Below, one piece after another: positions 1 to 64,000 of a stretch of 64,000 bases of DNA. Both the position numbers and the translations under genes were made by a program. The notes beneath the pieces were generated by a model. The model searched no databases and had not been told where the DNA came from. It saw only the letters and a program-made list of their open reading frames with translations. Positions within the stretch are counted from its first letter, which is position 1, and each line of letters begins with the position of its first letter. Source of the DNA: a virus; the IMG/VR virus record IMGVR_UViG_3300027906_002394, positions 18,961-82,960 of that record, one strand, 5' to 3'.

Positions 1-2100
1 TCGGATAGTCCCATGATTACTTTTAGACAGATTATATATTAACCTCGCGTTATCGTCAAGTTTATTATCATAGACAATGTAATTGACATTATAAAAGTCT
101 CCATCTGTTAAATTTGATTCGTAATATGAACCTAAATCTACCGAATTTTGAAGTGAAGCTATTGCTGCCGTCTGTCCAGAAGCAACTTTATTGGAACTTT
201 CCATTTTTTGTTGTGCCACTCTTTCTGAAATAACCTCGGCAAGAGATTTTCGTGGCGCTTCTTGCTCTGGTTGTACCGTCATTACCTCAACTGGAATAAT
301 AGTAACACCAGTAACAGGTGTTCCAGATGAGATTAAATTATTTTCAATTTCCATTTGCATTTGTTCTACTTGCAAATCCATTTTCATTTCATTCATTTCT
401 GCATTATTTTCCAAGGTTTCGACTGAAACCCCACTCAAATTTGAAAAAATTTGCGTGTCTGCACTAAAAAATTGGTTCGAGACACCCATTACACTAGAAT
501 TTCCCATACTTTGAGCGGTATTCTGTTGATTTTGAGCACTTTGAGTGATTTGATTAACCGTTGATCCCGATCCACCAGTTGCTCCTTGCCCAGATTCTTG
601 GTTTTGTTGTTCTTCAGCCTGTTGACTACTATCATTATCACCTTTTGATGACTCTTGACTCATTGTAACCGCACTTGCACTAATTTTTAATGCATTTTTA
701 GTTTGTGCTAATGCGATTCTTGTTGCGAGAGGTGAAGTTTTTGGTTCGTTTACTGTTTCGGATGTTTCTTCGATTGGGTCTTCCTCTATTATAACCTCTT
801 CAAACTCTTCCTCAACGATATCTTCTTCAAGAGTTTCTTCTAGTGTTTCTAATTCTTCTAATAATTCTTCTTCAAACATCTCTTCAAACAATTCTTCAGT
901 TTCTTCATCAAACAATTCTTCAAGATACTCTTCAACTTCCTCTACATTTTCTTCAATTGCTTCCAACGCATCGGTACGAAATTCTTCCTCGATAATTTCT
1001 GGGAGTTCATCAATGGGCATGGTGAGAAAGTCTTGTTCTCCGATAAGTATTGGTTCAATATCGGATGAGGCAAAAAGGTCGATCCCTTCTTCCTCCATAA
1101 AGAACTCTTCTGGAAGTCCTGTGAAGAACTCATCGTCTTCTGCGATTCCTGTAAACTCTTCATCGTCTTCGATGATTCCGTACATTGCTCCTGTTTCTTC
1201 ATCTGTCATCCACTCCTCTTCTTCTTCCATCATTTCTTCTAGTTGGTCTTCTATTAATGCTTCGTAATATCCATCACATGTATCATTATATAATGGGTCT
1301 AGGTCGCATTGTAAGTCATCGTAAGCATCTTGATACCCATCACACTCAGTAGAATAGAAAGAATCACTATCACATTGTTGTGTTAGGAACGCGGCTGCGT
1401 AACCATCACAGTCTTGACTAGACAATGGGTCATATGCACAAGCTAATCCTTCACTTTCATATGATTTAGTCCCAGCATTTCCCGCCGCTGTACCATAGAT
1501 GTAGTTAGCTTGTTGATTTGCAAAATATTCGTGTTGTACATACTCATCTTCTGATATATCACCCATCACACCTATGAATATACTGTGATTGTTAATTTTT
1601 AAGTCGCCATACTCCATCGCGTAATCACCAGTTGGGAGTATTTCTAAACTAAATGTGTTTTCGTGGTTCTTGTTGTATTCTTCTATTCTCACCCACCAGT
1701 ACTTTGTTCCATCGGCACTAGTCTTAGAATAGAATCCCCCATCATTATCTCTTTGTATTAGGTCTGTCCAGAAAGGAGCTATTGCATAACTAAACTTGTC
1801 TTGTTTGTTTGCTGCTATGTTTGCAACTTCTAATCCGTTACAACACCAACCCTTGTCTGGCCAACTCTGAAAACCAAAGGTAGTTGGATTTCTAAACATG
1901 ACAACACCGTTTGCCATCATCCAAGAGTTAGTATAATTTTCTCCATAGAAAGGAAATGTATGTCCTAGTGGTACATTCGCGTAACAGTCATCACATATAG
2001 TGTGGGATGTTGCATCTGAGGGAGGCGCAGTATATTGCCCAGCAGCTGGAGCTGCCAGAAATAATAATAACCCAACTAGTAATGTTTTTATCTTACCCAT
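1..2100 (-). CDS. Large exported acidic protein with NIDO-like domain (C-terminus beyond window)
   Basis: I translated this from the ATG at 2100; the frame stays open for 700 codons to the left edge. Residues 1-21 are a clear signal peptide (basic MGKIK, hydrophobic core, APAAG cleavage region). Residues about 40-180 resemble a NIDO-type beta sandwich: an FYGENY start, then IAPFWTDL, then a repeated aromatic strand pattern. Residues about 220-276 hold repeats built around CDGY with regular cysteines. Residues about 283-440 are extremely rich in Glu, and the rest is rich in Gln, Ser and Asn. It overlaps the upstream gene by 13 nt. An adhesin-like or virion-decorating role is inference. No enzymatic motif was seen. 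Confidence 0.75.
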   Translation of the reverse strand, partial: MGKIKTLLVGLLLFLAAPAAGQYTAPPSDATSHTICDDCYANVPLGHTFPFYGENYTNSWMMANGVVMFRNPTTFGFQSWPDKGWCCNGLEVANIAANKQDKFSYAIAPFWTDLIQRDNDGGFYSKTSADGTKYWWVRIEEYNKNHENTFSLEILPTGDYAMEYGDLKINNHSIFIGVMGDISEDEYVQHEYFANQQANYIYGTAAGNAGTKSYESEGLACAYDPLSSQDCDGYAAAFLTQQCDSDSFYSTECDGYQDAYDDLQCDLDPLYNDTCDGYYEALIEDQLEEMMEEEEEWMTDEETGAMYGIIEDDEEFTGIAEDDEFFTGLPEEFFMEEEGIDLFASSDIEPILIGEQDFLTMPIDELPEIIEEEFRTDALEAIEENVEEVEEYLEELFDEETEELFEEMFEEELLEELETLEETLEEDIVEEEFEEVIIEEDPIEETSETVNEPKTSPLATRIALAQTKNALKISASAVTMSQESSKGDNDSSQQAEEQQNQESGQGATGGSGSTVNQITQSAQNQQNTAQSMGNSSVMGVSNQFFSADTQIFSNLSGVSVETLENNAEMNEMKMDLQVEQMQMEIENNLISSGTPVTGVTIIPVEVMTVQPEQEAPRKSLAEVISERVAQQKMESSNKVASGQTAAIASLQNSVDLGSYYESNLTDGDFYNVNYIVYDNKLDDNARLIYNLSKSNHGTIR

Positions 2101-2561
2101 ATTGATAATACAGCGAAACAGATTGCGAAAACTACAAGTACACCTCCACCAGCAATTGCTATAATCTGCATAGTTTCCATTATTTCTGCTTTCTTCTTTC
2201 TCCTTTCTCTTGCGAGTCTTTTTTCTTCTTCTTGTTCTTCACGGATTCTATCTGCCCTCAACTTTAATATTTCTTGCCAAGTTCCAAACCCGAATCTCAT
2301 GTCAATCATGTTTTTCATTTCTTCAATTTGTTCGTTGGCTAACTTCGCATCAATTACAGCATGGGCGGCACTTTTATGTGAACCAATTAAGGTCTTGTTT
2401 CCCCATCTCTCTTTATTGATTTGTTGTTGACCATCTAACGCATTGTCAACCATATCAAAAATTTGTCTTATGTCTTGAACGGTATTAATATTCTTTTTAA
2501 TAAATTCAACACTTTGTTGTACTAGAGCAATTCCCGCCAATGCGGTTGATACTGGTTCCAT
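2088..2561 (-). CDS. Conserved-looking membrane-anchored hypothetical protein
   Basis: This protein has 157 residues. It starts at ATG 2561 with AAGGAT a short distance upstream. The N-terminal half is a soluble helical region. Residues about 105-128 are a charged Glu/Arg/Lys helix, followed by one membrane span near residues 132-155 and a short WVR end. It lies between two genes for exported proteins and overlaps the downstream one, so it probably works with them at the cell envelope. I do not recognise a named family. C-terminal anchoring with the bulk in the cytoplasm is the most likely topology. Confidence 0.7.
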   Translation of the reverse strand: MEPVSTALAGIALVQQSVEFIKKNINTVQDIRQIFDMVDNALDGQQQINKERWGNKTLIGSHKSAAHAVIDAKLANEQIEEMKNMIDMRFGFGTWQEILKLRADRIREEQEEEKRLARERRKKKAEIMETMQIIAIAGGGVLVVFAICFAVLSIWVR

Positions 2562-2572
2562 AGTGGATATCC

Positions 2573-3691
2573 TTATTCGTCAATTGTACACACCTCTTCA
2601 TCGGGGTAGTCTTCACAGAAATCCTTTTTATCCCATACTTTATACTCTACCTTTTCGTTACCATCTTTAAAAAACCGAATTTCCTTCTCGATGAGAGCAT
2701 CCTCTGGAGCAAAGTCTGGGTTTCTTTCCCAATGACCCAAAGCTTCTTCTCCAATTTTACCACGATACGGGCACGGCGTGCCGGCCATTAGCATCGCATT
2801 GAAAACGCGAGCATCTTGGCACATCAAAGATACAGCAGCTACCTTCATCCCCATATCATATAAACCACGGCTTAATTTAATCCTTTCACAGTTTTCATCT
2901 CGAACTGTTTTACCAGCACTAATACCAAACACCTGTGTTTGTACCGCACCACCAACACCAGTAGTACATAAGTCTTGTGAATAAGACCCACCTATTGCCG
3001 GCGCAATAGCACTCGGAGGCGGCGACTTGACTTCTTGTTCTATTTTCTGTGTTGTTTCATTCCTGTTTATGTTCTCGTTTCTATTATTCGATGTAACATT
3101 GGAATCACTTGTACTATTAGATTGGTTGATATTAGTATTCGTATTGCTATTGGTGTTATTCGTAGTTGTGTTATTAGTAATGTTACTGTTGTTATTACTT
3201 GTGCTGTTTGAGGTAACATTACTAGTATTGTTATTCGTATTATTCTGGTTTACTGTCTGATTAATAGTACTATTATTAGTATTAGTATTATTATTGGTAT
3301 TGTTACTAGTGCTGTTAATAGTATTATTATTAGTATTGAAATTAGTATTTGTACTTGTTCCAGTATAAGTCGTATTGTTGTTATTGTTATTGGTATTCGT
3401 ACTCGTACCATTATAAGTTGTAGTGTTCACATTGTTATTATTATTGGTATTGGTATTCGTGCCAGTATAAGTTGTAGTGTTCACATTGGTGTTATTATTG
3501 GTATTTGTTTGCGTACCTGTTGTAGTAGTAGTATTATTATTAGTATTGTTGTTGGTATTGGTATTATTCGTAGTGCTGTTAACTGTGCTATTTGTAGTTG
3601 TGTTAACAGTACTGGTCGTGTTATTAGCCAGAGCTGGCCCTGCTATCAACAGCATGCCAATAATAAGACATATCTGCTTCCTAAGTTTCAT
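2573..3691 (-). CDS. Exported Asn/Thr-repeat protein with cysteine-containing C-terminal domain
   Basis: I chose the internal ATG at 3691 because AGGAG lies just upstream and a textbook signal peptide starts there (MKLRKQ, hydrophobic stretch, AGPALA). The frame extends 12 codons further up, but that extension has no ribosome site and spoils the signal. After cleavage, about 190 residues consist almost only of Asn and Thr/Ser in short repeats. A Pro-rich linker then leads to a C-terminal domain of about 130 residues with several Cys, including CTTGVGG and CPYRG. The product has 372 residues. A flexible exported spacer carrying a folded tip is inferred. The function is unknown. Confidence 0.75.
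   Translation of the reverse strand: MKLRKQICLIIGMLLIAGPALANNTTSTVNTTTNSTVNSTTNNTNTNNNTNNNTTTTTGTQTNTNNNTNVNTTTYTGTNTNTNNNNNVNTTTYNGTSTNTNNNNNNTTYTGTSTNTNFNTNNNTINSTSNNTNNNTNTNNSTINQTVNQNNTNNNTSNVTSNSTSNNNSNITNNTTTNNTNSNTNTNINQSNSTSDSNVTSNNRNENINRNETTQKIEQEVKSPPPSAIAPAIGGSYSQDLCTTGVGGAVQTQVFGISAGKTVRDENCERIKLSRGLYDMGMKVAAVSLMCQDARVFNAMLMAGTPCPYRGKIGEEALGHWERNPDFAPEDALIEKEIRFFKDGNEKVEYKVWDKKDFCEDYPDEEVCTIDE
3050..3625 (-). repeat. Low-complexity Asn/Thr coding repeats
   Basis: On the plus strand this stretch is an irregular run of GTATTATTA-like units. It reads on the minus strand as Asn and Thr/Ser codons. It is coding low complexity inside the exported protein, not a spaced direct-repeat array. 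Confidence 0.85.
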
Positions 3692-3746
3692 TTTTCTCCT
3701 CTGTTGGAATATGTTATACAAATTCATTCCAAATTAGGAATTCTGC

Positions 3747-3775
3747 TTGACTTCCTCTCTCACTTGTGGTATAGT
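3747..3775 (+). promoter_or_regulatory. Sigma70-type early promoter ahead of the tailoring operon
   Basis: TTGACT at 3747-3752 and TATAGT at 3770-3775 are separated by exactly 17 nt. This is close to the host housekeeping consensus and points at the plus-strand run starting at 3856. Confidence 0.65.
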
Positions 3776-3791
3776 ATAGTACTATAATCCC

Positions 3792-3799
3792 TATTTATA
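3792..3799 (-). promoter_or_regulatory. T4-type late promoter for the minus-strand exported-protein genes
   Basis: The reverse complement reads TATAAATA, the T4 late (gp55-sigma) consensus. It lies about 100 nt upstream of the ATG at 3691, and no other minus-strand promoter was seen. It faces the divergent late promoter at 3821-3828. Confidence 0.6.
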
Positions 3800-3820
3800 A
3801 TTAAGCGGGCCTGAAGTCGA

Positions 3821-3828
3821 TATAAATA
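3821..3828 (+). promoter_or_regulatory. T4-type late promoter ahead of the desaturase gene
   Basis: TATAAATA matches the T4 late consensus exactly. Initiation about 6-8 nt downstream would leave a leader of roughly 20 nt before ATG 3856. It would exclude the upstream in-frame TTG at 3829 as a start. Confidence 0.6.
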
Positions 3829-3855
3829 TTGATACTAAATTATTTCGGAAAAATT

Positions 3856-4560
3856 ATGAAACCTACACCGCTTACCTTATTGATAGGACAAACGATTGCT
3901 CAACTTTCAGTCATACCCATGTTTTTCATTGGTACGCCTGTAACTTGGGCTATCTGTGCTTTTATGTATTTTGGAATTATGACTTTTGGTATCACTATGG
4001 GATATCATCGATACTGGAGTCATTACAGTTTTAAATGTTCTAAATGGTTAGAATATGTTATGATGTTTTTTGCCCATATTATGATGGTCGGGCCCGCGTT
4101 GGCTTGGGTAGCACAACATAGAGAACATCATGACCACGCGGATACGGAGAAAGACCCTCACTCACCAGAGTATCAAGGATTCATTCGTTGTTATTACTCT
4201 CAAGTGATGTCTTTACCTAAAATGTGGTACATAAAAAAAGACTTGATGAAAAATGATTTATGTAAGGCTCAACACAGATACTATTGGCACTTTCTGGGTA
4301 TTTTCGGGTTGATACTTGCATTGATAGACCCATATGCATTGATATACGCATGGTTAGCTCCAGCAGGATTTGCTAAGTTAATAGGGTCAATAGTTTTTGT
4401 TCACTCACATAGAGGTGGAACGCCTAGGAGTGATTATTGGTTGGGAATGGTTACATTTGGTGAAGGGTTTCACGCGAAACATCACGATGAACCTTGGAGT
4501 TGGAATTTTCATCCTTGGGATATAGGTGGAAAAATTATTCGGTTATTAAAACATGCTTAG
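3856..4560 (+). CDS. Fatty acid desaturase (membrane di-iron, acyl-CoA/acyl-lipid type)
   Basis: This is a 234-residue integral membrane protein. It has the three histidine boxes of membrane desaturases: HRYWSH at residues 51-56, HREHH at 88-92 and HAKHH at 206-210. Hydrophobic spans lie between them. Such enzymes insert a double bond into a fatty acyl chain using O2 and a di-iron centre. It is shorter than typical bacterial delta-9 enzymes (about 300 residues) but keeps every box. It is first in the tailoring operon and overlaps the next gene by 8 nt. Altering host membrane lipid or an acyl group on a glycan are both possible. The family call is firm; the substrate is not. Confidence 0.88.
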   Translation: MKPTPLTLLIGQTIAQLSVIPMFFIGTPVTWAICAFMYFGIMTFGITMGYHRYWSHYSFKCSKWLEYVMMFFAHIMMVGPALAWVAQHREHHDHADTEKDPHSPEYQGFIRCYYSQVMSLPKMWYIKKDLMKNDLCKAQHRYYWHFLGIFGLILALIDPYALIYAWLAPAGFAKLIGSIVFVHSHRGGTPRSDYWLGMVTFGEGFHAKHHDEPWSWNFHPWDIGGKIIRLLKHA

Positions 4561-5251
4561 AAAAAGAGATTTACCCACAGTTGCAAAACTGGATATAGAA
4601 TTTGATATTGACAAAATAAAACATTACATAGACTCACTAGACCAAGGTGGTTGGGGTGATGTTTATGAATCAAATGAAGGTATTACAAATTTCGCTAACG
4701 CGGATTTTATAAGAGGACTTGAATATAACGACTTTAAGGAATATCCATGTCAATACCTTAGACCAGAATACTGGGAAGAAATGAAGAACCCCAGTTTAAA
4801 TTTGGGTAAGAGTAAAACAGAAGTATACAGAAACAAACACGAGAGAACAGATAAACTCTCTCCAGTTGGTAATGAACATATGTGGGATTTTGATATGCCC
4901 CATTATAGAGGTAGTTATATACAAAAACATATAACAGAAAACTTCAAGGCGGAGTCTTGTAGGACTAGAATACATTGGTTACCAAAAGGAAAACAGATAC
5001 AACCGCATATTGATTATGATGCTTCATATGCAGTTAGAATTGTAGTACCTATATCGGGTACGGATAATGTTATAAACGCCTTCTGGCCAAAGAACCAGAG
5101 GGAAGAATATAATTTGAAAGCAGATGGTTCAGCTTATTTTATAAACATCGGTTACAAACATGCCGTTGAACATAATGGAAGTGAAGATAGAATTGCTTTG
5201 TTATTTACATTGAAGAGCCAAGAAGATGTGGAAGATTACGCCATACAATAA
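4553..5251 (+). CDS. Aspartyl/asparaginyl beta-hydroxylase-like 2-oxoglutarate oxygenase
   Basis: This protein has 232 residues. The C-terminal half shows the Fe(II)/2-oxoglutarate facial triad: H152-x-D154 (in PHIDYD) and a distal His near 203, followed by Arg213 in an HNGSEDRIAL context typical of Asp/Asn hydroxylase-like proteins. The N-terminal 130 residues are not recognised. The reaction would be hydroxylation of a peptide side chain or small molecule. It overlaps both neighbours, so it is probably translationally coupled. A related oxygenase lies at 24486. Confidence 0.7.
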   Translation: MLRKRDLPTVAKLDIEFDIDKIKHYIDSLDQGGWGDVYESNEGITNFANADFIRGLEYNDFKEYPCQYLRPEYWEEMKNPSLNLGKSKTEVYRNKHERTDKLSPVGNEHMWDFDMPHYRGSYIQKHITENFKAESCRTRIHWLPKGKQIQPHIDYDASYAVRIVVPISGTDNVINAFWPKNQREEYNLKADGSAYFINIGYKHAVEHNGSEDRIALLFTLKSQEDVEDYAIQ

Positions 5252-5804
5252 GAAGTATAAAAAACAATGGGAAGAATTTAGAGAACAGGCACTCGCGGAA
5301 GACAACGATTCTCTTATAGAAGAAAAACTAGACCCAGAAACCCTTGACGGAGTATTTCATCTTTTATTTGAAGATGATGTATTAGCATCTGTTCAAGCAG
5401 CTGAGATTGACCATTATACTGGTAATCCTACAGCGATAAGAATGTGTAGATTACATACTCTTAGAAAATACAGAAGGACATCCTATGGTATGCCTTTATG
5501 TAGATACCAGATAGAGTGGTCTAGGGATATGGGATATGAACATGTGTGGTGGTCGGTTGATGTTAATAGAACAGGATATAACGCGATACACCAAGGAACG
5601 CGGAGGTCACCAAACTATGAAGATTGGAAAGAAGATTTTGATGGTTGGTGGAAAGATATTGTCTTTAACCAAAAGTATTTGTTTAAAGTTGACCCTGTAG
5701 CAGAATATTATCAATATATTTATGTTATTAATTTAGTAGATAAGGAATTCATTCCTCAAAAGAATGTGGTTCCTTTTGATTTGGAGATAAGAAATGAACA
5801 TTGA
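5226..5804 (+). CDS. GNAT-like acyltransferase candidate
   Basis: This protein has 192 residues and starts at ATG 5226, inside the end of the preceding gene (26-nt overlap). The order resembles a GNAT fold: an N-terminal helix, a strand with LLFEDDVLASVQAAEI, then RLHTLRKYRRTSYGMPL where the acetyl-CoA-binding loop would be, and a DMGYEHVWWSVD strand. The acetyl-CoA signature (Q/RxxGxG/A) is degenerate, so the call rests on overall pattern. If correct it would acylate an amine of a sugar or small molecule made by this operon. Confidence 0.45.
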   Translation: MWKITPYNKKYKKQWEEFREQALAEDNDSLIEEKLDPETLDGVFHLLFEDDVLASVQAAEIDHYTGNPTAIRMCRLHTLRKYRRTSYGMPLCRYQIEWSRDMGYEHVWWSVDVNRTGYNAIHQGTRRSPNYEDWKEDFDGWWKDIVFNQKYLFKVDPVAEYYQYIYVINLVDKEFIPQKNVVPFDLEIRNEH

Positions 5805-6384
5805 ACATGAAACAGTAGCACGATGGTTTAATTATGTTAGAGAAAAATCGAACCCTCGATTCACGGAATGCTTTTGGGATACACAGTTAAAATCCAAGGC
5901 AGAAATCATAGACAACCTACCACAAGACGAACACGGAAACTATTTTGTTTTCGGTGGGTGGTTTGGTGTCCTCGCACATTTACTTGATGACAATATAATA
6001 TCGAATGAAATCTATAGTGTGGATATTGACCCACAATGTAAAGAAGTTGGTGACATATATTTTCTTAGAGAAAATATCACTTATGTAACAGCAGATATGT
6101 GTGGTTATCAGTATTCTAAGAACCCACATGTTGTTATTAATACCAGTACTGAACATTTACACCAGTACAAGTATGATGAATGGTGGAATGGTATTCCAGA
6201 AGGTACATTTTATGTTGTACAAGGAAATGACCTTAAAATACCAGAACATGTTCGTACATTTTCCTCTTTAGAGTATTTTAAAGAGTGGAACAGATGTACT
6301 AAGATTACTTATGAGTCAGGCATGGAATTGCCAGGCCCAAACAATTCCACTTACACTAGATACACGGTTATGGGATACAAATAA
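5794..6384 (+). CDS. Class I SAM-dependent methyltransferase-like protein
   Basis: This protein has 196 residues. FVFGGWFGVLAHLL followed by IYSVDIDP about 20 residues later matches motif I and the acidic residue that binds the ribose of S-adenosylmethionine in Rossmann methyltransferases. ITYVTADM then resembles the following strand. GGAG precedes the ATG, which overlaps the preceding gene by 11 nt; the stop overlaps the next ATG as TAATG. The acceptor substrate cannot be read from the sequence. Confidence 0.6.
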   Translation: MNIEHETVARWFNYVREKSNPRFTECFWDTQLKSKAEIIDNLPQDEHGNYFVFGGWFGVLAHLLDDNIISNEIYSVDIDPQCKEVGDIYFLRENITYVTADMCGYQYSKNPHVVINTSTEHLHQYKYDEWWNGIPEGTFYVVQGNDLKIPEHVRTFSSLEYFKEWNRCTKITYESGMELPGPNNSTYTRYTVMGYK

Positions 6385-7136
6385 TGAATGTAGCAATTAT
6401 TGGTTATGGGTTTTGTGGTAAAGCAACCGAGAGAATTCTAAAAAAGGTTGCCGGAATAAAAAGAATTCAAATTCAAGACCCCAAGTATAATAAAAAAATA
6501 TCTCCAGATGAGTGGGATATGATTAGGTATGCTTTTGTATGTGTGCCTACCCCCTTAACCAAAAACATGAGTATTATGGATCATTGGTATGAAGGTGATT
6601 TGTTTGATATGTCCATTATAGAAGAAGCAATATCTACTATACCGAACAATGTAATAACAGTTATTCGTAGTACCATTGGCCCAGAATCTATAAAGAAAAA
6701 TTGGGTTCATTGGCCAGAGTTCTTGCGAGAAAGTCATTGGGAAGAAGACGCGGATGATAAGTCTATCCCTATTATTATTGGTGATGGAAACCAAGAGATG
6801 TCAGATTGGTTCCCAGACCGACATACAATTTTTACTACTGCTAAAACAGCAGCGATGTATAAGTTGTCTAGGAACGCGATGTTAGCTGCTAAAGTAACTC
6901 TCGCCAACTACATTCAGAGAGTTTGTCAAGAGTATGATACCGATTATATTGATGTAGCACAGTTGTTAAAGGAACACGCGAATCTTGGAACCTCTCATTG
7001 GGAGGTGCCAGGCCCAGATGGTGATTATGGGTTTGGTGGTTCTTGTTTTCCCAAAGATACAACCCATCTTGCTTCGCTAACAGGTGGACACAATATATTT
7101 GATTATGTTTTGAGGTGTAATGAACGAGATCGCTAA
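6384..7136 (+). CDS. UDP-glucose/GDP-mannose dehydrogenase-like protein, short form
   Basis: This protein has 250 residues. The N-terminal NAD-binding motif is IIGYGFCGKA, followed by CVPTPL and RSTIGPES, all typical of nucleotide-sugar 6-dehydrogenases. GFGGSCFPKD near residue 225 carries the catalytic cysteine. Family members usually have 390-450 residues. This one stops soon after the active-site loop and lacks the C-terminal UDP-binding domain, so it may use another partner or substrate. A second, longer family member lies at 20926. It overlaps the first radical SAM gene by 17 nt. Confidence 0.8.
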   Translation: MNVAIIGYGFCGKATERILKKVAGIKRIQIQDPKYNKKISPDEWDMIRYAFVCVPTPLTKNMSIMDHWYEGDLFDMSIIEEAISTIPNNVITVIRSTIGPESIKKNWVHWPEFLRESHWEEDADDKSIPIIIGDGNQEMSDWFPDRHTIFTTAKTAAMYKLSRNAMLAAKVTLANYIQRVCQEYDTDYIDVAQLLKEHANLGTSHWEVPGPDGDYGFGGSCFPKDTTHLASLTGGHNIFDYVLRCNERDR

Positions 7137-8397
7137 ATACTTAGACGATATAACCAGAAGAAACAATGCAATAGGTAAAGGTTTCTGTGTATTGAAGTGG
7201 TGGCACTTAGAAATGCACTTAGGTACAGGTAACTATCATTCCTGTTTTCATTGTCCCCAACAAAATCTTAAACTTGATGAAGATATGCACAACACTCTTC
7301 ACAAGATGCAACAAAGAAAGACCATGTTAGAAGGTGGTAGACCAGATGAGTGTTCTTATTGTTGGAAGGCGGAAGATAGTGGCGCTGTAAGTCCTAGAAC
7401 AACATTGTCTTCCATATACACTCACATGGAAGAGGATATTATAGAAACAACTGCTAAATTGGATTGGGATGATTATGTATATCCAAAATATTTGGAAATG
7501 AGTTTTTCTAATACATGTCAAATGAAATGTTCTTATTGCGCTCCCTCTTTGAGTTCTACCTTATTACAGGAAATCAAAAAGGAAGGGGCATACCCATTAT
7601 CAGACCCAGAGAATCGCGGTCAATACGAATTAAATGGTACTGAAGAACTTTATAAGGATGATGATAACCCTCTTCTGGATAAGTTCTGGGATTGGTTTGA
7701 TGAAGCGAGAAAACATCTTGATACATTGAGAATTACAGGCGGAGAACCTTTATTACACAAGAGTACTTTCGAGATGATGGATAGATTGCGTGGGGAGAGT
7801 ATTAACTTCCATGTAAACAGCAATCTATCAGTTTCTAATAGAAGAGTGACAGAAGCATGTAACTTATTACCAGCGAAGTCTAAGATATATGCTAGTGTTG
7901 ATACATTTGGACAACAGGCTGAGTGGATTAGACATGGACTTAATTGGGACTTGTTTGACCAAAATGTTCTTACTGTTATTAATCATAAAATCCCATTGAG
8001 TTTTATGACAACATTTTGTTTATTAAGTATACCAAGATTTAAAGACTTTTTGTATTATGTTATACAGTTAAAAGATATTGGGGATGTTTTGATTGATACA
8101 CCATTTATGACTAATCCCCCACACCTGTCTTGTCTTATAATGGATGATGATATGAGGGAAACATTAGAAGATAGTTACCAGTTTATGTCATATAATAAAG
8201 AATTCAATCACGCGGAAGTTGTAAAGTTTGAAAGATTACTTAAATGGGTAGATGCAAATAGGTTTACTGGAGAACGCCTAAATAGTCATAGAAAAGATTT
8301 TAAAACATTTGTCGATGAACATGACAAACGCAGAGGCACGGATTGGCACAAAGCGTTTCCAGAGTTGACATATTTTTATGAGTTATGTGATGTCTAA
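7120..8397 (+). CDS. Twitch-type radical SAM protein A (SCHHP-type clade)
   Basis: This protein has 425 residues. The radical SAM cysteines are C133, C137 and C140 (CQMKCSYC), and RITGGEP follows as the SAM-binding GGE motif. Upstream, C23, C42, C45 and a CxxC at C78/C81 in a YCW.xED context could bind an auxiliary iron-sulfur cluster. It is the first of seven related radical SAM genes in the operon. It groups with the next two by its N-terminal pattern (FC..KW, then Cys/His pairs) rather than the PW.H pattern of the later four. The reaction is unknown. Confidence 0.85.
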   Translation: MNEIAKYLDDITRRNNAIGKGFCVLKWWHLEMHLGTGNYHSCFHCPQQNLKLDEDMHNTLHKMQQRKTMLEGGRPDECSYCWKAEDSGAVSPRTTLSSIYTHMEEDIIETTAKLDWDDYVYPKYLEMSFSNTCQMKCSYCAPSLSSTLLQEIKKEGAYPLSDPENRGQYELNGTEELYKDDDNPLLDKFWDWFDEARKHLDTLRITGGEPLLHKSTFEMMDRLRGESINFHVNSNLSVSNRRVTEACNLLPAKSKIYASVDTFGQQAEWIRHGLNWDLFDQNVLTVINHKIPLSFMTTFCLLSIPRFKDFLYYVIQLKDIGDVLIDTPFMTNPPHLSCLIMDDDMRETLEDSYQFMSYNKEFNHAEVVKFERLLKWVDANRFTGERLNSHRKDFKTFVDEHDKRRGTDWHKAFPELTYFYELCDV

Positions 8398-9772
8398 ACC
8401 TAATGAATTCTGGATTGAACAACTAAAACAGAAAAGAGAAAAGATTAATCAAATTAGTCCTTCTTTTTGTTCTGCTAAGTGGTTACAGACTACTCTGTAT
8501 TTGCAGAATGGTTATAATCACTCATGTCACCATCCTTCACCACATAAAATACCTGTGGAAGAAGTATTAGAGAATCCAGCAGCTCTTCATAATAGTAAGT
8601 ATAAGAAACAACAAAGAATTAAGATGCTCAATGGTGAGAGACCTAGTGAGTGTGATTACTGTTGGAGAATAGAAGACCAAGGTAAGGGACACTTCTCTGA
8701 CCGTCATTATAAGACTGCTGATTGGTGGTCATGGGATAAGGTTGATGTTATTGCAACCGACAACCCAAGTAAAGATGTGTATCCAACATATCTAGAAGTA
8801 TCGTTCTCAAACGCATGTAATTTCGCGTGTGCTTATTGTTCACCAGAGATAAGTTCTGAGTGGATGAAAGATATAGAAAAGAATGGTGACTATCCTGTGG
8901 AGTTTGGTTCTGGTAATTTAGACTATTTAAAGTCTGTGGAAAAGTTTCCATATAAACACTCTGACCCGAACCCATATGTTGATGCATTTTGGAAATGGTT
9001 TCCAGAAGCACTTCCTCATCTAAGAGTATTTCGTATTACTGGTGGTGAACCCACTATGAGTAAAGATGTGTGGAAAGTAATAGATTACATATATGATAAT
9101 GCACAACCAGAACTGTCTATTGCAATTAATAGTAATCTTGGTACAGACCCAAGACTTATACAGAGACTTGTTGACGCATGTAACAAATTAAAAGACAAAG
9201 TTAAACAAATTGAGATATATACAAGCTGTGAAGCAACTGGAGAACAAGCAGAATATATTAGAGATGGATTAGACTATGATTACTGGCGTGGTAATGTAGA
9301 GAAGGTTTTATCAGAGACAGATGCTAATGTAGCAATGATGACTACATTAAACATATTGAGTATGACTACATTTGAGAACTTCATTGAAGACATAATGCAG
9401 TTAAGAATCAAATATAATAAAGATTTAGCAAATAACAGAATACCGTTAAGTATAAACTATTTAAGATTCCCGCCTCATTTACAATGTACTCTATTGGATA
9501 GAAATACTAGAATATCCTATGCATCTGACTATGAGTTAACCGCGAAGATTTGGTTGAAATATAATTCACCAGACAAGTTCGCAAGAATTTATTTGGAAGA
9601 GTATGACCAGATACAGAGGTTCTGCGAATACCTTAGGCAAGAACATAAAGGTGCTGAAAAATATAGAGCAGACTTTGTAAATTATATAAAAGCCTACGAT
9701 ATCAGAAGGTCGAAAAACTTTAGCAAAACTTTTCCAGAATATAAACATTTATTGGAGTGGTGGGATGCCTAA
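8378..9772 (+). CDS. Twitch-type radical SAM protein B (SCHHP-type clade)
   Basis: This protein has up to 464 residues; an ATG at 8390 is an equally good start. The radical SAM triad is C147, C151 and C154 (CNFACAYC), with RITGGEP downstream. The N-terminal region has C31, then SCHHPSPHKIP, then CDYCW, matching protein C closely. A shared EATGEQAEYIRDGLDY stretch and C-terminal RR..KNFSKTFPE pattern mark the family. It overlaps the genes on both sides. It probably acts on a peptide or sugar substrate made nearby; this is inference from context. Confidence 0.85.
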   Translation: MSYVMSKPNEFWIEQLKQKREKINQISPSFCSAKWLQTTLYLQNGYNHSCHHPSPHKIPVEEVLENPAALHNSKYKKQQRIKMLNGERPSECDYCWRIEDQGKGHFSDRHYKTADWWSWDKVDVIATDNPSKDVYPTYLEVSFSNACNFACAYCSPEISSEWMKDIEKNGDYPVEFGSGNLDYLKSVEKFPYKHSDPNPYVDAFWKWFPEALPHLRVFRITGGEPTMSKDVWKVIDYIYDNAQPELSIAINSNLGTDPRLIQRLVDACNKLKDKVKQIEIYTSCEATGEQAEYIRDGLDYDYWRGNVEKVLSETDANVAMMTTLNILSMTTFENFIEDIMQLRIKYNKDLANNRIPLSINYLRFPPHLQCTLLDRNTRISYASDYELTAKIWLKYNSPDKFARIYLEEYDQIQRFCEYLRQEHKGAEKYRADFVNYIKAYDIRRSKNFSKTFPEYKHLLEWWDA

Positions 9773-9992
9773 AAAATATATTCATGTAAACATGCACAAG
9801 ATTCGTGCTAATAAAAAACACGGAACAAACGAACCTGTTCTTACAGTAAAAGAAGGAAGAAAAAATACCTATGGACATAGTGTAAAGATACATGGCCCTA
9901 GTGAGGTAATATACGGTGGGAATGATAAACCATTGTTACCCTGTGGTGCGAGAGTTGTTATAATGACAGAAGCGGAGATTGAAATTGAATAA
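9765..9992 (+). CDS. Small conserved phage protein of unknown function
   Basis: This protein has 75 residues, with GGAG before ATG 9765. It is basic at the N-terminus (KKYIHVNMHKIRANKK), then VLTVKEGRKNTYGHSV, and ends in an acidic strand after a single Cys in LPCGARV. From memory, similar short proteins occur in T4-like cyanophages and related marine phages, so it is probably an autonomous small beta-rich protein. It sits between two radical SAM genes and overlaps the first by 8 nt. It has no leader/core layout typical of a radical-SAM-modified peptide precursor. Confidence 0.65.
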   Translation: MPKKYIHVNMHKIRANKKHGTNEPVLTVKEGRKNTYGHSVKIHGPSEVIYGGNDKPLLPCGARVVIMTEAEIEIE

Positions 9993-11487
9993 AGAATATG
10001 ACTTGATAAAGTATCGTAAAGATATTCTTGATACTAAGTCAAAGAGTTTTTGTGGTGCGAAGTGGTACAACGCTACTACATGGTTAGGTAGTGGTACTAC
10101 TGCTAGTTGTCATCACCCCCCAGCACATAAGATTCCGTTACACGAGATTGCAGCTGACCCATCCGCTATTCATAACACACAACACAAGAAGGCAATGCGT
10201 AAGATGATGCAACGCGGAGAGAGACCGCGTGAGTGTGAGTATTGTTGGAAAGTTGAAGATATGAAAGATGAAGCTGTTAGTGACAGAGTTTTTAAATCAA
10301 TCATATACACCAATGAAGATTTGAAGAAGGCACACGAGGCAGACTTTAACGATAACACATTATTAAAAACATTCGAGATTGCATTTGACCGAACATGTAA
10401 CCTTGCTTGTTCTTATTGTAACTCTAGTTTCTCTACCACATGGGCTAAGGATATAAAGAAACATGGCCCATATCAAAATATGGTATCAGATGGTGCAGCT
10501 GCCTTTCAACACGATGGTGCGTGGGCAGACCCATATGGTAAAAAGGAAGAGAACCCATATGTGACTGCTTTCTGGGATTGGTGGGAAGATGGACTATCAG
10601 AAAGTCTTGAGGAATTGAGAGTTACAGGTGGTGAACCGTTGATGTCTGACCAAGTATGGAAGTTGTTTGATTGGTTTGAAGATAATCCATCTGATATGAG
10701 ATTCGCAGTAAACTCTAACCTTATTGCGAAGAAAAGTATCGTTGATAGACTAATAGAAAAATCAAAAGGTGTTAAGAAGTTTCATCTTTATACTAGTTGT
10801 GAAGCAACAGGTAAACAAGCTGAGTATATAAGGGACGGACTTGACTATGAACTCTGGACTAACAATATAACGCGATTCATTAAAGAAGGTAACTATGAAG
10901 GCATCAATATAATGATGACTATTAATAGTTTATGTTTGTTTAGTATAACAGACTTCTTAGATGATGTATTTAAACTAAAAGAATTAACAAAAAGTAAGAC
11001 ACCTGTCTTTAGTGTTAACTTATTACGATTCCCTAGTTTCCAAAGTCCTCTTGCACTACCAGACCACATTAAAGACTATCTTAGAGAGAATCTATCTAGT
11101 TGGTATGAAGAAAATAAAGACAGACCATATTGGCATGACTTTGAAAAAGCAAGTGTTGAAAGGTTAATAGATTATCTGGTTATTGTTGATGCACCACATA
11201 GAAGAACAAGTGACAAGATGACCCTGTGGAGAGACTTCAAGACCTTTTATGGTCAATATGATAAACGAAGAGATAAAAGCATTTCTGTATTCCCAGAGAT
11301 TCTTACAGATTGGATAGACACTCTTCCAGATACAGAAACAAAACCTATAACAGTTATGCCAAGTGGGGATAGTACAGAACAGTACGCGGATGACCCAGAC
11401 TTGAAGAAGATTGCAGATGAAGAAGGATGGGTATTGAAACCAGACAATAAAAACATAGATGAAGCATTGGGGGATTACGACAAATGA
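9985..11487 (+). CDS. Twitch-type radical SAM protein C (SCHHP-type clade)
   Basis: I chose TTG 9985 because GGAG at 9974-9977 is then 7 nt away; TTG 9979 is too close. This gives 500 residues. The radical SAM cysteines are C138, C142 and C145 (CNLACSYC) and the SAM motif is RVTGGEP. N-terminal C23, SCHHPPAHKIP at 41-51 and CEYCW at 84-88 match protein B. Beyond the shared C-terminus (YDKRRDKS..FPE) there is an extra tail of about 60 acidic residues not seen in the other family members. Its end overlaps the kinase gene by 4 nt. Confidence 0.85.
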   Translation: MNKEYDLIKYRKDILDTKSKSFCGAKWYNATTWLGSGTTASCHHPPAHKIPLHEIAADPSAIHNTQHKKAMRKMMQRGERPRECEYCWKVEDMKDEAVSDRVFKSIIYTNEDLKKAHEADFNDNTLLKTFEIAFDRTCNLACSYCNSSFSTTWAKDIKKHGPYQNMVSDGAAAFQHDGAWADPYGKKEENPYVTAFWDWWEDGLSESLEELRVTGGEPLMSDQVWKLFDWFEDNPSDMRFAVNSNLIAKKSIVDRLIEKSKGVKKFHLYTSCEATGKQAEYIRDGLDYELWTNNITRFIKEGNYEGINIMMTINSLCLFSITDFLDDVFKLKELTKSKTPVFSVNLLRFPSFQSPLALPDHIKDYLRENLSSWYEENKDRPYWHDFEKASVERLIDYLVIVDAPHRRTSDKMTLWRDFKTFYGQYDKRRDKSISVFPEILTDWIDTLPDTETKPITVMPSGDSTEQYADDPDLKKIADEEGWVLKPDNKNIDEALGDYDK

Positions 11488-11921
11488 AAATATTGATATG
11501 TGGATTGCCTGGCTCTGGGAAAACTACTCTTGGAAGAGAGTTGTCATATTATTTTGATATCCCTCTTATAAACGCAGATGTCCAAAGAGAATTTTATGAT
11601 AATTGGGATTTCTCTGAGACAGGTAGAATGATACAAGCTTTCCGTATGTCAAAATATGATTTCGGGATATTAGATTTTATTGCACCAATTGAACATTATA
11701 GAAAGTTGGTTGCAGCTGATTGTACTATTTTTATGAACACGATAGATGAAGGTAGATACGAAGACACAAACAAAATATTTGAACCCCCACTATCGTGTGA
11801 TTTTGAGGTAAAAGAATGGATAGAACTAAACCAACTACGCAGCTCCTTGGAAGGTTTCAACCGTGGCATAGAGGGCATACGGAGTTATTTAAAAGAGCAA
11901 TTTCCAAAACTGGTCAAGTAA
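11484..11921 (+). CDS. P-loop kinase resembling adenylylsulfate kinase
   Basis: This protein has 145 residues. GLPGSGKTT at residues 7-15 is a Walker A motif, and FDIPLINADVQRE and ILDFIAP fit the substrate and Walker B regions of small APS-kinase-like enzymes. The last 35 codons run in a different frame over the start of the nucleotidyltransferase gene (106-nt overlap). Similarity to the family seems to end near KEW, residues 110-112, so the tail may be a by-product of a frame change. Phosphorylation of a small alcohol or nucleotide is likely. The identity of the substrate is open. Confidence 0.7.
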   Translation: MKILICGLPGSGKTTLGRELSYYFDIPLINADVQREFYDNWDFSETGRMIQAFRMSKYDFGILDFIAPIEHYRKLVAADCTIFMNTIDEGRYEDTNKIFEPPLSCDFEVKEWIELNQLRSSLEGFNRGIEGIRSYLKEQFPKLVK

Positions 11922-12166
11922 TAATACAGTTAAGGGAAACGCCTTATGATGAGGACAACCCATATAGCCTACAAGAAAGACGGAGTATGATTTCAATTGC
12001 ACTTAATCAATCTGGATTTGAGTATGGTGTACATTATGAAATTATGGGAGTACCTAATGTAACGCATATTACTTATGGTAGAGATGTTGGATATAAAATT
12101 GAAAAGGAGTTATTGTTAGAGAATATAGAAGATATTTCTGCTACAAAAATTCGTAATGAAGAATAG
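11816..12166 (+). CDS. Nucleotidyltransferase (HxGH family, NMNAT/cytidylyltransferase-like)
   Basis: This protein has 116 residues. GRFQPWHRGH at 12-21 is the HxGH nucleotide-binding motif and ISATKIR near 106-112 is the matching C-terminal ISSTxIR motif. Together these define small nucleotidyltransferases that join a nucleoside monophosphate to a phosphorylated substrate. Its first 35 codons overlap the kinase gene in another frame. I recall fused kinase-nucleotidyltransferase proteins in marine phages, so the two may be halves of one bifunctional enzyme. The ATG at 11816 lacks a strong ribosome site, which fits coupling or frameshifting. Confidence 0.75.
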   Translation: MDRTKPTTQLLGRFQPWHRGHTELFKRAISKTGQVIIQLRETPYDEDNPYSLQERRSMISIALNQSGFEYGVHYEIMGVPNVTHITYGRDVGYKIEKELLLENIEDISATKIRNEE

Positions 12167-13457
12167 ACCTTACCTTTGCACCGCGCCATGGACGCATACT
12201 TATGTTTCCCCTCAAGGAGAGAGGAGACTGTGTTGTGCTAGCAGAGAAGAGGCAACATTTCAAAAACAGTATTTAGATAGTGGGACATCGGAAGGTAAAT
12301 TTGAACCACAGTCTTTAGAAGAACATTGGAATAGTGATTATATGAAAGACATTCGTAAAAGAATGTTATCTGGTGAAAAACTGAAACAATGTCAAGTATG
12401 CAATGACCAAGTTTTAAACCTACATACATATCGTCAATATTTTACAGAGACATTGTTCCCCCACAAAATAGAAGACATTATAGCGACTACGCGAGAAGAT
12501 GGACATTATGATAAGATGCCAGTCTCGTATGATTATCGTATTTCAAATCTATGTAACTTTAAATGTCGGATGTGTGGGGAACAATTGTCTTCAAGCTGGG
12601 AGGCAGAGAAGAAAAAACATAATCTCATCAATGTTAAAGAAGACCCTTGGATGGAACCTACTACTAGAAAGAAGATATCCAATTTCCAAGAGGAAGTGTT
12701 AGAAGAGGAATTACAAAAGGCAGTTGATAATAAAACCATAGAGGAAATATATTGGGTTGGTGGTGAACCTTTGATGTGGGAAAGACATTGGACTATTATG
12801 CAACAATTAGTAGACAATGGACACGCGAAGAATGTTACTATTCGTTATAATACAAATTTAAGTAGAGTCAAATATAAGGATTATGACTTATGGGAGATGT
12901 TACCCCATTTTAAGAATGTTAATATATGTGCCAGTATTGATGGTGCGTATGATGTAGGGGAATATATCAGAGATGGACTAGTATGGAGTGAGTGGATAGA
13001 AAATTTCAAGTCTGGTATGTTTTTGATAGACCAGTTTGGTGATGATGCGATGGTCTTTGATGTAACATTAACTACGCCAGGCTTATTTCATCTTGATAAA
13101 TTGTTTAATGTTGTTAAATCATTAGATGTAAAGTCATACTTTAAATTTACCTATGCATTTGACCCTAGTGTTGTTATGTCTCCGTTTTGTTTACCTAAAG
13201 ATGTGCTTTTACCAAAAGTTGACGCATTATTATCACATATTGAACCACAACTTACATGGAAGACAAAAGTTTATAAAGATTCTCTGGTTAACCTAATAAA
13301 TAGAGAGTCATTTGATGAACAATGGCCTGACACTTATAAAGATGGTTTGAAACGCGGAAAGTCATTTCAAGAATTCCTTGATAATATAAGAAACAGCAAA
13401 ATGAAGTTTGTAGACACACTTCAAGGTAATGCTGTGGATTGGTGGGGTAGAATATGA
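12156..13457 (+). CDS. Twitch-type radical SAM protein D (PW.H-type clade)
   Basis: This protein has 433 residues. C8 in LCTAPWTH, C26-C27 in RRLCC, and CxxC at C79/C82 form a possible N-terminal auxiliary cluster site. The radical SAM triad is C133, C137 and C140 (CNFKCRMC), followed by WVGGEP. The PW.H....G...CC opening and the SSSW motif after the third Cys place it with the next three radical SAM proteins. It overlaps the nucleotidyltransferase by 11 nt and the next gene by 4 nt. Confidence 0.85.
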   Translation: MKNRPYLCTAPWTHTYVSPQGERRLCCASREEATFQKQYLDSGTSEGKFEPQSLEEHWNSDYMKDIRKRMLSGEKLKQCQVCNDQVLNLHTYRQYFTETLFPHKIEDIIATTREDGHYDKMPVSYDYRISNLCNFKCRMCGEQLSSSWEAEKKKHNLINVKEDPWMEPTTRKKISNFQEEVLEEELQKAVDNKTIEEIYWVGGEPLMWERHWTIMQQLVDNGHAKNVTIRYNTNLSRVKYKDYDLWEMLPHFKNVNICASIDGAYDVGEYIRDGLVWSEWIENFKSGMFLIDQFGDDAMVFDVTLTTPGLFHLDKLFNVVKSLDVKSYFKFTYAFDPSVVMSPFCLPKDVLLPKVDALLSHIEPQLTWKTKVYKDSLVNLINRESFDEQWPDTYKDGLKRGKSFQEFLDNIRNSKMKFVDTLQGNAVDWWGRI

Positions 13458-14686
13458 GTAATACTTTCTGTCCATTACCTTGGAATCATTTAGCAACACA
13501 TCCACATGGTATGTGTACTCTTTGTTGCGAATCAGAACAGACATTGAATAAGTCAGCTGCGAAGAATGACAATGAGTTAGTAACATTACGAAACACTAAC
13601 TATGAACTTAGTGAAATAACCAATAGTGAAAGTTTCAGTAAGGTTAGACTACAAATGCTCAATGGCGAAAAACCAACCGAATGTAAAAAGTGTTGGGAAG
13701 CGGAAAGTGTTGGCAATAGAAGTAAGAGATATTATGAGTCACGCAAACTTCCTATGACTTTGGAAGACGCCAAAAAAATTACGAATGATGATGGAACCTT
13801 AAAGGAGGTTAAATATGAGTTCGTGGAACTACGCCTTGGTAATCATTGTAATGTTATGTGCCGTACTTGCAACCCTTACTCCTCTTCTCGTTGGGTAAAG
13901 GAATGGGATGTTATATATCCAGAAGAACCTGTTATAAAGGATTACATATCTCAGTATAACATTAACTGGCCATTGGAACAAGATTTCTGGGACAGTCTAA
14001 TAAATTATTGTGATAATTTGAAGGTGTTATATATTAACGGTGGTGAACCTTTTCTTATAGACAAACATTTTGCCTTTTTGGAAACTTTGGTTCAAAGAGG
14101 AACTTCCAAAGACATTGAAATTGTATATTCTACTAACTGTACAATTATTAACCACACATATGAAGACATATGGAAAGAATTTAAATCTGTACAGTTTATG
14201 TTATCTATTGATGATATAGGTGAAAGGAACGAGTACATAAGAACCTATACCAAGTGGCCTAAGGTCTTAGACTTTATTGATTGGATGGATGATATAACTG
14301 ATAACAATGAAAACTTGAATTATAATATATTACAAACAGTATCTACATATAATGTCTATTATCTTCCAGAGTTTTATGACTACTTTGCAGGCAAAGATAT
14401 AAGTCATAACTTTGTTAAAGACCCTGCTCACTTTGACCCATTGATACTACCCCAGACAGTACAGAAAGCTATATTGGAGAGGACTAAAGGTTATCTTTGG
14501 CCTCCAGATTTACAACGAGGTTATAATGACCTAAAAAATTATTTTAATATAGAAGGCATCTCTTATACTGACCTAGACTCTATGAAAGTTTTCTTTGAGA
14601 AGACACGCGCTATGGATGTAACTAGGAAAGATAATTTTGAAATAACCTTCCCAGAATTTTATGAGTTGATTAAAGATTATGAGTGA
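13454..14686 (+). CDS. Twitch-type radical SAM protein E (PW.H-type clade)
   Basis: This protein has 410 residues. C6 in FCPLPWNH, C24-C25 in CTLCC and CKKCW at 77-81 give the N-terminal cysteine set. C132, C136 and C139 (CNVMCRTC) form the radical SAM site, with YINGGEP after it. The C-terminal NFEITFPEFYELI motif recurs in related members. It is coupled to its neighbours through ATGA and an 8-nt overlap. Its specific reaction cannot be predicted. Confidence 0.85.
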   Translation: MSNTFCPLPWNHLATHPHGMCTLCCESEQTLNKSAAKNDNELVTLRNTNYELSEITNSESFSKVRLQMLNGEKPTECKKCWEAESVGNRSKRYYESRKLPMTLEDAKKITNDDGTLKEVKYEFVELRLGNHCNVMCRTCNPYSSSRWVKEWDVIYPEEPVIKDYISQYNINWPLEQDFWDSLINYCDNLKVLYINGGEPFLIDKHFAFLETLVQRGTSKDIEIVYSTNCTIINHTYEDIWKEFKSVQFMLSIDDIGERNEYIRTYTKWPKVLDFIDWMDDITDNNENLNYNILQTVSTYNVYYLPEFYDYFAGKDISHNFVKDPAHFDPLILPQTVQKAILERTKGYLWPPDLQRGYNDLKNYFNIEGISYTDLDSMKVFFEKTRAMDVTRKDNFEITFPEFYELIKDYE

Positions 14687-15914
14687 TAAGAAGAATCTTT
14701 GTATGTTACCGTGGGTACATTTACACACATGGCCGAATGGTAATGTGTATCCCTGTTGTATTACACCCATGAAATATATTGCTGGTAATCTAAACAACGA
14801 AAGTTTAGAAGATGTCTATAATAGTGACTTGATAAAAGATATCCGTTTGAAGATGTTAAAAGAAGAAAGACATGATGCGTGTGCTAGATGTTATCTACAA
14901 GAGGATGCTGGTGGCCACTCTATGAGACATAGGGCAAATAAGAGTTGGAAACATTATGAGAATTTGATTGAGACAACACAAGATGATGGTACAGTAGAAG
15001 AAATGAAACTTCCATATTGGGACTTTAGGTTTTCTAACATATGTAACTTCAAATGCCGTAGTTGTGGCCCTCAGTTGAGTACTGGTTGGTATCCAGATAT
15101 AAAGAAGATTGCTGTATTAGAAACTGGTGAATCGTTTTTACCAGACGATGTTCCAAAAGGTAATACATTTGATTTGTGGGAACAGATAGAACCGCATTTT
15201 GAATCAGTAGAAGAAATATATTTCGCTGGTGGTGAACCTCTTATAATGGAAGAACATTATCGCATATTAAAGAGACTTGATGAGATGGGCAAACATGATG
15301 TACTCATTAGATATAACACAAACTTTAGTGAGATGCGATATAAAGATTTACATGTATTGGAGTTCTGGCCAAGGTTCAAGAATATAGAGATTGGTGCTAG
15401 TATAGATGGTATGAAGGAACAGGGTGAATTCATTCGTAGTGGTTTTAGTTGGCAACAATTCATCGACAATAGAGAGAAGATGAAAGAGACTTGTCCACAC
15501 GCGAACTTCTATGTTAACTGTACAATTAGTATACAGAACTCTTATCACATAGTACCCTTCCATCTTATGTTAGTTGAACTGGGGTTGATAGATGACTATG
15601 ATGCCTTTAATGTTAATATCGTAACTGAACCGCCTCATCTTGATGTTAGGATATTACCAGAGAACCATAAAGAAGCTTTATCGAAACTATATGACCTTCA
15701 TATTGATTATATGTCAAAAAATAGTAAGTGGGTTGCTAAACAAGGATTTGAAAGTTTAAAGAATCATTTGCTTACTAAGGATAGAGTATTAGAGGATAAT
15801 AGGAAAGGATATCTTGCTAGATTTGAATATAAGATGAGACAGTTGGATGATATAAGGAACGAGGACTTCCAGAAAACATTCCCAGAACTAGAGGATTTAT
15901 ATAATGCCATTTAA
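14679..15914 (+). CDS. Twitch-type radical SAM protein F (PW.H-type clade)
   Basis: This protein has 411 residues. LCMLPWVH carries C8, VYPCC carries C26-C27, and CARCY carries C68/C71. The radical SAM cysteines are C122, C126 and C129 (CNFKCRSC), followed by FAGGEP. The closest relatives by eye are D and G. The gene overlaps the next one by 11 nt; that next gene is unrelated and interrupts the series. Confidence 0.85.
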   Translation: MSDKKNLCMLPWVHLHTWPNGNVYPCCITPMKYIAGNLNNESLEDVYNSDLIKDIRLKMLKEERHDACARCYLQEDAGGHSMRHRANKSWKHYENLIETTQDDGTVEEMKLPYWDFRFSNICNFKCRSCGPQLSTGWYPDIKKIAVLETGESFLPDDVPKGNTFDLWEQIEPHFESVEEIYFAGGEPLIMEEHYRILKRLDEMGKHDVLIRYNTNFSEMRYKDLHVLEFWPRFKNIEIGASIDGMKEQGEFIRSGFSWQQFIDNREKMKETCPHANFYVNCTISIQNSYHIVPFHLMLVELGLIDDYDAFNVNIVTEPPHLDVRILPENHKEALSKLYDLHIDYMSKNSKWVAKQGFESLKNHLLTKDRVLEDNRKGYLARFEYKMRQLDDIRNEDFQKTFPELEDLYNAI

Positions 15915-17028
15915 AGAAAAAGATAGACCCAGAGATGATGATTATTTCTTTGCGGAGGATTATGCTGGTGTTAATGAATGTAAGGACGCTATAATAACTC
16001 TAAGACTACGCAATAGTAGAGATGATAGTATTGAACCTATGGAACTGAATATATCATTAGATGATAATCACGCGGTAGACATTTGGTATCAGAGATTTAA
16101 ACACGAACTAGAAACCAAAGCTTTCCTAAGAAAAGAACATGTCTTTATGGGAGAGAGCACCCTTACTACAGAAGACATGATAGAAAAAGTTAATAATACA
16201 TTAGACCATATATCCAAGTTTGATTTTGTTGCTGAACAATGGACAAGGTGGCCAGACTATGTTAAGGCAGACCAAAGAAATGTTCTTGACCAACCTCTTA
16301 GAAATAATCCAGATATATCAGAAAGGTTGAGTATAGAAGATTTTAAGGATGGTAATGATAATAAGAAGATGAATGTTATCCATAACTATTTTCCTATGTT
16401 GTCTGGCCCAGCAGAAAGAACTACTGCACATTTATATGTTGCTTCCCCAGATGTCCAAGCAAGTATATGTCGTTTGAACTTAGAAGTTCACGAACTTCAT
16501 ACTACATTGCAGAATGATGAACAGGCAGACTTCAACATGCATATTAATGTGTCATGGCAAAGAGCTCCAAAAAAGTTACCAGAACTACCAGATTGTTTTA
16601 ATGACTTGTTTACAAAATATGCTAAATTCGGTGATGTCTTACTTGGGTATCCTCAGATTGGAAAGACACATATAGAAGCATACGCGGAAGACGATGAAGA
16701 ATTAGAAGATGAACATGTAGAACCAATTAAGTTTTTATCTGGAGACATGTTAATTAAATTTGCTACAGACCAACATGAGAGTTGGGTAAAGGGGTTTGAT
16801 GAGTGGTTAGTTGAACAGGGACTAGACCCAGAAGATAAAAAAGGTAGATATGGATTTGCTAAATTAGGTAGGGTTGTTGATGCTGATTTGGAGTTTGTAG
16901 AAAATAATATTTCTGGTAAGTATGATGATATAGATAGAATTTCTGTTGATGGTAAACATTATTATTATGACTACAGTAGGTTTGATGATGACTATGAGGA
17001 AAGATTTTTAGGATATTTACATGACTGA
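15904..17028 (+). CDS. Unrecognised acidic protein inside the radical SAM series
   Basis: This protein has 374 residues and no Cys cluster, signal peptide or membrane span. It is strongly acidic (many DD/ED/DE pairs). A mid-region of small beta-like segments includes MNVIHNYFPMLSG and AHLYVASPDV, and the end is rich in Tyr and Asp (DGKHYYYDYSRFDDDYEE). It overlaps both flanking radical SAM genes, so it is almost certainly co-translated with them. It could be their protein substrate, a scaffold or an enzyme of unknown class. I cannot assign it. Confidence 0.75.
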   Translation: MPFKEKDRPRDDDYFFAEDYAGVNECKDAIITLRLRNSRDDSIEPMELNISLDDNHAVDIWYQRFKHELETKAFLRKEHVFMGESTLTTEDMIEKVNNTLDHISKFDFVAEQWTRWPDYVKADQRNVLDQPLRNNPDISERLSIEDFKDGNDNKKMNVIHNYFPMLSGPAERTTAHLYVASPDVQASICRLNLEVHELHTTLQNDEQADFNMHINVSWQRAPKKLPELPDCFNDLFTKYAKFGDVLLGYPQIGKTHIEAYAEDDEELEDEHVEPIKFLSGDMLIKFATDQHESWVKGFDEWLVEQGLDPEDKKGRYGFAKLGRVVDADLEFVENNISGKYDDIDRISVDGKHYYYDYSRFDDDYEERFLGYLHD

Positions 17029-18202
17029 TAAACTGTGCGTATTACCTTGGGTTCATACAGAGTTCACTACAGATGGAACTGCTAACCCTTGTTGTCTTTA
17101 TACAGGCGCACCAATGGGAAATCTAAAACAAGATAATTTTCTTGATGTATGGAACGGAGACACTTATCAAAATTTGAGAAAGGAATTTCTTAATGGCGGA
17201 CAACCAAAAGGATGTTCTATGTGTTGGGAAGGAGAGGATGCTGGTTATCAGTCAAAACGATTACAGGATAATAAGAGATTTGAAAAACAACTAGAAGAAA
17301 TAAAGAAAAATAAAAACTATATTGCTACTGATACACCGAAATATCTTGATTTGAAATTTGGTACATTATGTAACTTAAAGTGCCGTACTTGTGGTAGTAT
17401 TAATAGTTCAAAATGGCAGACAGATGAAAAGAAATTGTATGGAAGAATACTAAACAAAAAAGACCCATTGTGGATTGATAAAAATCCTAATATATGGGAT
17501 GAGTTGTTTGAAATTATGCCTCTGGTAGAACAGATGGACTTCACAGGTGGTGAACCCTTTATGATAGACCAACACTTTGAATTGTTACGAAAAGTTGTTG
17601 AATCTGGTCACGCGGAACACATATCATTACATTATAACACAAATGGGTCAATCCGTCCAGATGAAACTATATTTAATATGTGGCAAGAGTTCAAGTCTTG
17701 TGAAGTGATGTTTAGTATTGACGGAATATTCAAGAAATTTGAATATATGAGACACCCAGCTAAATGGGATGAAGTGTGGGGTAATTATAATTACTTTAAG
17801 TCACATGATTGGATGCATATACAAGTATGTCATACAGTCAGTCTTTATAATGTATATTACCTAGATGAGTTTATAGACCTGTTTGGTAGAGACAATATAT
17901 ACCTAAATCTTTTGCATTTCCCTAAACAATATTGTATTAGGAATATGCCAGATGCATGTAAAAAACAGGTTGAAGAAAAACTTATAAATATTCCAGATGT
18001 GAATGATATCATATCCTTCATGAATCAAGAAGCACAATATGACAAGCTTGACCTTGGGTTTTTGCCTGTTACAGAAAGATTAGATGGAATAAGAAATGAA
18101 AGTTATAGTGAAACCTTTTCGGAATTTTATAGGATATTAATAGATGGCGGAATCGGACGAGAACCTTGGAACCCTAAGCAGTACTTTGGAAAGATTAGTT
18201 AG
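17021..18202 (+). CDS. Twitch-type radical SAM protein G (PW.H-type clade)
   Basis: This protein has 393 residues. LCVLPWVH (C6), NPCC (C24-C25) and CSMCWEGED (C65/C68) give the N-terminal set. C117, C121 and C124 (CNLKCRTC) form the radical SAM site and DFTGGEP the SAM motif. Family similarity at the C-terminus ends at FYRILID. The final 16 or so residues run over the start of the next gene (59-nt overlap), as if an older stop codon had been lost. Confidence 0.85.
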   Translation: MTDKLCVLPWVHTEFTTDGTANPCCLYTGAPMGNLKQDNFLDVWNGDTYQNLRKEFLNGGQPKGCSMCWEGEDAGYQSKRLQDNKRFEKQLEEIKKNKNYIATDTPKYLDLKFGTLCNLKCRTCGSINSSKWQTDEKKLYGRILNKKDPLWIDKNPNIWDELFEIMPLVEQMDFTGGEPFMIDQHFELLRKVVESGHAEHISLHYNTNGSIRPDETIFNMWQEFKSCEVMFSIDGIFKKFEYMRHPAKWDEVWGNYNYFKSHDWMHIQVCHTVSLYNVYYLDEFIDLFGRDNIYLNLLHFPKQYCIRNMPDACKKQVEEKLINIPDVNDIISFMNQEAQYDKLDLGFLPVTERLDGIRNESYSETFSEFYRILIDGGIGREPWNPKQYFGKIS

Positions 18203-19880
18203 TGAAGTAGCTGGTCTTAGAAGTGAACTTGCAGATTTAAAAAGAATCAACACAAATGTTTTACAGAAACATTTGGTAAGAAAAAGCACCCCCAAAGAAA
18301 CGCATCATATATGGTGGGATAGAAAGAAACAAAAAGTCAATCATGAGGATGTGTTCTCGTGGCCTGCATCTAACTGTTCCGCGACACCAAATGATATCTT
18401 TCAGAACAATACCACTATATTATCACATTATCAATCTGTAGATTGGCCTTATGAGTTGGGTGATATTGATGATTTTGACCCAACTGGAAAACACAAGAAT
18501 ACAAACAATCTTTACTTCTTAGAACCGCAATATGTATTTTCTGAAGCATGGGCAAATTGTGTCTCATGGATTCCTCAAGAAGTCCAATGCTGGTTGAGAG
18601 AAAGGAAAATGGCACTAGTGTTGTGGTTCCCCCATGAAGGTTTTGCTTATGACCAAGGTTTCCATCAAAAGGGATGGTTACAACAATGGCATTATCAAAT
18701 GAGAAAACATCAAATGGAAAATGCGATAGTATATTTTGTGTTTGGTGATTTACAAGCGGAACCAAATTATCAATCTTGGTTGAGAACCAGACAAGGTATG
18801 GAAAGAACTTCTTTTGAGTTCCAGAAAGTAATATCGTATGACTTTTTTCATGGTTCTTATTGGAAAGAATACGCGGAAAGAACAGGCGTCTATGTACACA
18901 GGTTACAGAACCCAAAATACATGCACCAGAACCATTATGGTGGTTCAGACTTAACTGGAGGGTTTACTGACCATGTTATCATACCATATGAAGACTTTGA
19001 TTCGGATATATTGAATCATGCTCCAAACGCGATGATACAGGACTCTTTTAATAGATGTAAACCAGATGAGGTTCTTCTGGGAATACCTACTGCTCAAGAT
19101 AAGACGAAAGACTTAATATGTCTTAACGCTAGACCAAGGTCTCATAGAGCTACTTTGGTTGCAGAGTTACATAGGTTAGGATATGATAACAACAATTCTT
19201 ATATAAGTTTCCTTGGTAGAGAAGATATGCCAGAACAGTTTGGACATCTTGTTAGTTCAGCTGAACCTCTATGGAAACAACAAATGTTTAGGGGCCATGA
19301 CATAACACAATTTACAGCAAGAAAAGATAATAACTTTATTTCATTCTTGTCGCATGATGTTCAAATAGAACATGTATATAAATTTTGGTTAGAAAGAATT
19401 CAAGTTATTGCAGACAGACCAACACATGAAGTTCATGGGGATGATAGATTAATAACATCTAGTATGTACAAAGATTCTTTCTTTAGTTTAGTATCAGAAA
19501 CCCTGTTTGGTGATGATAAGGAAAGTCTGTTTATAACAGAAAAAATATTTAAAGCAATTGCTTATAGAAGTCCATTTATGGTAGTTGGTAGTATGGGTAC
19601 ATTGAGACATATGAGATATCTTGGTTATGAAACTTTCCCAATGATGTTTGATGAAAGTTATGACCAAGAATATGACCCGAAAAAAAGATTTTCAGCAATA
19701 GTTAGAAATTTAGAAGAATGGCGAAGTCATTCACTAGAAGAAAAACGGAAAAGATATAATTCCGCGAGAGAGGTATTAAAACATAATTTTGAAGTGTTCA
19801 AAAATTCTAGAGGGAGATTTGAAAAGGAGACTGTTGGCGTATTAAGTCAACTATCTTCACATAATGTTGAGATTCACTAA
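18144..19880 (+). CDS. Glycosyltransferase-like protein with N-terminal coiled coil (paralogue 1)
   Basis: This protein has 578 residues. Residues about 8-38 form a heptad coiled coil (TLERLVSEVAGLRSEL). The C-terminal half has LNARPRSHRATLVAELHRLG and, later, VSETLFGDDKES then ITEKIFKAI and PFMVVG. This order resembles GT-B/GT10-type fucosyltransferases, where a conserved Glu-Lys binds the sugar nucleotide. The next gene shares both blocks, so they are paralogues. Donor and acceptor are unknown. The 59-nt overlap with the preceding gene encodes the beginning of the coiled coil, which supports ATG 18144. Confidence 0.55.
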   Translation: MAESDENLGTLSSTLERLVSEVAGLRSELADLKRINTNVLQKHLVRKSTPKETHHIWWDRKKQKVNHEDVFSWPASNCSATPNDIFQNNTTILSHYQSVDWPYELGDIDDFDPTGKHKNTNNLYFLEPQYVFSEAWANCVSWIPQEVQCWLRERKMALVLWFPHEGFAYDQGFHQKGWLQQWHYQMRKHQMENAIVYFVFGDLQAEPNYQSWLRTRQGMERTSFEFQKVISYDFFHGSYWKEYAERTGVYVHRLQNPKYMHQNHYGGSDLTGGFTDHVIIPYEDFDSDILNHAPNAMIQDSFNRCKPDEVLLGIPTAQDKTKDLICLNARPRSHRATLVAELHRLGYDNNNSYISFLGREDMPEQFGHLVSSAEPLWKQQMFRGHDITQFTARKDNNFISFLSHDVQIEHVYKFWLERIQVIADRPTHEVHGDDRLITSSMYKDSFFSLVSETLFGDDKESLFITEKIFKAIAYRSPFMVVGSMGTLRHMRYLGYETFPMMFDESYDQEYDPKKRFSAIVRNLEEWRSHSLEEKRKRYNSAREVLKHNFEVFKNSRGRFEKETVGVLSQLSSHNVEIH

Positions 19881-20929
19881 TGTATGCATATTGGTCTAAA
19901 GGTGCAGATGTAGAAAGTGGTAGTTACCATATTACGGAGTTTGAAAGGGACTTTGTTAAAAAACTAAAATCAAATACTCCATCTGACTGTATTTTAATTA
20001 ACTCCACATGGTTTTCAAAACCAGAGAATGTTGATGATTTAAAACAATGGTTTGATGCTAGTCAATTCAAGGCTGGAGAAACCCCTAGAATATTATTGTA
20101 CTCTGGTATGGATTGGGAAAATTCTACATGTACAGAATCCACGCGAGAAGCACATAGGTTTCTTAATGATAATTGGGAAGTTATTAATATAGGGAATACT
20201 GGTGATGGACATTATTTTAATTTTTGGTTAGCTTTTATTCATGAACACATGAGTACATTTTTTGACGACTGTTACACCGAAAAACCAAATATAAAAAAAC
20301 ATTTCATGTGCTTAAACCATCAACCACATGAACATAGAATTCAATTATTAAATACTTTACATGAAGTTGGAATGTTTAATCATGGTATTGTATCTGCTAT
20401 TGTACCACATGAAGATTATGAGTTTGAGAACCCTGTTATTCTTAGAGAAAAAAGAGACCCTCATATCATGTTTAATTCCCATGAGTGGGAAAGAGTAAAC
20501 GAATACCATTTAGCAAATGATATAATATCTTTAGGAGACCCAGTATACTGGAATAAACATTTTTGTACTGTTGTTACTGAAAGCGTTATGCATAGTGATG
20601 TGTTTTTAAGTGAAAAGACTTTTAAACCAATGATAGGACTCAGACCGTTTATTATTTTGGGTGATGTAAATGTATATAAGAAATTAAAGGAATATGGATT
20701 TGACACTTTTGAAGATTTGTTCCCCAGAGTCCATATTGAGGAGAAGGATAAATACTGGAGAACAGATAATGTTATAAAAGACCTCTGTAATCTACAAAGG
20801 AGTTATGGATTAGATGGATTAAATCAACTTTACCGTGAATTGGAAACTAGATTGATCTATAATAGAAAGAGAGTCTTGGAAGTGATAAATGATAATTACA
20901 ACGATATAATGGAGATAAGAAACTTATGA
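19880..20929 (+). CDS. Glycosyltransferase-like protein (paralogue 2)
   Basis: This protein has 349 residues. LNHQPHEHRIQLLNTLHEVG and VVTESVMHSD.FLSEKTFKP followed by PFIILG align by eye with blocks in the preceding protein, but there is no coiled coil. The C-terminal block is the part most like GT10-type sugar-nucleotide binding. It starts at TAATG with the previous stop and ends in an ATGA overlap with a nucleotide-sugar dehydrogenase, which suggests both act on one glycan. Confidence 0.55.
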   Translation: MYAYWSKGADVESGSYHITEFERDFVKKLKSNTPSDCILINSTWFSKPENVDDLKQWFDASQFKAGETPRILLYSGMDWENSTCTESTREAHRFLNDNWEVINIGNTGDGHYFNFWLAFIHEHMSTFFDDCYTEKPNIKKHFMCLNHQPHEHRIQLLNTLHEVGMFNHGIVSAIVPHEDYEFENPVILREKRDPHIMFNSHEWERVNEYHLANDIISLGDPVYWNKHFCTVVTESVMHSDVFLSEKTFKPMIGLRPFIILGDVNVYKKLKEYGFDTFEDLFPRVHIEEKDKYWRTDNVIKDLCNLQRSYGLDGLNQLYRELETRLIYNRKRVLEVINDNYNDIMEIRNL

Positions 20930-22161
20930 CAAATGTTGCATTTATAGGATTTGGTAAATTAGGAAAACCCTGTGCTGAGGTTATTGCACAAAAAGGACAT
21001 GATGTTAGTGTATATGACCCACGCGAGGTGGAGAGTGAATACTGTAACATTAAGGACACGATAGAAGAGGCGGTTAAGGATAGAGTATTTGTATTTGTCG
21101 CAGTACCAACACCACATGACCCTTTATATGATGGTTCAGAACCCACATACCATTTACCCCCTAAAGATTTTAATTACGATACTGTAAAGGAAGTAATTGC
21201 AGAAGCTAATAAACATATGACTGAGAATCAGATATTGGTTCTTATTAGTACCGTATTGCCTGGCACCGTAAGAAAAGAAGTTGTGCCTATTATAACCAAT
21301 CCTAAATTTGTTTATAATCCATACTTGATTGCTATGGGTACAGTCGCATGGGATATGGTAAACCCAGAGATGATAATGATAGGAACAGAGAATGGAGAAG
21401 AGTCAATAGAAGCACATAGTCTTATTCATTTCTACAACGAGATAATGGAAAATAACCCCCGATATGAAGTTGGTACTTGGGATGAGTGTGAATGTATTAA
21501 GGTGTTCTATAATACCTTTATTAGTGCTAAGATTGGTCTTGTAAACATGATACAGGATGTTGCTGAGAAACAGGGTAATATTAATGTTGATGTGGTTGCA
21601 AATGCCTTGCGAGATAGTACACAGAGAATCATGGGCCCAACCTATATGAAGCCTGGGATGGGAGATGGTGGTGCATGTCATCCAAGAGATAATATCGCAC
21701 TTAGATACATGGCGCAAGACTTGGATTTGGGTTATGACTTGTTTGCTGAAATAATGAAGGCACGAGATATACAAGCAGAGAATATGGCAAATGCCATTCT
21801 TAAACACGGAAATAAAGTCGCGTTTACATCTGATTCATATAAACCAAATGTACCATATACGAATGGTAGTTACAGTCTACTAGTCCAACACTATGTGAAA
21901 AGATATGGATTTATTGTACCTGTAGATGAAAACCCACATGTCATCGTAAAGGTACATGAGTCAGATTTGATACCTACCGATTATGAGGGAGTTGTGTTTG
22001 ACCCTTGGAGAAGTCATGTGGGAATAAATGTTGTACACTACGGAGATACAAGAAATGAAAAAAAGGACGAAAGAGAAACTACACAAATTCATGAAAGCAG
22101 GGGAACTTACCAGAGTAATCAGGAAGGTGTTGTTGGAGGTCTCGGAGAAGACCGACTCTAA
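20926..22161 (+). CDS. UDP-glucose/GDP-mannose-type dehydrogenase
   Basis: This protein has 411 residues, close to the family's usual length. FIGFGKLGKP is the NAD-binding motif; VAVPTPHDP and STVLPGTV follow. GDGGACHPRDN holds the catalytic Cys. A shortened C-terminal domain contains VFDPWR. Such enzymes oxidise the C6 alcohol of a nucleotide sugar to a uronic acid. The last 35 codons overlap the next gene in another frame and look unlike the family, so the functional part probably ends near residue 375. Confidence 0.8.
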   Translation: MTNVAFIGFGKLGKPCAEVIAQKGHDVSVYDPREVESEYCNIKDTIEEAVKDRVFVFVAVPTPHDPLYDGSEPTYHLPPKDFNYDTVKEVIAEANKHMTENQILVLISTVLPGTVRKEVVPIITNPKFVYNPYLIAMGTVAWDMVNPEMIMIGTENGEESIEAHSLIHFYNEIMENNPRYEVGTWDECECIKVFYNTFISAKIGLVNMIQDVAEKQGNINVDVVANALRDSTQRIMGPTYMKPGMGDGGACHPRDNIALRYMAQDLDLGYDLFAEIMKARDIQAENMANAILKHGNKVAFTSDSYKPNVPYTNGSYSLLVQHYVKRYGFIVPVDENPHVIVKVHESDLIPTDYEGVVFDPWRSHVGINVVHYGDTRNEKKDERETTQIHESRGTYQSNQEGVVGGLGEDRL

Positions 22162-22258
22162 ACTCGATGAGATAGAACAAAAAGAAAAAGAAAAACAAGA
22201 ACACTTAGAAAAGAAACTTAAAAAGATGAGAGAACGAGACCCTTTTATCTATGACTAG
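22055..22258 (+). CDS. Small highly charged coiled-coil protein
   Basis: I chose ATG 22055 (GGAG lies about 10 nt upstream), giving 67 residues. Nearly half are Lys or Glu, and the C-terminal 40 residues form one probable helix (DEIEQKEKEKQEHLEKKL). It overlaps the dehydrogenase by 107 nt and the next gene by 8 nt. No family is recognised. Confidence 0.55.
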   Translation: MKKRTKEKLHKFMKAGELTRVIRKVLLEVSEKTDSKLDEIEQKEKEKQEHLEKKLKKMRERDPFIYD

Positions 22259-23102
22259 ATTAGTTGCATATGGATGTTCACATACTGGCGGTAATGAGTT
22301 AGCTGACCACATTGTTCTTAAACAACCAAGAGAAAAAGTTGACATAGTAAAATCTAGCTATGGTCAAGGAAATTGGGATAAGATTTTTGATTATTTTGGT
22401 TTTGATTCTGACCCAATGGATGAGATGGAGTTTGATATTTTTCGGTATATTGATATTACCAGAATTGAAGAACTTCATTGTGGTGAGGATTTAAATCGCT
22501 CTTTGAGTTGGGTTAGATATCTTGCTGAAATGCGTGGGTTTTCTCATTATAAGAATAGAGGGTATGGTGGTGCTTCATTAGAACATTGTCTTTTTTTCTT
22601 AGAAAATGATTTGATGAATAGAGAAGTAAGTTTAGATTTAGACGAAATCATTGTTCAAGTGCCACACCCATATAGATGGTTATCATTTAAACATGATGGA
22701 GAATTTACTACATGGAGTCCAAACCAAGTATTCACTCTTCCTATAGGTTCCGATGGAACTACATATGGAACAAAACCAGATATTGATTCCTTCCGAACAC
22801 ATGAGTTAAATATCTATAATATTACTTGGAGATATTACAAGTCAATGAAACAACTTAAACAACTTGGTGCCAACTTTTTCTTTATAGAAAAGACTCCAGA
22901 AAACATAAAAAATGATTTATATCTTGACTGTGATGAAATCCCTAGTTTTGAATGGGTAGAATATTGTTGGAATTGGATTATTAAAAATTGTATTAAAATT
23001 GAAGGTTGTTATGATACCGATGATAAACATGGTTGGGGTCACTATGGAACAGATGTACACTATGATATTGCGAGAGATTTAAATGATAAGTTGGGGAATT
23101 AG
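22251..23102 (+). CDS. SGNH/GDSL-hydrolase-like protein (1)
   Basis: This protein has 283 residues. The N-terminus reads VAYGCSHTGGNEL, where GCSHT stands where the GDS nucleophile block of SGNH hydrolases would be. A later RGYGGASLEH fits the Gly-containing second block, and a C-terminal WGHYGTDVHYDIA may supply the catalytic Asp/His. A related protein lies at 25024. SGNH enzymes remove or transfer O-acyl groups on glycans, which would suit this operon. Activity is inferred only. Confidence 0.5.
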   Translation: MTRLVAYGCSHTGGNELADHIVLKQPREKVDIVKSSYGQGNWDKIFDYFGFDSDPMDEMEFDIFRYIDITRIEELHCGEDLNRSLSWVRYLAEMRGFSHYKNRGYGGASLEHCLFFLENDLMNREVSLDLDEIIVQVPHPYRWLSFKHDGEFTTWSPNQVFTLPIGSDGTTYGTKPDIDSFRTHELNIYNITWRYYKSMKQLKQLGANFFFIEKTPENIKNDLYLDCDEIPSFEWVEYCWNWIIKNCIKIEGCYDTDDKHGWGHYGTDVHYDIARDLNDKLGN

Positions 23103-24498
23103 TGCTTGTACACATGACGCTTCTTTAGCGGTTGTTAGAGATGATGAGATATTGTTTGCCTCTCATAGTGAGAGATTTAGCGGATATAAAAATGATGCTT
23201 TTCTGAATCCAGAGATTATCATGGAAGCGAAAAAGTATGGTGAACCCGATTATGTTTATTGGTATGAAAATCCTTGGTTAAAATGGACAAGGAAGAAATA
23301 CGCAAAACAACAAAGACCTTGGTTAAGTCCTAGAAAATATTTAAAACACTTTGGAATCAAGGCACCCTATTATACTACGCACCATAAAGCACATGCAGCT
23401 GCTGGGTATTATACTTCACCCTTTGATAGTTCCGCGATATTAGTCATTGATGCTATTGGAGAATGGACTACCACATCTATATGGAAGGACATGAAATGTA
23501 TCTGGACTTCTAAGTATCCAGACTCATTAGGGTTGTTCTATTCCGCGATGACAGATAGAATTGGATTGAAAGCAAATGAAGATGAGTACATCCTTATGGG
23601 TATGTCTGCTTATGGTGACCCCGATAGATTTTATGATGACATTAAACCATTACTAAAACAGAACCTACATAGAGGATGTAAGTGGTGGAACCCAGATTTA
23701 AAAGAAGAAGATTACTTTGATGTCGCAGCTGCTACACAGAAAGTCTATGAAGAACAATTTGGAAAACTGCTATTTACAACTGCGAGATTAACAGACCAAA
23801 CCAATCTGGTTTTTATGGGTGGGTGTGCTTTAAATTGTTTGGCGAATAGAATTATACCACAGTATTTTGCTAATCATTGGATTATGCCAAATCCAGGCGA
23901 TGCTGGTTCTTCTATTGGTGCGATTGCAGCTAGGGAACATAAAAAGTTGAAATGGAAAACACCGTATCTTGGATATAATATAGAAGGCGGATATCCAACT
24001 AGTGATATACTAGCAAATCTTGTCGCATTGAAGATATGTGGTGTCGCAAATGGTAGGGCGGAGTTTGGGCCGAGAGCTTTGGGTAATAGAAGTTTACTCG
24101 CAGACCCAAAAGGTTCTCAAATGAAAGATGTCGTTAATAAGATTAAAAAGAGACAGGAGTTTAGACCCTTTGCACCAGTTATATTAGAATCCGAAGTACA
24201 CAAGTATTTTGATGTACCAGAAGGATTTCAATCACCGTATATGCAACATGTCGTTAGATGTAAAGAACCAGAACTGTTTCCTGCTATAGTACATAAGGAT
24301 GGAACCAGTAGAGTTCAGACTGTCAATGATGAACAACATAGTGGGTTGACGCGGTTGTTACAAAGATGGAAAACATATAGTGGTCATCCCATCCTTCTAA
24401 ATACGAGTTTGAATATTAAAGGCGAACCAATAGTCAATGATGAAAAAGATGCAGCTAGGTTTGAGAAGAAGTATGGAGTTAAGGTGTGTGTAAGATAG
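23083..24498 (+). CDS. NodU/CmcH-family carbamoyltransferase
   Basis: This protein has 471 residues. GISACTHDASLAVV at the N-terminus, MGMSAYGDP, GGCALNCLANR and the C-terminal GRAEFGPRALGNRS are hallmark motifs of O-carbamoyltransferases. These move a carbamoyl group from carbamoyl phosphate, through carbamoyl-adenylate, onto a sugar or antibiotic hydroxyl. It is somewhat shorter than the usual 550-600 residues but contains both the N-terminal and C-terminal domains. It overlaps both neighbours. It strongly suggests that the operon's product carries a carbamoylated hydroxyl. Confidence 0.9.
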   Translation: MISWGISACTHDASLAVVRDDEILFASHSERFSGYKNDAFLNPEIIMEAKKYGEPDYVYWYENPWLKWTRKKYAKQQRPWLSPRKYLKHFGIKAPYYTTHHKAHAAAGYYTSPFDSSAILVIDAIGEWTTTSIWKDMKCIWTSKYPDSLGLFYSAMTDRIGLKANEDEYILMGMSAYGDPDRFYDDIKPLLKQNLHRGCKWWNPDLKEEDYFDVAAATQKVYEEQFGKLLFTTARLTDQTNLVFMGGCALNCLANRIIPQYFANHWIMPNPGDAGSSIGAIAAREHKKLKWKTPYLGYNIEGGYPTSDILANLVALKICGVANGRAEFGPRALGNRSLLADPKGSQMKDVVNKIKKRQEFRPFAPVILESEVHKYFDVPEGFQSPYMQHVVRCKEPELFPAIVHKDGTSRVQTVNDEQHSGLTRLLQRWKTYSGHPILLNTSLNIKGEPIVNDEKDAARFEKKYGVKVCVR

Positions 24499-25031
24499 AA
24501 CAAGTTAGACCTTTGATATGGGAATTAACAGAATTAGATTTACCACCAATACCACCCCAAGACCAATGGCGCACGGCTGGACTATTTACTGAAGGTGAAA
24601 TATCTAATGCACCGTTGCGTGAAATATATCACTTTCCTGTTTTAAAAGAATCATGGGGTATTATATCAGATAAGGTACTTCACTTAATAAGAAATCTTGA
24701 TTTAAATGAATTGTGGCAGGGATATAATGTAAATCTAAAACCTTTTGATACTATAGGATTATGTATTCATAAAGATTTACCAAATTTCAATATGTATGGT
24801 CATTATGATAACCGTAGAGTTATTGGTGCAATAATAGTGAACTTAGTGGATAATAAAGACCCTACAACCTTTTTAAATTATACTAGTCCCACAGAAAGGA
24901 ATACTGGTATTTTCTTTTTGAATGATTATACTACAAGACACGCGGTAAGAAATACAAGTGACCGAGATAGAATAACAGCATATCAAAATATATTCATTGA
25001 CTCTTTTTTTAAGGGAACATCAAATGCGTGA
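24486..25031 (+). CDS. 2-oxoglutarate/Fe(II) oxygenase-like protein
   Basis: This protein has 181 residues and starts at GTG 24486, with GGAG 8 nt upstream at 24474-24477. H106-Y-D108 and H152 in RHAVRNTSDRDR, with Arg160/162 after it, form the iron and 2-oxoglutarate binding pattern seen in Asp/Asn hydroxylase-like proteins. The distal block parallels that of the protein at 4553. Hydroxylation of a small molecule or side chain is likely. The true substrate is unknown. Confidence 0.6.
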   Translation: MCKIEQVRPLIWELTELDLPPIPPQDQWRTAGLFTEGEISNAPLREIYHFPVLKESWGIISDKVLHLIRNLDLNELWQGYNVNLKPFDTIGLCIHKDLPNFNMYGHYDNRRVIGAIIVNLVDNKDPTTFLNYTSPTERNTGIFFLNDYTTRHAVRNTSDRDRITAYQNIFIDSFFKGTSNA

Positions 25032-25887
25032 GATAAGATATCATAATGACGAAATCATAAAGGTAGATGGACTTCATTTCTATGGATGTTCTTATGTTGC
25101 TGGACAGGAACTTTTGGACAAAGAACTTCCAGACCCAATGGCTATTGACCCAAAAAAGATGGCGAAACAGGAGGGCGAACCACAAGATGAATATTATCGC
25201 AGAAGATTATCAAGAGAACTTCTTTGGAAGAAAAAAATAAAACTTGAAAAACAACTCGCGTGGCCACAACACATGTGTAGTTTATTAAAGGTTAGATGTT
25301 ATAATCATGGACAACACGGTTCATCTATGACCCAGATGAAGGGGAACATAGTTCAACATATTATAGATGGATTATATGAACCCAATGAAGCTATAGTTGT
25401 CGGGTTGACAGGATTTGCTAGAGAAATGGTTTTTGCAGAAGATGAAACTCTTCTCTATCATCTTAGAAAACATGGCGCTGCTGTAAGTATGGTTATTGCA
25501 TCTGACTACGAAAGAAGAGGTGATAAAGAGTTCGCGTTGAAGTATATGAACTTAAAAGGAACCTATACTTACCTGTGGTTTTTCTTACATGAAATATGGA
25601 ATATCATGAATATTTGCGTGACAAACAATGTAAAACTCTACATTATTCCTATGTTAGACCCATTTAACCTTAAATGGTACAGAAAACAGTACGATATTGA
25701 CTATAAAACCAATGAATTTAATACACAATTGAAATTTCTAATGTCTGAAATAGATAAGTATATGATAAAGGGAATGAAGATTGACCCACTAGGGGCCAAC
25801 ATTATAGAAAGATTACCAAGGGGCCATCCTTGTGCCAAGAGTCATGAAAAGTTTGGTATAAAGGTTGGTGAGAAGTTATTAATATGA
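25024..25887 (+). CDS. SGNH/GDSL-hydrolase-like protein (2)
   Basis: I chose ATG 25024 with AGGGA upstream over the longer TTG start, giving 287 residues. LHFYGCSYVAGQELLD contains the GCS block, HGQHGSSMTQM is the probable second block, and a C-terminal GHPCAKSHEKFG could hold the Asp/His pair. It resembles the protein at 22251 in layout and length. It may deacylate or transfer an acyl group. It overlaps the preceding gene by 8 nt and the next by 4 nt. Confidence 0.5.
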   Translation: MREIRYHNDEIIKVDGLHFYGCSYVAGQELLDKELPDPMAIDPKKMAKQEGEPQDEYYRRRLSRELLWKKKIKLEKQLAWPQHMCSLLKVRCYNHGQHGSSMTQMKGNIVQHIIDGLYEPNEAIVVGLTGFAREMVFAEDETLLYHLRKHGAAVSMVIASDYERRGDKEFALKYMNLKGTYTYLWFFLHEIWNIMNICVTNNVKLYIIPMLDPFNLKWYRKQYDIDYKTNEFNTQLKFLMSEIDKYMIKGMKIDPLGANIIERLPRGHPCAKSHEKFGIKVGEKLLI

Positions 25888-26180
25888 GTAACATATTAAA
25901 GTTCCCAACCAAACGCAAATGGGAACCTACAGGATACAGAATTAATCTATACACGGAAGAGGATATCTATCTCGTTCTCTTGTGTCTCAATATATCCGAT
26001 GATTTAGATGACCCCAAACGCTGGGTCAGAAAAGACCTTCGCACTTTAGAACCAGAATTCGTCATAGACAAACTTAATGAATGTCTAGACAATCAAGCGT
26101 TATCTGAGAAAACATATAAAAACATTCGTAGGATAATGAATTCAATAGAAGTTGTGCCATTATCGGCACTTTATAATTAG
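25884..26180 (+). CDS. Hypothetical protein closing the tailoring operon
   Basis: This protein has 98 residues and starts in an ATGA overlap. It is helical by composition (DLRTLEPEFVIDKLNECLDN), with no signal peptide, membrane span or catalytic motif that I recognise. It is the last gene of the overlapping run; the next gene has its own ribosome site. Confidence 0.65.
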   Translation: MSNILKFPTKRKWEPTGYRINLYTEEDIYLVLLCLNISDDLDDPKRWVRKDLRTLEPEFVIDKLNECLDNQALSEKTYKNIRRIMNSIEVVPLSALYN

Positions 26181-26188
26181 GAGAAAAA

Positions 26189-26794
26189 ATGAAATATTTA
26201 ATAATGATATTAGCAATGGTGGCATCATTTGGTGCTCACGCGGAAATAAATTCTTCTGCCAATGTAGCGTTGAGTAGTGAATATATTTTTAGGGGTCAAA
26301 CCCAAACTTTAGGAGACCCAGCTGTCTCTGGTGGATTTGATGTTGGGTATGAAGGAGCCTTTATCGGAATGTGGGCATCTGAAGTAGATTACGGAGATGG
26401 ACTTGCAAATTTAGAGGTTGACCTTTATGCTGGATATGGTTTGGGATGGAAAGACTTTTCTGCTTCTTACACATATGTAGACTATAACTATAACGGAGAC
26501 TCATCTTTAGATGGAGTTGAACATCAAATAGCACTAGGATGGAAAGATGTAAGTCTTTTACATGTAGTTGGTGCAGAGGGGTTTGTTGATTATAGTGAAG
26601 TCTCTTACACTTTACCTATAGTTGCATTTGATGTTTCATGGGGAACATGGGATACAATAGGTGACAATTGGTCAGTTGGGAAAAGCTTTGACTTGGGCCC
26701 AGTTGACGGAACAATTCAGTATATAGAATTTCATGGTGATGCTGATATTTCAAACGAAAGGAATATAGTATTAACAATAAGCAAAGAAATATAA
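26189..26794 (+). CDS. TorF-family putative porin (gcw_chp type outer-membrane beta barrel)
   Basis: This protein has 201 residues, with AGGAG before the ATG. A signal peptide (MKYLIMILAMVASFGAHA) is followed by SANVALSSEYIFRGQTQT, the characteristic opening of gcw_chp/TorF porin-like proteins. Alternating hydrophobic strands and a final strand ending VLTISKEI are typical of outer-membrane barrels, although the last residue is not Phe. A phage gene making an outer-membrane barrel could change uptake or block superinfection. That role is inference; the family call is good. Confidence 0.8.
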   Translation: MKYLIMILAMVASFGAHAEINSSANVALSSEYIFRGQTQTLGDPAVSGGFDVGYEGAFIGMWASEVDYGDGLANLEVDLYAGYGLGWKDFSASYTYVDYNYNGDSSLDGVEHQIALGWKDVSLLHVVGAEGFVDYSEVSYTLPIVAFDVSWGTWDTIGDNWSVGKSFDLGPVDGTIQYIEFHGDADISNERNIVLTISKEI

Positions 26795-26887
26795 CAAGAT
26801 ACATTTTAAATCGAGGAGAGATTATGTAAAAACAGTCTTTATGATGGATAGCAAATTAATTTAACCAACCATCTGGAGAGATACCAC
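26795..26887 (+). other. Leader before phoH with a start-stop (ATG-TAA) element
   Basis: GAGGAGAG at 26813-26820 is a strong ribosome site. It lies just before ATG 26824-26826, which is followed at once by TAA. A seven-codon reading frame follows at 26841-26864. The true gene start is ATG 26888, with its own GGAGAG site. The element could be a translational control or the remnant of a deleted gene. Confidence 0.4.
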
Positions 26888-27649
26888 ATGCCAAGACGCA
26901 ATACAAACCTACAAGTAATTGAGAATTTAAATTCTGATGTACAGAAGGTGAAAAGAAAATCAACTTTAAAAATGCGTATTGAGGATTTAATTACAATTGA
27001 TGCACTCACAGAAACCCAAGGACATTTTTTCGCAGAGTACAAAAAAGATTGTAGAGCAATGTTATTACATGGATGCGCTGGTACAGGAAAAACATTTATT
27101 GCCCTGTACCGAGCATTAGAACAGGTTTTACAGAGAGGAAACCCATATAAGAAAGTAGTCGTTATAAGGTCAGCAGTCCCATCAAGAGAAATAGGACATT
27201 TGCCAGGCGATGAAACTGAGAAGACTGCGGTGTACATGCAACCATATATTGATATGTGTACTGCATTGTTCCCCCAAAAACAACAGGCATTCCAGAGACT
27301 AATCGAACAGAAATATGTAGAATGGATGATTACATCATTTGTAAGAGGAATTACATTGGATAATTCCATTATTATCGTGGATGAGTGTCAAAATATGAAT
27401 GACATGGAGATTAATTCCATTATAACTCGCGTAGGACATAATAGTAAGATTATATTCTGTGGAGACTTCCGTCAAACTGACCTATATAAGAAAGGCGATT
27501 TAAGTGGATTGCAGAAATTCATGGTAATTGCTGAAAATATGCCTTCTTTTAGGACTTTTGAGTTTAGTGAGGACGATATTGTCCGTTCTGACCTTGTAAA
27601 AGAGTATTTAATCTCAAGAATCCGCTATGAAGAGCAATATAGGACTTGA
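26888..27649 (+). CDS. phoH: PhoH-like ATPase
   Basis: This protein has 253 residues. Walker A is GCAGTGKT at residues 62-69. VVVIRSAVPSREIGHLPGD is the conserved PhoH block after it. IIIVDECQNM near 160 is Walker B, and FCGDFRQTDL is the sensor region. PhoH proteins are cytoplasmic ATPases common in marine T4-like phages and linked by name to phosphate starvation, though the role in infection is unsettled. It lies just before the nuclease gene, and a sigma70 promoter overlaps its stop codon. Confidence 0.93.
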   Translation: MPRRNTNLQVIENLNSDVQKVKRKSTLKMRIEDLITIDALTETQGHFFAEYKKDCRAMLLHGCAGTGKTFIALYRALEQVLQRGNPYKKVVVIRSAVPSREIGHLPGDETEKTAVYMQPYIDMCTALFPQKQQAFQRLIEQKYVEWMITSFVRGITLDNSIIIVDECQNMNDMEINSIITRVGHNSKIIFCGDFRQTDLYKKGDLSGLQKFMVIAENMPSFRTFEFSEDDIVRSDLVKEYLISRIRYEEQYRT

Positions 27650-27674
27650 CATTTGCTCTGAAGGCTAGTATAAT
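27646..27674 (+). promoter_or_regulatory. Consensus sigma70 promoter before the nuclease gene
   Basis: TTGACA at 27646-27651 and TATAAT at 27669-27674 are separated by exactly 17 nt, a perfect match to the bacterial housekeeping consensus. It drives the gene at 27701 from within the end of phoH. Confidence 0.8.
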
Positions 27675-27700
27675 GGTCACATAATTATAGGATTTTTGTA

Positions 27701-28360
27701 ATGTTTACACATATTGACGAAAAACACGATTTTCCCCAGTTAATGAGGGAGAATTTTGAAGGAAAAAGGACATATGTAACGGAAAATGGTGATAGATACC
27801 CTTCTATCACCACCGTTCTTGGATATAAGATAAAACCCGCTATAAAAGCATGGAGAAAAAAGGTAGGAGAACAGACCGCGAACAAAATATCGCGTCAATC
27901 GTCTGTTCGGGGAACCAAAATTCATGGTGTTTGCGAGGATTATCTTAATAATAAGGAACTTGATACTGAAATGTTGTCCTTTGTAGAGGAAGATATGTTT
28001 GATAACATGCGCCTTTACCTTGATAAAATAGACAACATTCACGCGATTGAACAATTTTTGTACAGCGACCATTTAAGGTTGGCTGGTCAAGCGGATTGTA
28101 TCGCGGAATTTGAGGGAAAATTGTCTATTATTGACTTTAAAACCTCTGCTAAAAGGAAAACCAAGTCATATATAAAGAATTATTTCGCTCAATGTGCTGG
28201 TTATGCCATCATGTTTGAGGAAAGAACAGGAATACCTATCACAAATTCAGTAATTATCATTGGTGTAGCGAATGAAGAACCACAATTATTCATTGAACAT
28301 CGTGATAATTATACAGAATACTTGTTAGAATGTCGAGATTTATACGAAAATAACGCTTGA
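27701..28360 (+). CDS. PD-(D/E)XK nuclease, RecB/Cas4-like
   Basis: This protein has 219 residues. RGTKIHGVCEDYL places H75 and E79 in the first nuclease helix. LAGQAD gives D132, and IIDFKTS gives D145-x-K147, the catalytic DxK. QCAGYAIMFEE is the following conserved helix of RecB-like nucleases. It is probably a DNA exonuclease used in phage recombination or host DNA breakdown. It is followed immediately by the tmRNA promoter, whose -35 overlaps the last codons. Confidence 0.82.
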   Translation: MFTHIDEKHDFPQLMRENFEGKRTYVTENGDRYPSITTVLGYKIKPAIKAWRKKVGEQTANKISRQSSVRGTKIHGVCEDYLNNKELDTEMLSFVEEDMFDNMRLYLDKIDNIHAIEQFLYSDHLRLAGQADCIAEFEGKLSIIDFKTSAKRKTKSYIKNYFAQCAGYAIMFEERTGIPITNSVIIIGVANEEPQLFIEHRDNYTEYLLECRDLYENNA

Positions 28361-28392
28361 CTTCTGGCCCATCTTATACTATAATATAAATA
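28357..28392 (+). promoter_or_regulatory. Overlapping sigma70 and late promoters for the tmRNA
   Basis: TTGACT at 28357-28362, 17 nt, and TATAAT at 28380-28385 form a sigma70 promoter. The last T of the -10 starts TATAAATA at 28385-28392, an exact T4-type late promoter. The tmRNA could therefore be made both early and late in infection. Confidence 0.7.
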
Positions 28393-28668
28393 TAACTTGA
28401 CTCTATGAAACGAATTGAAAGGTTGACAGGACGGGGGTGCGATTCCCCCCGCCTCCACCAATTTATCCTTATAGACCCGACTAAGGGGGCGAATAGGATC
28501 GACTGGGACTTATTAGAGGAGTGGAGAGTTCGGAGAGGAAGCTGCCGTAAGTGCAACGCAACCATAAACGCAGAAGATAATACTGCTTATGAGGACTACG
28601 CTTTAGCGGCGTAGAATCGCTCGGGGTTTTGGAGACAGTTCCTAGCACCAGAATACTGTCTCGTTTTT
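28393..28668 (+). ncRNA. ssrA: Circularly permuted (two-piece) tmRNA
   Basis: The 3' tRNA-like part comes first: T-arm GGGGG/CCCCC around a TGCGATT loop, then CGCCTCC and ACCA ending at 28460. The 5' end follows at 28485 as GGGGGCG, which pairs with CGCCTCC to give a 7-bp acceptor stem with one G-U pair. GGATCGACTGGG then resembles the tmRNA D-arm region. The tag frame starts at GCA 28570 after TAAAC and reads AEDNTAYEDYALAA before TAG 28612-28614, ending in the usual ALAA protease signal. This order and the intervening segment 28461-28484 match alphaproteobacterial split tmRNAs. It would rescue stalled ribosomes and tag the products for ClpXP. Exact mature ends are not known. Confidence 0.92.
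28632..28668 (+). terminator. Rho-independent terminator of the tmRNA gene
   Basis: GAGACAGT at 28632-28639 pairs perfectly with ACTGTCTC at 28655-28662, and GTTTTT follows. The 8-bp stem and T run lie about 18 nt after the tag stop codon. Confidence 0.85.
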
Positions 28669-28693
28669 ATCTCATAAAGAGAAGGAGGAAGAT

Positions 28694-28804
28694 ATGTGGT
28701 TAATTACAGGACTCGTAATAGGAGTTGTAGTTGGTGCATGGATTAAAGACCGAAAAGGTTGGTTGGATTTTCTTGACACATTATTTGACAAGATACCATT
28801 CTAA
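28694..28804 (+). CDS. Small single-span membrane protein
   Basis: This 36-residue gene starts at ATG 28694 with a very strong ribosome site, AAGGAGGAAG. The N-terminal half is hydrophobic (WLITGLVIGVVVGAW), followed by a basic KDRKG and an amphipathic end. It lies between the tmRNA terminator and the lysin gene. A holin-like or membrane-regulatory role is possible because of the neighbouring lysin, but it is not shown. Confidence 0.65.
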   Translation: MWLITGLVIGVVVGAWIKDRKGWLDFLDTLFDKIPF

Positions 28805-28815
28805 TCTAGTACACT

Positions 28816-29370
28816 ATGTACAGTTGGTTTTTAACTGCCATCTCAGCGGTTACATTAGTATTGTTCCCGCTAAGCGCTGACAACCACTTTGTTAACGACA
28901 AGAATTTCCTAGAATATGAACAGGAATTAATTCATAATCAAGAAGAAATTGCTTGTCTTGCCGTTAACATTTACCACGAAGCGAGGGGCGAAAGTGAAGA
29001 AGGAAAACTTGCAGTAGCTTTCGTAACTCTCAATCGTGTTAAGAGTGACGCATATCCAGATACAGTTTGTGGAGTTGTTTATCAAGGAAAACACAAACGG
29101 TCTTGGAGAGATAATGAAACGCTGGTTCCAGTAAGACATGGATGCCAATTCAGTTGGTACTGTGACGGTAAATCCGACATGGTACAAGATTTCGACTCAT
29201 ATGAGGAAATCGTTGAATTGTCAATGAATGTCTGGTATGGAAGGTTTGAAGATAACACAGATGGAAGTTTGTTTTATCACGCAGATTATGTAGACCCAGC
29301 ATGGGCGCAACACATGGCAATGACAAAAAGGATAGATAATCACATTTTTTACACGATGTCGAGTTATTAA
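28816..29370 (+). CDS. SleB-like cell wall hydrolase (endolysin candidate) with N-terminal signal anchor
   Basis: This protein has 184 residues. Residues 1-21 are hydrophobic and act as a signal or anchor. CLAVNIYHEARGESEEGK around residues 47-64 is the signature of the cell wall hydrolase SleB family, with E55 the likely catalytic acid. LNRVKSDAYPDTVCGVVYQ and CQFSWYCDG complete the domain. It would cleave peptidoglycan in the periplasm. The preceding 36-residue membrane protein could assist. The start has no clear ribosome site. Confidence 0.85.
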   Translation: MYSWFLTAISAVTLVLFPLSADNHFVNDKNFLEYEQELIHNQEEIACLAVNIYHEARGESEEGKLAVAFVTLNRVKSDAYPDTVCGVVYQGKHKRSWRDNETLVPVRHGCQFSWYCDGKSDMVQDFDSYEEIVELSMNVWYGRFEDNTDGSLFYHADYVDPAWAQHMAMTKRIDNHIFYTMSSY

Positions 29371-29372
29371 TT

Positions 29373-30293
29373 ATGTCTGATAAGGTTCACAATTTTATTG
29401 TTACAGGCGGATGTGGATTTATAGGTTCACATTTAGTAGAAGCATTAGTTCTTCACGGGCAGAATGTTCTTGTAATTGATGATATGAGAACTGGCAGTTT
29501 TAAACTCGATAGTAAACATGTGAAGTATCTACATCAAGATGTTGCATCAGCAATCCCAGTTGGGAAGTTTGACGCAATATTTCACCTAGCCGCCACGCCT
29601 AGAATTAGGTTATCACAGAAAGACCCCTTTGGTACTATCACAAATAACCTTAATTCAACAATGGTAGTTTCTGAATACGCGAGAAGAGAACGAATTCCTT
29701 TGTTTTTCGCTGCCTCTTCTAGTACTCAGTTTCTTCATCATCACGATAATCCTTATACATTTTCTAAGTGTGTAAGTGAAGAAATCTTAGAACTTTACCA
29801 CAAACAATTTAACTTGGAATATCATATGTTATATTTCTATAATGTATATGGCCCAAGGGAAGCTGACTATGGAGAATATAGTACGGTAATAAGAGCATTT
29901 AAGAAATGCATCCAAAAGAATGAACCTCTTAGGATATTTGGTAGTGGTAAAAAAGAAAGAGATTTCACTCACATCCATGATGTAATCGATGGTATTCTAA
30001 AGTTGTTAACTACAAAGAGAAAACCAAAACATGTACATCTTGGTTCTGGTAATCCAGTTAGTATAATGGAAATAGCAAACGCATTTAATCATCATGCTGT
30101 TCACGAATTCGATAAGAAGGGTGAAGCAGAAGTGACCGAATGTGAAAATCCTTATATAGAACCTCAATACGATGTTATTGGATATATCAAAAAATGGAAG
30201 AGTGATTATGAGGAAGAAGCTATTTTAAGAAAAATAAACAAAGATTTTCGTAATGTGGAAGAAAAATATGCCAAAATTGATAGTGGACAATGA
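29373..30293 (+). CDS. NAD-dependent nucleotide-sugar epimerase/dehydratase (extended SDR)
   Basis: This protein has 306 residues. TGGCGFIGSH at 11-20 is the NAD-binding motif, and NPYTFSKCVSEE near 130 provides the catalytic Tyr-x3-Lys. FYNVYGPRE and FTHIHDV follow as in GalE-like enzymes. It would epimerise or dehydrate a nucleotide sugar, so it may supply the glycan operon at 3856-26180 despite the distance. It overlaps the gp33 gene by 26 nt. Confidence 0.87.
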   Translation: MSDKVHNFIVTGGCGFIGSHLVEALVLHGQNVLVIDDMRTGSFKLDSKHVKYLHQDVASAIPVGKFDAIFHLAATPRIRLSQKDPFGTITNNLNSTMVVSEYARRERIPLFFAASSSTQFLHHHDNPYTFSKCVSEEILELYHKQFNLEYHMLYFYNVYGPREADYGEYSTVIRAFKKCIQKNEPLRIFGSGKKERDFTHIHDVIDGILKLLTTKRKPKHVHLGSGNPVSIMEIANAFNHHAVHEFDKKGEAEVTECENPYIEPQYDVIGYIKKWKSDYEEEAILRKINKDFRNVEEKYAKIDSGQ

Positions 30294-30561
30294 CGAGAAA
30301 AAAGAAGAGAAGATTAGTGATGTTGCTTTGGTTACAAAGTCAGAATTTCAAACATCATCTGAATTCTCTCAGCATATAGAAAAGAAGGCTGTTTCTGCTG
30401 GAAACTATATCGATGTATTAGTCGAGTATTGTACCAAAAATGACATAGAGATTGAGAGTGTTAAAAAATTATTAACCGCATCTCTAAAAGAAAAGATAAA
30501 AGCAGAAGCAATTGGACTTAACTTAGTTAAGGGACAAAAGTCTTGTAAGTTACCTATATGA
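30268..30561 (+). CDS. 33: gp33-like late transcription coactivator
   Basis: I chose ATG 30268 (GGAAG upstream), giving 97 residues. DVLVEYCTKNDIEIESVKKL and KEKIKAEAI near the C-terminus match marine T4-like gp33 proteins as I recall them. The order 33-59-32 is that of T4. In T4, gp33 bridges host RNA polymerase and the sliding clamp at late promoters. The TATAAATA motifs across this window are the expected targets, together with a gp55 sigma factor not found here. Confidence 0.75.
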   Translation: MPKLIVDNDEKKEEKISDVALVTKSEFQTSSEFSQHIEKKAVSAGNYIDVLVEYCTKNDIEIESVKKLLTASLKEKIKAEAIGLNLVKGQKSCKLPI

Positions 30562-31130
30562 TTGAACCCTATGAAGTTTATAAGTTATATCTAGCAATTA
30601 AACTTCATTTTACTACTAAGTCATATGATGTAGTAAAATATAAGGGTAAAGTTAGAGTAAAACCAGAGACCTTTCGTAAAAGAAAGGACATGGTATCTAT
30701 AAAGAAACTTGCTAGAGATTATAAACGCGAGGAAATAATAGATTTTTTAGTCGCAAATTTTGTATCTGGAGAACGATGGGGTGGTTTGTTTGATATACAG
30801 GCATCCAAAAGATACGAGGATTGGAAGGCAAAGAAGAATCAGAGAGAATATCTCTTTCAAAGGGATGTCTCAAAAATACTACTAGAGATGGAAAAGCAAA
30901 AAGTTGGCGCTTTTTTTGAAAAAAATGGAAAACAGGGCTTGACTTTTCGTCTGTACTTTGGTAGAATGATCGAAATTGAAACTCTTGTTATATTAGATAA
31001 GATTTTCGATTTTGTAGAAGAAACGGATGATATCTTATTAGAAGATGTTGTACTACTAGTGAAAAAGTATCGCCCGTTTGTTAAGGTGACTGACTCTATG
31101 AGAGAAGTCGCTAAAACACTTACTCAATAA
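30558..31130 (+). CDS. 59: gp59-like loader of the replicative helicase
   Basis: This protein has 190 residues, slightly shorter than T4 gp59 (217). The opening EPYEVYKLYLAIKLHF, then DFLVANFVSGERWGG and an end-domain of helices fit the family. It would load the gp41 helicase onto gp32-covered DNA at forks. It begins in an ATGA overlap with gp33. A sigma70-like promoter lies inside it, directed at gp32. Confidence 0.85.
   Translation: MIEPYEVYKLYLAIKLHFTTKSYDVVKYKGKVRVKPETFRKRKDMVSIKKLARDYKREEIIDFLVANFVSGERWGGLFDIQASKRYEDWKAKKNQREYLFQRDVSKILLEMEKQKVGAFFEKNGKQGLTFRLYFGRMIEIETLVILDKIFDFVEETDDILLEDVVLLVKKYRPFVKVTDSMREVAKTLTQ
30939..30967 (+). promoter_or_regulatory. Sigma70-type promoter inside gp59, upstream of gp32
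   Basis: TTGACT at 30939-30944 and TAGAAT at 30962-30967 are separated by 17 nt. T4 also transcribes gene 32 from promoters within gene 59. This site would allow extra gp32 synthesis early. Confidence 0.55.
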
Positions 31131-31134
31131 CCTG

Positions 31135-31142
31135 TATAAATA
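31135..31142 (+). promoter_or_regulatory. T4-type late promoter upstream of the 60-residue gene and gp32
   Basis: TATAAATA lies directly after the gp59 stop. Initiation 6-8 nt downstream would remove most of the GGAG at 31143-31146 used by the small gene, so its main effect may be on gp32. Confidence 0.5.
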
Positions 31143-31154
31143 GGAGTGTACATA

Positions 31155-31337
31155 ATGAGTAGGAAACTACGCCCTCATGATGAAGAGAAGCGTATGAGAA
31201 GAGTACCTAGTGAAGATAAAACTAGACTTGACAAATACCAACATCTCTTGTATAATGAGGATATGTATGAGTCCAATGAGTTCTTGAATGATTTGGATAA
31301 AAAAAGTAAAATACAACGCAAACATAAACCAATATAA
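31155..31337 (+). CDS. Small highly charged hypothetical protein
   Basis: I chose ATG 31155, with GGAG 8 nt upstream, over the GTG at 31146. This gives 60 residues, more than a third of them charged, with RMRRVPSEDKTRLDKYQHL in the middle. No membrane span or known domain was seen. It lies between gp59 and gp32. Confidence 0.6.
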   Translation: MSRKLRPHDEEKRMRRVPSEDKTRLDKYQHLLYNEDMYESNEFLNDLDKKSKIQRKHKPI

Positions 31338-31354
31338 CGCACAAGGAGAAATAT

Positions 31355-32260
31355 ATGTCGTTTAATACTATAGAAGAGCTACGCAAGTCGCGTGGCAACT
31401 TTGACACCCTTCTTAACCAAGTTGAGAAGATGTCTACAACTACCACCGAGTCTAATGACGATGGTAGGGAATGGAAACCAACTGTTGACCAAGCTGGAAA
31501 TGGTTATGCAGTAATCCGATTTTTGCCCCCAGCAAAAGGTGAAGACCAATATTGGGCAAGACTCTGGACACATGGATTCCAAGGGCCTACTGGGAAGTGG
31601 TACATCGAGAATTCTCTCACAACTCTAGGACAACAAGACCCTGTTTCTGAATTGAACAGCGAATTGTGGAATAGCGGAGTTGAGTCTAACAAAGACATTG
31701 CTCGCAAACAAAAGCGTAGGCAGTCTTTTTATTCCAACATTATTGTTGTGAAAGACCCATCAAATCCAGAAAGTGAAGGTAATGTATACCTTTATCGTTA
31801 TGGTAAAAAAATCTTCGACAAAATTCAAGACTTGTTAAAGCCAGAATTTGAAGATGAAACTCCAGTAAATCCTTTTGATTTCTGGGAAGGCAGAAACTTC
31901 AAACTGAAGATTCGTCAAGTTGAGGGATTCCGAAACTATGACAAGTCGGAGTTTGAGTCTGCTCCATCACCAGTAGCTGCTGATGATGAAATTGAGGCGA
32001 TTTGGGCGAAACAACACTCTCTTGCAGAGATTGTAGACCCATCTAACTTCAAGTCTTATGAAGACCTTAAATCCAAATTGGATATGGTTCTTCAAGGTGC
32101 AAGCAAGGTTCCCACTGCTTCAACTGTTGCAGCCCAGACAGGCGACATTGAAGATGACTTGTTTGTTAACAAAAACTCTGAAGCAAAGGTAGTCTCCAAT
32201 GGTTCAGATAGTGATGACGATGCAATGTCGTACTTTGCAAAACTGGCTGACGATAGTTAA
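31355..32260 (+). CDS. 32: gp32 single-stranded DNA-binding protein
   Basis: This protein has 301 residues, the size of T4 gp32. The N-terminal basic region (LRKSRGNFDTLLNQ) suits cooperative binding. YAVIRFLPPAKG, WTHGF, GKWYIENSLTTLG, IVVKDPSNPESEG and FKLKIRQVEGFRNYD track the T4 core. The acidic C-terminal tail is present. The three zinc-binding cysteines of T4 gp32 are absent (NSLTTLGQQDPVSE replaces them), so this version probably folds without zinc. AAGGAG precedes the ATG, and a terminator follows. Confidence 0.95.
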   Translation: MSFNTIEELRKSRGNFDTLLNQVEKMSTTTTESNDDGREWKPTVDQAGNGYAVIRFLPPAKGEDQYWARLWTHGFQGPTGKWYIENSLTTLGQQDPVSELNSELWNSGVESNKDIARKQKRRQSFYSNIIVVKDPSNPESEGNVYLYRYGKKIFDKIQDLLKPEFEDETPVNPFDFWEGRNFKLKIRQVEGFRNYDKSEFESAPSPVAADDEIEAIWAKQHSLAEIVDPSNFKSYEDLKSKLDMVLQGASKVPTASTVAAQTGDIEDDLFVNKNSEAKVVSNGSDSDDDAMSYFAKLADDS

Positions 32261-32281
32261 TATCTCAGATTAGTTATGCGA

Positions 32282-32313
32282 GGGGCGGCATAAATAGTGT
32301 CGCCCCTTTTTTT
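32282..32313 (+). terminator. Rho-independent terminator after gp32
   Basis: GGGGCGGCA at 32282-32290 pairs with TGTCGCCCC at 32298-32306 (one G-U pair), and seven T residues follow directly. The loop is TAAATAG. Confidence 0.88.
32289..32296 (+). promoter_or_regulatory. Late-promoter-like CATAAATA inside the gp32 terminator loop
   Basis: CATAAATA followed by GTGTC differs from the late consensus by its first base. It occupies the terminator loop and part of the stem, 17 nt before ATG 32314, so the terminator could also act as the next gene's promoter. Confidence 0.45.
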
Positions 32314-33852
32314 ATGGCAGAAATTATGGATGGAATTATATTTGGTGGACAACTAGAAGACCTTGGTGGGTCAATTCATAAAGAAGATTCAAGAAACATA
32401 TCAATAAGGCGCTCGTCTGGTGGACATAAAATTGCCACCTTTTTGAGGCAGAATGGTTATGATATTGATGTAGTAGATTATGTTCATCGTTGGACACTAG
32501 AACAATTAAAAGAATATATTAGACCAATAGCACAGGATTGTAAGTTCTTTGGGTTTGGTTCTACTTTCTTTTTAGATAGCCCAGTTGTTAAAGAACTGGT
32601 AAACTGGTTAAAGGTTCATTACCCACAAATACCGCGTGTCGCTGGTAGTCAAAATGATAGTATGCGTAGTTTAGATATGGATTGGTATGTCTATGGTTAC
32701 GGTGAAAATGCTATGTTAGAACTAATGAAACATTTTGATGGTGGCCCAGAACCGAAACATGTTGATAATATAATTAATGCCTATGTTAATTACAAATCCT
32801 TCCCTAGAGATGATTTAACAGTCTCATATCAAGAAAATGATTTTATGAACCCAAGAGAAATACTTCTTTTGGAGTTTGCTCGTGGATGTAAGTTTAAATG
32901 CAAGTTCTGTAGTTTCCCGATACTAGGTGTCAAGGGTGATTACTCTCGTACAGCAGAAAGTGTCTATGATGAGATGTTAGAGAATTATGATAAATGGGGA
33001 ACAGAACATTATATTGTCTTAGACGAAACATTCAATGATAGTCCACAGAAGATTGAGAAGTTTGCTAATGTAATAGAGAAACTTCCATTCCAACCAAAGA
33101 TGACTGCCTATATTCGTGGTGATTTAATCGCTTCGCGTCCTAAAGATTGGGATAACCTAATCAAGATGGGAATTACATCTCATTTCTATGGTATTGAAAG
33201 TATGAACCACAAGGCAGCTAAATCTGTTGGTAAGGGGATGAATACTGGTAGAATACAGGATGGACTATTAGAAGTTAAAGAATACTTTCTGAAGAATGCT
33301 GGATTTTATAAAGGTCATATATCATTAATAGCTGGACTTCCATATGAAACCATTGATAGTCTACGCGATACAGTAGATTGGTGTTCAGAATACTGGTCTG
33401 ACCAGAGTTATCATATGAATATATTGATGTTTAAGAACCTTTATAAACCTTCACTCAATCATAACTCAGAATTCGATTTACATTGGCGAGAATACGGTTA
33501 TAAGAAGACCAAATTCCCAAAAGATGATATAAAGTGGGACTTGAGTATCAATCCTTACTATAAAGTCCTCTACGACTACATGGCGACCTCTGAGGACTAT
33601 ATACAATGGAAGAATGACTATACTACCATGTATGATTGTTTTAAGTTCTGCGTGGAAGAGTTTAGTCAGGCAAAATTGAAGAATGTACTAGACCCATTCA
33701 TGTATGATAAGTTCTTTATTGACCCTAGTGTAAGTTGGGATGATTTTCAGACACAAAATCATATGGAAAGAAGAGAATCCCATATATTAGAACATGTAGA
33801 TAATTATATTAAAAAGAAAATATTATCTACCACTACCAATATTCATTTTTAG
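32314..33852 (+). CDS. Radical SAM protein with B12-binding-like N-terminal domain
   Basis: This protein has 512 residues. C192, C196 and C199 (CKFKCKFC) form the radical SAM site. The preceding 170 residues look like the Rossmann B12-binding domain of such proteins (FLRQNGYDIDVVDY, then FFGFGSTFF, then YVYGYGE), but no cobalamin His motif is seen. It differs from the seven twitch-type proteins. ATG 32314 follows the terminator T run without a ribosome site; ATG 32326 is another option. Its end overlaps the convergent tail gene by 30 nt. Confidence 0.82.
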   Translation: MAEIMDGIIFGGQLEDLGGSIHKEDSRNISIRRSSGGHKIATFLRQNGYDIDVVDYVHRWTLEQLKEYIRPIAQDCKFFGFGSTFFLDSPVVKELVNWLKVHYPQIPRVAGSQNDSMRSLDMDWYVYGYGENAMLELMKHFDGGPEPKHVDNIINAYVNYKSFPRDDLTVSYQENDFMNPREILLLEFARGCKFKCKFCSFPILGVKGDYSRTAESVYDEMLENYDKWGTEHYIVLDETFNDSPQKIEKFANVIEKLPFQPKMTAYIRGDLIASRPKDWDNLIKMGITSHFYGIESMNHKAAKSVGKGMNTGRIQDGLLEVKEYFLKNAGFYKGHISLIAGLPYETIDSLRDTVDWCSEYWSDQSYHMNILMFKNLYKPSLNHNSEFDLHWREYGYKKTKFPKDDIKWDLSINPYYKVLYDYMATSEDYIQWKNDYTTMYDCFKFCVEEFSQAKLKNVLDPFMYDKFFIDPSVSWDDFQTQNHMERRESHILEHVDNYIKKKILSTTTNIHF

Positions 33853-35631
33853 TTTACTGTCTGGATTTAGAGTACTGTCATCTACCTTAATCACTCCAAT
33901 ATATTGGGTTGACCCGCCAGGCGGAGTTCCAGTTGATGTTTGCATGGAAGTCATAGCAGATGCAAGTTCTTGATTTGCTTTTATTTGTTTATCAACAACT
34001 CTTTGGTCTCTTTTTACAACTTCATTTTGGGCGGTTGTAGTTGCAGTTTCTAGTGTCATAGAATCTGTATCAACTATTGGTTCTGCACTTTCAAGGTCTG
34101 AAGCAAGAGAAGCTTCTAGTTTTTGTTGTTTTGATACTTTTGGAGTGCCATCTGCTTTAAAGTCTTTACCGTATTTTTCATCCCATGCTTCTTGTTCTTT
34201 AGCAAGTCTTTCCTTAGTTGTGTCACTTGCGAACATTGGAATTTCTGGTCTCTTTTCAACATTGCCTGCTTCATCAGCATCTTCATTAAGTCCCTCTTGG
34301 AGTTCTTTCAATTTCTTCACAATATAATCTTTAATAGCTCCGTATCTACCTTTGAATCTATCTGGCATATTCACCATGTCAGCATCATGAGGGAATTTTT
34401 CTTCTGTTGAGTCGCCGTCTGGGTTACCATACATGTCATTGTACATGTCTCTCGCAAGAAGACCTAAGTCTACTGTTAAACCACCAGCTACACTTGGAAT
34501 TGCAACACCAGCTCCTTCAATAGCAGCACCTGCTATATCACCTTGGAATAGTCTCCATAATGCCATTCCTGCCCCAGCAACTGCACCAACAACAGGGATT
34601 TGTTTTAATCCATATTTCCCCATATTTTTCAGTAGTGATTTTGCCATTACAGCTTTATCTGCTAATTTGGCAGCATCGTCTACCTTGCTTGTTAGGGTAA
34701 CCTTCCCTCCTTCTGCTAAGTCTGCTGGATTAACTTTTTTGGTGGTCAACTTATCATCAATTTTCGATACCTCTCTCAAGTTGCCTTTTTTATCTACTCC
34801 AACTTGTGTTCCGTCCTTGGTGATACCAACATTACCTTCCTTTACGCTAACATCTACTGTTTTGGGAGTTTTTAGTTTATCTTGTTCACCCAGTACACTT
34901 TTTACATTGGGGTCTTTACCTTTAAAGAATTTTCCTACATCTAGATTTTTTGCTACACCACCTAGTTCTGTTATTTTACCCATCCACTTGGTTGTGAGTT
35001 GACTCATTTTCGCAGTTAAAGTAGTACCCCAATCTTCCATTCCTTCTTCAACCGCGTCTATATCTTGTTGTTGTTTTTCTCCTTCACCAGCTAACATAGC
35101 GCCAAGAGCAGCTCCACCTAATCCAGCAGCTAAGGAAGCAGAAGTGCCGGCACCTCCTCCGCCGCCTTTGCCTCCACCAAACATTCCCCTTATAGCATTT
35201 TCGTCTGGTGGTGGTTTTGCACCTCCAGTACCACTAAAACCAGCAGATATTAATGATGTATCTTGGTGAATTTTAACTAGAACTCTTTCTATGTCTTGAA
35301 GCTGGTTTATCATAGGGTCATTACCAGCATAGTCTTGTACCATCGATGTAGCAGCTTCAGCTGACGAACTTCCGCCAGCGCCTCCACCACCGCCTGAACC
35401 TCTACCTATTGGTATGACATTACCACCAGCTCCTGCTCCCATGGCGCCATCGCCACCACCCATTTGACCAGATAAATCATTTCCGCCTAGAAAACTTGCT
35501 GCTCCATATCCAGTAGCTGCTGCCCCTGCTTTACTGCCGGGAGCTTTTGTAACTTTGTTTTTACCACCGCCCCTTCTAAATAGGTTTTTTGCACCCGAAG
35601 CTATTCTTGCTCCTGCTAACCACCAAGCCAT
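33823..35631 (-). CDS. Probable tail tape-measure/baseplate hub protein (gp29 equivalent)
   Basis: This protein has 602 residues, close to T4 gp29 (590). The N-terminus has AWWLAGARIASGAKNLF, then long Gly-rich stretches (about 40-160). A hydrophobic segment near 350-400 includes GAVAGAGMALWRLFQGD, and helical, Gln/Glu-rich regions follow to the end. It directly follows the chaperone pair with the frameshift site, the usual position of a tape-measure gene. The assignment depends on that order and length, not on a recognised domain. Confidence 0.5.
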   Translation of the reverse strand: MAWWLAGARIASGAKNLFRRGGGKNKVTKAPGSKAGAAATGYGAASFLGGNDLSGQMGGGDGAMGAGAGGNVIPIGRGSGGGGGAGGSSSAEAATSMVQDYAGNDPMINQLQDIERVLVKIHQDTSLISAGFSGTGGAKPPPDENAIRGMFGGGKGGGGGAGTSASLAAGLGGAALGAMLAGEGEKQQQDIDAVEEGMEDWGTTLTAKMSQLTTKWMGKITELGGVAKNLDVGKFFKGKDPNVKSVLGEQDKLKTPKTVDVSVKEGNVGITKDGTQVGVDKKGNLREVSKIDDKLTTKKVNPADLAEGGKVTLTSKVDDAAKLADKAVMAKSLLKNMGKYGLKQIPVVGAVAGAGMALWRLFQGDIAGAAIEGAGVAIPSVAGGLTVDLGLLARDMYNDMYGNPDGDSTEEKFPHDADMVNMPDRFKGRYGAIKDYIVKKLKELQEGLNEDADEAGNVEKRPEIPMFASDTTKERLAKEQEAWDEKYGKDFKADGTPKVSKQQKLEASLASDLESAEPIVDTDSMTLETATTTAQNEVVKRDQRVVDKQIKANQELASAMTSMQTSTGTPPGGSTQYIGVIKVDDSTLNPDSKLKMNIGSGR

Positions 35632-35820
35632 TTATTGTCTCCATTTATCCGATTTAGCATCTTCTCTCTTTTTCTTTAAATGTTGGATTAACATTGAAAT
35701 GTATACTTGCCTTTCCCACGGAACCCAACTCTCTATTTCTGTTAAACTATATTTATGTTCTTGCATAAGTAGAAAGTTAGTTTTAAAATAATTTTCTAAA
35801 TTCTCATGAAAAAGGCTCAT
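35632..35820 (-). CDS. Tail assembly chaperone extension (gp51/GpT-like), possibly made by -1 frameshift
   Basis: This protein has 62 residues. ESWVPWERQVYISMLIQHLKKK resembles the short C-terminal helix unit of tail assembly chaperones. Its ATG overlaps the upstream stop as ATGA. The frame is also open upstream through a T-TTT-TTC site, so it may be attached to the preceding protein by ribosomal frameshifting, as in lambda G-GT. Confidence 0.6.
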   Translation of the reverse strand: MSLFHENLENYFKTNFLLMQEHKYSLTEIESWVPWERQVYISMLIQHLKKKREDAKSDKWRQ

Positions 35821-36512
35821 ACGAAAAAATCGTAGTACCCATTCAAGTAAGCGGTATTCTTTTTCTCACATTTTGGACAGTCATAATCCACATAATTCTC
35901 AATTACTGGCATTGTCTCAAAAAACTTTTTAATATGAGAGAATTGTTCTGTGGTTAAGTTGTCTATAAACTCCGCCCTGTCCGATTCAGTTAAATCTTCG
36001 TAGATTGCCTCCCCTTGGAAAATTTTCTCGATACACACTTCAGCGACTTTAAACAAATCCTGTTCTGTTTCTGATTTACCTATTTCTATCATCTCACTAG
36101 CATTTGGGTATCTCATTTCAAGTGACATCTCATTTCCAAGTTGTACTGTTTTATCGTGACCTTCAGTCTCATATAATTTAAAAGTATCCAATGATATTTC
36201 TATATCAATTGGTGCTTCACAATGACCGCAAAGAAGTCTCGCGTCTATTTTATCTGATATTGAAACCTTTCTCAGTTCCAAGAAAATTTGTTGCATATCA
36301 AAAATGGGTATCTTTTCCCCATCAACCTTACCGAAAGAACAATTGGTTACCACTTGTTGAGTGGCTTTTATCATTTCTTCTTCCTCTTTGGTTTCATTTG
36401 CTAATACAAGTAATTTTTCCTCTTTTACTAGGAAAGGCCTGAATTTCACTTTCTTACCTAGAGAGTGAACATGAACATCTATCAGAGGATGTTCAGTTAT
36501 TGGTAGTGCCAT
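35817..36512 (-). CDS. 26: gp26-like baseplate hub/tail assembly protein (copy 2)
   Basis: I chose ATG 36512, with GGAGGA upstream, giving 231 residues. The opening MALPITEHPLIDVHV, then FRPFLVKEEKLLVLA, NCSFGK and FFETMPVI fit the T4 baseplate family that includes gp26. Two CxxC pairs (CGHC, CPKC) may bind zinc. It shares the same block order with the next gene upstream, so the pair is a tandem duplication. It ends at the frameshift site. Confidence 0.72.
   Translation of the reverse strand: MALPITEHPLIDVHVHSLGKKVKFRPFLVKEEKLLVLANETKEEEEMIKATQQVVTNCSFGKVDGEKIPIFDMQQIFLELRKVSISDKIDARLLCGHCEAPIDIEISLDTFKLYETEGHDKTVQLGNEMSLEMRYPNASEMIEIGKSETEQDLFKVAEVCIEKIFQGEAIYEDLTESDRAEFIDNLTTEQFSHIKKFFETMPVIENYVDYDCPKCEKKNTAYLNGYYDFFV
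35823..35829 (-). promoter_or_regulatory. Predicted -1 ribosomal frameshift site (TTTTTTC)
   Basis: On the minus strand the last codons of the 231-residue gene are GAT TTT TTC GTA TGA. T TTT TTC is a classic slippery heptamer. A -1 slip gives CGT ATG AGC and continues into the 62-residue frame without a stop. Confidence 0.55.
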
Positions 36513-36513
36513 A

Positions 36514-37221
36514 TTATCCTCCAAACCTATCGTTATGGAAACCAAAATATCCATTCATAATTTCGATATTTTCTGCTTCACAATGCGAACAATTAAACTC
36601 TATTATATTTCTAACCACTGGCATGGTTTCAAAAAATAACTTTATAATATTAAACTCTTGTCTTGTCAACGAATCGACAAACTCTATTTTATCTTCAGAT
36701 GGAATATCATTCCACACAGCAGTATCTTGTTCTATTTCTTCAATACACAAACCTGCTAAATCATAAAATTCCGCGTATTCTTTTCCTTCTGTCATCTCAA
36801 ATAATTCTTTTGCTGTTGGGTATCTCATAGTTACAACTAAGTTATCTCTTATTGGAAATACTGGTTTATGTCTTTCATCATATACCGTTTCAAAATTATC
36901 TATTTGAATATCAACTATATTTCCTTCTCCACATTCATCACATAATATCAGCCACTCTGGCATCTCTATACCAGAAATTTTTGTTAATTGAATCCATATG
37001 TTTTGTAGGTCAAAGATGGGTAAAGTAAATCCATCCACTTTACCCAAAGAACAATTAGTAATACATTTGCTTAATGTTTCTATTGATTCAGAACGACTCT
37101 GTTCTTTTAAGTTTTCAAATAGTTTTTCCTCTTTAACCAGAAATGGTCTAAAAGGAATTTTTTTATCTAGTTGAAAAACATATATGTCCGTCAACGGATA
37201 TTCCGCTTTTGGCAGCGTCAT
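36514..37221 (-). CDS. 26: gp26-like baseplate hub/tail assembly protein (copy 1)
   Basis: This protein has 235 residues. It shares the block order of the following gene: MTLPKAEYPLTDIYV, FRPFLVKEEKLF, NCSLGKVDGFTLPIFD, FFETMPVV, and two CxxC pairs (CDEC, CSHC). T4 gp26 is part of the baseplate hub. In other myoviruses proteins in this place act as chaperones for the tape measure. Its stop lies within the ribosome site of the next gene, so the two are coupled. Confidence 0.72.
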   Translation of the reverse strand: MTLPKAEYPLTDIYVFQLDKKIPFRPFLVKEEKLFENLKEQSRSESIETLSKCITNCSLGKVDGFTLPIFDLQNIWIQLTKISGIEMPEWLILCDECGEGNIVDIQIDNFETVYDERHKPVFPIRDNLVVTMRYPTAKELFEMTEGKEYAEFYDLAGLCIEEIEQDTAVWNDIPSEDKIEFVDSLTRQEFNIIKLFFETMPVVRNIIEFNCSHCEAENIEIMNGYFGFHNDRFGG

Positions 37222-37238
37222 AACAAACCTCCAATAAT

Positions 37239-37871
37239 TTAATCAACCCAATCATTAATGTTATCTGCAATCTTACTTTTAATTGCATTTTTGAAACTAT
37301 TCTTACGGAAATTGAGTAATCCAAATAATTTTTCTGAATCTCTCGAATCAACCGCACGAGAAGACCACCTTCTAAAAGCAAAAGTACAATTGACTCTGAC
37401 AATGCCTTCAGCACTTTGCCCCATTGGTAAAATATTCATGAGTCTTGGAAACGCATCATATAATTTCCATCCTGTTACCCTATTGTCTTCTCTATCTAAG
37501 GCAAAAACTTCAACCTGTCCAACATGTTCATCTGGAAAACTTACTTCTTTTGATATTGGATTCGCAATAATGGTCATCCAGTTTTCAAAGTAAGACCTAA
37601 CATCCCAATTATCATCACAGAAAAATGTAAATGCTGCTGTGTCTCCAAAGTATTCTACACCATGAGCTCTTTGTTCCGTCCAATGACTTATCATAGTTGG
37701 TGTCCATTTTATTTGCAGGCCTGGAATTTGAGCTTCCTCGCATAGCAATGATACTTCTCTATCATCTGTAAATTTTTGGGGACTGCTAATTACAATTTCA
37801 AATCTATTAGACCTAGCAAGGTCATTCTTTCTAACCTTACTAATGAAATCTCTTGTTTTAAAATAAGCCAT
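37239..37871 (-). CDS. Tail-tube-like protein (gp54 tube initiator candidate)
   Basis: This protein has 210 residues. The start FKTRDFISKVRKNDLARSNRFEIVI, the middle FTFFCDDNWDVRSYFENWM and the late GWKLYDAFPRLMN follow the order of phage tail-tube fold proteins, in which a short linker lets two sheets pair between subunits. In T4-like phages both gp19 and gp54 have this fold. Proximity to hub genes favours gp54. It overlaps the upstream gene by 1 nt. Confidence 0.55.
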   Translation of the reverse strand: MAYFKTRDFISKVRKNDLARSNRFEIVISSPQKFTDDREVSLLCEEAQIPGLQIKWTPTMISHWTEQRAHGVEYFGDTAAFTFFCDDNWDVRSYFENWMTIIANPISKEVSFPDEHVGQVEVFALDREDNRVTGWKLYDAFPRLMNILPMGQSAEGIVRVNCTFAFRRWSSRAVDSRDSEKLFGLLNFRKNSFKNAIKSKIADNINDWVD

Positions 37872-38440
37872 TAAATCATTCTCCTAGACTTTTGGAATAC
37901 GGTGTTCTTACTAACATTAAAGTCTTCTACTGGCAAAAATATAGCACCTTTCCAATCTTGTGGATTGATTTCATAAAATCTAGACCTTAGTTGTTTTGTT
38001 AAATATCTTTTTACGCATGGTTTTACTTCTGGAAACTGGGCAACATTGTTCAATAAACTCCAGTTAAATTTCATTCTACTTTCATCTTCAATTGCTTGGT
38101 CATCTAATGTTTCCATTAATTTGCCTAATAACTGAGCTCTCATCATGTAAGGTAGATAATGTAAATTCAATCCCCAGAAACCATCTGCGGTTGGTTCAAA
38201 TGGAAGACATAAAGGAAAAGCATCGAAATACGGTAATTTGTCTTTCCATTTCGCGTCATACCTAAACAGATACATTGAACCTATAGTAAATTTACCAACT
38301 GGTTGACCTATATCAGATGATATAGCGCTGGATGGACTGTTTACGCCACGCATGACTTGTCTTACTTGGTTCATGTACCAATTAAATGACTTTCTTCCAG
38401 AATCGGAGTTCGGTCTAATTTGTAAAAATGGATTTGCCAT
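37871..38440 (-). CDS. Conserved T4-like virion structural protein
   Basis: I chose ATG 38440, just 5 nt after a perfect late promoter, instead of the longer frame to 38479, whose start would lie upstream of the transcript. The 189-residue product has FTIGSMYLFRYDAKWKDKLPY and GFWGLNLHYLPYMMRAQLL, which I recall from structural proteins of marine T4-like phages. It heads the minus-strand tail block. I cannot match it to a numbered T4 gene. Confidence 0.6.
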   Translation of the reverse strand: MANPFLQIRPNSDSGRKSFNWYMNQVRQVMRGVNSPSSAISSDIGQPVGKFTIGSMYLFRYDAKWKDKLPYFDAFPLCLPFEPTADGFWGLNLHYLPYMMRAQLLGKLMETLDDQAIEDESRMKFNWSLLNNVAQFPEVKPCVKRYLTKQLRSRFYEINPQDWKGAIFLPVEDFNVSKNTVFQKSRRMI

Positions 38441-38445
38441 GAGAC

Positions 38446-38453
38446 TATTTATA
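38446..38453 (-). promoter_or_regulatory. T4-type late promoter of the minus-strand tail block
   Basis: The minus strand reads TATAAATAGTCTCATG, with the ATG at 38440. The spacing would place the transcription start at or next to the start codon. Confidence 0.65.
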
Positions 38454-38542
38454 ACAGTTTGAAAGCCACCCATGTTCATTAAAATTTAATCAAATCTTAA
38501 TCAAATTGTAACACAAAAGCGCACGGCAAAGATATAGGTATC

Positions 38543-38550
38543 AATAAATA
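38543..38550 (+). promoter_or_regulatory. Late-promoter-like AATAAATA
   Basis: AATAAATA lies 43 nt before ATG 38594 and differs from the late consensus at its first base. The surrounding intergenic DNA holds nothing else recognisable. Confidence 0.4.
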
Positions 38551-38593
38551 TTTTACATATAATATTAATTCATCTACTTAATGAGGTAAAGGA

Positions 38594-38926
38594 ATGAAAC
38601 TCAAGTTCGTTCTCTTAGTTGTTTTATTAACAACACCATTTGCAACCCCCTACGCTAATCCATATTTAGAACTCAAGAACACAGTTCCCTTCAAAGATTA
38701 CCACTCTGAAACATCTACAAGTCATTTAAGACTAGGATATAAGTTCGACAACAATTTTTATGTCGAAGGTGGTGCTATGTCGCATGGTTCTAGTTATGAG
38801 GCTGGATACAAATTCAAAAAAGGAAAATGGACTATCAAGGGAAAGTGGGAAGGTTCAGATTCAAGTAAAAGGGACTATTTTAAATCTAAAATAGAAACAG
38901 AACTCAGATATACTTTTGGAGACTAA
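38594..38926 (+). CDS. Small exported beta-barrel-like protein
   Basis: This protein has 110 residues, with GAGGTAAAGGA before the ATG. A signal peptide (MKLKFVLLVVLLTTPFATPYA) is followed by short alternating strands such as SHLRLGYKFDNNFYVEGG and YEAGYKFKKGKWTIKGKW. The end is TELRYTFGD. This resembles a small outer-membrane barrel or an opacity-type protein. Together with the TorF-like porin it suggests the phage rebuilds the host outer membrane. No specific family was recognised. Confidence 0.6.
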   Translation: MKLKFVLLVVLLTTPFATPYANPYLELKNTVPFKDYHSETSTSHLRLGYKFDNNFYVEGGAMSHGSSYEAGYKFKKGKWTIKGKWEGSDSSKRDYFKSKIETELRYTFGD

Positions 38927-38927
38927 C

Positions 38928-39875
38928 ATGGATGTAATGACGCTCTTGTGGACTTGTTTGGGATTTGCTTTTGCTAGTTATACAGTAATCGCAAACGATA
39001 GTATTCAAACTCTTGGTACTTGGATTGCATCTAATAAAGAGAGATTTGATTGGAAGATAATGTGGGCAGCCGCAAGTAGTGTTTTGTTATTTGCTATTTG
39101 GTATGGATGGACAGTCAATGCTGGTGATATATCATATGGTAGATTAGATAGAATACCGTATGTAGAACCACAATGGTATCATGCAATGGCACCAGCAGTA
39201 TTGTTATTACTTACTAGATTTGGTGTTCCTGTTAGTACATCGTTTTTAGTGTTAAGTGCATTTGCGAGTACATTCGTTTTAGAAAAGATGTTAGTCAAAT
39301 CTTTTGCTGGTTATGGTGTAGCGGCTGTGAGTGCATATGTCATATGGGCAGTCGTATCAAAATGGTTACAGAATGTAGAATTGCGTGGTAGTGATAGAAA
39401 CTGGCGAATACTACAATGGATTATTACTGGTTGGTTGTGGTGGACTTGGTTATCACATGATATGGCAAATATGGCAGTATTCTTACCGCGTGAAATCGAT
39501 ATCGTTCCATTAGTCGCTATTAGTGCATTGTTTGTTGCTGGTATGGGATGGATGTTTAAAGAACAGGGTGGTAAGATACAACATGTAGTTCAGAGTAAGA
39601 CAGATACAAACTATGTTAAGAGTGCAACTTTAATTGACTTCATATATCTCATAATTCTATGGTACTTTAAACAATACAACAATATACCAATGAGTACAAC
39701 ATGGGTATTCATAGGATTGTTAAGTGGTAGAGAACTTGCTATTGCAACATTTGATGCTACCAGAACTAAAAACTTCAAAGAGGTATTCCCAATAATCGCT
39801 GGTGACTTTGGTAAGTTGATGGTAGGTGTTGCCGCTTCAATGGGCATTATTATAGGTATTCATACTTTCGCGTAG
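38928..39875 (+). CDS. Multi-pass membrane protein resembling PiT (PHO4) phosphate transporters
   Basis: I chose ATG 38928, with GGAG 6 nt upstream, giving 315 residues and about eight hydrophobic spans. YTVIANDSIQTLGTWIAS resembles the AND...GT signature of PiT carriers, and RFGVPVSTSFLVLSAFAS resembles their GxPVSTTH repeat. The second half repeats the topology weakly. PiT proteins import phosphate with sodium or protons. It is shorter than bacterial PiT proteins (about 400-500 residues). Together with phoH it would fit phosphate scavenging, but the transport function is unproven. Confidence 0.5.
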   Translation: MDVMTLLWTCLGFAFASYTVIANDSIQTLGTWIASNKERFDWKIMWAAASSVLLFAIWYGWTVNAGDISYGRLDRIPYVEPQWYHAMAPAVLLLLTRFGVPVSTSFLVLSAFASTFVLEKMLVKSFAGYGVAAVSAYVIWAVVSKWLQNVELRGSDRNWRILQWIITGWLWWTWLSHDMANMAVFLPREIDIVPLVAISALFVAGMGWMFKEQGGKIQHVVQSKTDTNYVKSATLIDFIYLIILWYFKQYNNIPMSTTWVFIGLLSGRELAIATFDATRTKNFKEVFPIIAGDFGKLMVGVAASMGIIIGIHTFA

Positions 39876-40303
39876 ATACCTAATTCTTTTTCAGTAATTA
39901 TTTTAAACTCCCAACCTCGGTCAGCACAGTACTCTCGTGCTGACTTCCACTTTGCTTCATTGATACCATAGTTAGCAATCTCTTGTAGATACTTTTTTGT
40001 TTTCTTTCTAGGTTCTGGTGGTTTAGTGAATCGCTCTGGTTTAACTTCTATTAGATATGTACCGCCAACTGTCTTGATATAAAAGTCCACATAATAACTG
40101 TGTATCCTTCTATCTAAAGGAGACCTATAGGGTATCGCTATAGGTTCAGATGCCCACTCTAAAACATCTTGGTTCTTGTCGCACCAATTCATAAATTTTA
40201 GTTCGTAAGCTGACCTATAAATAACCTCATTAAGATTACCGCGATACTTTTTCGCGTTTTTTGGAATAAATTTTCCTTGATGGATATCTTTTCGGTACGG
40301 CAT
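39860..40303 (-). CDS. 4: gp4-like head completion protein
   Basis: This protein has 147 residues (T4 gp4 has 150). GNLNEVIYRSAYELKFMNWCD, then EPIAIPY, YVDFYIKT and YLIEVKPE form the core of a TnsA-like nuclease fold typical of gp4, with Glu, Asp and ExK in place. It would act on filled heads before tail joining. It is convergent with the membrane protein gene (16-nt overlap) and divergent from the gp48 gene. Confidence 0.82.
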   Translation of the reverse strand: MPYRKDIHQGKFIPKNAKKYRGNLNEVIYRSAYELKFMNWCDKNQDVLEWASEPIAIPYRSPLDRRIHSYYVDFYIKTVGGTYLIEVKPERFTKPPEPRKKTKKYLQEIANYGINEAKWKSAREYCADRGWEFKIITEKELGIYAKV

Positions 40304-40305
40304 GT

Positions 40306-40313
40306 TATAAATA
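40306..40313 (+). promoter_or_regulatory. T4-type late promoter for the baseplate operon
   Basis: TATAAATA followed by GTC lies 41 nt before ATG 40355 and just outside the divergent gp4 start. It shares TATAAATAGTC with the promoters at 38446 and 46363. Confidence 0.65.
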
Positions 40314-40354
40314 GTCCAATAATATCATAATTACTATTTATTCGGAGTTTGAGA

Positions 40355-41722
40355 ATGTCCTCAGCAACAGCAGAAGAAAGTCAAAATAAAGTTGAAACCT
40401 CTGTTTCGGCAGCCAAGAGCAATCCAGAGGAAGCAGCGGGTACAACCCCCAACGAGGATGTGGGAACAGCTACTTCAACGGAGAAAGATAAGAATCAACC
40501 AAGTGAGGTGCCTGAAAAACCGAAGACTACTTTTCAATCTCTTTCTTATCCTCAAGGTTTGGATAATACGGACGAATTTCCACATCAAATAATGTTCAAT
40601 GTTTTGATACGACAAACAGATGCCGAACATGAAGCTAATAGTCATTTGGGTGAAGGTGGAAAGGGTGAAGACCTTATTAGTCGTAACCCAGACATGACCA
40701 ATGAAAATGCAAAAAAAGTTTCTAAACAATTAACCAATGCTGCTATTGGTGGTTCTACTGCTTTGGCAGCATTTGCTAAAGGTGGTTTGCCGGGAATTGG
40801 AATAGGACTTGCTGGTGGTGCTGGTTTAGCATTTTTTGGTGACAGGATGTCTGCCCTTGTTGATGAAAATATAAAGTTATCAAGAAGAAATGTTGCTCGT
40901 ATAAGAATGGCTATGCCACAATCACCACAAAATAAAATGACCGCTGAATGGAGTGTCACGGATTTTGGTTCTATTATGGGAGCTATAATGGAAGGTGCTG
41001 GTGATGAAGGTATAATGAATATGATAAAAGACGCGGATATGACGGATGAAGCTGGTCAGGCAATGCTTAGAACTGCTGCTGGTGCGTTGAACATAACTAA
41101 ACAGGCAGGATTAAATATCCCAGCACAAGCAACTATAGAATTGATGACTAGGAAAGTTACAAACCCATTTAAAGAAACATTATTCAAAACAATGAACTTT
41201 AGGGATTTTCCTTTTGTTTTTAAATTCGCACCGAAAAATGACCAAGAATTATTACAGACCTTAAAGATTATTAATGTATTTGAGAGATATATGACTCCAC
41301 AAAAATCGCCAGGCTCTTTCTTTCTGGAATATCCTGCCGAGTTTGAGATAGTATATCAATATAAAAATAAAGAGAATAGGTATTTTACTAACTTCTTTAA
41401 TGATACTGCTTTAGTTAGTTTTCAAGTGGATTATGGAAATGGTGGAGTATATACTGCATTTCAAGGAACAGAAGGTGCGCCTTCAGAGATAACTATGTCT
41501 TTGCAGTTTAAAGAACTTACTCTTCTTGACAGAGATTCTATTGTTGATATAACTGGACAATCAACACCTATGGGTGGGTTTACTGGAGAAAACTCAGTAC
41601 AAGGACAAGAACCCCCCGCTGAGGAACAACCAGATGAAAAGAACGCAGACGGTACAGATAAAAATATAAATGAAACAGATAGTTCCCCAGATGCAGCTGT
41701 TAACGAAGGAGAGGATGGATAA
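40355..41722 (+). CDS. 48: gp48-like baseplate tail-tube cap protein
   Basis: I chose ATG 40355 with GGAG upstream, giving 455 residues, longer than T4 gp48 (364). The first 75 residues are a disordered Ser/Glu/Lys-rich extension. MNFRDFPFVFKFAPKNDQE, FFLEYPAEFEIVY and YFTNFFNDTALVSFQVDYG match the gp48 family, and an acidic tail of about 50 residues follows. gp48 caps the baseplate and starts the tail tube. It overlaps the gp53 gene by 1 nt. Confidence 0.8.
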   Translation: MSSATAEESQNKVETSVSAAKSNPEEAAGTTPNEDVGTATSTEKDKNQPSEVPEKPKTTFQSLSYPQGLDNTDEFPHQIMFNVLIRQTDAEHEANSHLGEGGKGEDLISRNPDMTNENAKKVSKQLTNAAIGGSTALAAFAKGGLPGIGIGLAGGAGLAFFGDRMSALVDENIKLSRRNVARIRMAMPQSPQNKMTAEWSVTDFGSIMGAIMEGAGDEGIMNMIKDADMTDEAGQAMLRTAAGALNITKQAGLNIPAQATIELMTRKVTNPFKETLFKTMNFRDFPFVFKFAPKNDQELLQTLKIINVFERYMTPQKSPGSFFLEYPAEFEIVYQYKNKENRYFTNFFNDTALVSFQVDYGNGGVYTAFQGTEGAPSEITMSLQFKELTLLDRDSIVDITGQSTPMGGFTGENSVQGQEPPAEEQPDEKNADGTDKNINETDSSPDAAVNEGEDG

Positions 41723-42234
41723 TGGCATTTTTTAGACAATTTCCTAGAACCGCGTATGTAGTTGATGGCAACTTAATTAATATCCCAGATATTTTCCGCC
41801 GTGTAGGTAAAAAAGATATTGCAGACAACCTAGCATTCATGCAAGAATACGAGATACAAGAGGGAGAGAGAGTGGAACACATTTCTCATAACCTTTATCG
41901 TACAACTGATTACTACTGGGTAATTTTATTAGTTAATAATATAATAGACCCATATCATGACTGGCCAAAGACTAAGACAGAATTGGTGGCATTTACTGAA
42001 CAACGATATGGTTCTGGTAATCTACATAAAGTACATCATTATGCTAATACATCTAATCAAAATATAAGAGTTGATTATGACGAATCAAAATTTAATGCTG
42101 GTACTATCAAAGCGATAACTAATATTGAACATGAGGAAAATGTCAATGAAGATAAAAGAAAGATTAAATTACCGAGGAAGGAATTTGTAGGGGAAATAGC
42201 AGGACAATTTAAGAGATTGATTAGAGGAAGATAA
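41722..42234 (+). CDS. 53: gp53-like baseplate wedge protein
   Basis: This protein has 170 residues (T4 gp53 has 196). FFRQFPRTAYVVDG, then GERVEHISHNLYRTTDYYW and ILLVNNIIDPYHDWP are the conserved gp53 region; the middle resembles a LysM-like fold. gp53 completes each baseplate wedge. It starts in a TAATG overlap with gp48. Confidence 0.85.
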   Translation: MAFFRQFPRTAYVVDGNLINIPDIFRRVGKKDIADNLAFMQEYEIQEGERVEHISHNLYRTTDYYWVILLVNNIIDPYHDWPKTKTELVAFTEQRYGSGNLHKVHHYANTSNQNIRVDYDESKFNAGTIKAITNIEHEENVNEDKRKIKLPRKEFVGEIAGQFKRLIRGR

Positions 42235-42240
42235 TTTATT

Positions 42241-43704
42241 ATGAGTACAATTTCAACGCCAGGCTCGTTTGATTTAGACAAGTCAGAAATATGGTTACTA
42301 CCATCTGAAGAAGCTGGTGGTGGTAAACCCATTGACATACTCAAAACTGGGTTTGTTGGTGACTTAACCATAAGAGAAAATTTAGAAAACAACTTCATTG
42401 GTGTTGACATGTCTGTGGGTGATGCAAGAAATGTAATAGGTAATATGCCTATCATTGGTGGTGAAGTAATAACTATTAAATTGGTATCCACGCATTTAGA
42501 CGAAAATAATCCCAAACATGTCATAGAACAATCTTTTCGTATTGATGAGATAATAAACAGAAACTATATTGATGATAGAGAACAGACTTATATAATAAGA
42601 GCTGTATCACCAGAAGCATATAAAAATAATACTCAAATAATAAGTGAAAGATTTACTGGTAAACCACAAGAAATATTTGAAGACATCTATGAAAGATTCA
42701 TAAAAGAACCAAAAGTTATTTCAGATGGAAAAAACAAAAAGGATGGATTTCCTTTAGAATTCTGTGATATATCTGGAGGACAAGTTTTCAAGAGAGAGAA
42801 TTTTACTTTCGTTGCTAATTATTGGACTCCATATCAATGTATGAATTTTCTGGCATCTAAAGTTGCACCAGCTGACGCGGGCGGAAAAGAATTGATGCCG
42901 AATGTTAAGTATTTTCAGACTACAAAGGCACATTATGTAGCTAGTCTTTCTAGGTTACAAGCTTTTTATAAAGAACAGAACTCGATTTATGATGAGTTTT
43001 GGTATGTCCCTACAGGTTCAGACCCCTTTATGTTAGATGAGAAAAGAAAAACTAGGGGTGGATATGGTTTTATTTCACCATTTGTTTCCAATCAATATTC
43101 AACTATGTCTGGTTTATCCATTCCTCTTATGACTCAAGACCTTGGAGACCAAATATCTGGATATCAAGGAAATGCAACAATAGGTTTTGATATGACAACG
43201 AGACTACCTTATCATATGGAATTTGATTATTCTCCATTACAACCTATTAGAATATCAGATAATAAAAGAGTGATACCATCACAATTCAAAGATTTTTATC
43301 ATCTTGCAGACCAGACACCAATGAGACAACTTCCAAATGTAAATCCTAAATCATCATTGAATGTTAGGATAGGTTCTTCACAAATATGGACTGACCAAAA
43401 GTTTGGATACGATTGGAGATTCTTATTGGATACAGCTTATAGAGATACTGCTACGGAAGAATTGAAAAGATTGAGAGTTAAATTTGATGTGCCAGGCCGA
43501 ACGGATATTGATTTGGGTATGTTGGTATATTTAAATTTTCCAAACACAGATGAAAAGGGTGACGGTGCGTCTGAAGAAGAATTGTTTGATGCAAGGATGT
43601 CTGGTATCTATAGTGTTATTGGTATTAAACACATGTTTTCTATCGCAAAACAACATCACACTATGACAATAGATGTTGTTAGAGATAGTATGGGAGATTT
43701 TTAA
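42241..43704 (+). CDS. 27: gp27-like baseplate hub protein
   Basis: This protein has 487 residues (T4 gp27 has 391). GFVGDLTIRENLENNFIG, EQSFRIDEIINRNYID and YIIRAVSPEAYKN fit the first domain of gp27/VgrG-type hub proteins. The C-terminal domain has DVPGRTDIDLGMLVYLNFP, typical of the tube-like barrel. It directly precedes gp5, its partner in the hub. The call rests on pattern and gene order. Confidence 0.7.
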   Translation: MSTISTPGSFDLDKSEIWLLPSEEAGGGKPIDILKTGFVGDLTIRENLENNFIGVDMSVGDARNVIGNMPIIGGEVITIKLVSTHLDENNPKHVIEQSFRIDEIINRNYIDDREQTYIIRAVSPEAYKNNTQIISERFTGKPQEIFEDIYERFIKEPKVISDGKNKKDGFPLEFCDISGGQVFKRENFTFVANYWTPYQCMNFLASKVAPADAGGKELMPNVKYFQTTKAHYVASLSRLQAFYKEQNSIYDEFWYVPTGSDPFMLDEKRKTRGGYGFISPFVSNQYSTMSGLSIPLMTQDLGDQISGYQGNATIGFDMTTRLPYHMEFDYSPLQPIRISDNKRVIPSQFKDFYHLADQTPMRQLPNVNPKSSLNVRIGSSQIWTDQKFGYDWRFLLDTAYRDTATEELKRLRVKFDVPGRTDIDLGMLVYLNFPNTDEKGDGASEEELFDARMSGIYSVIGIKHMFSIAKQHHTMTIDVVRDSMGDF

Positions 43705-45719
43705 TGGAAAGATATCCAAATTTTGCTTGGTGGCAAGGAGTTGTAGAGGACAGGAATGACCCAGAAAAATTCGGACGATATAGAGTTCGTATCATAGGGT
43801 ATCATACACTAGATAAAGCAATATTGCCTACTGAGTCTTTACCGTGGGCGATTCCTATGCAATCAGTTACCTCTGCTGCTATATCTGGTGTTGGTGTATC
43901 GCCTACTGGATTGGTTGAAGGTTCAGCTGTAATCGGATTCTTTGTTGATGGCGAGGAAGGACAAATCCCAGTTGTTATGGGTTCATTTGGTGTGGAAGAT
44001 AATGTACCAACCCCAGCTGGGAAACCAGAATCACCAGAAGTACTAGCAGAGAGAGGGTTTTATGACCCTACTGGAACTTACCCACGCAGAAAAGAATTAA
44101 GAATATCAGAGGACGAAGGTTTTGCAGATGCAGTTAAAGGAATGGTTAGTGATGGACTTGGTGGTGTATTAGATGCTGATGGTAATAAACTTACAGGTGA
44201 TGCTGAAGGTGTTGATGAAGTTGATGTTGGTAAGAATATCTTAGAAGAAGCATCATCTTCTAGACTTTCTAGGACACCAGAAAAACATTACTCATTAAAA
44301 GCAAAAAGAGATTCAAGAATAACAAAGATACCACGCGGATATGCAAGTAAAATATCTGGATGGAATAATAAAGAATTACCATTTGAACATGATAATGGTG
44401 ATGAGAAAGTTAAAGTAAATCCCGGCACATATGAACCAACTTATTGGGACGAACCGCATCCCCAAGGTGTAGAGGAAAGTGTATCTAAGTACCCATATAA
44501 CCATGTTAGAGAATCAGAAAGTGGACATGTCTTTGAGGTTGACGATACGCCAGGCGCAGAAAGAATTCATGAGTTTCATACTGCTGGTACATTCAGAGAA
44601 ATCCAACCAGATGGAACTAAAGTAGAAAAAATAGTTGGTGATGATTATATTATTGACTTAAAAAATAAACACATGTATGTTGGTGGTAATTTTGACCTTA
44701 CTGTAGAAGGTGATTACAATATTAATGTTAAAGGAAACAAATACGAACATGTAAGTGGTCACTCATACAATACTGTAATGGGTAATAGATTGAATAAAAT
44801 GCAAGGACACGAATTAATTGATACAGAAAGTACATATCATTTAATAACGGTGGGGAACTTCAATTGTCAAGTTGGAAGTACAGATAAAGAAAAGAAACAA
44901 TTTAGTAACTATAAACTGAGGGTAAGTGGAGATACTAATACTACTCACCAAGGCCCACATCGAGTAATGAATGCTTCTGCTTATGATAATGTTACAGATG
45001 GAGATATTAACTTTACGGTTAAGGAAAGACTTGGTATAAATCCAGCAGAAGCTATGGAAAGTGCTGTAGGTGGACAAGCTGCTAGTATGGATGCTATAGT
45101 AGCAGGTGGTTCATTTAAAGTTAACGCAGATAGAAATGTAGATTTAGTTGCTCAACCCACAGACATTATAAAGACTCCTCTTACTGGAAGTAGTATCAAT
45201 ATCACGGCAGATAGAGTTAATACAACTGCTAGAGTTGATATGGTAGAAAGAATTGGTCAGATTGCAGGCGTTCATGCTAATGTAGATTCACAAATCATAC
45301 CACAATTAATTGGTAGGAAATCGACATTCGCATCTGGGCCAACTGGTGGAATCTATAATGTATATTCACCAGCACCAATTACTATTTCAGCCGCCGTGGC
45401 TTGGCTTACTCCAGCAACGATTGGAGATGATGTTATCGGTGCTGGCCAAATAATTAGAAATATTACAGGTGTCGGTAACTATACAGATGTTCTTGTTGGT
45501 GCTGGTACAATGTCCAGAACTGCTACTGTTGGTGCTATTGCTGATAATGCAGTTGTTGGTGCTGTATCATACGCTGCTGGAGGAGCCGCGAGTTTAACTG
45601 CTGGTGGTGCTGCTACGGTTAGTGCTGTTGGTGCTGCTACGGTTAGTGCTGGTGGCGCTCTTGCTCTTACTGGTGGTGGTGCTGTTACTATTACTGGTTT
45701 AACAATTGCTCTGGTGTAA
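43704..45719 (+). CDS. 5: gp5-like central spike protein without a lysozyme domain
   Basis: This protein has 671 residues. PNFAWWQGVVEDRNDPEKFGRYRVR begins the OB-fold of gp5/VgrG spikes (residues 1-130). Residues about 290-600 have repeating short strands (IIDLKNKHMYVGGNFDLTV, DYNINVKGN) of the triple beta helix, and the end is a Gly/Ala repeat (GGAATVSAVGAATVSAGGA). The lysozyme domain present in T4 gp5 is missing; the linker here is a charged region near 130-280. It is therefore a pure piercing spike, tipped by the PAAR protein at 46771. Confidence 0.85.
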   Translation: MERYPNFAWWQGVVEDRNDPEKFGRYRVRIIGYHTLDKAILPTESLPWAIPMQSVTSAAISGVGVSPTGLVEGSAVIGFFVDGEEGQIPVVMGSFGVEDNVPTPAGKPESPEVLAERGFYDPTGTYPRRKELRISEDEGFADAVKGMVSDGLGGVLDADGNKLTGDAEGVDEVDVGKNILEEASSSRLSRTPEKHYSLKAKRDSRITKIPRGYASKISGWNNKELPFEHDNGDEKVKVNPGTYEPTYWDEPHPQGVEESVSKYPYNHVRESESGHVFEVDDTPGAERIHEFHTAGTFREIQPDGTKVEKIVGDDYIIDLKNKHMYVGGNFDLTVEGDYNINVKGNKYEHVSGHSYNTVMGNRLNKMQGHELIDTESTYHLITVGNFNCQVGSTDKEKKQFSNYKLRVSGDTNTTHQGPHRVMNASAYDNVTDGDINFTVKERLGINPAEAMESAVGGQAASMDAIVAGGSFKVNADRNVDLVAQPTDIIKTPLTGSSINITADRVNTTARVDMVERIGQIAGVHANVDSQIIPQLIGRKSTFASGPTGGIYNVYSPAPITISAAVAWLTPATIGDDVIGAGQIIRNITGVGNYTDVLVGAGTMSRTATVGAIADNAVVGAVSYAAGGAASLTAGGAATVSAVGAATVSAGGALALTGGGAVTITGLTIALV

Positions 45720-45728
45720 GGATAAGAT

Positions 45729-46352
45729 ATGAGTTGTAAAGGTATAGGTGCAGAATTTAGTAAAATCGCGGAAACGATTGATGGTGCTAATGCAGCTCTT
45801 AGTGATAAAATAGATGCACTTGCAGACGGTATTGCTAACGATTTAGGAATAATAGAAGCGAAAGCGAAATTCATAAAGATGAGAAAGGACTTCAATGAGG
45901 CCTTTAAGAATGAGTTTGGCGATTTGATGTCTGCGATAAAGTCTCTAAAAGAAGGTATTCCTTTTTCAGATGAGATAGGCGACTTGATGAAACTTGGCGC
46001 CCAAACAGTAGAGTTTGTTGAAAAAGCAAAACAATTAGAAGAGAAGTATGGTAAAGGCAATGTTGCTGAAGATATATTAAGAGACCCAGCTGGGTTCATT
46101 GAAGGACTAGGTGCAGATTTTGAAAATTTATGTGAAGCAATGCCTAACTATGAGAAGGCAAAAGATGGTACGATTAAAGTAACCGCTGCTAAATTTAGTC
46201 AAGATGCTGGGGAGGTTGATTTAGAGGAGATAAAAAAAGAGGGTCTTTCACCATTGTTTGATAGAATAAAAGATGTATTAAAGAAATTAACTATCGAATT
46301 AGAAGAAAAGGAAACAACTGTCGATAAAGATACAGACAGTCAGTTCTCTTAG
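45729..46352 (+). CDS. Hypothetical baseplate-region protein
   Basis: This protein has 207 residues and is mostly helical: GANAALSDKIDALADGIAND and FVEKAKQLEEKYGKG are likely coiled segments. It has one CxG near the N-terminus and an acidic end. It lies between gp5 and gp25 in the structural run, so it is probably a virion or assembly protein. No family was recognised. Confidence 0.65.
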   Translation: MSCKGIGAEFSKIAETIDGANAALSDKIDALADGIANDLGIIEAKAKFIKMRKDFNEAFKNEFGDLMSAIKSLKEGIPFSDEIGDLMKLGAQTVEFVEKAKQLEEKYGKGNVAEDILRDPAGFIEGLGADFENLCEAMPNYEKAKDGTIKVTAAKFSQDAGEVDLEEIKKEGLSPLFDRIKDVLKKLTIELEEKETTVDKDTDSQFS

Positions 46353-46362
46353 CATGAAGTAT

Positions 46363-46370
46363 TATAAATA
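46363..46370 (+). promoter_or_regulatory. T4-type late promoter immediately before gp25
   Basis: The strand reads TATAAATAGTCACATG; the ATG at 46376 is the gp25 start. Transcription would begin at or within 2-3 nt of the start codon. Confidence 0.65.
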
Positions 46371-46375
46371 GTCAC

Positions 46376-46771
46376 ATGATAAAACAACCTACTACAATAT
46401 ACAAAGATTTCGATTTGAGTTTTACTAAAAACCCAAACACAAAAGATATTGCTCGAAAGGTAGATGTTCAAGCGGTTAAACAATCGCTAAAGAGTTTATT
46501 GTTAACTGATTACTTTGAAAAACTCTTTAGACCTAACTATGGTTCTCCAATCAGAGGATTATTATTTGAACCATGTGATGTCGCAACCGCAACATCTCTT
46601 GCTACAGAAATCAAGAGATGTATTCAAAACTTTGAACCAAGGGTTGTTGTAGAAGAAGTTGAAGTTTGGCCAGATGTTGACCAGAACTCTTTTTCTGCAA
46701 AAATATTTTTTTATGTAAGAGGAGTACAAAGACTCCAAGAATTAGGACTAGTTTTAGAGAGGTTAAGATAA
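46376..46771 (+). CDS. 25: gp25-like baseplate wedge protein
   Basis: This protein has 131 residues (T4 gp25 has 132). YKDFDLSFTKNPNTKDIARKVD, AVKQSLKSLLLTDYFEKLF and NYGSPIRGLLFEP are the hallmark gp25 motifs shared with type VI secretion TssE. It begins the sheath-docking part of the wedge. There is no ribosome site because the late promoter abuts the ATG. Confidence 0.93.
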   Translation: MIKQPTTIYKDFDLSFTKNPNTKDIARKVDVQAVKQSLKSLLLTDYFEKLFRPNYGSPIRGLLFEPCDVATATSLATEIKRCIQNFEPRVVVEEVEVWPDVDQNSFSAKIFFYVRGVQRLQELGLVLERLR

Positions 46772-47055
46772 TGCCATCAATAGCAGTATCGCCAGGCACA
46801 GTAGTAGATACAGCAGGAACAGGTGCGATAACTCCTGCCTTTGCAAAATATACTGCTGGTGGAGTTCCAATTTTAGCAATTGGAGATGTGGTTGCAGCTC
46901 ATTCAAGTGGGGGAAATACACACCCTGCTACCGCTATAACAACTGGTTCAGTAAAATGCACTATCGGGGGTAAGGGTATTGCTTTTAGTGGTTCAGTCGC
47001 AGGCTGCGCTGGCCCAGTAACGACAACCTTTGTGGCAAAGTATCAAGTATCGTAG
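46771..47055 (+). CDS. PAAR-domain spike-tip protein
   Basis: This protein has 94 residues. GGVPILAIGDVVAAHSSGGNTH and CTIGGKGIAFSGSVAGCAGP follow the PAAR pattern, with two Cys and two His placed to bind a metal at the tip. It would sharpen the gp5 spike. It starts in a TAATG overlap with gp25. Confidence 0.85.
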   Translation: MPSIAVSPGTVVDTAGTGAITPAFAKYTAGGVPILAIGDVVAAHSSGGNTHPATAITTGSVKCTIGGKGIAFSGSVAGCAGPVTTTFVAKYQVS

Positions 47056-47064
47056 GAAAGAAAA

Positions 47065-48999
47065 ATGGCAGTCAAAAATGTAACAGAATTAGATTTCGAT
47101 ACAATAAAATCGAATTTAAAAACACACTTAAAAAATCAAACCGAATTTGCAGACTATGATTTTGATGCATCTGGTATTTCTCAACTTGTAGACATATTGG
47201 CATATAACACACACTATAATGCTGTTCTTGCACATATGGTATCCAATGAAGCTTTTATTGATTCTGCTATTAAGAGAAATTCAGTCGTATCCATTGCGAA
47301 GACTATGGGATATGTACCAAGGTCTGCCCGTTCCGCGAAAGCCACTTTAAATATAACAATTGAACCAGACGCTTCTTATACATCAACCAATTTAACCATA
47401 TCAAAAGATAGAGTATTTACATCTAATGTCGGTGGAAAGAACTATACTTTTGTTCCAGATAAAGATTATAGTGTAGATAAGTCTGTTGTAAATGGTGTTT
47501 CTGCTTTTAGATTTACTAATGTGGTTCTTATCGAAGGAACTAGAGTTACAACCTCAGAAGTTATTAATAGTACAAATAGGTCTGGGCCTGTAATCTTACC
47601 AAATGATAATGTTGATACTACTACACTCACTACCAAAGTACAGGTTTCTAATACAAACTATAACGCGACAACCTTTGCACACTCAGAAACAATTACAGGA
47701 GTAAAGTCAACTTCTACAATATATTATCTAGAAGAAAGAACCGATGGATATTACCAAGTAGTGTTTGGTGATGGTGTTCTTGGTAAACAACTAGATGTTG
47801 GAAACATTGTCATTTGTGAGTACATAATATCAAACGGAACAAAAGGTAATGGTGCTAGAGTATTCTCTCCGCCATCAAATATTACTGGTGCTGGTGAGAC
47901 CATATCTGGACAAACTATTGCTGCTTCTACTGGGGGATTTGAATTAGAGAGTACTGATAGTATTCGTTTTAATGCTCCTCGATATAATTCCGCTAAAGGT
48001 AGGGTTGTGACATCTACCGATTATGAAACAGCAATTAAACAATCAAACCCAAATATTAAATCTGTAACAGTCTGGGGTGGGGAAGATAATGTGCCTCCTG
48101 TTTATGGAAAAGTTTATATATCACTTCAACCTCAAAGTGGGTTTGTTATAACAGACACGGAAAAGAACGAAATTGTTAATGATGTTATCAAACCAAAACT
48201 TCCAGTATCATTAGTTACTGAATTTGTTGACGCGGAAACTTTATACATAGGTTTCAATATTGCTGTAACCTATGACCCTAAACTTACTACATTAACTTCA
48301 GATGCAATTAAGACAGAGGTTTTAAGTAATGTTACAACTCACTTTGATAGTAATGTTAACGAACTGAAGAAAAATTTCTTCTTCTCAAAATTAAGTAAAG
48401 AATTAGATGGATCAAATCAGTCTATTTTGGCAAACAATATAGAAATGAGATTGATGAAAAAATTAACACCTACTTTGAAAACCGATACTAGATATCAATT
48501 AAAATATAATAACAAATTATTAGCAAGTTCAGTTAGAACAAATTATTTTATTGCTGATATTAATGGTGCTTTGGATGAAGTCTATATAACAGATAGACCA
48601 GATGAAACATTTACTGCTTCACAACAATATAATGGACAAAGATTTAACCTTGCGAAAGGTGACCTTATTTTAAAAACTAAATCAACCAATTCGGTTGTGG
48701 GTGGTACAGTAGGAACTATTGATTACGATACAGGTGCGTTAGACATAAAATCGTTAAAAATAGATTCTGTTAGTGGTTCCAATAATGATGTTGTTAGGGT
48801 ATACATAACTCCACACGAAAGTTCAAAAAATATTTCTACGGATGATTTGGTTCGTGCAACCGAAGAACAAACATATGCTGTTACCGCGTTACCAGCAAGG
48901 AATATAATACTGTCCCTTGATGACTCTCAAGTAGATACCACCAACAATGTTAAACAAGGTGTTGCTGTCACTATGATATCAAGGGTACAGGATGACTAA
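47065..48999 (+). CDS. 6: gp6-like baseplate wedge protein
   Basis: This protein has 644 residues (T4 gp6 has 660). DFDASGISQLVDILAYNTHYNA and AFIDSAIKRNSVVSIAKTMGY are conserved in gp6 and related baseplate J-like proteins. GYYQVVFGDGVLGKQLDVG and DYETAIKQSNPNIKSVTVWGG follow. gp6 dimers join wedges into the baseplate ring. It overlaps gp7 by 8 nt. Confidence 0.93.
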   Translation: MAVKNVTELDFDTIKSNLKTHLKNQTEFADYDFDASGISQLVDILAYNTHYNAVLAHMVSNEAFIDSAIKRNSVVSIAKTMGYVPRSARSAKATLNITIEPDASYTSTNLTISKDRVFTSNVGGKNYTFVPDKDYSVDKSVVNGVSAFRFTNVVLIEGTRVTTSEVINSTNRSGPVILPNDNVDTTTLTTKVQVSNTNYNATTFAHSETITGVKSTSTIYYLEERTDGYYQVVFGDGVLGKQLDVGNIVICEYIISNGTKGNGARVFSPPSNITGAGETISGQTIAASTGGFELESTDSIRFNAPRYNSAKGRVVTSTDYETAIKQSNPNIKSVTVWGGEDNVPPVYGKVYISLQPQSGFVITDTEKNEIVNDVIKPKLPVSLVTEFVDAETLYIGFNIAVTYDPKLTTLTSDAIKTEVLSNVTTHFDSNVNELKKNFFFSKLSKELDGSNQSILANNIEMRLMKKLTPTLKTDTRYQLKYNNKLLASSVRTNYFIADINGALDEVYITDRPDETFTASQQYNGQRFNLAKGDLILKTKSTNSVVGGTVGTIDYDTGALDIKSLKIDSVSGSNNDVVRVYITPHESSKNISTDDLVRATEEQTYAVTALPARNIILSLDDSQVDTTNNVKQGVAVTMISRVQDD

Positions 49000-51900
49000 T
49001 CGAATACCATCATATCTAGAGTATATAAAGAGCATTGCTGTAACTACAGCTGGTTCTGGATATACTGCTCCTGTTGAAGTAGAGATAAGTGCGCCTGATG
49101 GCGACAACGCTATACAGGCAACAGCTACTGCGAATATAGAGTTCTCTGGTTCTGGTGCTGTAACAGGTATTACTATTACTGAAGCTGGTGATGGTTATCA
49201 TACTACTCCAACCGTAAAAATAGTCGGTGGGGCAACAACTGTTATAAATGCGAGTGAATCGAATACTGGTCTAGATGCTGGAACATATACAGCAGTAGAA
49301 CCAGCTCAAACTAGTGGTAATGGAACATTTGGTACATTTACTATTGTTATTGATTCAAATGGTGATGTAACTTCAATCACGCCAGTTAACGGTGGTTCTA
49401 AATATCATCAAAATGATACTATAACATTTCTTCCCACTCAACTCGGTGGAGTCGGTTCAGAGAAAAGTGTTATTGGTACAATCACTCACATTGAGGGTGG
49501 ACAGGACGCGACCCTAACTGCTGAGATAGGTATTGTTGCTAAAGCTGATGTTTATGCACAACCAAAAATATCAAAGTTAATCTCACACCAGTTACCAGCA
49601 TTTATTCGAGAAGACCATGAATTATTTGTCACCTTCATGGAAAAATATTATGATTTCCTAGAATTAAACAATACGATAGATAACACAAAACATGGCCCAC
49701 TAAAAGTATTACAGGATTTCTTATCTAAGTTAGATGCTGATTTTAATGATGATGGAAGTATCAACACGGATGATAATTTCCTCAAAGAATTTTATAAAGA
49801 CTACGCAAAAGATTTGCCTCTTGGACAGAGTGCAAAATTAAGTTTAGTCTTAAAACATATTAATGATTTTTATACTGCTAAAGGTAGTTCAGAAGCAGTA
49901 AAACTTTTATTCAGAATACTTTATAATGAAGAAGTAACTATTTTCAATGCACAAGAATTTGTACTTAGACCATCTTCTAATAGATGGCAACAAGATTATG
50001 TTGTTAAGGTTTATGAAAGAGGTACTTATATTAATGCAACTACAGTTGACTATGACCCATCAAATTTTGTTGGACAACAAGTAGACCTTCATTATTATCA
50101 GTCAACTGGTTCAGTCACAAACTCTTATACAAAGAGAGCGAGTTGTCAATCAGTAAAGAAAATTGCTTACACAAACCCACAAGCATATGAACTTGTTCTA
50201 ACTGGTGTTGACCAAACTTTTGAATTGCCAGGCGGTGGTGCCGCTGGAGTTTCATTTGATGAGATATTGCAACCAGAAGTTGCTGGTGATATAGGGACAA
50301 TAAGTTCTACCAACACACCAGACCCATCTGTAGTTAATGGTACATACACCATTGGTGCTTCAGATTATACCTCTTATATTGATACCGCGTATACAACAAA
50401 TACTGCTGTTACCAAGGGTCAGTATATCAAAGCAAATGAGAAGATATATCTTGCTATTAATAGTGGAACTACAAATAGTAGTGGAACTGGCCCAGACCAC
50501 GAATCTGGGGATGTTGTAGATGGTAGTGTTAAATTTAGATTTATTGAAATATCAACTGCTTCTGGACATTATAGTTCTGGAAGTTCTGGTGCTACATTTG
50601 AAGTGGTTATTGCTGGGAACGCTGTTGATAGTATTACTGTAACGAATGATGGAGTAGATTATTATCCACATGAAATAATAGAAATCGCCGCTACAAAATT
50701 TGGTGGAACTGGTACAGGAGCTTTATTTAAAGTTGATACTATTACTAACGGTAAAATTAAGAAAGCAGTTATTGTTGATGGCGGTTCTGGTTTTGCTGCT
50801 AATCCAAGTATTGCTATAACTCCAAATAGTTCAGATACTATTACTACTGCTGCTCTTATGGAAACTAGAGTTAGTAATGGTGCGATAACACAAGTTTTAT
50901 TCACAAACAATACTCAAGGTTCTGGATATAATAACTTACCAGATTTAAGAATAACAACTGGTTTAACTCTCACATTTGTAAGTTTAGCAGGAGAGGTATT
51001 CCCAGATACTACAAGTAGTGACGCATTTAGTGCCATGAAAGGTATTGTTACTAGGGTGTTGAATACTGCTATATTCAATTCAATAAAAACAGGTTCTAGT
51101 GCAACCGCTGGCGGATTTAAAATTGGTGATTCATATGTTATCAATGAAAGTGGTGGGATACTTGGTGTTTACGCGATAGATTACTTTGCAGAAGATTATA
51201 CATTAACTGGCGTATCCAATAATGCTTATGTAAGGATTACATCATTGGATACCAATGGTTACCCATCTAATTTTGAAGTACTTGCAGTAGGACAAGGATT
51301 TAATAGAGAAGATTTTCAAATAGAATTAACTTCACCAGATGGCAATATTGCTATAGTTGATTTTAAAACAGGGTACAATGCAGTACTTGGTGGAGTTGCT
51401 GGAGATTCTGCTTCATTCTTATCAGACGCAAATAGGTTATTTGACAATCAAGTCTATCAACCATTTGCATATCAAATACAATCAGAATTACAATCGAAAG
51501 AATGGTTGCAGTATGTTAAGAGGGCAGCTCACCCTGCTGGATTTGCTTTATTTGGTGACTTACAGATTAAACAGGATATTGATTTCTCTGGTGGATTTAC
51601 GGTTGAGACAGATGTCTACATGTTCTTTGTATATCCAGATGTAGAAGAAATAACTCTATCAGATAGTGTTTCCAAAGATATCGAATTGGGCGAAGTAGGG
51701 CCTGACGAAATTTTCCCAGGCGATTCTATAAATTCATTTAGTGTTGAACTCGCTACTAATACGGATAGTGTTGGTGCTTCAGATGAAGATGGCCCGTATA
51801 CTTACACAGGTACACAAATTAGAAGTTATTACGCAACTTCAGATGGAACTGAAACTGGTGACCCATATTTTGTATTACATGCAACTGCTTCAGATGACTA

Positions 51901-52777
51901 TGTTGAAAGATTCGCTGTTGGTGATTACTTCTTAAATGATGGCGGTGCATATGTAGAACTGGGTAATCCTCAGAAAGAAATGCACCTTATATTCAATTCA
52001 GCGGATACTGGTGAATACGCGATAGATTACTTTGCTAATGATGCTGGTAGATATACGCTTCTTATTGATGCAGATGTAGAAAGAAGTACCGCATACGCAT
52101 TTGTCGAGGATACAGTAACTTCATTAGTGGTAGAGGTTAATTCTGTTACTGATACTGTAGAAATGGGTGAGTCTTTATTGATATCATTCGTATTCTTCAG
52201 AGAACCTACTGATACATTCGATACTGCTGATAGTGTTGTTGTAGAAGCACAACCAAGACCTACTGACACATTTGACATCGCTGACGCGGTTGATAAATTT
52301 GATATCGGAGTCAACCCAACAGATACACTAAATGTAGATGAGTCAACAACATTTGATATAACTGCTGCTAGAGCTGACACATTTACTGGAGATGATACAT
52401 TATCAATAGAACCACAGTTAATTGGTACTGATACTACATTGATGCAAGATACACCATCTGTAGAATGGGGTGGAGTGGTTGCAGATACATTCACTATTGC
52501 TGACGCGGTAAACAAATTTGATATCGGTTTAAATCCAGTCGATACGGGCGCTACTGCTGACAGTATAAATAATTTTGATGTCACAACTGCTCCAACGGAT
52601 AGTTCAGATACCGCAGATTCAATTACTAAATTTGATGTAGAGATAGACCTCACAGGTTCTTCCGTAGACGAAGATGTGGCGATGGGAGATAGTGGAAGTC
52701 TCATATCACAATCATATACAGTCGATTTAACTTACTTTGCCGAAGATTATGTTGCTGATACTGTAGTGAATTTTTAA
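48992..52777 (+). CDS. 7: gp7-like baseplate wedge protein with C-terminal Asp/Thr repeats
   Basis: This protein has 1261 residues (T4 gp7 has 1032). LPAFIREDHELFVTFMEKYYDFLE and GSSEAVKLLFRILYNEEVTIF are typical of gp7 in marine T4-like phages. The N-terminus and middle contain GSGY-type repeat units also found in gp8 and the 2365-residue protein. One LY.....GTT.....G.VVDGSVKFRFIE module lies near 480-525. Residues from about 890 on are repeats of the form TDTFDxADSV, interspersed with DYFAEDY. gp7 organises each wedge. The repeats probably project from the particle. Confidence 0.82.
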   Translation: MTNRIPSYLEYIKSIAVTTAGSGYTAPVEVEISAPDGDNAIQATATANIEFSGSGAVTGITITEAGDGYHTTPTVKIVGGATTVINASESNTGLDAGTYTAVEPAQTSGNGTFGTFTIVIDSNGDVTSITPVNGGSKYHQNDTITFLPTQLGGVGSEKSVIGTITHIEGGQDATLTAEIGIVAKADVYAQPKISKLISHQLPAFIREDHELFVTFMEKYYDFLELNNTIDNTKHGPLKVLQDFLSKLDADFNDDGSINTDDNFLKEFYKDYAKDLPLGQSAKLSLVLKHINDFYTAKGSSEAVKLLFRILYNEEVTIFNAQEFVLRPSSNRWQQDYVVKVYERGTYINATTVDYDPSNFVGQQVDLHYYQSTGSVTNSYTKRASCQSVKKIAYTNPQAYELVLTGVDQTFELPGGGAAGVSFDEILQPEVAGDIGTISSTNTPDPSVVNGTYTIGASDYTSYIDTAYTTNTAVTKGQYIKANEKIYLAINSGTTNSSGTGPDHESGDVVDGSVKFRFIEISTASGHYSSGSSGATFEVVIAGNAVDSITVTNDGVDYYPHEIIEIAATKFGGTGTGALFKVDTITNGKIKKAVIVDGGSGFAANPSIAITPNSSDTITTAALMETRVSNGAITQVLFTNNTQGSGYNNLPDLRITTGLTLTFVSLAGEVFPDTTSSDAFSAMKGIVTRVLNTAIFNSIKTGSSATAGGFKIGDSYVINESGGILGVYAIDYFAEDYTLTGVSNNAYVRITSLDTNGYPSNFEVLAVGQGFNREDFQIELTSPDGNIAIVDFKTGYNAVLGGVAGDSASFLSDANRLFDNQVYQPFAYQIQSELQSKEWLQYVKRAAHPAGFALFGDLQIKQDIDFSGGFTVETDVYMFFVYPDVEEITLSDSVSKDIELGEVGPDEIFPGDSINSFSVELATNTDSVGASDEDGPYTYTGTQIRSYYATSDGTETGDPYFVLHATASDDYVERFAVGDYFLNDGGAYVELGNPQKEMHLIFNSADTGEYAIDYFANDAGRYTLLIDADVERSTAYAFVEDTVTSLVVEVNSVTDTVEMGESLLISFVFFREPTDTFDTADSVVVEAQPRPTDTFDIADAVDKFDIGVNPTDTLNVDESTTFDITAARADTFTGDDTLSIEPQLIGTDTTLMQDTPSVEWGGVVADTFTIADAVNKFDIGLNPVDTGATADSINNFDVTTAPTDSSDTADSITKFDVEIDLTGSSVDEDVAMGDSGSLISQSYTVDLTYFAEDYVADTVVNF
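51640..52770 (+). repeat. Asp/Thr-rich repeat coding region of gp7
   Basis: Repeated units encode DTFD.AD(S/A)V..FD, about ten degenerate copies, together with two YFA(E/N)D motifs. The DNA itself is diverged, which suggests the protein repeat is selected. Confidence 0.7.
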
Positions 52778-52794
52778 AAACTAATTTTAATTCT

Positions 52795-52802
52795 TATAAA
52801 TA
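52795..52802 (+). promoter_or_regulatory. T4-type late promoter before the 150-residue structural gene
   Basis: TATAAATA lies 40 nt upstream of ATG 52843, after the gp7 stop. AGAGGAGATAACA supplies a strong ribosome site between them. Confidence 0.65.
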
Positions 52803-52842
52803 AGGAATAACAAGGCAATAACTAATTTTAGAGGAGATAACA

Positions 52843-53295
52843 ATGTTGCAAAAAAATGCTGCCTTAGACGCTAAGGGTCGCTTGACTCTTGAGTTGTTTG
52901 ATGAGTTTGGGAACTTAAAAGAAACCCAAGAAATAAAAAATGTCGTTGTGAACAACGGTCTTAATTATATCGCATCTCGTATGAAAGATGCCACTGCTAC
53001 TGCAATGTCACATATGGCAATCGGTTCAGATAATACTGCTGCCGCTGCTGGTAACACCGCATTAGGAACAGAACTTGGTAGGGTTGCTCTTACTTCTACT
53101 ACTGTCACTTCAAATTCAGTCGCTTATGTTGGGGACTTCCCAGCTGGTACTGGTACAGGTGCAGTTGTTGAGGCAGGAATCCTAAACGCTGGTTCGGGTG
53201 GTACGCTACTATGTAGAACTGTGTTTTCTGTAGTTAACAAAGCAGCTGCAGACACATTAAAGATCACTTGGACGGTTACTGTATCTGACTCCTAA
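52843..53295 (+). CDS. Small tail/virion protein with LKET..IKN opening
   Basis: This protein has 150 residues. LELFDEFGNLKETQEIKNVVVNNGLNYIA is followed by MSHMAIGSDNTA and a beta-rich C-terminal domain ending TWTVTVSDS. Proteins with this opening are common among phage tail and fibre genes. It lies between gp7 and gp8. A decoration or fibre-base role is likely. Its strong ribosome site and own promoter suggest many copies. Confidence 0.7.
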   Translation: MLQKNAALDAKGRLTLELFDEFGNLKETQEIKNVVVNNGLNYIASRMKDATATAMSHMAIGSDNTAAAAGNTALGTELGRVALTSTTVTSNSVAYVGDFPAGTGTGAVVEAGILNAGSGGTLLCRTVFSVVNKAAADTLKITWTVTVSDS

Positions 53296-53318
53296 GAGTT
53301 AAACTAAGGAGTTAGTAC

Positions 53319-54923
53319 ATGGCCATTCTGTTACTAGAACAGGCGAGGTTTCATCAGGCGAGGTCTTTCTATAGAGACATCTATAACGGCAATGATAAGT
53401 TTTATCTTGCCGCCTCGCGTACTGAAACATGGACGGATGATACTGCGCCTGATACATCGGTAGATAATCGTGTCGATGTGCAGAAGTTCAGAGACAAGAT
53501 ACTTTTTGTAAAAAGGGTACAGTCTGCTGATACGGCTATGTTAGCTCGTAGGATTGATTGGGACTCTACAGGTAATACTGTATATGATAGGTATGATGAT
53601 GCCTATACATCAACCAATAAAGCAAATTCTGGAGCTATATCATTACAAACTTCAAACTTTTATGTGTTAACAGATGCATTTAATGTTTATAAGTGTATTG
53701 ATAATAACGGTAATGCGAAAAGTACTTCAAAACCAGATAGTACTGGTACGGAGATATTCACAACAGCGGATGGTTATAAATGGAAGTTCTTATTTCAAGT
53801 AGGTGCTTCTGATAGAACTAAATTCCTTTCTACTTCATATATGCCAGTTAGAAAGGTATCTGGTGCTGGTCAACCATCTTTTGATGTTAATGGTGAATTA
53901 AATAGTATTAATGTTAGTGCTGGGGGAAGTGGATATACTTCAGTTCCTACTGTCACAATTAATGGTGATGGAACTGGTGCTACAGCTAGTGCTGCTCTTA
54001 CAGGTAGTGCGGTATCTAGTATAACTATTGATACTGCTGGTTCTGGATATACCTTTGCAGATGTAGTAATAACAGGTGGCGGAGGAGCTAACGCGAAAGC
54101 AGATGCTGTTCTTGGTAGTACAGATACCCCCTCATTACAAACAAATGTTGAGGGTACTGCTGTTAAAGGTACTATAGATAATATAATAGTAACTAATCAA
54201 GGTACAGATTATACTGCTGGTGATGTAACTCTCACCATTACAGGTGATGGACAAGGCGCAACTTGTGCTGCTGTGGTAAATACAAATGGTAATATTACAG
54301 GAGTTACCATAACAAATCCAGGCTCTGGATATACGACTGCATCTATTACTGTTACACAGGCATCTGGTGGTGGTATTAATGCTTCTTTTAGGTGTATAAT
54401 TGCACCTCTTGATGGACATGGGGCTCATCCGCAAAAGGAATTATTTTGTAAAAGGGTAGGAGTGACAGTATCCTTTGACAATGATTCTAGAGATTTGATT
54501 ACAGGAAACGATTATAGACAAGTAGGTTTGATGAAAAACATAACTAAATATGGGTTAGATACTTTATTCAGCGATGCAACTGGTTCTCCTCATTTCGTTA
54601 TAGGTATAAGTGACCCAAATAATTATGGAGCGGATGATATATTAGAAGCAACAAGCGGAGGTAATTTTACAGTAGCACAACTAAGAGACACCACAGGAAA
54701 TGGTACGGACGATAGTGTCTATTTACAAGAAAATACTTCTGGTATAGGTTCTTCAGACACAATTACAAATTTAACAAAAGGTCTCTCTTCTTTACCTATA
54801 AATAGTCTTACAAATCCAGAAATCGATATTGATTCTGGAGACATAGTTTACTTTGATAATAGAAAACCTATTACTAGGGAAGAGGGTCAAGTAGAGACAG
54901 TAAAAATAATATTTACTTTCTAA
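53319..54923 (+). CDS. 8: gp8-like baseplate wedge protein with inserted repeats
   Basis: This protein has 534 residues (T4 gp8 has 334). FYLAASRTETWTDDTAPDT, ILFVKRVQSADTAMLARRIDW, FYVLTDAFNVYKCIDNNGNA and GYKWKFLFQV align with gp8. An insertion of about 160 residues near 195-360 consists of four GSGYT..P.VTI.G-type repeats. The remaining C-terminal part (KELFCKRVGVTVSF, then GNDYRQVGLMKN) returns to gp8. The insertion accounts for the extra length. Confidence 0.82.
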   Translation: MAILLLEQARFHQARSFYRDIYNGNDKFYLAASRTETWTDDTAPDTSVDNRVDVQKFRDKILFVKRVQSADTAMLARRIDWDSTGNTVYDRYDDAYTSTNKANSGAISLQTSNFYVLTDAFNVYKCIDNNGNAKSTSKPDSTGTEIFTTADGYKWKFLFQVGASDRTKFLSTSYMPVRKVSGAGQPSFDVNGELNSINVSAGGSGYTSVPTVTINGDGTGATASAALTGSAVSSITIDTAGSGYTFADVVITGGGGANAKADAVLGSTDTPSLQTNVEGTAVKGTIDNIIVTNQGTDYTAGDVTLTITGDGQGATCAAVVNTNGNITGVTITNPGSGYTTASITVTQASGGGINASFRCIIAPLDGHGAHPQKELFCKRVGVTVSFDNDSRDLITGNDYRQVGLMKNITKYGLDTLFSDATGSPHFVIGISDPNNYGADDILEATSGGNFTVAQLRDTTGNGTDDSVYLQENTSGIGSSDTITNLTKGLSSLPINSLTNPEIDIDSGDIVYFDNRKPITREEGQVETVKIIFTF

Positions 54924-54934
54924 GGGAATAAAAG

Positions 54935-57900
54935 ATGGCAATTGATTTAAATGTAACACCATATTATAATGACTTTTCAGCGGCGAAAAAGTTTAACCGC
55001 GTAGTCTTTAAGCCTGGCGTTGCTGTACAAGCAAGGGAATTAACACAATTACAAGATTATGTACTAAACACTATAAAAGAGTTTGGTGATTTTGTATTCA
55101 AAGATGGTGCTACAGTAAGGGGTGGTGCTGGATATCCTGTTGTTAGTGATTACATCAAAGTTAATGACCTTGATGCTAGTTCAGTTGCTGTTTCAAATGA
55201 CTCTCTCGCAAATTATGTTGGTGACACCTTAACAGGTGGCACTACTGGAATCACCGCAATTATTAAAGGTGTTAAGACAGGTTTAGATACAGACGCTGTT
55301 GAGAAGAAAACACTTTACTTGAACTACCAGAAAGGTAATGAAACAAATGCTGGTTCTGGAGAAGCTGGTTCAATAAGATTTGATGCTGGAGAAACTTTAA
55401 CAGTAACCAGTACCGATTCTGGAAGAAACGGAGACACTTTTGTTGTAGATAGTAATACTAGTGTTAATACCTACACCAAAAATTTCTATGGAAAATGTAT
55501 TGACTTTACGATTGAAGAAGGTATAATATATGCACAGGGCAAATTTATTGCTCATGATGGACAGACTATAAGACTTGACCCATTTAACCCAAATGTTAAC
55601 TATTATATTGGTGTTAAAGTTAAAGAAACTATTGTTACTTCAGATGACGATACAAGTCTTTTAGACCCAGCAAGTGGAGCTTATAACTACAATGCTCCTG
55701 GCGCCGATAGGTCAAAAATAGATACAGAAATATTTAAAGTTCCATTTGGAAAGAACTATGTTTTAGGCACCGCGTATGAATTAGGAGAGATGATATCAAA
55801 TGGTGACAACATTTATGAAGTCACTACTGCTGGTACAGCTGCTGCTTCTGGAGATGGCCCAGTTCACACAACTGGTAATGCTACAGACGGAAGTGTGGTA
55901 TTCAAATATTATGAAATGCCTGAAGGATTTACTACTCTTTACAAAGTTACAAAAGGATTAATTGAGAAGAAATACGATTCTGATATAGCAGAACTTGCAG
56001 AGTTAGGTAAACAACTTGCGACAGAAAAAAGAGAAAGTGATGGTGACTATGTAGTTGAACCATTTACTTTAAAGATAGTAGAACATTTAAAGACTATAAA
56101 GGGTGTTGCTTTTAATACAGGTGCTAACACCAATTATAGTGTTGGACAATTTGTAAACCATAGTGGTAACCTTTATGAAGTAATGGTTGCTGGTACTTCC
56201 GCGTTTGGCACTCCACCTGTACATACAAGTGGGGATGTAGCAAGTGGTACTGTTAAATTTGGTTACCGTGGTCTTTCTTATAGAATCAATAACGATGGAT
56301 GGCATTTCTCTACTGACCCAGTACAGGCTGGTGATTCTGATTATGTTGTTGCCTTGGTATCGCCTGGCATCGCGTATGCAAATGGATATCGAAGAGAGTT
56401 TTTTAGAAATACTCCAGTAAAAATTAGAAAAGGAACATCTACTGAAATAAAAGAATCAAGAGATGTTACTATGGGTTATGGTAACTATTTCAATATTAAT
56501 GAAGTTGCTGGAACCTTTGATATAGAAAATGGCGGAATAGTTAATATTGGATATTATGGAAGTATTGGTTCACAGACTGCTGCTGCCGCTGTTACAGATG
56601 GAACATATGGTGGACATGCTGCTCTTACTACAGTAATAGGAACATGTAGGGTTCGTGCTTTGAAGAGGGCATCTGGAAATCCAGGCGCCGCTGCTACGGA
56701 GTATAGACTTTATGTTTATGATATAAGAATTAATAACGGAAACTTAAAAGACGCTAGGTCAATCCAATTTCCAAACTCCACAGATAGTGGTTTTGCTGAT
56801 ATTAAATTAGAAGATGTAAATGGTGACGGAACTAAAGACACCGCTGTTGTACATGGTGCGGAATATAACAAATTAATTTATAACACACCTTGGAGTCATA
56901 CTAAGACTCTTCAAGCTGGTGGAAGTTACGATACTGCATATTATTACACAGAAGAATTCAATGTTAGTGTTTCTGCTGCTGGTACATTTACTATTAGTAC
57001 TTCTGGATTAGGTTCAGAAGTCATATTCCCATATACTGCTGGTTCACTAACTCAAACTATATTGGATAACAAATTTTACATGGTTTGTAAAACTGGTAGT
57101 GTTACAGATTTTGGTGATGGTACTACAATATCTGGTTCAGAAGGTAGGGTCATTCGACTTGCACCAGCTCAAATAATTTCTGCTGCCAATGGGCAAAGTA
57201 TGGAATTTAATATGGGTACTCCAAGTGGCCCATATGACGCTTACTTACAGATAGAATGTAAAGTAGTAGATGCTATACCTGTACCGAAAGCATTAAACAT
57301 AGGAAGATATGTTAAACTAGATACTAGAGATAATGCTGGTGGGGCAAACGGGCCATGGAATCTTGGTATCGTAGATGTACAAGAAATTACCGCAGTATAT
57401 ATTAGAGACACAGCTTCCTATAATGATTGGGCTGACCACAATTCAGCAGAAAATCCAGTTAACTATGTTGATGATTTTATTCTTGACAGAGGACAAACAG
57501 ATAATTTCTATGGTCACGCGAAACTTCTAAAAAAAGGAAGTTCTAGTCTTAATATGACCAACAAATATGTTACGGTTGTATTAAATCACTTTGATGCTAA
57601 CTATGGTGGTTCAAATGGAACATATTTTGCAAAAGATTCTTATCCAGTAGATGATACTGGTGCTACTGGTATATACACATTTGAATTGCCTGTTTATAAA
57701 TCTACAAAGTTAGGACAGTACCCTTTAAGGGACGCAATTGATTTTAGACCTAGAGTTAAAAATACTGCTGTTTCTGCTACTATATTGAGCGCTGCTACTG
57801 ATAACCCATATAGAACAGAGGAATTTGATTTACCCACAAATGGTATTCAATTCCCAACTCCAAATAGTGCTTTTACTACAGATATAGAGTATTACTTACC

Positions 57901-60900
57901 AAGGGTTGATAAACTAGTAATTAGTAAATCTGGACAGATGAAGATTGTAGAAGGTGTTTCTAAACTTCCTGCTTCAGCGCCGCCAGAACAAGATGCAATG
58001 TTAATCGCAAGAATAGAAGTTCCACCATTCCCTTCTATTGCACCTAATTTAGCAGAAAGGTATAATGCAGATAGAGATGCTGTACGACATCAATTAGAAG
58101 GACAAACTAGACGATATAAGATGTCTGATATTGCTAGTATCGAGAAAAGAATTAATAGACTAGAATATTATCTTGCTTTAAGTTTGATGGAAATGCAGGC
58201 AAAAGACCAAGTTATTCTGGACGCGAATGGAAACGATAGATTTAAAAATGGTATCTATGTAAATGCATTTGATTCTGATTTATTGAGTGACCTAAAAGAC
58301 CCAAGTTATGCTGCTTCTTACAACTCATCTAAGAAAAGATTAGGGCCAAACTTTGAAGATTACCAGATAGATTTAAAATTAAATGAGACTCATGGTACTT
58401 CTGGGTGGACACGCTCTGGAAGTATGATTCATAGACCTATAGTTAAATATAATTGGCAGGGAAGCACGGCAGCTACTAAAGTTAGAAACTGTGTTGGTGA
58501 ATTACAGTTTAATTATTGGGGAGAGATGGACATATATCCTCGTTCAGACAATGGTGCTACTTACAAGAAACAGATGCAGAAACAAACTATTACGCTTTCA
58601 AATGCATCTGCTATTGCCGCTCAAGTTGCAGAAGTTAATTCTAGTAAGAATGTTGTAGGGATGGAAACAACTTTTGAATTGGGAGTTTGGGATTCAGAAA
58701 ACGAAAGTATGGAAATTGGTGCAACCAAAACTGTAGTAAAAGAAAATGTTACAGTAGAAACTACTTCTGATGCTGCTTCTACAGCAACTAATGATAATAC
58801 TCCTGCTCAACCAACGGTTACGAGAGAAGGTAATATGGTAACCGTATCAACTCCAGTAGATATAACTGGCAGTATTTCTGGGGAAGCATCTTTTGGTCAG
58901 ACTATAGAGACAATGGATGTTGTCACGAGGTCAGTTCCACAAATCATGACCGCACAGGCTGTTCCTGCTGACCCACAAACACATGCGATGGGTAACTTTG
59001 TTAGGGATACAACTTTCCTACCAAATATGAGACAGAATAGAGTTGGAATTAGGGTTCGTAGAATGAAACCTAATACGCGATTATGGTTCTATTTTGATGA
59101 CGAACTTCAATGGGCAAGATGTACACCATGTGACCCCGCTGCCTTTGATAAAATAATTCCTCAATGGCAGGCTTCTGGTGCAAGAACAGGGCATGCTTTC
59201 CTTCAGGCGAGAAGAAGTTCTATTCCAATCGGAGGTACAGAAGACGCTAGTTTGAATTATTATTTCTCTGGAACAGAACCCGCTGATATGGGAGACCCAA
59301 TCGTAACAGATGAAAACGGTGACGCTGCTTTTGTTTACTGGTTGCCTGCTGGTAATGATGATGGTGCTGGTAAAAACAAATTCGGAAGACAGACTTTCCC
59401 AGTTGGTACTAGGAGAATGAGGGTAACAGATGACCCATACGACAGAGAGAATTTTACAACAACTGCTGCTGAGAATATATACTCCGCGTTTGCTTTACAA
59501 GTTCATAGACAGGAAATAGATTTAATATATGAACAACACAGTATTTCTTATGGGTCAAAACCTGATCCATCGGCAGCAACATATGACCACAAAGGAACGG
59601 TAGTTACAGACTCTAACTTGCAGCCTGGCCAGATGACTTTGACCACAAACCTAGAAGCAAAAACGGAAACTCACTTTGTTGTTATGAACAATGGAATGAC
59701 CGACCCACTTGCACAAACATTCGGTGTTATGCTTAAACCAAATGGAGGATATGCTAAGAAGGTTATGGTTTGGTTTAGGGATAGGCCTGGCAAACAGTCT
59801 AACCAAACAACACTTAATGATACTGGACAGGGTATTACATGTGAGATAAGGAAAACATTAAATGGATTCCCAACATCAACTGTATTGGCTGGTGGAAGAA
59901 AATACTTAAAGAACACAGAAGTAAATACTACTCGTGATGCTAATGACCTTTCTGGTCTTGGATTTGGTAGATTTATTAATTACGCCTTTGAAGACCAAGA
60001 TGCTACGACATTTGAATTTGATGAACCAATATACCTCGCACCAAATGAAGAGTATGCAATTGTTCTTATGCCAGAAGCTAATGACCCTAACTATAATGTT
60101 TGGTGTTCTAAACTGGGTGAGAATAAAATAGGTACTAAAGAAAGAGTTACCGCTGAAGAAACAGCAATGGCAGGAATGTTATTCTCTTCTGCAAACAACA
60201 GGGCTTGGAGTCCTCACCAAACAGAAGATTTAAAATATCAAATAGGTTTTGCTGAGTTTGAAGAAGGAACAGGAACAGTTGAGTTGGTTAATGAAGACCA
60301 AGAATTCTGTACTGGTTCTGATTATCTAAATGGTAGACCAGAAGAAGGACAAGATGTTCATGCTTTCAATGTTGTTATTGCTGGTGGTGGTAGTGGATAT
60401 AGTGTTGATGATATTATCACTCTGAACGCGGTGAATGTTACTTCAAATAGTAATATATGTGCTGGAAGTGGAGTTAAATTAAAAGTAACTTCAGTAAGTG
60501 GTGGTGTTATAACTGGTGTCTCAGTAGTTGATGCTGGTATAGGGTTTAAATTACAAAGAAACCCAGACAACAGACAGATAGTAGATCCAGGCACCGTAGG
60601 ACAATTAAGTGTTGCTCCTACTGGCGGTTCTGGTGCTACATTTACTCTGAAAATTAAACACGGTCAAATAGATGATATTGACCCAAGGACAGAAAAACTA
60701 GAAATCATTTATGATGATTTAACAGTTGAAGCTGCTCATACAGATAGTACGAGGTTCTTTGCTGTCGGTGATATGGTTGGTACAGGAGATGTTCTTACCA
60801 TTGACTCAACACAAGGACAAAATAAAAATACTACATTTAAGATTGCTAGTATTTACAACAAACCATTTAATAACTATAGAACAAATACAACCATTAAAGA

Positions 60901-62032
60901 ATTCCCAGAAGGAAGAATAACATATCAGGCGTGTACTACTTCTTCATCTGGAGCTAGTGCTGCTGGTTCTACTTTCACAGATATTTTACCTGTAGTAAGA
61001 CAATTTGCTCCTTCAGAACAGGCAATATACTCCGCTTCTAATGAAGCTGGATTTACTGGTTCTGGTAGACTTGCGAAAAAATCATTTAGAACAAGATTCA
61101 ATATCTCTACTGAAGATAAAGATTTAACTCCAGTTGTACCATTGTATCGTAACGCGATGATTACTAGGAATTTCTTAATCAACAATGATTCTACAGGTGA
61201 GACAGGAAATAACGGTAACGCTACATCCAAGTTTATCTCTAGAAGAGTAAGACTTGCTGATGGACAAGAGGCAGAAGATTGCAGACTTTCAGTTGCTCTT
61301 AAACAACCGCCTGGCTCTCAGTTTAAGATATACTTTAAGGGTCAATCACCAGAAGATGATGGTGATTTTTATGAGGATATACCTTGGGTAGAAATGCAAC
61401 TAATAGCAGGACAGACTGCTGGGGTTTCTGCTTCCAATAACTCTTTCGTAGATTTTAATTTTGAATTGCCTTCTACTGCATTGGATTCGGATAATGTTTT
61501 CAAATATACAAGTAAGAGGGTAAATGCTCTCACTATTGGAACCGCTGGTAGTGGATACGCTTCTACATCTAATGTAGAAATATTCTTTAGTGGTGGTGGT
61601 ACTCCGACTAGACAGGCAGCTGTGAAATGTACTACATTATCTGGTGGTGGTCTCGGTACTTTAGAAATTGTAGACCCAGGCCGTGGATATGCATCTGCTC
61701 CTACTGTTACTGTAGCACAATCGCATGAAGTAAGTAAATACTATGCTGCTGGTACATTTGTTGGACACTTAACCAAACTGTATGAATGTACGGTTGGTGG
61801 AACAACAGGAGCTGCTTCTGCCGCTTCCGCACCAACACACGGTTCTGGTACTGCTACAGATGGAACAGTAACATGGACTTACAGAGGAGTTAGACCCGCT
61901 GTTACATGTACTGTTGCTGACACAGACTTCAAGAGATTTAAGTATTTCTCTACGAAGATGGTAATGTTGTCAACAAATTCATCTAACATTCCAGAAGCAA
62001 AACAATTAAGGGTTATCGCCTTACAGGCATAA
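54935..62032 (+). CDS. Giant DUF4815-type virion protein with modular repeats
   Basis: This protein has 2365 residues. FNRVVFKPGVAVQARELTQLQDY and GDFVFKDGATV at the N-terminus are typical of DUF4815 tail/baseplate proteins in marine T4-like phages. Three copies of a module (LYEV..AGT....P.HTSG...GTV.F.Y.G) lie near residues 290-330, 400-445 and 2265-2325. GSGY repeats lie near 1810-1900 and 2195-2265. The middle contains an RRYKMSDIASIEKRINRLEYYL helix and a conserved body. It is probably a baseplate-fibre connector or receptor-binding assembly. It is the largest gene in the window. Confidence 0.75.
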   Translation: MAIDLNVTPYYNDFSAAKKFNRVVFKPGVAVQARELTQLQDYVLNTIKEFGDFVFKDGATVRGGAGYPVVSDYIKVNDLDASSVAVSNDSLANYVGDTLTGGTTGITAIIKGVKTGLDTDAVEKKTLYLNYQKGNETNAGSGEAGSIRFDAGETLTVTSTDSGRNGDTFVVDSNTSVNTYTKNFYGKCIDFTIEEGIIYAQGKFIAHDGQTIRLDPFNPNVNYYIGVKVKETIVTSDDDTSLLDPASGAYNYNAPGADRSKIDTEIFKVPFGKNYVLGTAYELGEMISNGDNIYEVTTAGTAAASGDGPVHTTGNATDGSVVFKYYEMPEGFTTLYKVTKGLIEKKYDSDIAELAELGKQLATEKRESDGDYVVEPFTLKIVEHLKTIKGVAFNTGANTNYSVGQFVNHSGNLYEVMVAGTSAFGTPPVHTSGDVASGTVKFGYRGLSYRINNDGWHFSTDPVQAGDSDYVVALVSPGIAYANGYRREFFRNTPVKIRKGTSTEIKESRDVTMGYGNYFNINEVAGTFDIENGGIVNIGYYGSIGSQTAAAAVTDGTYGGHAALTTVIGTCRVRALKRASGNPGAAATEYRLYVYDIRINNGNLKDARSIQFPNSTDSGFADIKLEDVNGDGTKDTAVVHGAEYNKLIYNTPWSHTKTLQAGGSYDTAYYYTEEFNVSVSAAGTFTISTSGLGSEVIFPYTAGSLTQTILDNKFYMVCKTGSVTDFGDGTTISGSEGRVIRLAPAQIISAANGQSMEFNMGTPSGPYDAYLQIECKVVDAIPVPKALNIGRYVKLDTRDNAGGANGPWNLGIVDVQEITAVYIRDTASYNDWADHNSAENPVNYVDDFILDRGQTDNFYGHAKLLKKGSSSLNMTNKYVTVVLNHFDANYGGSNGTYFAKDSYPVDDTGATGIYTFELPVYKSTKLGQYPLRDAIDFRPRVKNTAVSATILSAATDNPYRTEEFDLPTNGIQFPTPNSAFTTDIEYYLPRVDKLVISKSGQMKIVEGVSKLPASAPPEQDAMLIARIEVPPFPSIAPNLAERYNADRDAVRHQLEGQTRRYKMSDIASIEKRINRLEYYLALSLMEMQAKDQVILDANGNDRFKNGIYVNAFDSDLLSDLKDPSYAASYNSSKKRLGPNFEDYQIDLKLNETHGTSGWTRSGSMIHRPIVKYNWQGSTAATKVRNCVGELQFNYWGEMDIYPRSDNGATYKKQMQKQTITLSNASAIAAQVAEVNSSKNVVGMETTFELGVWDSENESMEIGATKTVVKENVTVETTSDAASTATNDNTPAQPTVTREGNMVTVSTPVDITGSISGEASFGQTIETMDVVTRSVPQIMTAQAVPADPQTHAMGNFVRDTTFLPNMRQNRVGIRVRRMKPNTRLWFYFDDELQWARCTPCDPAAFDKIIPQWQASGARTGHAFLQARRSSIPIGGTEDASLNYYFSGTEPADMGDPIVTDENGDAAFVYWLPAGNDDGAGKNKFGRQTFPVGTRRMRVTDDPYDRENFTTTAAENIYSAFALQVHRQEIDLIYEQHSISYGSKPDPSAATYDHKGTVVTDSNLQPGQMTLTTNLEAKTETHFVVMNNGMTDPLAQTFGVMLKPNGGYAKKVMVWFRDRPGKQSNQTTLNDTGQGITCEIRKTLNGFPTSTVLAGGRKYLKNTEVNTTRDANDLSGLGFGRFINYAFEDQDATTFEFDEPIYLAPNEEYAIVLMPEANDPNYNVWCSKLGENKIGTKERVTAEETAMAGMLFSSANNRAWSPHQTEDLKYQIGFAEFEEGTGTVELVNEDQEFCTGSDYLNGRPEEGQDVHAFNVVIAGGGSGYSVDDIITLNAVNVTSNSNICAGSGVKLKVTSVSGGVITGVSVVDAGIGFKLQRNPDNRQIVDPGTVGQLSVAPTGGSGATFTLKIKHGQIDDIDPRTEKLEIIYDDLTVEAAHTDSTRFFAVGDMVGTGDVLTIDSTQGQNKNTTFKIASIYNKPFNNYRTNTTIKEFPEGRITYQACTTSSSGASAAGSTFTDILPVVRQFAPSEQAIYSASNEAGFTGSGRLAKKSFRTRFNISTEDKDLTPVVPLYRNAMITRNFLINNDSTGETGNNGNATSKFISRRVRLADGQEAEDCRLSVALKQPPGSQFKIYFKGQSPEDDGDFYEDIPWVEMQLIAGQTAGVSASNNSFVDFNFELPSTALDSDNVFKYTSKRVNALTIGTAGSGYASTSNVEIFFSGGGTPTRQAAVKCTTLSGGGLGTLEIVDPGRGYASAPTVTVAQSHEVSKYYAAGTFVGHLTKLYECTVGGTTGAASAASAPTHGSGTATDGTVTWTYRGVRPAVTCTVADTDFKRFKYFSTKMVMLSTNSSNIPEAKQLRVIALQA

Positions 62033-62038
62033 TAAATA
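62031..62038 (+). promoter_or_regulatory. Late-promoter-like AATAAATA abutting a start codon
   Basis: AATAAATA, then GAAT, then ATG 62043, with only 4 nt between. It overlaps the stop region of the giant gene. Confidence 0.45.
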
Positions 62039-62042
62039 GAAT

Positions 62043-62270
62043 ATGAGTCAATATCAAGTATCAAAATTAGAGTATAACAGAGATGAAGAATCTGGAGCTT
62101 TGGTAAATGTAGATGATAATGGTTTGGCTGCATATAAGAGAAGGAAATTTCTTTCAAAAAAAAGAAACAATCAGATAGATGAAATGTCAAATGATATAAA
62201 TAGTCTGAAGGAAGATTTTCAAGAAATCAAAAGCATTTTAATGCAACTTGTTAACAATATTGATAAATAA
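62043..62270 (+). CDS. Small coiled-coil hypothetical protein
   Basis: This protein has 75 residues after a promoter-like motif and no ribosome site. KLEYNRDEESGALVNVDDNGLAAYKRRK leads to a C-terminal heptad helix (MSNDINSLKEDFQEIKSIL). It lies between structural genes and could be a small virion or chaperone protein. No family was recognised. Confidence 0.6.
   Translation: MSQYQVSKLEYNRDEESGALVNVDDNGLAAYKRRKFLSKKRNNQIDEMSNDINSLKEDFQEIKSILMQLVNNIDK
62262..62269 (+). promoter_or_regulatory. Late-promoter-like GATAAATA before the fibre gene
   Basis: GATAAATA lies 17 nt before ATG 62287, with GGGAAGAG between as ribosome site. The first base differs from the late consensus. Confidence 0.35.
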
Positions 62271-62286
62271 AGAATAGGGAAGAGAC

Positions 62287-63132
62287 ATGTCAACTATAAC
62301 ACTAAGAGCTTCTAAAGGTTCCCCCCTCACTAATACCGAGGTGGATACTAACTTTAGTAACCTCAACAACGATAAGTATGAGTCGGGTAATAATGTGTCA
62401 GTCGGTACTCTTACTGCTAGTGGAAATGTTACCTTTGGCATATCTGCCACGGTATCTGCTGCTGGAAGTACACAGGGAACTGCAACCGCATTAACCAAAA
62501 CATACAACATTGTATCTACTGCATCTGCTAACCAAGGGGTAATATTGCCCTCTGCAGCTGCTGGTCTAGTAATCAACCTCTATAATGTAAGTGGTAATAC
62601 TATTAAAGTATATCCTGCTTCTACAGAAACCATCGATGGTGGTTCTGCAAACGCACCGATTGAAGTAGTAACTGCAAATGGTGCCGAATTGGTTGGTGTT
62701 AGTACTGGTGGATGGAGACAAGTAGGTTCTGGTGGAAGTAATGTCGCAGAATTAACAGTAAACACTAGTGCATCTTTACTAGGTTCATTGAAATATGGAG
62801 TATCACCTTCAGTTTCATCTGCTGGTTCCGCTCAAGGTGACGCAACCGCGTTAACAGAAACAATTAATGTAGTAGGAACAGTTGGTGGTTCTGGTGAAGG
62901 TGTAGTTTTACCAACCGCTGCTGCTGGATTACATATAGTTGTTGCTAACATTACCACTACGGACTGCAAATTGTATCCTGCTTCATCTGATACAATAGAG
63001 GGTGGTTCAGCTAATGCTGCTGTAACATTGCCCGCTAAGACTACTTTTACTTTAACATGTAAAGATGCTACCGATTGGGTTAAACATCGAGGACTTGCTG
63101 TATATAACTCATCTGGTACGCTACTCAACTAA
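62287..63132 (+). CDS. Tail-fibre-like protein with internal duplication
   Basis: This protein has 281 residues. LTNTEVDTNFSNLNNDKYESG is a motif frequent at the start of phage fibre and structural proteins. Two related halves follow: VSAAGSTQGTATALTKTYNI..VILPSAAAGL and VSSAGSAQGDATALTETINV..VVLPTAAAGL, each ending in a YPAS..TI.GGSANA strand. The duplication suggests stacked beta units in a fibre. It is probably a minor fibre or receptor-binding subunit. Confidence 0.7.
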   Translation: MSTITLRASKGSPLTNTEVDTNFSNLNNDKYESGNNVSVGTLTASGNVTFGISATVSAAGSTQGTATALTKTYNIVSTASANQGVILPSAAAGLVINLYNVSGNTIKVYPASTETIDGGSANAPIEVVTANGAELVGVSTGGWRQVGSGGSNVAELTVNTSASLLGSLKYGVSPSVSSAGSAQGDATALTETINVVGTVGGSGEGVVLPTAAAGLHIVVANITTTDCKLYPASSDTIEGGSANAAVTLPAKTTFTLTCKDATDWVKHRGLAVYNSSGTLLN

Positions 63133-63143
63133 GGAGAATTTGA

Positions 63144-64000
63144 ATGGCAGGGCCAGTAACACTTAAAGCAGGATCATATCCGGCTGCCGCTGGGGGACTA
63201 CAAGGTCTCAGAGAATTATCAGCTACTGAGATAAAAGACCAAGTAGCTGGTGTAATCACGGCAAAATTTGCTGCTGATACCGATGGTTCTGGGACTGCGG
63301 AACTTAATGTTGTGACAGGCGGTTCTGCTGGTGGCGATGAAATCGGAACATTTACAAACAGAGAGAGAACTGAGTCTGTAGGAACACACCCAGCTGGTGG
63401 AAGTACTACTGATACTGTTTACCGATTTAATCAACCAAGTGCTGCTGTTAGTGAATCTGGACAAATCAATCCCCTTAGATGGACAGGAACCGCTGTAGAA
63501 CAGGCAACTGATACTGAGTTAGATACGGAAGTATTGGACTTGGTTATAACTGCAATGGCTGCCGAAGACGCGAACACAATAGGACAATATAAAATAGGTA
63601 CATCTTCACCTTCTGGTGGAACATGGACTTCAAGATATACAGTTACAGAAACACAAGTAGACGGAACAGATGTCTCTTACAATCTCTATCAAAAAACTGC
63701 ACCGACTACAGATGCTGGAACTGATTCAAATATATTATTAAAAGCGGGTGACGAAGGACAACCAAATGAAATGACAACCGCAAATTTACAAACATTGGTG
63801 CCTGCATTTAGAAATAGAATTATGTCAAGTTTAGTAGGGACATACCTACTTCAAACTGGCTCACCATCTGCCGCTGGAACATGGGTACAGATGGGGTCAA
63901 CGATGACTGACCAATTAAAAGACATCTCATCACAGAACTATTCTGGAGACTATACAGGGTCATATACTGGGTACTATGACCGATTCTTTGCTGGATTCTT
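63144..64000 (+). CDS. Virion structural protein, N-terminal part (continues past the right edge)
   Basis: ATG 63144 has AAGGAG upstream. The frame is open for 285 codons to the right edge. GPVTLKAGSYPAAAGGLQGL begins the protein, followed by acidic and Gly/Thr-rich strands. Near the edge NYSGDYTGSYTGYYDRFFAG starts a Tyr-Gly repeat typical of large tail-fibre or structural proteins in T4-like marine phages. Full length and C-terminal domains cannot be seen. Confidence 0.7.
   Translation, partial: MAGPVTLKAGSYPAAAGGLQGLRELSATEIKDQVAGVITAKFAADTDGSGTAELNVVTGGSAGGDEIGTFTNRERTESVGTHPAGGSTTDTVYRFNQPSAAVSESGQINPLRWTGTAVEQATDTELDTEVLDLVITAMAAEDANTIGQYKIGTSSPSGGTWTSRYTVTETQVDGTDVSYNLYQKTAPTTDAGTDSNILLKAGDEGQPNEMTTANLQTLVPAFRNRIMSSLVGTYLLQTGSPSAAGTWVQMGSTMTDQLKDISSQNYSGDYTGSYTGYYDRFFAGF

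What the first reader, a model, noticed from the sequence alone, without database searches (positions are those of the whole stretch)
28357..28668. Phage-encoded circularly permuted tmRNA with dual early/late promoter
The CCA-bearing 3' half precedes the GGGGGCG 5' half. The two ends pair over 7 bp across a 24-nt intervening segment, and a 14-residue tag ending ALAA closes the frame. A sigma70 promoter and TATAAATA overlap at the 5' side and a strong terminator lies at the 3' side, so the gene looks complete and active. As I recall, one-piece phage tmRNAs are known (mycobacteriophages of the Bxz1 type). A split alphaproteobacterial-type tmRNA inside a T4-like phage would be unusual. It may keep rescue and proteolysis running late in infection, or direct tagging with a phage-specific peptide.
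Basis: partly seen in the sequence, partly recalled or inferred. Interest (0 to 1): 0.93.

Follow-up and report, generated by a model that had tools for sequence, protein, structure and literature searches.

The report
Two-piece tmRNA gene in marine phage
This marine T4-like virus of bacteria carries a complete gene for the two-piece RNA that rescues stuck ribosomes; viruses like it were already known to carry such genes, but here the gene also sits behind a double early/late switch that turns out to be shared by most of its viral relatives.

Summary
Window 28399-28662 is a circularly permuted (two-piece) tmRNA gene: RF04321 113.9 bits, RF01849 90.8 bits, ARAGORN tag AEDNTAYEDYALAA. A 7-bp acceptor stem with the G:U pair of alanine tRNAs closes over a 24-nt spacer. 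The record is a T4-like marine myovirus whose closest isolates are Melnitz and the pelagiphages HTVC008M and Mosig. It is not unprecedented: all three isolates carry permuted tmRNAs, and a 2022 paper (PMC9004378) reports 53 unique two-piece phage tmRNAs, 50 from marine or aquatic phages. I therefore call it a new member of a known kind. The record encodes no SmpB, so the RNA most likely works with host SmpB, RNase P and alanyl-tRNA synthetase. What the scan adds is the promoter. A sigma70 promoter fused to the T4-type late box TATAAATA lies about 65 nt upstream of the acceptor sequence in 26 of 34 distinct phage loci, including loci in unrelated gene contexts; Melnitz has it too. That predicts supply early and late, whereas the Melnitz authors inferred early only. 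The 'strong terminator' is overstated: the hairpin is kept in relatives, but its T-run is missing in three alleles.

The parts
28357..28385 (+). sigma70-type (early) promoter TTGACT-N17-TATAAT
   Evidence: 11/12; -35 and 17-nt spacing conserved in relatives. The TGA inside TTGACT is also the stop codon of the upstream exonuclease gene.
28385..28392 (+). T4-type late promoter box TATAAATA overlapping the -10
   Evidence: enriched in intergenic DNA of the window (7 seen, 0.58 expected); conserved at about -65 in 28 of 34 phage tmRNA loci
28399..28460 (+). acceptor piece (3' half of the tRNA-like domain) with encoded CCA at 28458-28460
   Evidence: RF04321 alignment
28433..28449 (+). T arm, 5-bp stem, loop TGCGATT
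   Evidence: G-C to A-U compensatory change in 3 of 13 relatives
28450..28457 (+). 3' strand of acceptor stem (CGCCUCC) plus discriminator A; U at 28454 makes the G3:U70-type wobble
28461..28484 (+). 24-nt intervening segment expected to be removed in processing
   Evidence: sequence; 24-25 nt in close relatives
28485..28662 (+). coding piece, starting with acceptor 5' strand GGGGGCG; 3' end inferred from the terminal hairpin
28570..28614 (+). tag reading frame AEDNTAYEDYALAA plus stop TAG
   Evidence: ARAGORN
28632..28668 (+). 3'-terminal hairpin (8 bp) followed by TTTTT: tmRNA 3' helix and possible weak terminator
   Evidence: helix kept in relatives in other forms, T-run absent in L008, L016, L025
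27701..28360 (+). upstream exonuclease gene (phrog_298), conserved neighbour
28694..28804 (+). 36-aa hydrophobic ORF after AGGAGG, conserved in close relatives
   Evidence: no PHROGs match
28816..29370 (+). endolysin, cell wall hydrolase family (PF07486), conserved downstream neighbour
30253..30561 (+). gp33-like late-promoter coactivator (phrog_254), supports T4-type late transcription

Best explanation
A functional, phage-encoded, circularly permuted (two-piece) tmRNA gene of the alphaproteobacterial type in a marine T4-like myovirus. One precursor RNA is made and host enzymes trim it into an acceptor piece ending in CCA and a coding piece starting at GGGGGCG; the two stay joined by the acceptor stem (inferred from Caulobacter-type tmRNA). 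Host alanyl-tRNA synthetase charges it through the G:U pair, host SmpB delivers it to stalled ribosomes, and the tag AEDNTAYEDYALAA is added for host proteases (inferred). A composite early/late promoter should keep it expressed through infection, when host mRNA breakdown would make many non-stop messages (inferred).
For: Both covariance models over threshold; ARAGORN. Acceptor stem including G:U invariant in 13 distinct close alleles, and the U present in all 34 distinct loci counted, although the second search pattern did not require it. Two pairs with compensatory changes; 97.2% of cells paired against 37-58% when the partner is slid. Neighbourhood exonuclease - tmRNA - endolysin - epimerase - gp32 kept in relatives whose neighbours are only 46-78% identical, so the gene is old and retained. 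Homologues in Melnitz, HTVC008M and Mosig. No smpB in G000 or in 12 further phage records, with controls ringing, so host SmpB is needed. Composite promoter conserved.
Against: No expression or processing data. Plain RNA folding of the region is not better than shuffles (z 0.41), as may happen with pseudoknotted tmRNA. One outer helix pairs poorly in L028 and L029, and the middle helix of the model is mostly unpaired in the window. The phage's host and its SmpB are unknown.
Confidence: 0.86

Rival explanations
1. A decaying or passenger copy of a host ssrA, carried by chance and not functional.
For: Phages pick up host genes; no expression data.
Against: Acceptor stem, tag frame ending YALAA and CCA intact in all 13 distinct close alleles; compensatory changes; conserved locus; no bacterial genome with the same acceptor/D-region string among 84,980 species, so not a recent copy of any of those.
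Confidence: 0.06
2. A regulator or decoy: the phage tmRNA competes for host SmpB and ribosomes to inhibit host trans-translation, as reported for a molecule like the tag-less tmRNA of mycobacteriophage DS6A (PMC11915505, PMC4131195).
For: The phage lacks smpB and would compete for host SmpB.
Against: The full coding piece and tag frame are kept in all relatives seen, which a decoy would not need.
Confidence: 0.06
3. A small protein-coding gene (ATG ORF 28405-28614, 69 aa) ending in the same residues.
For: The frame is open in the window and most close relatives.
Against: The ATG is lost in L012 and L023; the frame is shifted or interrupted in L028 and L029 while tag and acceptor stem are intact; covariance models score the RNA.
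Confidence: 0.02

Closest known systems
Permuted tmRNA of Methylophilales phage Melnitz (PMC9004378; L087)
   Same: T4-like marine myovirus, alphaproteobacterial-type two-piece tmRNA, exonuclease gene upstream, composite TTGACA-N17-TATAAATA promoter, tag ending DYALAA
   Different: Melnitz has an intervening segment of roughly 140 nt and a reported glutamine riboswitch; here 24 nt and no riboswitch match
Permuted tmRNAs of Pelagibacter phages HTVC008M and Mosig (L089, L088)
   Same: Permuted form, RF04321 over threshold, exonuclease gene upstream
   Different: No composite promoter within about 130 nt upstream; shorter tags (ANFNEYALAA, GEDNFALAA)
Alphaproteobacterial host two-piece tmRNA (RF01849; Caulobacter type)
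   Same: Order of halves, acceptor stem, D-region motif, 3' helix
   Different: Lower score (90.8 bits here against 213-217 for Rhodobacteraceae loci); late-promoter box upstream; different tag
One-piece phage tmRNAs (mycobacteriophage Bxz1 type, Bacillus phage G; PMC4131195)
   Same: Phage-borne ssrA
   Different: Standard one-piece gene order (from memory and the paper; not aligned here)

Membership tests
Permuted (two-piece) tmRNA, Rfam RF04321 | Covariance model score at or above gathering threshold | tested here: met
   113.9 bits against 47
Permuted (two-piece) tmRNA, Rfam RF04321 | CCA-bearing half precedes the 5' half, joined by an acceptor stem | tested here: met
   28450-28456 with 28485-28491, 7 bp
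Permuted (two-piece) tmRNA, Rfam RF04321 | Alanine identity G3:U70 wobble | tested here: met
   28487 G with 28454 U; invariant in 13 alleles
Permuted (two-piece) tmRNA, Rfam RF04321 | Tag frame ending in a degradation signal such as ALAA | tested here: met
   AEDNTAYEDYALAA
Permuted (two-piece) tmRNA, Rfam RF04321 | Processing into two mature pieces | not testable with these tools
   needs RNA end mapping
Alphaproteobacterial tmRNA RF01849 | Model score at or above gathering threshold | tested here: met
   90.8 bits against 50
Phage-encoded tmRNA of the Melnitz / pelagimyophage group | Located in a T4-like marine myovirus related to Melnitz and HTVC008M | tested here: met
   gp6-like protein best matches Melnitz 38%, HTVC008M 37%; T4-type gp32, gp59, gp33, baseplate genes
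Phage-encoded tmRNA of the Melnitz / pelagimyophage group | Glutamine riboswitch in the 3' domain (seen in Melnitz; the paper calls it common but not defining) | tested here: not met
   no riboswitch match at gathering threshold in the window; not a defining feature, so membership is not excluded

The most novel reading that the evidence does not exclude
Marine T4-like phages have converged on, or kept, a composite promoter that fuses a sigma70 promoter to the late box TATAAATA in front of their tmRNA gene, so that the phage supplies its own tmRNA with a phage-specific tag throughout infection. This revises the published early-only view and implies that ribosome rescue is limiting during virion production.
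Probability: 0.45. Interest if true: 0.5.

Novelty: new member of a known kind. Interest (0 to 1): 0.36.

Why it matters
Phage tmRNAs are among the few RNA genes with which a virus may take over translation quality control. The gene itself adds one more clade to a published set. The conserved composite promoter gives a concrete, testable prediction about when phages need ribosome rescue, and cultured relatives (Melnitz, HTVC008M) exist in which to test it.

Tried and rejected
Thermodynamic folding alone gave no signal, and RNAalifold on A1 did not recover the tmRNA fold; both were set aside in favour of covariance models and named-pair counts. Nearest bacterial source: an exact pattern found nothing in 84,980 species; a looser T-loop pattern gave scattered alphaproteobacteria and others; a BLAST of 385 genomes of the class matched mostly the T-arm/acceptor stretch alone; the host was not identified. 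The protein-coding reading was rejected. BLAST hits to Streptomyces, Pseudomonas and other phages were short T-arm matches and were not pursued.

Full report
What is there. ARAGORN calls one permuted tmRNA in the window, 28365-28705 on the + strand, with tag AEDNTAYEDYALAA. Rfam gives RF04321 tmRNA_permuted at 28399-28614 with 113.9 bits and RF01849 alpha_tmRNA at 28353-28662 with 90.8 bits, both well over threshold. The acceptor strands 28450-28456 and 28485-28491 form seven pairs including the G:U wobble typical of alanine tRNAs, across 24 nt.

Which phage. The record is an 82,960-bp linear IMG/VR contig. Its genes are T4-type: gp32, gp59 helicase loader, gp33 coactivator, DNA end protector, tail tube, baseplate hub and wedge. 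A baseplate wedge protein is closest to Melnitz (38%), HTVC008M (37%) and Mosig (38%). Window G+C is 36.6%. The host is not known.

Not unprecedented. PMC9004378 (2022) described a two-piece tmRNA in Melnitz, and among 133 unique phage tmRNA structures found 53 two-piece ones, 50 of them from marine or aquatic samples. RF04321 finds permuted tmRNAs in Melnitz, HTVC008M, Mosig and Caulobacter phage CcrRogue. The tmRNA database paper PMC11915505 lists 79 phage sequences of all forms.

Conservation. Two pattern scans of IMG/VR returned 40 and 74 contigs, overlapping, of which most were confirmed by ARAGORN or Rfam. Thirteen distinct close alleles, the window's included, align over the whole gene. 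The acceptor stem and the short stem 28531-28533 with 28545-28547 never vary. The T stem has a G-C to A-U exchange in three alleles, and one pair of the tRNA-like domain's long helix occurs as U-G, U-A and A-U. 97.2% of cells are paired against 37-58% with slid partners. The compensatory evidence is modest because the alleles are close. The terminal hairpin occurs as GAGACAGU/ACUGUCUC, GGACAGU/ACUGUCC, GGGGAC/GUCCCC and GGAGAC/GUCUCC (read by eye), so the helix is kept while sequence and length change. The following T-run is present in the window but absent in L008, L016 and L025, so termination there is not a conserved property.

Neighbourhood. The order phoH - exonuclease - tmRNA - endolysin - epimerase - gp32 is kept in L028, L029 and L074, where the neighbouring proteins are only 46-78% identical. 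The gene is thus an old resident. An exact acceptor/D-region string from this family is absent from 84,980 bacterial and archaeal species genomes, so it is not a fresh copy from a sampled host.

Promoter. TTGACT-N17-TATAAT overlaps TATAAATA. TATAAATA occurs seven times in 2.9 kb of intergenic window DNA against 0.58 expected, and the phage has a gp33-like coactivator, so it is a credible late box. Among distinct phage tmRNA loci, after I removed three double-counted registers from the 37 rows, 28 of 34 have TATAAATA at -64 to -67 from the acceptor sequence and 26 of 34 have a sigma70 match of at least 10/12 fused to it. In a partly overlapping set of 18 such sites, 14 reach 10/12 against 6 of 62 other TATAAATA sites in the same DNA (Fisher P 5e-8, which treats related loci as independent and so overstates). 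The arrangement recurs where none of the tested neighbours (phoH, exonuclease, endolysin, epimerase, gp32) was found, as in L046 and L071, and in Melnitz. It is absent in HTVC008M, Mosig and some freshwater or other groups. In the window the TGA of TTGACT is also the stop codon of the exonuclease gene, which contributes to its conservation there. PMC9004378 reports an early promoter for the Melnitz tmRNA and infers early action; the late box fused to it suggests expression in both phases. This is inference from sequence.

Mechanism. Shown: gene structure, conservation, absence of smpB in this contig and in 12 further phage records including ones of 137-161 kb. Inferred: processing by host RNase P and 3' nucleases, charging by host alanyl-tRNA synthetase, delivery by host SmpB, tagging for host proteases, expression through infection. 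The tag's C-terminal YALAA is invariant among the close alleles while its first residues vary (AEDNT, AENNT, AEEDT, ANDNF). That would be consistent with a kept protease signal and a freer adaptor-binding part; this is not tested.

Verdict. A genuine, probably working two-piece tmRNA, new as a member of a published group. The composite promoter is the part worth following.

Noticed in passing
L087 1564-1706 (Melnitz MZ577097): The intervening segment between the two halves of the Melnitz tmRNA is about 140 nt and holds an ATG frame after GGAGAAGT (MFKWLSKTRLVVITRDYFRERNRKADAKIPKYLSGTRSVYDG..., translated by eye), possibly a small gene inside the permuted tmRNA.
   Followed up: no
L002 1472-1790 (Caulobacter phage CcrRogue): A permuted tmRNA (RF04321 88.2 bits) that is unannotated in the record and missed by ARAGORN; short similar T-arm matches occur in many other Caulobacter phage records.
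   Followed up: partly
L109 2007-2294: A permuted tmRNA plus tRNA-Thr and tRNA-Arg on a 7.9-kb contig binned as a Halieaceae MAG (MED611); possibly a phage contig in the bin.
   Followed up: no
L019 and L013, about 0.9 kb upstream of the tmRNA: These tmRNAs lack a nearby composite promoter, but a TTGACA-TATAAATA composite lies 970 and 908 nt upstream on the same strand.
   Followed up: no
window 7120-9772, 23083-24498, 29373-30293 and 32314-33852: Several metabolic-type genes in the phage: three radical SAM proteins, a carbamoyltransferase and an NAD-dependent epimerase/dehydratase.
   Followed up: partly
L060 12054-12372: A permuted tmRNA with the composite promoter on a 306-kb viral contig, that is, probably in a jumbo phage.
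   Followed up: partly
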